A stretch of DNA of 32,717 nt from a virus. The position numbers were made by a program, and so were the translations under genes. Location of the stretch: IMG/VR virus record IMGVR_UViG_3300044643_001527, positions 1-32,717 of that record, one strand, 5' to 3'. Below are positions 1-32,717 of this stretch, in pieces; within the stretch, counting starts at the first letter, position 1; each line of letters opens with the position of its first letter. Under the pieces are notes generated by a model. It did not search any database. It saw nothing but the letters and a program-made list of their open reading frames with translations, and was not told the origin of the DNA.

Positions 1-1376
1 GTGCCAACTGGAAGCACATCGGACTGGTGGTCGTGCCCTACCTGTTCAAGGCCGGGGCCTTCAAGATCATCAAGGACAAGACCACCGGGAAGTGGCGGGC
101 GTTCAACCCAGCCCTGCTCGGGGACCTGGAGCGGGAGAAGCAGGCTAAACCAGCCCCACCGCTCATCCCGCCCCGGATGATCAAGAGCTACTCCTGGCTC
201 TTGAAGTCTGCCGGTTACCTCAACTCCTGCGAACTGGTAAACGGCTGGACCATCTACTGCTTCAGTTCTGAAGGCGATCCGCCCCAGGGCTTCCAGGCTG
301 ACAGGGTCCACATCGACGAGGACATCAACAACGAGCAGTGGGTCCCCGAAATGCAGGCCCGGCTTGCTGACCGAAAGGGGAGGTTCACCTGGTCGGCCAT
401 GCCCCACTCGAAGAATGACGCCTTGCTGGGGCTCAACGAGCGGGCCGACAAGGCAGAGGAGTCAGGAAGCAGTGACATCAAGAGGTACGTCTTGAGGTTC
501 CTGGATAACCCTCACATCGACGAGAACGAGAAGAGGAAGATGATCGAGCGGTGGGCAGCCGTGGGCGAGGATGTCCTCAAGCAGCGGTCGGAGGGCGAGT
601 TCAACACCGACTCGATCAAGGTCTACCCGAACTTCAACATGTCGGTTCACGGTCTGTCTAGAGAGACACTGGCAGGCTCATGTGTTCCCCCGGACTGGTG
701 CCGGTACGCCGTCATCGACCCCGGCCACTCGGTCACCGCAGTTCTTTTCGCCGCAGTTCCGCCCGACGAGCGGATGGTGCTGGTCTACGACGAGCTGTAC
801 ATCAGGCACTGCAACGCCATCATCTTCGGCCAGGAGCTGCTCAAGAAGGTAACCGGAACTCAGTTCTATGCCTTCCTGATCGACGCCCATGGTGCCCGCC
901 TGACTGACATTGGTTCAGGCAAGTCGCCCCAGGAGCAGTACACCGAGCAGATGGTGAAGCACAACATCCGCTCCCAGGCCACCGGATCGAGCTTCATCCC
1001 CGGCTCCGACGACGTTCAGGCTGGTCTGTCTGCCGTCCGCAACATGATGCACATCCGCCCGGACGGCACCCCCAAGCTCCGGTTCCTCAGGGGCTGCCTG
1101 CCCAACATGGAGCGGGAGATGAAGCTCTACAAGAAGAAGGTGCAGTACGTCGCCGGGACCTCGATCGTCACCGATGAACCCAACAAGCGGGGCGACTTCC
1201 ACCTCGTGGACTGCCTGCGGTACCTGTGTGCCTACGAACCCCGGTATCACGCCCCCCACCGGCAGTCAGACGACCCCTGGTGGGTGAAGTGGAAACAGGA
1301 CAGAGACAAAGCCAAGGGGAACAACGGAGTGGTTTACCTGGCACCCAACTCATACACGGAGACCTGGGTCGCGTGA
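1..1376 (+). CDS. terL: Terminase large subunit (5'-truncated by window edge)
   Basis: Packaging motor ATPase/nuclease that pumps phage DNA into the procapsid and cuts it. The frame is open to the left edge (first full codon at base 3), so the N-terminus with Walker A is missing. Visible parts are a Walker B-like VHIDED at 306-323, a following SAMPHSK stretch consistent with the ATPase coupling region, and a C-terminal RNase H-like nuclease. The nuclease acidic residues are in IDPGH (Asp at 717-719), LIDAHGAR (Asp at 882-884) and HLVDCLRYL (Asp at 1209-1211), the usual three-Asp pattern of terminase nucleases. It precedes the portal gene, the standard order. A GTG at 27 is an internal Val, not the start. 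The stop is TGA at 1374-1376. Assignment rests on motif order and neighbours. Confidence 0.88.
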   Translation, partial: ANWKHIGLVVVPYLFKAGAFKIIKDKTTGKWRAFNPALLGDLEREKQAKPAPPLIPPRMIKSYSWLLKSAGYLNSCELVNGWTIYCFSSEGDPPQGFQADRVHIDEDINNEQWVPEMQARLADRKGRFTWSAMPHSKNDALLGLNERADKAEESGSSDIKRYVLRFLDNPHIDENEKRKMIERWAAVGEDVLKQRSEGEFNTDSIKVYPNFNMSVHGLSRETLAGSCVPPDWCRYAVIDPGHSVTAVLFAAVPPDERMVLVYDELYIRHCNAIIFGQELLKKVTGTQFYAFLIDAHGARLTDIGSGKSPQEQYTEQMVKHNIRSQATGSSFIPGSDDVQAGLSAVRNMMHIRPDGTPKLRFLRGCLPNMEREMKLYKKKVQYVAGTSIVTDEPNKRGDFHLVDCLRYLCAYEPRYHAPHRQSDDPWWVKWKQDRDKAKGNNGVVYLAPNSYTETWVA

Positions 1377-1450
1377 CCGACAGTTACGGATCGGGCCACC
1401 ATGTGGTTTGATTCCCAGCTGGAGCAATCAACCAGGGAGCAAGCTACATC

Positions 1451-1783
1451 ATGGACCACAGTGAACTTCTCGTCGGTGACATGGTTCTCTTTCACAGCAA
1501 CCCCTTCACGCCCGACAAGAGTCAGGCTGCGATGGGGTGGGTCAGCACTCGTCCCGGCAACAACACCGTCAACATCCTGATCTGGGCCCAAAACGCCGGG
1601 TTCGTGGAAAAGCCGAGTGTTCGCCACATCGATGACCCGTTCTGGCGGGAGAGCGAGACGGCCGCTGCCTGGGGGAAGTGGGGGGCATATGAGCTGCACC
1701 CCAACACGAAAGCTCTGAAGGAAATGCAGGCCGTCCTGACCAGAGCCAAGATCGACGCCGCCAAGAAGGTGAAGGGTGAATGA
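1451..1783 (+). CDS. Small hypothetical protein between terminase and portal
   Basis: A 110-aa protein of unknown function. It is moderately charged, with a Lys/Ala-rich helical C-terminus and a mixed N-terminal half containing several Trp and Asp residues. No signal peptide or membrane segment is visible. A GGGAGC purine stretch lies roughly 10 bases before the ATG. Its TGA overlaps the ATG of the portal gene (ATGA at 1780-1783), so translation is probably coupled to the portal. The 74 bases between terL and this gene hold no convincing gene. The position suggests a packaging or virion-assembly accessory, but that is inference only. Confidence 0.7.
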   Translation: MDHSELLVGDMVLFHSNPFTPDKSQAAMGWVSTRPGNNTVNILIWAQNAGFVEKPSVRHIDDPFWRESETAAAWGKWGAYELHPNTKALKEMQAVLTRAKIDAAKKVKGE

Positions 1784-3933
1784 TGGACACCATGGGGCTC
1801 TCCACTGACGCTGCCGAGAACTCCGAGGACGGCGGGCTGCCGCCACTCCCCGAGGACGGCATCAACCAGAAGCTGATGGAAGACGCACTTCGGTCAGTGG
1901 CGACCTCGTGGCTGGAGAAGATCAAGGCTTCCGAGACCCACAAGCGGCCGTTCTCCATGGACGCCCAGGAAGCCAGGGACTTCTTCGACGGAGCTGCGGA
2001 CTGGTTCTGGAAGGGGCGAGGCGACGGTCCTGGGGCATCCCCCAACTACTCGAAGCTGGCCCCCCCGAGCTTTCGGATGTGCGTGAACAAGGCTTTCGAG
2101 GCCGTCAAGCTCTTTGCCTCTGTCATCTACCACCGAAATCCGGTCAGGACCGTGACTCCCAGGCCGTTCCCGATGGTGACCCCGGTCGCCCTTGGGATCG
2201 ACCCGAGCGCCCCGCCGCAGGTGGACCCGATGACGGGCCAGCCAGCCCAGGATCCTCGCATCCAGACGTTCATCCAGACCTCCAACATGATCGCCATGGA
2301 GGACGAGAAGAAGAAGGGCGTCTCGGCTCTGGTCGAGGCTTACCTCAACTACACACCCACCGAGCTGAACCTCAAGGAACACTCTCGGAAGTGCGTGGAT
2401 GAAGCGATCGTCACCGGGCTGGGTCTTTGGTGGACGGAGCTGGTCACGCTCGAAGGTCCCGGCGGTCAGCCGTTCGGCATGATCGGCAGCTTCTTCGACA
2501 GCAGCGACAACATCCAGTGGGATCCTGACGCCGACGAGCAGGAGGACATCCTCTGGGTTGCCAGGCGGTGCGTTCACCCCATCGACCAGGTTGCCAAGCA
2601 GTACGGCGTGTCTCGGGACGACCTCAAGGGCCACATCGAGAGCTACTCGTCCAGGTCCCAGGAGCAAGACCAGGGGTACAAGACCAAGCGACGGAACGGC
2701 AAGACGAACGACCTGATCGTCTACTGGAGGATCTACTCCAAGACTGGCTTCGGCCACACCCTCAAGGGAGCCCCGAAGGAACACAAGGAGACGTTCGACT
2801 CCCTGGGGGACAACTGCTACATCGTGGTGGCCGAGGGGGTGGACTGGCCGCTGAACTGCCCGAAGCAGCTCGCCCTTGAGCCGCCTTCCCCCGAGACCGG
2901 ACTGCCCGAGCAGATGTTCGCCAAGACCCGCTGGCCGATCCCCTTCTATGCGGACAACAACGGCTGGCCGTTCGTGCCGCTCCAGTTCCACCGGAAGACC
3001 GGGTACTCGTGGCCGATCTCGCACCTCAAGCCAGCCATGCCCGAGCTGAAGTTCATCAACTGGGCCATGAGCTTCCTTGCCACCAGGATTATGACTTCCT
3101 GCAAGACGGTGATCGGGGTAAGCAAGGCCGCTGACCAGGACGTCAAGGACCAGCTCGCCAAGCACGAAGAGAACGGATTCTCGACGATCGAGCTGTCCGA
3201 GACCCTGGGCCGGTCGATCAACGACATCGTGTCTGTGTTCCAGCTCCCGACCGTCACCCCGGACATCTGGCAGATCCTCCAGGCTGTCATGGAGATGTTC
3301 GAGAAACGGACGGGACTGACGGAACTCGTCTATGGCATGACTCGAAATCAGTTCAGAAGTGCAGCAGAGGCGCAGGTCAAGTCGGAACAGATCAGCGTCA
3401 GACCCGACGACATGGCCAATGTGCTTGAAGACGCTATGGGACTACTGGCCCGCAGGGAAGCACTTGCAGCCAGATGGTTGCTGACCGGCCAGGACGTCGT
3501 CCCGGTTCTCGGCCCGCTGGGTGCTGAAGTCTGGGAGTCCCAGATCCAGCAGCTCGACCTCAACACGGTTGCCCGAGAGTACGAGTACCGCATCGAGGCT
3601 GGTTCTGCCCGCAAGCCGAACAAGGCCAGCGAGGTGGAGCGGATGCAGATGGCAGTTCAGACCCTCGGTCCTATCCTTCAAGGTTTCGCCCAGATGGGTC
3701 AGGTTGACCCCATGAACGCCCTGCTCCGCGACTGGTGCAAGTCCATCGACATCGACCCGAACCCGTACATGATCCAGCCCCCGCCCCCGCCGCCCCCGCC
3801 GCTGCCTCCCGGTGACCCCGGCCAGCCCACTCCACCTGGCCCCGAGGGTAACTCTCCCCCGGTCGAAGGCGGCGGCGGGGCTCCTCTCATGCCCCCGGAG
3901 CCCGAGCAGATTCCGCAGGAGATGCAGCCATGA
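1780..3933 (+). CDS. Portal (head-to-tail connector) protein
   Basis: Predicted to form the dodecameric portal ring at one capsid vertex, through which DNA enters and leaves. Evidence is the size (717 aa), the position just after terL, and a soluble alpha-rich protein with a conserved-looking N-terminal region (about residues 95-125, ending in YHRNPVRTVTPR). The family resemblance is to portals of short-tailed phages and is from memory, not a search. Residues from about 666 are low complexity: a run of prolines followed by Pro/Gly-rich sequence and an acidic end, probably disordered. Two ATGs are possible (1780 and 1783). The first gives an ATGA overlap with the upstream gene, and the stop gives another ATGA overlap with the next gene. 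An alternative label would be an unrelated large head protein. Confidence 0.75.
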   Translation: MMDTMGLSTDAAENSEDGGLPPLPEDGINQKLMEDALRSVATSWLEKIKASETHKRPFSMDAQEARDFFDGAADWFWKGRGDGPGASPNYSKLAPPSFRMCVNKAFEAVKLFASVIYHRNPVRTVTPRPFPMVTPVALGIDPSAPPQVDPMTGQPAQDPRIQTFIQTSNMIAMEDEKKKGVSALVEAYLNYTPTELNLKEHSRKCVDEAIVTGLGLWWTELVTLEGPGGQPFGMIGSFFDSSDNIQWDPDADEQEDILWVARRCVHPIDQVAKQYGVSRDDLKGHIESYSSRSQEQDQGYKTKRRNGKTNDLIVYWRIYSKTGFGHTLKGAPKEHKETFDSLGDNCYIVVAEGVDWPLNCPKQLALEPPSPETGLPEQMFAKTRWPIPFYADNNGWPFVPLQFHRKTGYSWPISHLKPAMPELKFINWAMSFLATRIMTSCKTVIGVSKAADQDVKDQLAKHEENGFSTIELSETLGRSINDIVSVFQLPTVTPDIWQILQAVMEMFEKRTGLTELVYGMTRNQFRSAAEAQVKSEQISVRPDDMANVLEDAMGLLARREALAARWLLTGQDVVPVLGPLGAEVWESQIQQLDLNTVAREYEYRIEAGSARKPNKASEVERMQMAVQTLGPILQGFAQMGQVDPMNALLRDWCKSIDIDPNPYMIQPPPPPPPPLPPGDPGQPTPPGPEGNSPPVEGGGGAPLMPPEPEQIPQEMQP

Positions 3934-4475
3934 GGATCCCGCTGCCGTTCGAGATCGAAGCCGCCCCCGACGAGATCCGCCACCACTACGAGCGGATGAT
4001 CAGGGACGGGCAGACCGAATCCTTCGCCCTGATGTGTGCGCTTCAGCAGCCTCCGGGAACCAAGGGCACCGACCGGGCGTTCCAGCAGGGCAGGCTCGAC
4101 GGCAACTGGATGGACGACATGCCGGTTCACCAGGCCCAGAGGATGGTCCGCGAAGCCAAGGCTGCCGGAATCAGCATCACCGGCAAGCAGTACGTCTCCG
4201 GTCTGGCCGACAAGCGGGGTCACATGGACCCCATGGCTTGGGTGTCGGACACGGCTGACGTCAAGGCTGTAGCCAAGGCCCGCAACCTAACGGTTCAAGG
4301 CATGGTCACACACCAGGGTACAGAGATGCCCCGGAAGCAGGTCGGCATCAACAGGGCGACTGCCAGAAAGCTGGTCCGGGAGGAGATGAGCAAGAAGCCA
4401 GGCATGAAAAAAGAGGATGCCGTGGCTCTGGTGCACGAGAAGTACAGCCTCAAGCAGACTCCGAAAAAGCAGTGA
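3930..4475 (+). CDS. Hypothetical 181-aa virion-region protein
   Basis: No recognised domain. The protein is soluble, with an acidic N-terminal part (residues 1-25), a central region rich in GTKGTDRAF and AGISITGKQY type segments, an AWVSD motif near residue 105, and a Lys-rich C-terminal tail (last about 40 residues). The start overlaps the portal stop by ATGA, so it belongs to the packaging operon. In many podoviruses a scaffold gene occupies this slot, but the sequence is not obviously coiled-coil, and no capsid gene follows, so a scaffold role is not claimed. It is followed by the promoter-like element at 4493. Confidence 0.7.
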   Translation: MRIPLPFEIEAAPDEIRHHYERMIRDGQTESFALMCALQQPPGTKGTDRAFQQGRLDGNWMDDMPVHQAQRMVREAKAAGISITGKQYVSGLADKRGHMDPMAWVSDTADVKAVAKARNLTVQGMVTHQGTEMPRKQVGINRATARKLVREEMSKKPGMKKEDAVALVHEKYSLKQTPKKQ

Positions 4476-4492
4476 TCCATCTGGGGTGCGTT

Positions 4493-4507
4493 GCGACATA
4501 AATGGGG
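4493..4507 (+). promoter_or_regulatory. Phage promoter-like element, copy 1
   Basis: GCGACATAAATGGGG, an exact 15-base match to 18778-18792, in the gap between the 181-aa gene and the next gene. No well-spaced sigma70 -35 box is seen. The element resembles the core of T7-type promoters (CGACTCACTATAGGG): a CGAC block, an A/T-rich TATA-like centre, then a run of G where transcripts would start. Interpreted as a late promoter for a single-subunit phage RNA polymerase encoded outside the window. Confidence 0.55.
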
Positions 4508-4527
4508 CAGACGCCCACTCTATGTCG
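4494..4527 (+). promoter_or_regulatory. 5' leader hairpin after promoter-like element, copy 1
   Basis: Inverted repeat CGACATA (4494-4500) with TATGTCG (4521-4527), and an inner TGGG (4503-4506) pairing with CCCA (4514-4517). If transcription starts at the G run, only the inner stem is in the RNA. The outer arm then overlaps the promoter itself. The Shine-Dalgarno GAGG at 4527-4530 sits just beyond the structure. Function is uncertain: mRNA 5' end protection or control of initiation. Confidence 0.4.
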
Positions 4528-4535
4528 AGGTCACC

Positions 4536-4850
4536 ATGCCCAAGATGGAACGCAACGCCGGGGTCATGCCGGTCAAAATCACCTCGGATGTCTCCACCTC
4601 CCAGGTGATCCCCTTCCACGCTTCGGCTGGCGGGATCCTGATCGCTGAGTCTGGTTCCGGGACCGTCCAGTGGTCCTGCCTGGTCGAGCCGGGCGGCACC
4701 CCGTTCCCCCTGTACGACGAAGAGGGGAACAGAGCCGAGACCCTCATAACTGAGGGTAACGCCGTTGCCCTCCCTGGGTGCGTCTACTCCGTCTCCTACC
4801 TCGTGGGCGAGGGGGCTGACATCGAAGGCTACCTCTGTGCGAGCGGCTGA
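4536..4850 (+). CDS. Small beta-type virion protein (possible head decoration protein)
   Basis: A 104-aa protein, mostly short hydrophobic/polar alternations with many Gly, Ser and Val, suggesting a beta-sandwich. No transmembrane segment. The ATG at 4536 is chosen because GAGG lies five bases upstream; a longer reading frame from 4491 would run through the promoter-like element. Being the first gene after that element implies high late expression, which fits an abundant capsid-surface or decoration protein, but this is inference and no family was recognised. At 104 aa it is too small to be a conventional HK97-fold major capsid protein. The end overlaps the next gene as TGATG. Confidence 0.65.
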   Translation: MPKMERNAGVMPVKITSDVSTSQVIPFHASAGGILIAESGSGTVQWSCLVEPGGTPFPLYDEEGNRAETLITEGNAVALPGCVYSVSYLVGEGADIEGYLCASG

Positions 4851-5008
4851 TGCCCCACTCCCAAATCACCCTCACCAACAAGAGGAAGAAGGCATCGGGA
4901 CCACCGAAGCCGCCGCCCGCTGCTGTCACCCACCGAATCCTCCAAGAGGACGGGTTCAAGCTCCTCACCGAAGCCGGTGACCCCCTTCGCAAAGAGCAGA
5001 GTACCTGA
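4850..5008 (+). CDS. Small 52-aa protein with repeated L-L-x-E-x-G octads
   Basis: A 52-residue protein starting at the ATG that overlaps the previous stop (TGATG at 4848-4852) and ending TGA at 5006-5008, two bases before the next ATG. The N-terminal half is basic and Pro-rich (NKRKK, then PPKPPP). The C-terminal half has two back-to-back eight-residue units, ILQEDGFK and LLTEAGDP, followed by LRKE, suggestive of a short beta-hairpin or beta-helix fragment. The tight coupling on both sides and C/G-ending codons support it as real. Function unknown; its position suggests a small tail or fibre-adaptor component. Confidence 0.62.
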   Translation: MPHSQITLTNKRKKASGPPKPPPAAVTHRILQEDGFKLLTEAGDPLRKEQST

Positions 5009-5010
5009 CC

Positions 5011-5919
5011 ATGCCCGACCAGAAAATCTCAGCTCTGTCAGCGGGAACCGTCACCGACTCCACCATTTTCCCGGTGGTGAACGGGGCTGTCACGCAGCGG
5101 GTCACCGCCAAGCAGGTGGCTGACCACATCGGCAAGACCCCCGGCCCCCAAGGACCGGCGGGTGCTGACGGCCCTGCTGGTCCTGCTGGTGCCGATGGTC
5201 CTCCCGGCCCTCCGGGGGCTGACGGTCTTCCCGGTGACCCCGGCCCGCCGCACATCGTCTCCGCAGTCCAGCCTCCTCCAGCCACCGAGGTCGGTGCCCT
5301 GTGGATCGACCCGACTGCCACCGGAACCGGCGGCGGTGGTGGCGGCGGCACAGTGTTCGAGCAAGCCACCGAGCCGACCACCGCCAACACCGGGGACCTG
5401 TGGCTCTATCCAGCCGCCAAGACCACCGACCCAGTGGATGGAGCTGCACCAGCACCAGCACCAGCACCAGCCCCAACCACCGTCACCGAGATCGAGACCC
5501 AGGTCCTGAAGATCATGCAGGCCAGCCCCGGCATGACCGAGCCGCAGGTTCGGGCCATCGTCAGGTCCATGATGGTCGGCAATGCCATTGTCCCAGAGGA
5601 CTTCCCCTGGACTCCGATGGCGTCGGTTTCCGGGGCTGGCTTGATCGAAGCCTGCATGACCAACGGTGTCATCAGGATCAGAGGCGAGCTTGTCTACACC
5701 TACTCGTCAGCCGGGACCTACTCCAACGTCCGGTCCCTGCCTGCCCGAATCCCCAAGCCGCTCGTCGCGGCCAGGGCTGTAGTCACCGGCAAGGAGAACG
5801 GAGTGACTCATCGCTTCGTGTCGGTCACCCTCGACACTGACGGGATTCTGAAGGTCTGCGCCACGGGTGGGAAGTTCACCCACTGTGACTTCAACGGCTT
5901 CTCGGCCTTCGCTTACTGA
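5011..5919 (+). CDS. Collagen-like tail fibre with C-terminal beta domain
   Basis: Predicted trimeric fibre for host attachment, 302 aa. The N-terminus (residues 1-35, KISALSAGTVTDSTIFPVV) matches a pattern common at the virion-attached end of phage fibres. Residues about 43-80 are collagen-like Gly-X-Y repeats. Next come a Gly-rich run and a GALWIDP/GDLWLYP pair of similar short units, then an Ala-Pro hinge (AP repeats, 5446-5471). The last about 110 residues form a beta-rich domain similar to the C-terminus of the next fibre gene (shared VP-D-PWT, NGV, LPA-IP pattern), probably the receptor-binding or trimerisation tip. Short spacers link it to its neighbours in one operon. Confidence 0.78.
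   Translation: MPDQKISALSAGTVTDSTIFPVVNGAVTQRVTAKQVADHIGKTPGPQGPAGADGPAGPAGADGPPGPPGADGLPGDPGPPHIVSAVQPPPATEVGALWIDPTATGTGGGGGGGTVFEQATEPTTANTGDLWLYPAAKTTDPVDGAAPAPAPAPAPTTVTEIETQVLKIMQASPGMTEPQVRAIVRSMMVGNAIVPEDFPWTPMASVSGAGLIEACMTNGVIRIRGELVYTYSSAGTYSNVRSLPARIPKPLVAARAVVTGKENGVTHRFVSVTLDTDGILKVCATGGKFTHCDFNGFSAFAY
5446..5471 (+). repeat. GCACCA hexanucleotide tandem repeat
   Basis: Four perfect tandem GCACCA units, then GC, inside the collagen-like fibre gene. They encode an Ala-Pro hinge between the shaft and the C-terminal domain. In-frame expansion or contraction would change hinge length without breaking the gene. Confidence 0.85.
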
Positions 5920-5927
5920 GGATCAGC

Positions 5928-8120
5928 ATGCCCACCGAAACCAAAGCTCTTGCTGTCTTCAGTGGTGGCCGATGGGTTGCCGCTGCCGGTGGTGGCGGTG
6001 CCGTGGACCTGTCGGGCCTGGTCACCAAGCCCGAGTTCGTGGATGCAGTCCAAGACCTCAACGCCCAGCTTGCCAACCGATACACCAAGGACGAGGTCGA
6101 TGACCTGTTCGCCGCCCTGCCGCCGCAGGTGCCGCCAGCCATCGAGCTGCACGACGAAGCTGCCCCGGACTTCGGCCCCGGCCTGACCCCAGCCGGTGCG
6201 GTCGCTGCCGTCTCCCCCTACGAAGACGGCCTGCACTGGTTCACGACCAGCTCCGTCCTGCTCTTGGTCAGTCGCAAGCCTCTTCCCAACGGTGAGGAGG
6301 TAAGACTCCAGTCATTCTCGCCAGCCGCCACTGCTATCGGTCGTCTCAGCAACTTCGTTCCTCCCCCTGGGTCAGTTGGCACCCCGCCGTCCTGGTTCGT
6401 TCGCCAGGAGGGCCAGGTGTTCTTCCGGCTGGAGGCTGCACTCCCCGACGACCAGTTTGTGCCGGTCGGCCGAGGGGATGTCCTGGAGTCGGTCACCCAG
6501 CAGCAACTCACCGACGCCATCGCCAACGTGCAGGTAGGGACGCTCACCCAGGAGCAAGTCCAAGCCATCGTTGAGGCTGTGGTCGCCAACGGGTTTGACC
6601 TGAGCAACTACTACGACAAGGCCGAGGTCGATGCCATTGCCAAGCTGGCGACCGACCAAGCCGCGATCTGGGATCAAGGCGTCGTCGATCAGTATTCCGC
6701 CGAGCTTCAGCTTGTTGCCAGCACGATCGGCAACTCGCTGGCCACCAAGGGGGACAAGACCGTCCTCGATGCTGCCGTTGCCGACATCGCCGCCCTGGCC
6801 TCCCAGCAGCAGACGTTCCTCACCCAGTCCGATCTGGAGCAGACCAACCAGCTTCTCCAGGGCCTGGGGACGGCCACCCAAGACTGCATCACCGGACTGG
6901 ACCTCAAGGCTGACAAGACCACCGTCTCGTCCCTCGGCACCACCCTGATGGACGCCATCATGGAGGTGAAGAACGACACCTACACCATCATCGGCGTCGA
7001 TTCCCTGCTGTTCGACAAGGCCGACAGGGCCAGCACCTACACCAAGTCCGAGGTCGATGCGGCCATCGCCAATGTTGCGACCGGCGGCACAGTGGACCTG
7101 TCGGCCTACGCCAAGCTGGATGACATTGCCCAGGACATCACCGCCAACTTGATGAAGGCCCAAGGGTTCGTGTTCACGAAGTCGAACACCTCGCTCGGGT
7201 TCAACCGCTTCCCCGACTACCCCAACGGAAAGCTGGGCATCGAGATCGGTGGCCCAGGCGGTGATCTCCAGTTCGTCGCCTACGTCTCTGACTTGTCGGC
7301 CTACGCCAAGCGGCAGGACAACACCCAGAACCTGATGGCCAAGACCATCGTGGCACAGGCAGTCGGGTTTGGTGACACCGCTCTGCCCCCTGCCGCCCTG
7401 AGCTACACCGACACCGGGGAGGGCTTCGGTCCTCGCTTGGTGTTCACTCTTGGCATGGTGAATGACTACGTCGCCCTGAGGTCAGACTTCGAGCCAATCG
7501 CGGCTCGGGTCCAGGCCATGGAAGACCGGGTCGTTGCTCCCACCACCTTCGACCCCGACCTGTACTGGCGAAGAGACATCTCCGATACCCGGTACATGCT
7601 CAAGGGTGACGGCATGTCGAAGGCTGACTTCGACAACCAGATGGCTCTGTTCCTGTACTCCCGGTCCCAGATCGACGCCAAGCTCGTTGCCATCAGTCCG
7701 GTCGGTGCTGCCACGATCAACGATCCGGCACTGGCTGAGTTCAAGCAGTCGTTGCTGGACGAAGTCCGCAAGCTCATGTCTGGCGGCAAGACCGTCCCGG
7801 CTGACGTTCCCTGGACCAAGCTGCTCAACACCGGCTCGACCGTGGCCGAGGCGAAGATGCTCAACGGGGTGGTGTACCTCAGGGGCGTAGTCACCAAAGC
7901 AGTTGCGGCCGGGTACGTCGCCAACGTCTGCCAGCTTCCGGCAACCATCCCGCCGCCTCCTGCGGAGATGGTCGTTCCTCTGGCCATGAAGCGGGCCAGC
8001 CCGGCCCTCCGAGCGTTCGGGTACGCCACCTTCCAGACCAACCGCCAGATCGGGGTCTCCTGCGACTCCTCCAGCGACACGATCTGGCTCGACGGCATCT
8101 CCTATCCGGCTTTCGACTGA
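5928..8120 (+). CDS. Long tail fibre protein
   Basis: A 730-aa fibre. The N-terminus has an AVFSGGRWVAA segment related to the (F/W)DGT(Q/K)W motif at the start of the three following genes, then a Gly run and VDLSG. The shaft carries the fibre repeat YTK-EVD at about residue 52 (YTKDEVD), 228 (YDKAEVD) and 371 (YTKSEVD), plus repeated DLSAYAK segments, typical of trimeric coiled-coil/beta shafts. The last about 110 residues are a beta domain similar in pattern to the C-terminus of the preceding fibre gene. A GAGG about six bases before the ATG supports the start. It is the longest member of the fibre block and the best candidate for the main receptor-binding fibre. Confidence 0.8.
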   Translation: MPTETKALAVFSGGRWVAAAGGGGAVDLSGLVTKPEFVDAVQDLNAQLANRYTKDEVDDLFAALPPQVPPAIELHDEAAPDFGPGLTPAGAVAAVSPYEDGLHWFTTSSVLLLVSRKPLPNGEEVRLQSFSPAATAIGRLSNFVPPPGSVGTPPSWFVRQEGQVFFRLEAALPDDQFVPVGRGDVLESVTQQQLTDAIANVQVGTLTQEQVQAIVEAVVANGFDLSNYYDKAEVDAIAKLATDQAAIWDQGVVDQYSAELQLVASTIGNSLATKGDKTVLDAAVADIAALASQQQTFLTQSDLEQTNQLLQGLGTATQDCITGLDLKADKTTVSSLGTTLMDAIMEVKNDTYTIIGVDSLLFDKADRASTYTKSEVDAAIANVATGGTVDLSAYAKLDDIAQDITANLMKAQGFVFTKSNTSLGFNRFPDYPNGKLGIEIGGPGGDLQFVAYVSDLSAYAKRQDNTQNLMAKTIVAQAVGFGDTALPPAALSYTDTGEGFGPRLVFTLGMVNDYVALRSDFEPIAARVQAMEDRVVAPTTFDPDLYWRRDISDTRYMLKGDGMSKADFDNQMALFLYSRSQIDAKLVAISPVGAATINDPALAEFKQSLLDEVRKLMSGGKTVPADVPWTKLLNTGSTVAEAKMLNGVVYLRGVVTKAVAAGYVANVCQLPATIPPPPAEMVVPLAMKRASPALRAFGYATFQTNRQIGVSCDSSSDTIWLDGISYPAFD

Positions 8121-8127
8121 GGCTCAC

Positions 8128-8475
8128 ATGGCACAGGCACATTTCTGGGACGGAACTCAGTGGGTCCCCATCTCCGGGGGTGGAGGTGGAGGTGGTGGTA
8201 CGGGACCGCAAGGCCCACAGGGAATCCCTGGGCTGAACGGGGAGTCGGTCACCGTCTACGGACCACAGGTCGAGCAGCCAGTCGGACCCCGAAAGGGAGA
8301 CATCTGGTTCGTTGACCCACCCAGGGTCATCACGGTTGGGCCTACTGGCCCGACAAACCCCCCGATTCTCGTCATTCCAGGTGGTGGTGGCGGTGGCTTT
8401 GGCAATCTCGACATCACCAATGTTCAGGGTTCGAGTGCAGAGATTTCCACCATCAACAGAGAAGAGGACCAGTAA
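8128..8475 (+). CDS. Short Gly-rich fibre/adaptor protein
   Basis: A 115-aa protein whose start, FWDGTQWVPI, is shared in pattern with the next two genes. It is followed by a run of glycines, a short collagen-like stretch ([10 protein letters not shown]), a GDIWFVDPP unit and a second Gly run. The C-terminal 30 residues are polar. It looks like a fibre base without a receptor-binding tip, so it may be an adaptor to which another fibre attaches, or a remnant of a longer fibre gene. The stop overlaps the next start as TAATG at 8473-8477. Confidence 0.68.
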   Translation: MAQAHFWDGTQWVPISGGGGGGGGTGPQGPQGIPGLNGESVTVYGPQVEQPVGPRKGDIWFVDPPRVITVGPTGPTNPPILVIPGGGGGGFGNLDITNVQGSSAEISTINREEDQ

Positions 8476-9233
8476 TGGCTACGCAGGACGTTCGGATTTG
8501 GGACGGTACTCAGTGGACCTCGATCGTCGGCCCCGCTGGTGCTGACGGAGCCAAGGGTGACCAGGGAAACCCCGGTGCCGATGGCGCAAAGGGGGACAAG
8601 GGCGACACGGGTGCTGACGGTGCTGACGGAGCGGACGGGCAGTCTGCAACCGTGGGTGTCGGCACGGTGTCCACGGTCAACCCCGGCGACCCGGCTCAGG
8701 TGGTGAACGTCGGCACCGGCCTGAACGCCGTGCTGAACTTCTCCATTCCCAAGGGGGAGAAGGGTGATGTCGGTGCGGCTGCTGTGATCAAGGGCACGAC
8801 CACGACCTGGCCCCCCACGGCAACCCCGGCCCTCAACGACCTCTACATCATCGGGACCCCGGTTCCGCCCGGTGCCCCGGCTGGCTCCCAGCCCGGCGAC
8901 GGGGTGCTGTACGACGGGGCTGCGTGGGTGAACGTCGGCCCGATCCAGGGACCGGAAGGCCCCCAGGGTCAGCCCGGCACGGCAGCCACCATCGCCGTGG
9001 GGACCGTGACCGAAGGCCCGGTGGCGGTCACCAACTCGGGGACGGCCACGGCTGCCATCCTGAACTTCACCGTCCCGAAGGGGGCCGATGGAGCCAAGGG
9101 TGATCCCGGTGCCGATGGTGCCAACGGTGCTGACGGAGCTGACGGCGTCGATGGCGAGAACGCCCAGTGCTTCGTTCAGTCGGCCACCCCGATCCTTCCC
9201 AGGACGGGCGCTATCTGGATCGTCACGAACTGA
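8475..9233 (+). CDS. Collagen-like fibre with repeated TTWPP module
   Basis: A 252-aa protein. N-terminal IWDGTQW motif (about residues 8-14), then Gly-Ala-Asp type collagen repeats (about residues 16-56), then a beta-like spacer ending in NFSIPKGEKGD. Next is a TTTWPPTATP...DLY...NVGPI module (about residues 108-160) that recurs in the gene at 11926, a second beta spacer of the same NF-VPKG type, a second collagen stretch, and a short tip with PRTGAIWIV. The two spacer/collagen units look like an internal duplication. Followed by a hairpin terminator, so it probably ends a transcription unit. Role: fibre or fibre extension in host recognition (inferred). Confidence 0.74.
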   Translation: MATQDVRIWDGTQWTSIVGPAGADGAKGDQGNPGADGAKGDKGDTGADGADGADGQSATVGVGTVSTVNPGDPAQVVNVGTGLNAVLNFSIPKGEKGDVGAAAVIKGTTTTWPPTATPALNDLYIIGTPVPPGAPAGSQPGDGVLYDGAAWVNVGPIQGPEGPQGQPGTAATIAVGTVTEGPVAVTNSGTATAAILNFTVPKGADGAKGDPGADGANGADGADGVDGENAQCFVQSATPILPRTGAIWIVTN

Positions 9234-9246
9234 CCTCCAAGACACG

Positions 9247-9287
9247 GGCAGGGGAGTGAGCCTAGAGCCGCTCCCCTGCCTTGTTGT
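9247..9287 (+). terminator. Rho-independent-like terminator within fibre cluster
   Basis: Perfect 10-bp inverted repeat GGCAGGGGAG (9247-9256) and CTCCCCTGCC (9271-9280) with a 14-base loop, followed by TTGTTGT. It lies 13 bases after the stop of the preceding gene and before the gene at 9322. The T-tract is interrupted, so termination may be partial. Confidence 0.75.
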
Positions 9288-9321
9288 CCCACCCCGAACA
9301 CCAACCCCTCATCGGTGACCA

Positions 9322-10614
9322 ATGGCACAGGGCGACATCATCGACGTTCGCGTATTCGACGGCACCAAGTGGGAGTCTCTGATCGGACCCCAGGGCGAGA
9401 CCGGACCCCAGGACTACAGCGTTGACTGCGGGAACCTGATCACCCTTGGCTCGGACGGCTTGGTGTACCTCGGGAATGTCCCGGTCAGAGTCCAAACTCA
9501 AGACGACCCCCCGGTGGACAACTCAACGTATTCGGGCACGGCATGCGGCGACGAAAACGCTGTGTTCTACACCCGTCCCTACCAGGTCGTCTGGGGGAAG
9601 AGCTACTCCCCGCCAAGCGCACCATACCTGCACACCGAACATTTCGTGCTGGGTCAGCGAAGGCATGACTTCTCCCCAAGCTCGAAGTTCTACGACAGCC
9701 AGCTAGACCTGCTCGGTGATCCTTCAAACAACACGGCTGCAATCCTGTTCAACGCGGACGGGAGAGGCGTGGTTGCTGGAGCTGCGATCGAGTTCGGGCC
9801 GAGCCGTCTGCTCTCGTTCCGGCTGAACGTGAACGAAGGCGACCCGACGCAGCCCCCTCCCCATATGACCCTCGACCCAGCAGGCAACCTGAAAGTGCCT
9901 GGAGCGACGGTCGGTGACCTCAACGCCGGTCAGTCTTCCTCTGTCGAGGCAGCAGAAGACTTCGTCGTTGGGTACCGGGGGATGCTGTGTCACGGGGTGG
10001 CGAACCTGGACGGACGCCTGGCTGTTCTCAACGTCACGAACCAAGCCGGTCAGTTCAACCTCGCCTCCAAAGACTTCAGCACCGGCAACACCACCTGCTC
10101 CTACCGCATCCAGGCTCAGGCCACCGGCACGTTCAGGATCTTTGACGTCACGGCCAACGCGAACCGGATGTCCTGGGCGGCAAACGGAGACATGACTGTC
10201 CCTGGAAACACTGCCTTTCAGGGGGCGGCGAACACCTTCCGGCAAGCCTCGATCAACTCTGAGGCCCTCGGGCCGATGCAGTTTGTTCCAGTCTCGGACG
10301 GAGCAAGGCCACTCGCCGCCACCGACATCGGCAAGGTGATCCTGCTCTCTGGTGCCAACCGGGTTGACATCAACCTGTCCACCAATGCGGCGATCCCTGT
10401 TGGGTCCGTGGTCGAGATCCTCAACACCGCCACCGGGACCGCAGGCATCACCAGCGACTCCAGCACGTTCCTGTTCTACAACGTCCGCAACACCTACTTC
10501 GGCGGTGCGAATGCCGATGTGGAGTTCTCCGGGCGGTACACCACCGTGCGTCTCATCAAGACTGCGTCCAACACCTGGATCGCCATCGGTGACCTCGCCA
10601 ACCCCAACAAGTGA
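9322..10614 (+). CDS. Tail fibre/spike protein
   Basis: A 430-aa protein with the third (V)FDGTKWESLIGPQG start in this block and only a very short collagen-like part (GPQGETGPQ). The middle is beta-rich without a visible enzyme motif. The last about 110 residues (from LGPMQFVPVSDG to NTWIAIGDL) follow a pattern common in phage fibre tips, in which an imposed base state, a VEILN turn and a final TVRLIKT-SNTWIAIGD strand close the trimer. First gene after the terminator, so it needs read-through or a promoter of its own; no promoter was recognised in the 88-base gap. Likely a receptor-binding protein. Confidence 0.74.
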   Translation: MAQGDIIDVRVFDGTKWESLIGPQGETGPQDYSVDCGNLITLGSDGLVYLGNVPVRVQTQDDPPVDNSTYSGTACGDENAVFYTRPYQVVWGKSYSPPSAPYLHTEHFVLGQRRHDFSPSSKFYDSQLDLLGDPSNNTAAILFNADGRGVVAGAAIEFGPSRLLSFRLNVNEGDPTQPPPHMTLDPAGNLKVPGATVGDLNAGQSSSVEAAEDFVVGYRGMLCHGVANLDGRLAVLNVTNQAGQFNLASKDFSTGNTTCSYRIQAQATGTFRIFDVTANANRMSWAANGDMTVPGNTAFQGAANTFRQASINSEALGPMQFVPVSDGARPLAATDIGKVILLSGANRVDINLSTNAAIPVGSVVEILNTATGTAGITSDSSTFLFYNVRNTYFGGANADVEFSGRYTTVRLIKTASNTWIAIGDLANPNK

Positions 10615-10619
10615 GAACC

Positions 10620-10781
10620 ATGGAACCCGAAGACAAGGCTCTCCCTCAGGCGGTCGTGGACGAACACTTTGCCATCAACTCCTTCATGGAGCAGGTGGTG
10701 AGAGAGATCGAGCAGGTCCAGGCCGAGAGGGACGCCGCCTACCAGAAGGCAATGCAGCCGCTCCCCGAGGACGATGAATGA
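10620..10781 (+). CDS. Small acidic helical protein (53 aa)
   Basis: ATG at 10620, six bases after the previous stop, ending TGA at 10779-10781 and overlapping the next ATG as ATGA. 53 residues, strongly acidic, with a predicted helix or coiled coil in the middle (FMEQVVREIEQVQAERDA). The junctions and C/G-ending codons support a real gene. Small helical proteins beside fibre genes sometimes act as fibre assembly chaperones or joints, but nothing here proves it. Confidence 0.6.
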   Translation: MEPEDKALPQAVVDEHFAINSFMEQVVREIEQVQAERDAAYQKAMQPLPEDDE

Positions 10782-11917
10782 CCACCCCTATCCGGCTTGC
10801 CGGTGCAAAAATCCGTGGAGCCATAACCCGGTCGCCAGACACGGGGTACTTCTCCATTGCATACGGGAACGGCCGGTTCGTGGCTGTCGGGCACCAGCTC
10901 GGCGCTGCTTCGGGATCAGATGCCGGGGACGGGCCTGCTGTCACTGCTCCGGGGGCAAGCGTCTCCTCTGACGGAGGCTACACCTGGCGTGACGTCAAGC
11001 TCCCGTTCTTCGGCCAGAAGCAAATCTACGACCGCATCAGCTACCGGCCCGGCTTCTGGGCATGCTCATCCAAGTGGTTGAGGTCAGGGGTCAACCAGCA
11101 CTACAAGCTGCTGGCCCAAGACACCCCCAACCTTGACTTCTGGAACCCGCTCTTCGTCAAGCCATCTCTGGGCACGACCGTCAATGCCTGGGCGATCCTC
11201 GGCCTGGATGCCAGTCCCGATGGGTGGATGTACGCAGGCATTGCTCCGGGCCCCAGTGCTGGCAGTTCATACACGACCAACTGCACGACCTTTGATGCCA
11301 GGACAGACGCCAGCTACCCAGCAATAACAAGCACGGTCTGGACAGGCAGAAGGTTCCTCCTGTTCAGCCAGTGGAACACCGTCGCCACTCAGCCGGGGAA
11401 CGTCGCTGCCGCCTACACCCTCCCCCGCGCTGTCCCATGGGGGACGAACACTGCCAGTGCTGGATGGGTCTACGACTCTGCCAGCGACGGGACCAACGTC
11501 CTGTGTTCCACGACAGACCAGAGGACCGCAGTTGGTCAAGCCGTCCCTCCAGGCAAGCAGATGTGGCTCACGAAGGATGACGGAGTGTCGTGGCTCAACT
11601 ACGGGAAGCTGCCGGGCGTCGAGTCGATCGAGTCGATCTGCTACACGCCGAAGCTCGACCTGTGGTGTGCGCTGGGGTTCGACAGGAGCAACTTCAGCTC
11701 CGTCTGCTTCATCGGCAAGCCGGGCATGGAGGGCGGCGACTTCTCGGCATCCGGTGGAGTGAACAAGTGGATGGAGAGGAAGCTCCCGACAGCGGTGTGG
11801 AAGGCAGTCGCAAGTGACGGCGAGTCCTTTGTGGCGGTCTCCCAGGATGGGTACAGGATGGTGATCGACCTGAGTCAGCAAGAGCTGAACGCACTCGGCG
11901 TGAACAAGAAAGCGTAA
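10778..11917 (+). CDS. Asp-box (BNR) beta-propeller tail protein
   Basis: A 379-aa protein with two good Asp-box motifs (S/T-x-D-x-G-x-T/S-W): SSDGGYTW at residues 63-70 and TKDDGVSW at 265-272. Recurrent short hydrophobic units such as [18 protein letters not shown] and GESFVAVS suggest blades of a beta-propeller. Asp-boxes are typical of sialidases and other glycan-binding or glycan-cutting propellers, and of some phage spikes. Catalytic residues of sialidases (an Arg triad, Tyr/Glu pair) could not be identified, so binding rather than cleavage is equally possible. Translationally coupled to the 53-aa gene; part of the fibre operon. No signal peptide. Confidence 0.68.
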
Positions 11918-11925
11918 GCCCACAG

Positions 11926-13218
11926 ATGACCACCTTCGCCAAGATCCAAGTCCGTCGTGACACTGCCAACAACTTCCTGGCCAAGAACCCAACCCTCGAC
12001 TCGGGGGAGTGGGGCTACGAGGAAGACACCGGCAAGACCAAGATCGGTGACGGCAAGACCTCGTGGGTGAACCTCTCCTACCAGGGTCTTCGCGGCCCCG
12101 TTGGCCCCCAAGGAATCCAGGGGGTGCAAGGTCTTCAGGGTCAGTCTGGTGCTGCCGGTCCCGCTGGTCCCCAGGGGCTGAAGGGAGATCAGGGCGAGCG
12201 TGGCCTGCCAGGTCCCATTGGTCCCCAGGGGAATGTCGGCCCCCAAGGCGAGGCCGGACCCGCTGGCCCTCAGGGACCACAGGGAATCCAGGGCGAGCCC
12301 GGCCCGAAGGGAGACGAAGGCCCGCAGGGTCCCCAAGGGAACTCCCTCACTCTCGAAGGTACGGTCACGACTTGGCCCCCTTCGGCAACCCCAGACATCG
12401 GTGACCTCTACCTGCTCGTCACTCCGATCCCGCTCGGGTCCGTTGCTGGTCAGCCGGGCGATGGGGTGATGTGGACAGGCACCAACTGGATCAACGTCGG
12501 CCCCATTCGCGGCCCCCAAGGGGAACGTGGAATCCAGGGACCGTCTGGTTCCATCGGCTCTCAGGGGCCCCAGGGACCCCAAGGCCCGAAGGGTGATGTC
12601 GGCCCCCAAGGGATCCAGGGAATCCAGGGTCAGCAGGGACCGGCTGGCAGTGCTGGACCGCAGGGTTCGGTCGGGCCTCAGGGCCCCAAGGGAGACCAAG
12701 GCGAACCGGGCGTCCAGGGGACCCAGGGACTGAAGGGAGACGCCGGACCCGCTGGCCCGGCTGGTCCCGCCAACGTCTTGACCATCGGCACCGTCACCAA
12801 GGGCGACACGGCTTCAGCCACGATCACCGGCACCCCTCCCAACCAAGTGCTGAACCTCGTCCTGCCGTGCTGCGGCTCTCTGTACTGGGTGGTGACTCCG
12901 ATCGGTGGGACCAACTTCCCCGAAGGAACCGTGGTGAACCTGGAGGCACGAGCCCGACACACGGCCGGGTACACGGTGACGTACTCGTGGCAATCACGAG
13001 CCGGTGCGGGCAGTTGGGTGGACGGCATCGGGCCCACATCGGTCCTGCCTGCACAGACCAGCCCCGACTGGCCTGTTGGCTCAAGCCTTCGGACGGTGGC
13101 CAGGCTCACCACCAACAACGTCTGGTACAGGTGCGTGGCCACGACCCTGGACGGCAGCATCATCTACAGCCCGGAGACACAGGTCCTGGCTGCCGCCGTG
13201 GCTCCAGTTCTTCCCTGA
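11926..13218 (+). CDS. Collagen-like fibre with MTD-like N-terminus and Ig-like C-terminus
   Basis: A 430-aa protein. Residues 1-47 ([12 protein letters not shown]...NPTL...[17 protein letters not shown]) follow the well-known phage fibre N-terminal pattern also found in the major tropism determinant family, which anchors the protein to the tail. Long collagen-like Gly-Pro-Gln repeats follow (about residues 50-140 and 190-285), interrupted by a [11 protein letters not shown]...NVGPI module shared with the gene at 8475. The last about 120 residues look like one Ig-like beta domain ([15 protein letters not shown]), a plausible sugar-binding tip. No reverse transcriptase or template repeat was seen in this window, so no evidence of a diversity-generating retroelement. 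Confidence 0.78.
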
Positions 13219-13228
13219 GGAGTGAAGG

Positions 13229-14281
13229 ATGTACACGGCTCAAGACTTGGCTGACTACCTGTTCTCGACAACCGGGGGTGGGGCCCAGGACCAAGAACAC
13301 AGACTCCTGCGTCAGGCCATCTTCAATGGCTACAGGGAGGTCGTGACTGCTCGGGACTCGTGGCGGTGGTACGTCTCTGAAGACAAGTTTGATCTTGGCG
13401 GTCAGAACTCAGTCACCACCTACCTGCTTCCCTGGGGAGTGCAGTCGGTTGACTCCATCACCCTGCCGCTCACCAACGTCAGCGTCACCTACGTCACACC
13501 CACGGAATGGGCCCGGCTGCTGAACTCTCAGTGGCGGAACCTGACCCGGATCGTCTGGACCGTCCTGCCCTCGAAGTCTTCGCCCGACCGCTACGAGCTG
13601 CTGACCTTCAACGGGTTTGCCACCGACTCGTTCGTGACCCTGACCTACCGCCGCCGACCGAGGGACCTTCGCTTCACTGGCTGGGAGAAGCAGGCAAGGT
13701 GCGGCACAGTCGAGTGGGACGGTTCTGTGGTTCAAGGCACAGGCACGACCTTCAGTCCACAGATGCAGAACTGCGTCATCAGGGTCAGCTCGGATCCATC
13801 GAAGCACCCCGAGTCCCTGGCTGGCATGAACGGGTACAGCGACGAGGCTCTGATCCAGAAGGTGGACGACCAAGACACCATCCATGTCTGGAGCCCCCAG
13901 GGTCAGCTCACCTACCCGGCCGGAACCAAGTACGTCATCACTGAGTACCTCGACATCAGTCCGACCATGTACACCGCCTGCCTGTCTGCCTGCGAGATGT
14001 GGCTGGCTCGGCTCATGGGCAAGAACTTCGAGGGTGCGGCTGGCCTGTACGGCAGAGACCTGAGGATGGCGTTCGAGCAGGATGTCGTCGCTCCCATCTC
14101 GGGCCAGCGTCAGTCTTCGCCGTTCGGCTGGTACTCATTCTTCTACCTCGGTGCCGGGGCCGACCAGGGTGTACCTGGAGACAACAAGCCTCCGGTCACG
14201 AGCGACACGCTCGATGGTGGCAACGCAGCCGGAACCGGGCCAGGTGCCGTGGACGGCGGGAACTCGCAATCAGGAAGGTGA
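13229..14281 (+). CDS. Head-tail adaptor / tail tubular A-like protein
   Basis: A 350-aa protein. The N-terminal half is helical with a RQAIFNGYREVVTARDSWRW segment (about residues 28-48). A beta-rich centre carries WDGSVVQGTGTTF, and the C-terminal half has a helical stretch (CLSACEMWLARLMGKNFEGA) followed by a Gly/Asp-rich disordered tail. The arrangement and the position before a very long tail protein resemble the T7 gp11-type adaptor that closes the portal and starts the short tail; this is inference from pattern and context, not from a search. GAGGAG about 10 bases before the ATG supports the start. Confidence 0.58.
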   Translation: MYTAQDLADYLFSTTGGGAQDQEHRLLRQAIFNGYREVVTARDSWRWYVSEDKFDLGGQNSVTTYLLPWGVQSVDSITLPLTNVSVTYVTPTEWARLLNSQWRNLTRIVWTVLPSKSSPDRYELLTFNGFATDSFVTLTYRRRPRDLRFTGWEKQARCGTVEWDGSVVQGTGTTFSPQMQNCVIRVSSDPSKHPESLAGMNGYSDEALIQKVDDQDTIHVWSPQGQLTYPAGTKYVITEYLDISPTMYTACLSACEMWLARLMGKNFEGAAGLYGRDLRMAFEQDVVAPISGQRQSSPFGWYSFFYLGAGADQGVPGDNKPPVTSDTLDGGNAAGTGPGAVDGGNSQSGR

Positions 14282-14284
14282 CCA

Positions 14285-14686
14285 GTGCCAGAAAACCAAT
14301 ACCTCAAGGTCATTCCACCGAAGAGAAGGTCTTTCGAGGACCAGCTCGGGGAACGCATGGACGCCTATCGCCAACAGCAGCAAGACAGCCAGTGGAGCTA
14401 CGACTACCCCAAGTTCAAGCAAGAGGTCGCACCTCCTGCTCCGCGCCAGGGGATGCCCAGGATGTCGAAAGAACAGCTCAGGGCTTGGAAGCATGCGGAT
14501 GGGCGAGACGACCTGCCGTACCAACCCGCCCCACTGATCCACGACCCTGACGGCCAGGAGACCGGAAACCTTTTCGAGCGTGGTCCGTTCGTGCCCGGCA
14601 GGGGCTTGCACATGAAGACTCTGCCGCTCCCCAACGACGGGCACAAGTCTGACTTCAAGCCCCTTCGGCAACTCCTTCTCGACTGA
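14285..14686 (+). CDS. Hypothetical 133-aa tail-region protein
   Basis: Starts at a GTG four bases after the previous stop, with AGGTGACC just upstream. Highly polar and Gln/Pro/Lys-rich (QQQQDSQWSYDYPKFKQE), with many charged residues and no membrane segment, probably largely disordered. Its place between the adaptor and the nozzle-like gene suggests a minor tail or virion component. No family recognised. Confidence 0.65.
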   Translation: MPENQYLKVIPPKRRSFEDQLGERMDAYRQQQQDSQWSYDYPKFKQEVAPPAPRQGMPRMSKEQLRAWKHADGRDDLPYQPAPLIHDPDGQETGNLFERGPFVPGRGLHMKTLPLPNDGHKSDFKPLRQLLLD

Positions 14687-14696
14687 CTGGTGAAAC

Positions 14697-17657
14697 GTGC
14701 GCATAAGCAAGTGGCTGGGGTACATCCAGGCAGCATCACCCTACGGGCTCCCTCCCGGTGCGGCCACGGTCCAGACCAACTGCATGTCTTTGGTCCCCGG
14801 CCAGCTCACGGTACGGGGAGGCAGCCGGTCTGTGGTAACAACGGCGACACGAATGCTCGAACTCTGGGGTTTGACCACCGGAGCGGGCCAGCCGCAGTTC
14901 GTTCTCGGGCAGACCGACCAAGGTGACATCGTCCAGTTCGCCGTGGAGTCCGGCCTCTCGGAGAGTCTCCTCGTAAAAGGGGCCTTCTCGCCCGACCACC
15001 CCGTCAGCTTCTCTCAGGGCCGAAGGGGAGAGGTGTACCTGTACCAGGGGTACGGGAAGCGGGGCATGGTCCGAGGCACAGACGGGAAGATGAGGATGGT
15101 GGGCATGGAAGCCCCCACCTCCAAGCCCGAGATCGAGGTGGACAAGACCGCCAGCTTCTACGTCGCCCGAGTGGACATCACCGACGCCGGGAACGGGTAC
15201 CACCTGCCGCCCAAGGTCTACATCGGCCCGCCCTCGTCCGTCGCCCCCATCAACCCCCTGCTCCCCGACGCCCCGGTTACCCCGCCACCGATCGGGTCTG
15301 GCAGGCAAGCCACCGCCATCTGCCGGATCGCCTCTGCCCAGGTCTCCGAGGTGGAGATCACCGATGGTGGCACTGGCTACACCACCACCCCGTGCGTCCA
15401 GTTCACCGATCAGCCCGGCCTTGCTGTCACCGGCCAGGGTGCGGCTGCTGTCCTGGAGCTGAAGGACGGCTGTGCCAAGGGTGACCCCAGCACTGGAATC
15501 GTGTTCTGGGAAATCTTTGAGTACCCAACCTTCTGGTGGATGTGCTGGCAGGAGTACATCCGCCAGGGGAATGGGTTCATCGTCGAGGCCACGGGCGGGT
15601 CAGGCCGAGGGGCCAAGGCGTACTTCGAGCTTCCCGCGAGCTGGTTCACTCGAACCCAGTGCCAGGGGGCCAATGCCGACGACCTGAAGGACTTCGACGT
15701 CACCGTTCAGGTCTACGACTTCGGGTCTGGCTACAAGCCCGGCGAAGAGATCATCGCAACCGTTCACACGGCCTCCAGCTTCTTTGCTGGCACATGGTCT
15801 CCGACTGGGTACCTGGGTCCAGATTGCAGAACGACAGCCCTCTGCCAGCTCAAGGCCAGAGGGTACTGCCAGGACGACCCCCGTTGCCCAGACCGGCTCA
15901 CGGTCATCAACGCCAGCACCTACCGGCAGCGAGCCCTGAAGACCACCTTGACCAAGCCGGGCTCTGGCTACCTCACTCCACCGACGTTCGTGACCGAAGA
16001 CGGAGACACAATCACAACCGAGGTGAACTGCAAGGGAGAGATCACCAAGCTCAACATCCCCAACCCGAACAAGACCTACCTGTTCCCTCCGACTCTCCTG
16101 GACACCACCGGGGATGTCGGCAAGGCTCGGGGTCTGGCCATCATGCGGGCCACCCTCCGGGGCAAGTACCAGTGCTATTACCGCTTCGTGAATGACTCGG
16201 TCCCAGCCTCTGCTGGTGGGCCGATCTACTCCTCGCTGTCTCCGGTGAACGAGGTGGACTGTGGCGACCAGGCAGCCAAGCTCACATGGCTGCCGATCCC
16301 CATCCCCAGCGGTGCGACTGCGGTGGAACTCTGGCGGTCCACAAGCAACCAGGCGACGACCCTGTTCCGCGTTGCCACCCTCCGGTCACCGACGAAGTTT
16401 GAGGACAAGCTCTCGGACTACGACCTGACCAACGCCGACAGGGAGGGGTTCCTTGGACTGCCCATTCTGCTTGGCAACGGAGCCCTCAACGCAAACAGAT
16501 ACGGCGTGGCTAGCTCTGACTTTTCTGTTGGCGTTGTGTTTCAAGATCGGACGGTTCTCGGGGTGGACACCACCGGAAATCGGCCCAATACGCTCCTCTA
16601 CTCCGAAGCCGATGAGCCTGAGTCCGTTCCCGAGACCAACGAGCTTGTTCTACAGACGAACGTCAGAGACACGGACTACATCACGGCTCTCATCCCCTAC
16701 GCCGGGGCTCTCGTGGTTGGACAATCCAGGCACTGCCACCGGCTCACCTGGGTCAACGACCCCTCCCTTGACGCCACCACCTCCCTTGTGGCCTACCGGG
16801 GAGTGATCGGCCAGAGGTGCTGGGACATCTACCAGGGCACCCTGTTCATCCTCGACGACATGGGGCTCTACTCGCTCGACCAGCAGGGGCAGGTGGAGCA
16901 TCTCAGCCCGCAGCTCGACACCATGTTCCGGGTGAACTCGGACGCCAGCCTTCAGACGATCGACTTCTCCAAGAAGGAGTGGTTCTTCATCCGGGCCGAC
17001 CGCAACCTCGGGGTGATCCGGGTGTTCGTGTCGTTCGACGGTGACGCCGGGAAGTACCCGACCAGACAGATCGTCTATGACCCTGACACCAAGAGCTTCT
17101 GGCTGGAGAACTACCCCAAGGTGTTCTCTTCTGGGTGTGAGGTGAGGGACACGACTGGGAGTCTGGTCTCCTACTTGGGATCTGACTCCGGGCTTCATCA
17201 GCTTGGCGTGGGGCTCACCGACGACGGGGCCCCGGTTTCCTGGAGATGGAAGTCCGGGAACGCCGCCTTCGTCACAGACGAGACGGCCAAGACTGGCGGT
17301 CAACAGATGTCCAGGAATGCGTCGGTGGTCTACAAGCCGACCGAGAAGTCCTGCCTGCTGAACCTCCAGGTCTTCTACAACGGCTCGGGCCAGCCCCGGA
17401 AGGCAGTGGCACGACGAGACCGAGGGGTTGGGTTCGTCCACTCCGACGAGGCCCCCGACGCTTTCGTGGACATGATCGCCATGCCCCACGAGGACGCCCC
17501 CACCAACGGAATCGCTCGGGCGCTGTTCGCAGGCAGGACGATCGCGGACTTCTCTGGGAACGACACCCACATCGCTCTCGGGCTTCACGGGGAACAGACA
17601 GAGGCGGGCCCGGTGGTGGTCCACCAGATCGACCTCCAGGGAGTGGAAGATGCCTGA
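14697..17657 (+). CDS. Long tail nozzle-like protein with GxGY repeats
   Basis: A 986-aa protein with GTG start at 14697; the ribosome site is weak. N-terminal and C-terminal parts look beta-rich and resemble short-tail nozzle or tubular B proteins, which carry a beta-propeller; supporting segments are SPVNEVDCG, GNRPNTLLYSEAD, DDMGLYSLDQQGQ and the TIDFSKKEWFFI region. The N-terminal third contains four GxGY units: DAGNGYHLPP (near 15180), DGGTGYTTTP (near 15362), DFGSGYKPGE (near 15718) and KPGSGYLTPP (near 15956), a repeat type seen in several phage structural proteins. It likely forms the distal tube that carries the fibres. It overlaps the next gene by eight bases. Confidence 0.66.
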   Translation: MRISKWLGYIQAASPYGLPPGAATVQTNCMSLVPGQLTVRGGSRSVVTTATRMLELWGLTTGAGQPQFVLGQTDQGDIVQFAVESGLSESLLVKGAFSPDHPVSFSQGRRGEVYLYQGYGKRGMVRGTDGKMRMVGMEAPTSKPEIEVDKTASFYVARVDITDAGNGYHLPPKVYIGPPSSVAPINPLLPDAPVTPPPIGSGRQATAICRIASAQVSEVEITDGGTGYTTTPCVQFTDQPGLAVTGQGAAAVLELKDGCAKGDPSTGIVFWEIFEYPTFWWMCWQEYIRQGNGFIVEATGGSGRGAKAYFELPASWFTRTQCQGANADDLKDFDVTVQVYDFGSGYKPGEEIIATVHTASSFFAGTWSPTGYLGPDCRTTALCQLKARGYCQDDPRCPDRLTVINASTYRQRALKTTLTKPGSGYLTPPTFVTEDGDTITTEVNCKGEITKLNIPNPNKTYLFPPTLLDTTGDVGKARGLAIMRATLRGKYQCYYRFVNDSVPASAGGPIYSSLSPVNEVDCGDQAAKLTWLPIPIPSGATAVELWRSTSNQATTLFRVATLRSPTKFEDKLSDYDLTNADREGFLGLPILLGNGALNANRYGVASSDFSVGVVFQDRTVLGVDTTGNRPNTLLYSEADEPESVPETNELVLQTNVRDTDYITALIPYAGALVVGQSRHCHRLTWVNDPSLDATTSLVAYRGVIGQRCWDIYQGTLFILDDMGLYSLDQQGQVEHLSPQLDTMFRVNSDASLQTIDFSKKEWFFIRADRNLGVIRVFVSFDGDAGKYPTRQIVYDPDTKSFWLENYPKVFSSGCEVRDTTGSLVSYLGSDSGLHQLGVGLTDDGAPVSWRWKSGNAAFVTDETAKTGGQQMSRNASVVYKPTEKSCLLNLQVFYNGSGQPRKAVARRDRGVGFVHSDEAPDAFVDMIAMPHEDAPTNGIARALFAGRTIADFSGNDTHIALGLHGEQTEAGPVVVHQIDLQGVEDA

Positions 17658-18786
17658 TCCTCGTCCGGCCCAGCAGATCGGGGAGCTGCTCACCCAGTCC
17701 GGCGTCCCCAGCAACCACTCCCTCGACATCGCCCAGAGACTGCTCACCCTGGCCGACTCCAGTCAGGTGCAGACAGACTCCAGCTCTCGGGAGATCACAT
17801 CGGATCAGGCTCGGTCTTCTTCCTTTAGGAACAGGTTCCGTTCCAAGGAGCAGACCGCCATCGACGGCGAGGACGGCCGGAACGGCAAGGACGGCCTGCG
17901 GGGCTACAACGGCACCGGCGTGGACGGGAAAGACGGGGAGTCCGGCCAAGACGGCGAGACGGGGCAGGCTGGCCGAGACGGCGAAGTGGACCTCACCGGC
18001 CTGACCGGGATCATCTACGGGCTTCTCCCCGGCCTGCTGGACAAGATCCTGAACTGCCAGTGGTTCAGGAAGAAGGCCCGAGAGTGCCTGCCCGACATCT
18101 CCACCCCGCCGTCCCTGCCGTGCAGCCCGGCCATCAAAGGGGACATCCGTTGCTGCGACAACAAGGGTACAGCTTCCGGCAAGTCGGTCTGTTCCTCGAT
18201 TGACCAGATCAGCAAGGAGCTGACTCGCCTCCGGGAAAGGATCGACAAGTGCTGCGGGAACCCAGACATCGTCCGGTGGCTCTGCGACACCCAGACGGGA
18301 ACCTGCTCTCAGCAGGTGGTGGCGAACGAGAGCATCGGGTTTGAGACCAAGGCTGAGTGCGAGAACGCCTGCAAGAACGGCGGGGTGATCCGCTGGTACT
18401 GCAACACCAACACCAGGGTCTGCGATGAGGGCCTGGGGAACGCCAATGACCTGGGTTACGCCCGCAAGGACCAGTGCGAGGCAGCCTGTGCCGCTATCGG
18501 CCCGCCAGACCCCCGAGGCGGGCCCGGCACCGAACTCAAGAAGCTCCTCGCCGCCATGGGGTACGTCGCCACCGAAAACTGCCCCTGCAACGCCAGGGCC
18601 AGGGAGATGGACGAGAACGGAGTCCAGTGGGTTCGAGACAACACCGAAACAGTGATCGGCTGGCTAGAGGAACAAGCCAGAGAGAGAGGCTCGTGGCTGT
18701 TTACACGAGCCGGGGCTGCAGCGCTGATTGAAACTGCATGCCTGCTTGCGGGCAGCGATGCTCAAAGGAGCGATCCAGCGACATAA
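17650..18786 (+). CDS. Collagen-like, Cys-repeat tail protein
   Basis: A 378-aa protein with a polar N-terminus and Gly-X-Asp collagen-like repeats (about residues 72-117). A Cys-rich middle (NCQWF, ECLP, LPCSP, RCCDN, KCCGN) follows. Then two repeats of identical spacing, W-x-C-x6-C-x17-C-x3-C, occupy residues 210-241 and 249-280, and a less regular C-terminal domain carries one CPCN. Such regular Cys spacing suggests small disulfide-bonded domains that would only oxidise outside the cytoplasm, so exposed tail or fibre parts are likely. Starts inside the end of the nozzle-like gene (8-base overlap). Its stop TAA lies within the second copy of the promoter-like element. No family recognised with confidence. 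Confidence 0.7.
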   Translation: MPDPRPAQQIGELLTQSGVPSNHSLDIAQRLLTLADSSQVQTDSSSREITSDQARSSSFRNRFRSKEQTAIDGEDGRNGKDGLRGYNGTGVDGKDGESGQDGETGQAGRDGEVDLTGLTGIIYGLLPGLLDKILNCQWFRKKARECLPDISTPPSLPCSPAIKGDIRCCDNKGTASGKSVCSSIDQISKELTRLRERIDKCCGNPDIVRWLCDTQTGTCSQQVVANESIGFETKAECENACKNGGVIRWYCNTNTRVCDEGLGNANDLGYARKDQCEAACAAIGPPDPRGGPGTELKKLLAAMGYVATENCPCNARAREMDENGVQWVRDNTETVIGWLEEQARERGSWLFTRAGAAALIETACLLAGSDAQRSDPAT

Positions 18787-18792
18787 ATGGGG
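18778..18792 (+). promoter_or_regulatory. Phage promoter-like element, copy 2
   Basis: GCGACATAAATGGGG, identical to 4493-4507. It overlaps the last codons and stop of the Cys-repeat gene, and precedes the internal-virion-protein operon. The identity over 15 bases in two unrelated coding contexts, each just before a gene start, argues for a functional site. T7-type late promoter is the preferred reading. Confidence 0.55.
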
Positions 18793-18808
18793 TAGAGGAG
18801 AACCCCAT
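18787..18808 (+). promoter_or_regulatory. Leader hairpin holding the ribosome site, copy 2
   Basis: ATGGGG (18787-18792) can pair with CCCCAT (18803-18808), leaving the loop TAGAGGAGAA. The Shine-Dalgarno GAGGAG (18795-18800) is in the loop, and the start codon ATG begins at 18807, partly inside the stem. The arrangement may set the rate of initiation for the internal-virion operon. It also fixes the start at 18807 rather than at an upstream in-frame ATG. Confidence 0.5.
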
Positions 18809-19421
18809 GGCTGACCTTTTTGGCGAGATGGAGCTGGCCCAGAGTGCTGGGATTTCCGGCCACCTTGGCGCAGCCGGTGGGGTGAATCTCAGCGGGCTGC
18901 CGAACGTCGGCGGCAGCGGCACCCCCGGCATGAGGAGTGGCAGGCAGAGGCTGGCCGTCAACAACCTCCACCGGGGGAAGCCGAACCCGTTTCAGGGCCC
19001 CCAGGTCGCCGCCGATCCACCACAAGGGTACGCACAAGTGCAGCAGGGAAGCCAAGGGTACGGGTATGCCCAGCAGCCGCAGCGTCAGGACTGGATGAAC
19101 GCAGCTGCCAGGGAGCATTTCGGCAACCAGCAGGCGTCTCTCAAGCAGACCAACGACGCCATCGGCAGGGAGATGGACTCCCGAGCAAGCCAGGCCCAGG
19201 AATGGGACCGGATGCAGCACGAGCAGAACATGGCTGCGATGAAGTACCAGTCCGAGATGGCTGGCCACCAGGCGTCCCTCGCGGCAAACCAGCAGAACAA
19301 CCAGTACCGGCAGGCCAAGAACTCTGCCTTGATGAAAGCCGCCGGTCTTGGCGGCACAACCATGGTGAACGGCCGAAGGACAGACGCCTTTGGCCCGCTC
19401 CGACAGTCTCTCCTCGGGTGA
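18807..19421 (+). CDS. Internal virion-like protein A (204 aa)
   Basis: First gene after promoter-like copy 2. The start ATG at 18807 has GAGGAG six bases upstream; a longer frame from 18738 is not used. The N-terminus (MADLFGEMELAQSAG) is Gly/Ala-rich. The middle and C-terminus are Gln/Asn/Ala/Met-rich helices (SLKQTNDAIGREMDSRASQA and QNMAAMKYQSEMAGHQ), like small internal virion proteins of podoviruses. No enzyme motif. It resembles the next two proteins in composition, so the three may be related helical core components packed with the DNA. Role inferred. Confidence 0.62.
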   Translation: MADLFGEMELAQSAGISGHLGAAGGVNLSGLPNVGGSGTPGMRSGRQRLAVNNLHRGKPNPFQGPQVAADPPQGYAQVQQGSQGYGYAQQPQRQDWMNAAAREHFGNQQASLKQTNDAIGREMDSRASQAQEWDRMQHEQNMAAMKYQSEMAGHQASLAANQQNNQYRQAKNSALMKAAGLGGTTMVNGRRTDAFGPLRQSLLG

Positions 19422-19424
19422 CCC

Positions 19425-19883
19425 ATGCCGACTTTCTACGGCGGCGGGCCCGGACCCGCACCGAAGCCGCAACCCAAGCAAGCCATGCCCAATCCCAGTG
19501 GCTACACCTCTCAGGTGCAAGCCAATGGCCAGGCTGTGAACAAGTCCAACCTGCTTCAGGGTCTCAGGCATGACTCCCAGGTAGCACCGAACACTGGCAC
19601 CCAGACCGGGGACCGCGCCGCTCAGGACTTCGCCAAGAGCCAGCTGATGCAGAACCAGGCTCAGCTCGGGCGGCAGGCGGAAACGACCAACGCCCAGACC
19701 CAGACCCAGCAGATGCAAGCCAAAGAGCAGTTCACCCAGCAAGGCAGGCAGAACAGGCTCCAGCGGTACCAGCAGATGACCAGTCAGGCGGTTGACCAAA
19801 TGAACCTGGCGAACCAGCTTGCCCGCCAGCAGCTTGACATGCAGACCCAATGGAGGACCGGCCTGATCGGTCTGCTGCAATGA
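19425..19883 (+). CDS. Gln-rich helical virion protein (152 aa)
   Basis: Starts three bases after the previous stop. Gly/Pro-rich N-terminus (YGGGPGPAPKPQPK), then long Gln-rich helical stretches (QTQTQQMQAKEQFTQQ) resembling coiled coil. Its stop overlaps the next ATG as ATGA at 19880-19883. No recognised family. Composition matches neighbours and supports a structural, probably internal, virion role. Confidence 0.62.
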   Translation: MPTFYGGGPGPAPKPQPKQAMPNPSGYTSQVQANGQAVNKSNLLQGLRHDSQVAPNTGTQTGDRAAQDFAKSQLMQNQAQLGRQAETTNAQTQTQQMQAKEQFTQQGRQNRLQRYQQMTSQAVDQMNLANQLARQQLDMQTQWRTGLIGLLQ

Positions 19884-20371
19884 TCGGCGCAGAGCCAGGG
19901 TTCCGCCCACCGCAGGCGGCACCGAAGAAGAACCCGTTCGCAGACCTCGCGGGGATGTCCCCGCCGAGGAAGATCGCTGACTCGACCACCGAGGACGCGG
20001 CCCAAAACGCCATCGCAGCTGGCTACCAGCAGGGATACGCCCGTCCGGGGCAGCTCGCCAGGGCTGGATTCTCAGCCGGGGCCCAGCAGCAGATGGCAGC
20101 CGCCCAGCAGCAGGCAGCGGGGCAGGCCCAGGGGGCGATGCAGGCAGCTGGCATCAGGGCCCAGGATCAGGCTTTCAACCAGGGCCAGGACTTCAACTGG
20201 GAGTCGATGATCCAGGGTCGGCTCAACGACAACTTCAGCCTCCAGTCTGGGCTGAACTCGGCCAACTGGCAGAAGCAGTTCGCTCAGCAGTCGAACAGAC
20301 TCGGCATGAACCAAGCCAGACAGCAAGCCTGGCAGAACATACGGCTCGCACTCCTTTCCAGGATGGACTGA
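19880..20371 (+). CDS. Gln/Ala-rich helical virion protein (163 aa)
   Basis: The ATG at 19880 overlaps the previous stop; an in-frame ATG at 19850 would create a longer overlap and is less likely. A basic, Pro-rich N-terminus is followed by an Ala/Gln-rich helix (AAAQQQAAGQAQGAMQAAG) and a second helical part (SALNSAN-like and WQKQFAQQSNRLGMNQ). The second helix style (NRLGMNQARQQAWQN) is shared with the previous genes. Structural internal virion protein inferred; no catalytic motif. Confidence 0.62.
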   Translation: MIGAEPGFRPPQAAPKKNPFADLAGMSPPRKIADSTTEDAAQNAIAAGYQQGYARPGQLARAGFSAGAQQQMAAAQQQAAGQAQGAMQAAGIRAQDQAFNQGQDFNWESMIQGRLNDNFSLQSGLNSANWQKQFAQQSNRLGMNQARQQAWQNIRLALLSRMD

Positions 20372-20375
20372 AACC

Positions 20376-20681
20376 ATGTCTCACCATGTCATCGGACTTG
20401 ACCCCGACGAGATGACCCCGAAGCAGCTGCGCATGGCTCTCAGGCAGGCTGCCAGCATCGCGTCCCTTCGTGCCCACCGGGACGACAAGAAAAAGAAGAA
20501 GGGCGACAAGGACGACGACAAGGACGATGACGATGACGACAAGGATGATGACGACAAGGAGAACGACGACGTCGTGAAGCTCTTTGCCGAGCATAAGGGT
20601 GACAGCAAGGCACCCAAGGTCACCAAGGACGATCTGCCCAAGGGCATCAAGTTCGGCAAGAGCAAGAAGGAGAAGTCCTGA
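20376..20681 (+). CDS. Highly charged Lys/Asp-rich protein (101 aa)
   Basis: Residues 1-35 form a short helical region (DEMTPKQLRMALRQAAS). Residues about 36-66 are almost only Asp and Lys, first a Lys run, then blocks of Asp broken by single Lys. The C-terminus is Lys-rich. A polyampholyte of this kind is disordered and could bind DNA or neutralise charge during packaging or ejection, or bind metal ions. It ends TGATG into the 1354-aa gene, so it is co-translated with the giant internal proteins. Function unknown. Confidence 0.65.
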   Translation: MSHHVIGLDPDEMTPKQLRMALRQAASIASLRAHRDDKKKKKGDKDDDKDDDDDDKDDDDKENDDVVKLFAEHKGDSKAPKVTKDDLPKGIKFGKSKKEKS

Positions 20682-23600
20682 TGGGCATTCCCAAGAAGCT
20701 CGAAGAGGCTGCCAAGCTCAAGAAGGCAGCACCGGCACCCAAGGCCAAGGCCAAGGCTGAACCGAAGGCTAAGACTAAGGCAGAGCCGAAGTCCAAAGCC
20801 AAGACGAAGGCCAAGACCGAGGAGAAGCCAACAAAGCAGGTCGCCCCCAACCGGGAGCAGTCGGAGGCAGCCCGCAAGAAGCGGGCCGAGGCGATTGCGC
20901 GCACGGTGATGGGCCAGGAGCAGGACCCCAACGCCCGTCCTCCGATTCGAGGCAGGGTTCACGACCGCATTCCGGTCGAGCCGCCGATCACGAAGTACGG
21001 CACGAAGCTCAACGAACTCGAAGCTGACGTCAACAAGGCCCGCGAGGCACAGGGTCTCCCGCCAATCAGCTATCTGGGCACCGACCAGAACGTCTCTCGG
21101 CTCAGGCTGAGAGAGAAGATGGGCCGACCGGACAGGCATGGAAGGGTTGCGTCCGGCGGGGAGGTCGTTGCCGACCAAGGGACCGGGCACGGCAGAAGCT
21201 CCCTCAAGAACGCCGAGCAATCCGGCACGTTCCGGGAGGGGATCTTTGGGGAGCCGCAGCCGTGGTCCATCAAGGGATCAGTCCTCCAGCAGAAGACTGC
21301 ACTCGAATCCTTCATGGACACCATTCTTCGCCAGAAGAGTGACTCCAGGAAGTCAACCACCGCGCTGAAGTACGACCCCGCATCCGGCCAGAGGCTGCCG
21401 CCGTTCGAGGGAAACACCCGCAACAGCTCGTCCAAAGACGAGTCGCTCAGGGGCGAGACCACCTCGGCGTTGATCAACGCGCTCTACGACGAAGACCCAT
21501 CGTTCGGGGTCGAGCTTAGCCGTCAGTTCAACGAGCTGGACGAAGACCAGAAGGGCATCGTCCTGCAACGAATCGCAGAGGCATACCCCCGACGCGACTG
21601 GGTGGAGGGCAAGGGCGGTGGCCGAAGGACGATGGGGTTCTCGGATTACGCCCAAGAGCTGGTGACTGCCCTTGAGACCGGCGAGATCAACCCCACCCGG
21701 ATGCAAGAGATCGAGGCTGTCACCCCGCTTGAGTCGCCAACCATGTCTTCGAGGCAGGTTGACGACACTCTCGACTCGGCCACCGGCCAGAAGGGTGCCT
21801 ACACCGAGGACGCTGACTCCGAGATTGAGGCCACCAGCTTCGACCGCATCCGTGACGAGTACATGGGCGGCGGCAACTGGGACAACTGGGCACCGACTGA
21901 CCCCGGCGTCGAGGTTGGGCGAAGCTGGTCCTTGGACGACGAGCAGTTCAAGGCCCTCCTGTCTCCCGGCGGCGATCGATTCCTGAAGCGGAGGCTGCAC
22001 GGCGAGAAGGGTTCTCAGGTCGAGAAGTCGATCGACGACCTGACCACCACTCGGATGGTGAACGCCGACCGTCTTGCCGAGCCTGACCCGCGAGCCTACC
22101 GGCAGATGCTGGAGCAGAAAGCCATCGAGGCTCTCACCACCGGCAACGAGCTGAACGGCGGTGCCCCGAGCGGCTCGCCCATGAGCAGGTACTTCGAGAC
22201 TCATGTGAAGAACATGGCGGTAGACGACATCTTGAAGCTCCTTGAGGAGAAGGGTGTCGAGGTGCCTCAAAAGTCTGGGTTCTTTGCCGAGCCCGAAGTT
22301 CTGTCTACCGGCCCGGTGCCCGTCCGGGAGATTGGGGAGATCGACGACGAGACGCTGAAGGCTCGCTTGACCCCCAAGACCTACGCCCAGCTCAAGAAAG
22401 CCGAGTCGGGCGGCAAGATCGACAAGGACGCTGCGTCCGAGCTGACGCAGATGTACCAGAACTACACCTCCCAGGAGCAGTACGACCTCAACCTGGAACA
22501 GCTGTTCAACTCCCCAGACGAGAACATCCGCAGGCATGCCTTGCAGAAGGTCTGGGAGAAGATGCAGAGCGAGAACGGCCGCAAGATGGCACTGCACCCG
22601 GCTGCCGAACACAGCGGCATCGGCGGCGGCAGCATGGACGAGAAGCTCGACAACTTCTTGGCTCTTGCCTACTCCCACGCCAGCCCCGGACAGATGGACA
22701 AGCTGGCAAACACGAGCAAGGGCAACTTCAGCCAAGTCCGAGAGCTGGCCCGAGACCACTACTTCACCGAAGGGCGACCGCCGAGGGTCATCAACCAGAA
22801 GGAGCTGGACGCCAGCCTCAAGGCCGAGGCTGCCCGCAAGCAGTCCATGGAGCCAGCCGGTGTTCGCCAGGCCAAGAAGCCCCGCAAGAAGCAGGAGCTT
22901 GCTCTCGGTGAGCAGGAGGAGGAAGTCTCGGCCATTGGCGACAGCCGCCCCGTCATCGAGCAGGACGCCGACGCTGCCCGGCTTTCGGCCGACAAGGAAG
23001 AGAAAAACCGGCGAGCAGCCGCCGAGAAGAAGGCCAAGCAGACTTACGCCAACGACCCAGCCGGGTATGAAGCCTGGAAGAACAAGACTGTCACCGAGTA
23101 CGGGCCTCAAGACTCTGTTTCTGCTGAGAGCTACTTCCAGAAGCAGCTCGACGCCGCCTGGAACAGCCAGGTAGCGGCGCTCTTCCCGCCGGGCACCACC
23201 CCGACTCCAGAGCAGCTGGCCCGTGCCGAGAAGATGGTGCAACTCCGTGGTCGAGCCAGGGACGGCGGGCCGGTCCCGCAAGGTGTCCCCGTTGGTGCGA
23301 CCCAGAGCCCGAGCGGCCAGTGGATGATGAACCCCTACGGTGCCGTCCAGAAGATGTCGCCCGAGGAGTACGCCGCCGCCAAGCCGAAGCTCGCCAACCT
23401 GAAGAAGCAAGCAGCACTGGAGTCCAACAACAAGGCTCTCCAGAAGGAGCTTGCTGCACTTGAAAAAAGGGTGCTGGCATACGAGCGGTCGAACTCGGTG
23501 ACAGCAGCCGAGCCGATGCCGGACAAGCTGGACGCTGCCGCCGCTTCGGATGTGGACGAAGCACCCAAGGGGAGAGGGAAGAAGTCCGTCCCCAAGGCAC

Positions 23601-24745
23601 CGCCGCCCGGCAAGGTCAGCATGGCCCCCCGCCCAGAGAAGCTCCCCGAGGTTGGCGAGGTTGTTCCCGAGGAGCAGCCGAAGCCAGGCAGGAAGAGGAA
23701 GACCGCCGCACCAAAAGCAGCGCCACAAGCCAGCACCGCAGATGTGGGTGCCATGCTTGATGATCTAGACAGCAGCGCAGCCGAGGCTGATGTTCCCGTG
23801 GCTGACACGCCACCAGCCCCCGCTGCCTCCCCTGCCGTGGCCGACACTCCCGTCACCCCAGATCGTCATGGTCCCATGATGACGATCGCCGCCAAGGCAG
23901 ACCGCACTCCCGAGGAAACCGACGCCCTGTTCGCCTACCTCAAGGAACTCCAGGACTCGGGGGAAACAGGCAAGGACAAGTGGGACGAGATCCACACTGC
24001 GTTCCGCCGCCCGAAGGGTGACGCCACGCCTGAAGTTGCCCCGGAGAAAGCACCCGAACCAGCACCCGAGAGCAGCCCTGCCCCAGAGGAGAAGCCAGCG
24101 AGCAAGCCAGAGGAAGAAGTCGGATCGACTTCCGAGTCTGACGACACGCTCGATCCGCTGGAGCAGGGTGCCACCGACCTGGGTGGCGACGGGCCCGAAG
24201 AGACCGGGCTGACAGTCCCCAAGGAGAGCGGCCTTTCCGGCGGGGCTCACGTTCCAGACGACTACTCGTGGCAGATGGAGCCACCGCACGAGAAGGATCC
24301 GGTGGTGTGGTACGACGATTACACCGACTACACGGTGACTCAGCACCCGAAGGACTCGGCGGGGCAGCTCATCGTTCCTCCGAAGAAGAAGCCAAAGCCG
24401 CAGCCGCAGGCTACCCCGGACGTCCAGGAGCCGCCGAAGAAGCCCTTCCCCTGGAAGAAGGTTCTTGCGGGGGCAGCGGTTGCTGCGGGCGGCGGCATCG
24501 CGTTGGACTACATGGGAAGGCAGCCGTGGAAAGTGGACCCATTTGGTCCGGGTCAAGGTGGCGGCAGTGGAGCTGGCGGCGGTAGCGACATTACCTCTGG
24601 GCCAGAAGGCGGTGGCGTAGGACCGATGTCGGACAGTGAGGCTGCCAGCAAGCCGTTTCACCAGATGAGTGCGGGCGAGAGGATCCGGTTCCTGGCTCGC
24701 CGCAGCAACGAGCCAACCCCTGACACGCTGACGAGGGCCTACTGA
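20681..24745 (+). CDS. Giant internal virion/ejection-like protein (1354 aa)
   Basis: N-terminal residues about 8-50 are a Lys/Ala/Pro histone-H1-like tail (AKAKAEPKAKTKAEP). A long mixed, mostly helical body follows, with charged coiled-coil-like parts and Pro/Ala/Glu linkers (about residues 960-1180). Near the C-terminus, about residues 1261-1279 (VLAGAAVAAGGGIALDYMG) form one membrane-compatible segment with a Lys/Trp flank, followed by Gly-rich sequence and a short helical end. No lysozyme or protease motif was seen. Size, operon position and the single hydrophobic segment fit an ejected core protein that may line a trans-envelope channel. Function is inferred, not shown. TGATG junctions on both sides. 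Confidence 0.6.
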   Translation: MGIPKKLEEAAKLKKAAPAPKAKAKAEPKAKTKAEPKSKAKTKAKTEEKPTKQVAPNREQSEAARKKRAEAIARTVMGQEQDPNARPPIRGRVHDRIPVEPPITKYGTKLNELEADVNKAREAQGLPPISYLGTDQNVSRLRLREKMGRPDRHGRVASGGEVVADQGTGHGRSSLKNAEQSGTFREGIFGEPQPWSIKGSVLQQKTALESFMDTILRQKSDSRKSTTALKYDPASGQRLPPFEGNTRNSSSKDESLRGETTSALINALYDEDPSFGVELSRQFNELDEDQKGIVLQRIAEAYPRRDWVEGKGGGRRTMGFSDYAQELVTALETGEINPTRMQEIEAVTPLESPTMSSRQVDDTLDSATGQKGAYTEDADSEIEATSFDRIRDEYMGGGNWDNWAPTDPGVEVGRSWSLDDEQFKALLSPGGDRFLKRRLHGEKGSQVEKSIDDLTTTRMVNADRLAEPDPRAYRQMLEQKAIEALTTGNELNGGAPSGSPMSRYFETHVKNMAVDDILKLLEEKGVEVPQKSGFFAEPEVLSTGPVPVREIGEIDDETLKARLTPKTYAQLKKAESGGKIDKDAASELTQMYQNYTSQEQYDLNLEQLFNSPDENIRRHALQKVWEKMQSENGRKMALHPAAEHSGIGGGSMDEKLDNFLALAYSHASPGQMDKLANTSKGNFSQVRELARDHYFTEGRPPRVINQKELDASLKAEAARKQSMEPAGVRQAKKPRKKQELALGEQEEEVSAIGDSRPVIEQDADAARLSADKEEKNRRAAAEKKAKQTYANDPAGYEAWKNKTVTEYGPQDSVSAESYFQKQLDAAWNSQVAALFPPGTTPTPEQLARAEKMVQLRGRARDGGPVPQGVPVGATQSPSGQWMMNPYGAVQKMSPEEYAAAKPKLANLKKQAALESNNKALQKELAALEKRVLAYERSNSVTAAEPMPDKLDAAAASDVDEAPKGRGKKSVPKAPPPGKVSMAPRPEKLPEVGEVVPEEQPKPGRKRKTAAPKAAPQASTADVGAMLDDLDSSAAEADVPVADTPPAPAASPAVADTPVTPDRHGPMMTIAAKADRTPEETDALFAYLKELQDSGETGKDKWDEIHTAFRRPKGDATPEVAPEKAPEPAPESSPAPEEKPASKPEEEVGSTSESDDTLDPLEQGATDLGGDGPEETGLTVPKESGLSGGAHVPDDYSWQMEPPHEKDPVVWYDDYTDYTVTQHPKDSAGQLIVPPKKKPKPQPQATPDVQEPPKKPFPWKKVLAGAAVAAGGGIALDYMGRQPWKVDPFGPGQGGGSGAGGGSDITSGPEGGGVGPMSDSEAASKPFHQMSAGERIRFLARRSNEPTPDTLTRAY

Positions 24746-26577
24746 TGACCGAGCAAGAGCGGATCAAGATGCTTCAGCAGAGGGAGCGGAGCCGTGCTGC
24801 CGCTGCGTACAAGCCATCGCAAGGCCCGAACCCTGGCAGTCCGCTGACCGGCCAGAGGGGCGTCCCCGAGGATGTGCCGCTGGACCAGCTCACCCCGCAG
24901 CAGCGGAAGGACGTTGACTACACCCCGTTCGCCCCCGGTGTTCCCCGGCTCCCGAGGACCGGCGTGAACATGTGGGACGGAACCATCAACGAAGGTGCTG
25001 GCGGGTACGTTCCTCGCGCCCCGGACCCGGACCAGTTTGGCGCTGCCGCCAAGGGGCAAGAGATTCTCCCGAGCATCTCGTTCGAGTCGGAAGTCTCGAA
25101 GATGCCAATGGTGCGGATGCCAGCCGTGTCCTACCAGAAGCCCCCCCAGTCCAAGACCTTCCTCGCCGGGGCTCCCATTGCGGGCCTGCCAGCCTTCAGC
25201 CAGTACCCAGGCACCGGCGGGGCGATGGCTGATCACGCGCAGGACTTGATGGACAGGTTCTTCCCGAAGAACCCAGTGGAAGAAGCTGCCAAGGATCAAA
25301 GGGGCACCCCCGTCAACACCCCGAAGACCTCGCAGTTCCCACGAAACACGAGCGTCGTCTTCGGGAACGGGCCCACGGAACTGAAGGACAAAGACGGGGA
25401 CACGGTGCGAGTTGTCGGTGGAAAGTACCCCACTGACATTGACCCCGACGCGCTGGCCCGGTCGCTGGGCATCGATCCGTCTGCCTACCCACCCGAGGCC
25501 AGGCCCAAGCTGGAAGCCGACACCGCCGCCGCTCTGGCCCGGCACGAGCGGCTCTCCAAGAAGTTCGACTCGGTGCAGGTTCCCGGTGGTGGCTATCGGT
25601 ACAAGCCGAACGCTGCAACCGTGGCCGAAGGCGAAGCTCGAAAGGGAAAGTCTGCACTTCGCACCCTGTCCAGCCGCTGGGCCAGGGAGATGAACGCCGA
25701 CCGGGACGGGGACGGAAAGCCCGACTTCAACTCGGCCATGCTCGAAGCTGCCTACAACGACCCGTCCCTCGCGGGCATGTCCCACACCGAGAGGATGAAG
25801 TTCGTCAACGACAAGTACATCGACCAGTTCCGCAACGACCGCAGCTCCCGCATTCAGCTCGCTGTCGAGGAGCGGGCCAAGCACGACAACATGGCAAGGA
25901 GGCTGGGCGTCCCGGTCTCCAATGTCATGTTCCACTCGGATCTGGCCAACGCCCAGTCCCCTGAGGACAGGATCAGGGTTCTGCTCTCGTACCACGCCAT
26001 GGCACCGCAACTCGGTCTCGGGAACATGGCTGCCTACATCCAGCGGGGCCAAGACGAAGCCCGGTCGATGGAAGCCATGAGCAAGCACGAGCAAGCGAAG
26101 GCGGAAGCCGCTGATCCGAACAGGAGGCTGAACGCCGCCAACGCTGCCAACGCTGCCATGCCTCCGGGGATGGCCAAGATCGACGCCCTCAAGGCTGCCG
26201 CCAAAGCCGCATCGCCGGGGGGCAACATCACACCGGAAGCCCTGAACGACGCTGTCGTCTCTGGCGGTCTGGCGGATGTCAGGAAGCTGGCCTCCCAGCG
26301 GGGGCTGAGCCCCGACGAGCAGCTCCACATCAAGGAGTGGACCGCCGCGCTGATTGCCAGGAACGGTGGCCAGAGCAACTACAAGGCCCACGAAGCATTT
26401 GCCAGGCAGCTCGGGCTGCTGCCCTACAGCGACCAGGCTCGAAGACTCTGGAAGGTCGCAACAGGCAAGGACCCGATGTCCAAGGGTGAGAACAGTTACC
26501 TTCCAGACGGCTGGTACAACTGGTGGGCGGGCATCGACCCGGCCTACGAGACTGCCCCTGACCCAGGGAGCAACTGA
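24745..26577 (+). CDS. Internal virion-like protein (610 aa)
   Basis: Begins in the stop of the 1354-aa gene (TGATG). The N-terminal third is Pro-rich with short linear segments (GVPRLPRTG, PRAPDPDQF). The C-terminal half is helical with Ala/Asn-rich repeats (NAANAANAAMPPGMAK). No membrane segment or enzyme motif was identified. It sits between two giant proteins in one translationally coupled chain, as in the three-protein internal core of T7-like phages (gp14-gp16), to which it is compared only by position. Confidence 0.6.
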   Translation: MTEQERIKMLQQRERSRAAAAYKPSQGPNPGSPLTGQRGVPEDVPLDQLTPQQRKDVDYTPFAPGVPRLPRTGVNMWDGTINEGAGGYVPRAPDPDQFGAAAKGQEILPSISFESEVSKMPMVRMPAVSYQKPPQSKTFLAGAPIAGLPAFSQYPGTGGAMADHAQDLMDRFFPKNPVEEAAKDQRGTPVNTPKTSQFPRNTSVVFGNGPTELKDKDGDTVRVVGGKYPTDIDPDALARSLGIDPSAYPPEARPKLEADTAAALARHERLSKKFDSVQVPGGGYRYKPNAATVAEGEARKGKSALRTLSSRWAREMNADRDGDGKPDFNSAMLEAAYNDPSLAGMSHTERMKFVNDKYIDQFRNDRSSRIQLAVEERAKHDNMARRLGVPVSNVMFHSDLANAQSPEDRIRVLLSYHAMAPQLGLGNMAAYIQRGQDEARSMEAMSKHEQAKAEAADPNRRLNAANAANAAMPPGMAKIDALKAAAKAASPGGNITPEALNDAVVSGGLADVRKLASQRGLSPDEQLHIKEWTAALIARNGGQSNYKAHEAFARQLGLLPYSDQARRLWKVATGKDPMSKGENSYLPDGWYNWWAGIDPAYETAPDPGSN

Positions 26578-29500
26578 TGTCCCTGAGCTACTTCGACCAG
26601 CAGCCGGGCAGGCGTCCGTCCATTGGGTACGGGTCCCAGGGGTACTTCCCTGTGGACCCCGAGATGGCGTCGGACGAGCTGACCCCGGAGCAGCGAGAGT
26701 CGCTCTTGGAGATGGTCGGCAACCGCACCATGCAGGGTGCCGGTGCCCTGCTGGACCTGATCGACACTCCCGCCTCTTGGTTGCGGGACATTGTCTCAGG
26801 CAACAGTCTTGGCAGTCGGACCACACCCGGCGAGATGTTGGACTCGTGGGGCCTTCGCCCGGACGAAGACAGCCTTGGTGGGTGGGGGCGTCCGCTTGCT
26901 GAGTTCACTGCGGGTGCGGTCGTTGACCCCTTGCTGGTTCTGGGTGGTGGCCTCGGCAAGGCGGGAGTGGCGGCAACGAAGGCTGGGGCTCAGCTCGGTC
27001 GATCCGCTCAGGGGGTGATGGGCAGGCAGATCCTCAACGCCGCCGACACCTCCCGCAGTTTCACCAGGAACGCACTCGACTCCTGGACCACCAACTTCAA
27101 CGGCAAGCCAGCCAGCACGTTCACGGACCTTGACCTCGAAGTCAGGCCGCTGGTCGGAGCAAGGGAAGCACAGAGAAGCCAGACCCTCAGGCAAGTGGCT
27201 GACGGCCAAGCTGCTGCCGCTCGTGGCGGTGCCTACGACGCCCTCCGCACGGCAGCCGGTGGGCAGAGCCAGCTCGACAGCATCCTCGACCAGCCGCTTC
27301 GGTACGACATCGGACTCAAGCTGCCACTGTCAGACCGGGTGCTGGTGGGGGCGAACCTGCCCGGCGGGCTGAACTTGGCTCAGGGTCTCGATCGGGTGGA
27401 CCAAGCAGTCCGGTGGTCGGGAGTCGGCCGTGCCTTCAACGCACTCACCGACAAGCCGCTTGCCGGTGCCCTCGACGAGAAGGGTCAGATCATCGGCTCG
27501 TCCATGGGTAGGTCGCAGGCAGACGCGACTGTGCAGGGCAACAGGCTGGTGGCCCAGACCATCACCCCAGCAGCCACTGAACTGAACCAGATCGCAGACC
27601 CTCGGGTAAGGACGTCCATCAACCAGGCTCTCCGCAGGGCACTGGACGGGTACCCCAACCCCGGAGACGCCACCCTCCTGGCACAGTACCCAGAGACCCG
27701 CAGGTTCGTTGACACCTGGCACAGGCCGGGCGGATTGCGGGAACAGATGCAGGAGATGCGGAGACAGGCTGGGCTCGGCGGGGAGGACTGGGAAGACCAG
27801 TGGCTGGGAACTTACTTCCCCCGCCATGTCAACGACGAGAACTTCCTCGATCTCATCGAGCAGCAGGGGCCAGCCGCTTCCTCTGTCGGCAGTCGGGCCC
27901 ACTCCAACATGACCGGGGACCAGGCAGCGCGTCGTCAGTTTGCCGCAGTCCCCGGTGGCACCGACATGCTGAACCGGCTCAGCCGAGATTCTCGCATTGC
28001 AGGCAGGCTGAGAACGGCAGCGAGCGATGACGACGCTGCTGCCATCATCCTCAACTTGGTGAATAACGAGATCGCCACGAGATGGCCAACAGGCAGGCTC
28101 GGTCAGGGTCCTGTCCCTGGGTACACGATCGACAACGCTCGCCGTCTGGCGAGGATGCTGCACCACATCGACCCTGAGTCTGTGGCTCGCGGCATGGATC
28201 TGTACTCTGCCTCACCGCTGGACGACCTATCCCGCTACATCGTCGGCAACCACCGGGCGGCGGCGGTGAACAACACCACGTTCGACATGCTGAACGGCGT
28301 GGCCCAGCCCAGCAGCCACTACGCGGTGAACCAAGCCGGGGCGTTCAATCCCCACGATCCTCTGAGTCAGGTCTTGGCCCAGGACCTTGGCATCCGCACC
28401 AGGGACATGACCGGGGGACTCATCGGCCCGCTACCTCAGGGGCAGAACAGGTTCGCTGGTGGCATCCCGCAGATGCAGGACAGGCTCCAGAGGTTTCAGG
28501 CTGGACCCGAGCCGCTCGACCTGACCCAGGTCTCAGTGGATCAAGACACTGTCCGACGCATCACTCGGATGAAGGAGTATTACGCCAAGCCGGAACTCCA
28601 CAACGAGCTGACCAAGGTGATCGACGGCGTCACCCGCATGTGGAAGGGTCCCTTGCTTGCCTGGCCCGCCAAGTTTGCGCGTGACAAGATCGGCGGCACG
28701 ATCCTCAATGTGGTGGAGACCGGCAGCCCGACTGACGTTCTCCGGGGAAGCTACTTCACGAAGCTGCTGGTCCAGGGCAGGCTCGACCTGCTCGAAGACG
28801 AGCTGGCTGTGATGCCTCGGTACGCCGGGATGCAAGCCGGAACTCGGGTTCGCAGGTACCAGGAGGACCTCGCCGCCTACGACATGATGGGCAGAGGGAC
28901 AAGCCTTGACCTGAACGCTGCCACCCAGGACATCCAGCACGGCACCCACACGATTGACCAGTTCGTGCCCGGCCTGAACCCGCAGACGACCGCTGGCTAC
29001 CAAGCCGCCGACTTGCTGAACATGGCTACCGGTGGCCCGGCTCCGCTGCACCCCAGGCATGCTGCCTACTCGGAGCTTGGGAACGCCCAGAACTGGAGCC
29101 GAAGGAACTTCTTCGGTGGTCTCTGGGATCCCAAGCAGAACACCAACCCGATCACGAGGTACGGGGCCAGGCAGGGTGACCTCACGGATCTCACCAACCG
29201 GCTGACCGGGTACAACGCCATGCTTCTCCAGGGTGCCGACCCCAGCGAAGCAGCCCGCCGGATGAAGAAGCTGCACATCGACTACTCGACCCTGACGAGG
29301 TTCGAGAAGGACTACCTCCGAAGGCTCATTCCGTTCTATGCCTACACCTCTCGGATGTCGGCCAATGCTGCCGAGATGATCTACGACCAGCCCAGCGGCA
29401 GGTACACCCAGCTGGCCATGCGGCTGCCACGGGACATCATGGGCGAGAGCGGCGAGGGCGAGGAAGACTACGTTCCCGAGTCGATCAAGCAGAGCTACGG

Positions 29501-30269
29501 GTTCCGGGCCAAGGACGGCATCGCAGCCAAGCTGATCAACCCGTTCGGGGCACCGCCCGACGACGTCACTCCCTGGGTCACAGACATCGACATCCCCGGC
29601 ATCGACCAAATCGGAATGTTCCAACCGGTGTTCGACTCCAGCGGAAACCTGGAGTTGGGCAACACTGCCTACAAGTCTTTCCAGGACGCAGTCGGCAAGA
29701 ACGCAAACCCGATGCTGAAGGCTGGGCTTGAGACGTTGACGGGAGTTGACTCATTCACCAAGCGACCACTGAACTCGATGAACACGGCAGCCAACCAGCT
29801 GGCCGAGCAGTGGTTCAACATCCACCCGGACAGCGTCTACGGTCAGCACATCCGCTCAGCGAAGCCCCTCCTGGACATGGCACCGTTCATGCCGCGAATC
29901 CTCCAGGTCGCCAACCGTTTGACCGACGACGAGAAAGTCCCGGACGTTCGGAATCGTGTCGCTCAGATGGGCATCAACATGTACACGGGCATCAAGGCCC
30001 AGAACGTCAACGACCAGACAAGACGACGGGACGCCCGCAAGCAGATCGGTGAGATCGTCGAGCAGGATCCAATCGTCCGCAGCTTCACCCAGCCGTTCAT
30101 CCCGAAGCAAGCACTCCCCTACGCCGACCCCGAGCTGGTGGATCTCATGGCTCTCGACCGTCAGCTCTCCCGAGAACTGAAGGCGGAACAGGACCTCAAG
30201 CACGGCATCATCCCCACTAAGAAGAAACGGCAGCGGAACACTGACCCGATGTCGTACTTTGAAGGATAG
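26577..30269 (+). CDS. Giant internal virion protein with DYS-FEK-LRR-IPFY motif
   Basis: A 1230-aa protein, last of the virion operon. A Gly/Ala-rich, partly hydrophobic segment lies at about residues 108-140 (FTAGAVVDPLLVLGGGLGKA). From about residue 902 (DNA 29280) it has DYSTLTRFEKDYLRRLIPFY, a motif that recurs in very large phage structural/ejection proteins near their C-termini. The remainder is helical. No clear protease, lysozyme or polymerase signature was seen. It ends with TAG at 30267-30269, inside the convergent integrase gene (53-base overlap). Probable core protein delivered with DNA; the family name is from memory. Confidence 0.66.
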   Translation: MSLSYFDQQPGRRPSIGYGSQGYFPVDPEMASDELTPEQRESLLEMVGNRTMQGAGALLDLIDTPASWLRDIVSGNSLGSRTTPGEMLDSWGLRPDEDSLGGWGRPLAEFTAGAVVDPLLVLGGGLGKAGVAATKAGAQLGRSAQGVMGRQILNAADTSRSFTRNALDSWTTNFNGKPASTFTDLDLEVRPLVGAREAQRSQTLRQVADGQAAAARGGAYDALRTAAGGQSQLDSILDQPLRYDIGLKLPLSDRVLVGANLPGGLNLAQGLDRVDQAVRWSGVGRAFNALTDKPLAGALDEKGQIIGSSMGRSQADATVQGNRLVAQTITPAATELNQIADPRVRTSINQALRRALDGYPNPGDATLLAQYPETRRFVDTWHRPGGLREQMQEMRRQAGLGGEDWEDQWLGTYFPRHVNDENFLDLIEQQGPAASSVGSRAHSNMTGDQAARRQFAAVPGGTDMLNRLSRDSRIAGRLRTAASDDDAAAIILNLVNNEIATRWPTGRLGQGPVPGYTIDNARRLARMLHHIDPESVARGMDLYSASPLDDLSRYIVGNHRAAAVNNTTFDMLNGVAQPSSHYAVNQAGAFNPHDPLSQVLAQDLGIRTRDMTGGLIGPLPQGQNRFAGGIPQMQDRLQRFQAGPEPLDLTQVSVDQDTVRRITRMKEYYAKPELHNELTKVIDGVTRMWKGPLLAWPAKFARDKIGGTILNVVETGSPTDVLRGSYFTKLLVQGRLDLLEDELAVMPRYAGMQAGTRVRRYQEDLAAYDMMGRGTSLDLNAATQDIQHGTHTIDQFVPGLNPQTTAGYQAADLLNMATGGPAPLHPRHAAYSELGNAQNWSRRNFFGGLWDPKQNTNPITRYGARQGDLTDLTNRLTGYNAMLLQGADPSEAARRMKKLHIDYSTLTRFEKDYLRRLIPFYAYTSRMSANAAEMIYDQPSGRYTQLAMRLPRDIMGESGEGEEDYVPESIKQSYGFRAKDGIAAKLINPFGAPPDDVTPWVTDIDIPGIDQIGMFQPVFDSSGNLELGNTAYKSFQDAVGKNANPMLKAGLETLTGVDSFTKRPLNSMNTAANQLAEQWFNIHPDSVYGQHIRSAKPLLDMAPFMPRILQVANRLTDDEKVPDVRNRVAQMGINMYTGIKAQNVNDQTRRRDARKQIGEIVEQDPIVRSFTQPFIPKQALPYADPELVDLMALDRQLSRELKAEQDLKHGIIPTKKKRQRNTDPMSYFEG

Positions 30270-31080
30270 GCGGGGGCATGGGCGTCCTGTCGGGCAGCAG
30301 AGTGGGATCCAGGTAATGCTTCTCTGCCAGCCCGATCGATTTGTGTCCCAGGAAAGCCCTGGCTGTCCCCGGCTGGGTAGCCTCCACATGGGTGGCCCCG
30401 CTTCTCCGCAGGAACTTGGTGGACCCCCGCAGACCGGCAGCCTCGACCACTCGCTTGAAGTGCAGGAACAGCCAGGTGCGGGCCAGTGCCCACTTGAAGA
30501 CGGTCTGCCCGTCGCCCCGAGCCACCAGCTCATCGACCGCAGCGGCACACTCCCGTGTCAGCCTCTTGCCGATCGGCTGGCCCGTCTTGTGGGCGACCAC
30601 ATACAGGCGACCCCGCCGCACCGCAGAAGCCCGCAGATTGTGGAGGTCGCCCATCCTCAAGCCCGACTCGTAACCCAGCAAAACCCACGCTCGCCAGAAC
30701 GGACGATGCGGACACCCGGAGCCGTAGGTGAAGTCCCCCCGCATTGTGTCGATGTAGTCGAGCAACTGTTTCAGCTCCTCGATCGACCAAGCAACTGGCG
30801 GGGAAACCGGGGCCTTGACAGTGGCGATCCGTCCGATAGATTTCTCCGTCAGTCCGGCGTCGATGGCTGCCCTCCAGAGGGTCAATCCCATTCGCCGGTA
30901 GTTCGATCGAGTGGTGGCCGAGCTGGAGAGCAAGGCGAGCCATCGGTTGAACGCAGGAGTCTCGATCGTCAATGGAGTGATGCCCGAGTTGGCCATGCTT
31001 TTGGCCACTCGCAGCAGTGCCTGTCGGTAGTCAGCCGACACGGTTCTTTCATCGCAGTACATGGAGGCAACTTCGATCAT
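30217..31080 (-). CDS. int: Tyrosine recombinase (integrase)
   Basis: A 287-aa phage integrase that recombines attP with a chromosomal attB. Catalytic residues are in order: Arg142 (SGLRMGDL), Lys165 (AHKTGQ), Lys222-x-x-Arg225 (KFLRRSGAT, with Lys where many enzymes have His), His246 (LGHKS) and the nucleophile Tyr256 (AEKHYLDP). The N-terminal about 95 residues look like a SAM-like core-binding domain. A large separate arm-binding domain is not obvious, so the protein is rather short. It starts at 31080 and ends in a 31-residue tail after Tyr256 whose coding sequence is antisense to the end of the last virion gene. The attP core lies about 120 bases upstream of its start. Confidence 0.93.
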   Translation of the reverse strand: MIEVASMYCDERTVSADYRQALLRVAKSMANSGITPLTIETPAFNRWLALLSSSATTRSNYRRMGLTLWRAAIDAGLTEKSIGRIATVKAPVSPPVAWSIEELKQLLDYIDTMRGDFTYGSGCPHRPFWRAWVLLGYESGLRMGDLHNLRASAVRRGRLYVVAHKTGQPIGKRLTRECAAAVDELVARGDGQTVFKWALARTWLFLHFKRVVEAAGLRGSTKFLRRSGATHVEATQPGTARAFLGHKSIGLAEKHYLDPTLLPDRTPMPPPILQSTTSGQCSAAVSS

Positions 31081-31120
31081 GGATGTCTCTCTTCCCGCCC
31101 AGGGTGGAGAGAGTACCAGC

Positions 31121-31135
31121 GGAAAAAAGACCGAC
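31121..31135. promoter_or_regulatory. Candidate integrase arm site 1
   Basis: GGAAAAAAGACCGAC, an A-tract followed by CCGAC. It resembles the motif at 31277-31291 (GAAAAAATCTCCGAC) with one base less in the spacer. It lies on the integrase side of the attP core. Reading as an arm-type or accessory (IHF-like) site is inference from repetition and position. Confidence 0.4.
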
Positions 31136-31168
31136 GATTGTCGTTTCAGCCGAGACGCTTCTCAGGGG

Positions 31169-32119
31169 ATGCACCCCCCGGAAAACTCTCCGCTGTCGGC
31201 AAAGTCGGTAGAGGACCGGCTTCATAAGCCGGGTGTCGCCGGTTCAAGTCCGGCCGCTGCTACTCTCGATTTCTCAGAAAAAATCTCCGACTACCATGCC
31301 GACCGGGCGTGGTGGTCGAAGTCCCAGCTTTGGGACCTGCACTCCCGTGGGCCACTCTGGTTCCACGGCAGATACCTCACTGGTGAATACACCGGACCAT
31401 GGGGATCGTCCCTTAGCAAGGGAACGAACGTCCACTCATGGGCCGAAGATCCCGAGGCATGGTGGGCCAGGGTTGCCGTGGTCCCCGACGAGTTCGTCGG
31501 AGTCAACGGCGCGATCCTCAAGAAGGGTGAAGCGTGGGTGGCCGAGCAGGCCGCTGACGCTGTCATCCTCAAGCCATCCGAGGTCGAGGCGTACCGGGCT
31601 CAGTTCGCCCGGCTGATGGACGATCCGGTGTTCCGTCAGCTCACCGAGCAGACCGAGCATCGTGAGTTCTCGATCCGTTGGGTCTGCGAGGACACCGGCC
31701 TCCCCGTTCGCTGCCGACCAGACGCAGCGACCGAGACCGTCCTGTGGGATCTCAAGACCACCAAGGACGAAGACCCGCTGAAGACCTGGGTCCATGCCGC
31801 CCACAAGTTTGGCTACGGATTCCAGGCTGCTCTCTACACCCGCATCGCCCGAGCTGCCGGGTTCAGGGTGAAGCAGTTCGTCTTCATGGTGACCAGCACC
31901 GTGCCTCCCTATGAGGCGTGTGCCGTCACCCTCCCTCAGGACTACCTCGCTCAGTGCGAGAGGCAGGTCCTGTCTGCATGCCGCGATCTGAAAGAGCGGC
32001 TGGCGTTCGACCACTGGCTTCGTTCGGAGCGTGGCCAGATCACGGAGTTGGAAGTTCCCCGGTACTACATGGAGGCGAGAGAGCATGAAGCTCGATCACG
32101 ACTTGACTGGAGTGAGTAG
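31169..32119 (+). CDS. RecE/DUF3799-like PD-(D/E)XK nuclease, start unclear
   Basis: Predicted 5'-3' double-strand exonuclease that makes single-stranded tails for the annealing protein encoded next. The conserved region begins at SDYHADRAWWSKSQLWDLHSR (DNA about 31286), a style typical of DUF3799/PDDEXK phage nucleases. Catalytic pattern: Asp in CRPDA (31721-31723), DLK (Asp 31748-31750, Lys 31754-31756), then a Gln in FQAALY (31823-31825). The start is a problem. The frame is open from ATG 31061 through 31079 (GGAGG 11 bases upstream) and 31169 (given here, the last canonical start), but all three lie before the attP core and the sequence up to about 31283 lacks the usual C/G third-base bias. 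No ATG, GTG or TTG follows the core. The function is much surer than the start. Confidence 0.78.
   Translation: MHPPENSPLSAKSVEDRLHKPGVAGSSPAAATLDFSEKISDYHADRAWWSKSQLWDLHSRGPLWFHGRYLTGEYTGPWGSSLSKGTNVHSWAEDPEAWWARVAVVPDEFVGVNGAILKKGEAWVAEQAADAVILKPSEVEAYRAQFARLMDDPVFRQLTEQTEHREFSIRWVCEDTGLPVRCRPDAATETVLWDLKTTKDEDPLKTWVHAAHKFGYGFQAALYTRIARAAGFRVKQFVFMVTSTVPPYEACAVTLPQDYLAQCERQVLSACRDLKERLAFDHWLRSERGQITELEVPRYYMEAREHEARSRLDWSE
31180..31199. promoter_or_regulatory. Candidate integrase arm site 2
   Basis: GGAAAACTCTCCGCTGTCGG, a weaker version of the A-tract/CTCCG motif, ending just before the tRNA-like core. Shares AAAA-x(1-3)-TCTCCG with 31277-31291. Confidence 0.3.
31203..31262 (+). other. 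attP: attP core: 3' part of a tRNA gene with CAT anticodon
   Basis: From AGTCGGTAG on, this is a good tRNA 3' portion: anticodon stem CCGGC (31216-31220) and GCCGG (31228-31232) around loop TTCATAA; T stem GCCGG (31238-31242) and CCGGC (31250-31254) around TTCAAGT; 3' acceptor strand CGCTGCT (31255-31261) and discriminator A. The D stem and the 5' acceptor strand do not pair, so it is not an intact tRNA but the half a phage carries to rebuild a tRNA gene on integration. Anticodon CAT means elongator Met or Ile2; the anticodon stem lacks the initiator GGG/CCC pairs. No CCA is encoded. Adjacent integrase supports attP. Confidence 0.85.
31277..31291. promoter_or_regulatory. Candidate integrase arm site 3
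   Basis: GAAAAAATCTCCGAC on the far side of the tRNA core, the best match to the motif at 31121-31135. With the other copies it brackets the core, as expected of P and P' arms. It lies at the very start of the well-conserved part of the nuclease reading frame. Confidence 0.4.
32071..32075 (+). promoter_or_regulatory. Shine-Dalgarno of the annealing protein gene
   Basis: GGAGG nine bases before ATG 32085. It lies inside the end of the nuclease gene and fixes the start of the overlapping downstream gene, so the two genes are translationally coupled. Confidence 0.7.
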
Positions 32120-32717
32120 TTCCCCCGAAACGGGCGAGTTCTACAAGGCACTGAACCTGGCACAGCGTGGGTTCAAGGCGATCAAGAGAAGCGGCCTGAA
32201 CAAGGTCGAGGGGTTTCGGTACAGCACGTTCAAGGACATCTGTGATGCCATCCTGCCAGCGTTGCTGGAGCAGGGGTTCACGATGCCGACGTTCTCGGTT
32301 GGCTACGACCGGACGATGGGAACGTGGGTCATGGTGGGTGTTCTCAACCACACCTCGGACCAGTGGGTGTCGTCGGTCTGTCCTCTGCTCATGGGCTACA
32401 CCCAGGACGACAGGCCGGGCATCAGGGTCCTCGAAGCCAACGCGACCTACGCCAAGAAGATTCTCATGGCTGGGCTGTGCGGCGGTTGGATGGAGTCCGA
32501 AGAGCCCGAGGCCGAGCAGCAGGTGATCGAGGGGGTGGTCGAGAAGGCTGCCGTCGTGGCGGTTGCCGAGCCCGAGCAGCCGTCGCTGCCCGAGCCGGTG
32601 AAGCAGAAGAAGCGGTCCAAGCCGCAGCCCATGTCCGACGAGACGCGGGACCTGATCGCCAGAGCGGACGCTGCGATGACGGCCAAGGCTGGCAACGAAG
32701 CCGACCTGGCTAAGTGC
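32085..32717 (+). CDS. ERF-family-like single-strand annealing protein (3'-truncated by window edge)
   Basis: Recombinase that anneals complementary single strands, partner of the nuclease upstream. The frame is open for 211 codons to the window edge. The order of motifs fits the ERF superfamily: FYKALNLAQRGFKAIKRS at the N-terminus, FRYSTFKDICDAILPALLEQ (residues about 46-65), a VLNHTSDQWV strand pair, EANATYAKKILMAGLCGGW (residues about 123-141), then an acidic and Pro/Lys-rich linker and a final helical part. Overlaps the nuclease stop by 35 bases. Start ATG 32085 is supported by GGAGG; a GTG at 32112 is a weaker alternative. The family call is from pattern memory; RecT or Sak type is less likely. 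Confidence 0.82.
   Translation, partial: MKLDHDLTGVSSSPETGEFYKALNLAQRGFKAIKRSGLNKVEGFRYSTFKDICDAILPALLEQGFTMPTFSVGYDRTMGTWVMVGVLNHTSDQWVSSVCPLLMGYTQDDRPGIRVLEANATYAKKILMAGLCGGWMESEEPEAEQQVIEGVVEKAAVVAVAEPEQPSLPEPVKQKKRSKPQPMSDETRDLIARADAAMTAKAGNEADLAKC

Follow-up and report, generated by a model that had tools for sequence, protein, structure and literature searches.

A lake planctomycete virus family appears to keep its chromosomal insertion site inside the start of a nuclease gene

Attachment sites that lie inside phage genes are known. In the mycobacteriophage BPs and its relatives, attP is found within the repressor gene, beside the integrase, and gives rise to integration-dependent immunity: once the phage is integrated, the BPs repressor gene has lost its 3' end, which encodes a C-terminal degradation tag, and the repressor becomes active (PMC4557955). 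The Myxococcus phage Mx8 carries attP inside int itself, and integration makes a recombinant gene in which the 3' end of the integrase is changed; the integrase is still active, with altered specificity (PMC6070905). In the filamentous phage XacF1, attP lies inside ORF12 and the gene is split by integration (PMC5666396). In the attP-in-gene cases in the literature that we searched, the gene affected thus encodes a repressor, an integrase or a putative regulator, whereas the site described here lies in a lytic recombination nuclease. The open-access literature searched yielded no earlier case of attP within an exonuclease gene, which is weak evidence of absence.

The locus occupies the right end of a 32.7-kb viral record (IMG/VR IMGVR_UViG_3300044643_001527), the whole of which was analysed and is called the window. 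Here, the integrase and nuclease genes stand head to head with overlapping start codons (CATG, 31078-31081), and the features of this end are as follows.

30217-31080, minus strand: tyrosine integrase gene (PF00589, 29.1 bits, cut-off 27.1; PHROG integrase)
30815-30842, plus strand: sigma-70-like promoter site, TTGACA-16-TAGATT, within the integrase gene and directed toward the nuclease (consensus match only)
31063-31067, plus strand: Shine-Dalgarno-like GGAGG of the nuclease, from sequence, with comparable purine runs 5' of the aligned ATG in relatives
31079-31214, plus strand: likely nuclease start codon (31079-31081) and leader coding sequence; ATG aligned in L004, L044, L048, L005 and L089
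31086-31112, plus strand: inverted repeat TCTCTC...GAGAGA, just 3' of the nuclease start codon
31215-31262, plus strand: attP core, identical to the 3' part of host tRNA-Met(CAT) and in the nuclease frame reading RLHKPGVAGSSPAAA
31263-32119, plus strand: predicted folded nuclease domain and stop codon, PD-(D/E)XK, ExoVIII/RecE type (phrog_412, PF12684, RecE 3h4r, AlphaFold)
Core-to-domain junction peptide: LHKPGVAGSSPAAA joined to TLDFSEK
32085-32717, plus strand: Erf-type annealing gene (phrog_155, 2.1e-10; PF04404, 23.8 bits, slightly under the cut-off of 25)

The annealing gene is truncated by the window end, and its ATG (32085) is within the 3' end of the nuclease gene. Elsewhere in the window, a 1230-aa ORF (26577-30269) ends barely inside the integrase gene and is kept in relatives at 37-61% identity; PHROG and Pfam searches gave no match to it. 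Collagen-like Gly-X-Y repeats of the sort known from tail fibre proteins occur in several ORFs between 5011 and 13218.

Over 48 nt (31215-31262), the core matches planctomycete tRNA-Met(CAT) genes exactly, and the planctomycete genomes carrying the matching tRNA were assembled mostly from lakes. An earlier, sequence-only reading of this DNA had placed the core at 31203-31262; this stands for the exact 48 nt, but the 12 nt at 31203-31214 are merely tRNA-like. The Rfam tRNA model matches 31198-31262 with 31.9 bits (cut-off 29), while ARAGORN called no tRNA at the core, as expected of a partial gene.

From 31031 onwards, the nuclease frame is uninterrupted; it passes through the core and ends at the stop codon at 32117-32119, which puts the attP core inside the ORF of a phage gene. 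The sequence-only reading had followed this frame from 31061 across the core into the domain, and had noted that the only canonical starts ahead of the domain (31061, 31079 and 31169) lie on the integrase side of the core, with none between core and domain; both observations are upheld, the second for in-frame ATG, GTG and TTG alike. The likely start, judged from sequence, is the ATG at 31079, with the GGAGG at 31063-31067, since this ATG is common to the window's own group whereas 31061 is a lysine codon in L004. Ribosome-site-like purine runs precede the upstream ATG in nearly all relatives.

The observed fusion is conserved. When core DNA alone was used as an exact query, blind to frame, it retrieved 10 other viral contigs, and in 10/10 the nuclease frame runs through the core from a start on the integrase side, so that both the claim of a core within an open nuclease frame and the comparison with related phages that the sequence-only reading had proposed came out in its favour. 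A scan with a domain-only alignment found 24 loci, of which 17 have the nuclease and 2 another gene reading through the core, and 5 have no recognised core. Our proportions rest only on these two retrievals; a scan with the core-derived peptide (alignment A1) was excluded as biased, a single-protein nuclease scan of viral contigs gave no match and an integrase scan gave one weak locus. The leaders of 19 loci, 515 codons in all, contain 0 stops in the nuclease frame, compared to 18 and 24 in the other two frames. The 19 loci are kin and are not 19 independent tests, and the same caution applies to the other counts, as many of the loci are related. Nevertheless, independent contigs show the same fusion, which rules out a chance frame or an assembly or sequencing error, the latter having been raised in the sequence-only reading. 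A frameshift from the frame of GTG 31233 at the AAAAAA run near 31278 was also considered and dropped, as the run is absent from the relatives displayed.

If translation began at a non-standard codon just 3' of the core (ATC at 31283, as the sequence-only reading had suggested, or the ATT that follows the core in several relatives), then a functional nuclease would be made in both the free and the integrated form. That reading had also found the third-base composition upstream of about 31283 unlike coding sequence, a fair doubt but not a decisive one, with a leader GC3 of 0.62 against 0.617-0.851 in domain windows of equal size. However, directly 3' of the core the window group carries ACT, and L043 and L057 carry AGT; no start codon or ribosome site is conserved 3' of the core, the nuclease-frame leaders are stop-free, and relatives start 5' of the core with ribosome-site-like sequences. 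We therefore reject such a start as highly improbable. In L005 and L089, an in-frame TTG is present 3' of the core, which counts against loss of the start by integration.

The nuclease matches phrog_412 (2e-46) and PF12684 (50.9 bits), its domain profile matches RecE (3h4r) at 5.6e-32, and alignment A2 has invariant H, E, D and D-x-K columns, with the PD-(D/E)XK core residues present. With a profile match and conserved catalytic-core residues, it has the features of the RecE/exonuclease VIII family, and we classify it as an ExoVIII/RecE-type nuclease, from which 5'-3' dsDNA exonuclease activity is inferred. Members of this family that have an Erf or RecT partner share with it the kind of nuclease domain and the neighbouring gene, but in the outgroup RecE-type members from EvePickles, S-CBS1 and KBS-S-2A the N-terminus is short and the gene contains no attachment site. 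In an AlphaFold model built on an alignment of 16 sequences, residues 1-58 have pLDDT values under 50 and most of the domain exceeds 90; the first strand begins at residue 61, directly at the end of the core-encoded peptide. Leader and core are thus predicted to form a disordered tail, with the fold starting right after the core.

What becomes of the gene on integration can be seen at one junction. A domain-profile search of 72 host-family genomes found one close copy, on contig C271 of genome G027, where an intact host tRNA-Met is continuous with the nuclease frame, without a break. A TAG within the tRNA closes the frame upstream, and no ATG, GTG or TTG occurs in frame before codon 169 of 309, which lies deep in the domain. 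ORFs resembling a formate-dehydrogenase-like protein, MutS and DnaX (named from reading their translations) lie beyond the tRNA, and these host-type genes mark the contig as a chromosomal junction. The sequence-only reading had predicted that integration would swap the nuclease leader for the 5' half of a host tRNA, and had proposed to look at the junctions of integrated prophages; here, the nuclease end is indeed fused to host tRNA-Met and startless, so that the gene is altered by integration in a real lysogen, albeit only one. The nuclease reading frame is otherwise undamaged, which would be expected of a gene that regains its function after excision. A second copy of the core was sought in G027 and not found; the integrase-side junction is therefore missing.

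The opposite type of junction is found on contig C205 of genome G002 (L014), in which an integrase of the same family is followed by the core and then by host sequence that also occurs downstream of tRNA-Met in L019. Two same-family integrase genes are in tandem beside this junction, which suggests stacked integrated elements. Together with an integrase (PF00589 above cut-off) that adjoins the 48-nt tRNA 3' identity, the nuclease-side junction in G027, with its intact tRNA, and the integrase-side junction in G002 are what is expected of a tyrosine integrase that uses a tRNA attB. In IMG/VR viral contigs, scans for a core preceded by the 5' half of the tRNA found none, and so gave no second prophage junction, and class- and order-level genome searches found distant nucleases only, those read without a tRNA fusion. 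Thus, the nuclease-side prophage junction remains n=1.

Many relatives have a sigma-70-like site at a similar distance from the nuclease, about 264-310 bases 5' of the start. A promoter-like site falls in that interval in 12 loci, versus 1.4 expected from synonymous codon shuffles with the integrase proteins fixed; the count is inflated by shared ancestry, and planctomycete promoters may differ. The simplest reading, in which use of the promoter is inferred, is that integration would remove the promoter as well as the start. The inverted repeat is weak in the window, where 57/300 shuffles were as good, and strong in several relatives; in most relatives, a perfect inverted repeat of 6-10 bp lies within a few bases 3' of the nuclease ATG, and its sequence varies between phages (for example L004, L006 and L043). 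This suggests an operator or RNA hairpin, which would stay with the integrase after integration.

Collectively, the upstream start, the startless prophage junction and the promoter-like site on the integrase side indicate that integration should switch the nuclease off and excision restore it. We propose, with a probability of roughly 0.8, that attP lies within the 5' coding region of the nuclease gene, that integration removes the start and turns off the nuclease in the prophage, probably together with the annealing gene and early operon, and that excision rebuilds the gene. In the free genome, whether circular or infecting, the nuclease would be transcribed from a probable promoter inside the oppositely directed integrase gene and translated from ATG 31079 through the tRNA-Met core, folding just after it. 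Once the phage has inserted into the host tRNA-Met gene, the ATG would stay at the integrase end together with its ribosome site and the promoter-like site, and the nuclease end would be joined to an intact host tRNA. The 5' half of that tRNA contributes a TAG in frame but no start codon. As a result, the nuclease would be off, although its absence from lysogens is inferred without expression data. The overlapping annealing gene and the early operon that follows would probably be off too, through an inferred coupling in which the untranslated nuclease message and the lost promoter lower their expression. Excision would restore all of these. The benefit, also inferred, may be a lysogen free of an end-resecting nuclease, with lytic recombination and early genes tied to excision.

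Integration may instead rewire the operon, the host tRNA promoter reading into it so that the annealing and replication genes become constitutive and only the nuclease is off. In G027, the operon is directly downstream of the host tRNA and co-directional with it, and the annealing gene has its own ATG. Yet that gene overlaps the nuclease end, and an untranslated message is expected to cut its translation and invite Rho termination; this is an inference, with no transcript data. We regard rewiring as unlikely.

The arrangement is not universal, and the exceptions (the L037 group, the L058 group and L063/L065) count against our preferred reading, that integration silences the nuclease, as does the poor sequence conservation of the leader peptide. 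In the domain tree, the window lies beside the core-less L037 and L049, nested in a core-bearing clade. No integrase or core was found in these sister phages, and their nuclease has an ATG about 108 bp after an upstream structural gene, running straight into the domain. We count this direct joining of the upstream ATG to the domain, in the absence of integrase and core, in favour of silencing by integration. L037, L047 and L049, in which no integrase or core was detected, are closely related to the window, with 1230-aa proteins about 60% identical, and look like strictly lytic derivatives with the nuclease start fused directly to the domain. In L058, L059 and L067, the integrase is head to head with a long-leader nuclease, and no tRNA arm was recognised. 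In L063 and L065, an ORF without a Pfam match stands between core and nuclease (L065:3207-3956, and the same place in L063); this ORF uses the shared leader and continues across the core, replacing the nuclease, which has its own ATG.

It is quite possible, if not our favoured view, that the anatomy and the decapitation, though real, are a by-product: the attachment site would merely sit in a dispensable N-terminal tail, other regulators would already silence the operon in lysogens, and nothing would be regulated by loss of the start. This would fit a disordered tail whose sequence is poorly conserved, the existence of core-less relatives and the replacement of the nuclease by another gene at the core in L063/L065. 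It fits less well with the promoter-like site being on the side that integration removes, and with an in-frame arrangement that persists despite changes in leader length (about 6 to 50 codons), core type (L061 and L064 have an alternative core resembling tRNA-Gly, with the frame still open) and frame (L062 and L066 read the tRNA-Met core in a different one, also open).

A bolder form of silencing by integration is that lysogeny is held mainly by the arrangement of the DNA, with the early promoter, ribosome site and start codon parted from the whole early operon, no classical repressor needed and excision as the induction switch. No HTH_3-type repressor was found above cut-off in 17 related records, which leaves room for such a lysogeny but does not prove it, and we hold the idea to be doubtful for now.

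How, then, does the locus compare with the described systems? As in BPs, attP is in a phage ORF adjoining the integrase gene and integration alters the gene product, but here a recombination nuclease gene is deprived of its 5' end and start codon and should become inactive. Two defining features of BPs-type immunity were tested, a repressor that holds attP and removal of the 3' end, and neither is met by an ExoVIII/RecE-type nuclease that loses its 5' end; the window's system is thus not of the BPs immunity type. Mx8 likewise has attP in a phage coding sequence and a recombinant gene made by integration, but the altered gene is the integrase itself, at its 3' end, rather than a nuclease. XacF1 shares the splitting of a phage gene in two by integration, but it is an inovirus that uses host XerC/D at dif, and ORF12 is a possible regulator, not a nuclease. 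What is new, then, is not attP in a gene but the type of gene (a recombination nuclease), the end removed (the 5' end, with the start and probably the promoter) and the expected sign (off).

As read from their genomes, this family of lake planctomycete viruses keeps its chromosomal insertion site inside the start of a nuclease gene, and the arrangement is conserved. In prophages, genes of this kind will be overlooked or cut short by gene callers. Provided that expression follows the DNA, a lytic gene, and perhaps its operon, would be switched off by integration alone and switched on by excision.
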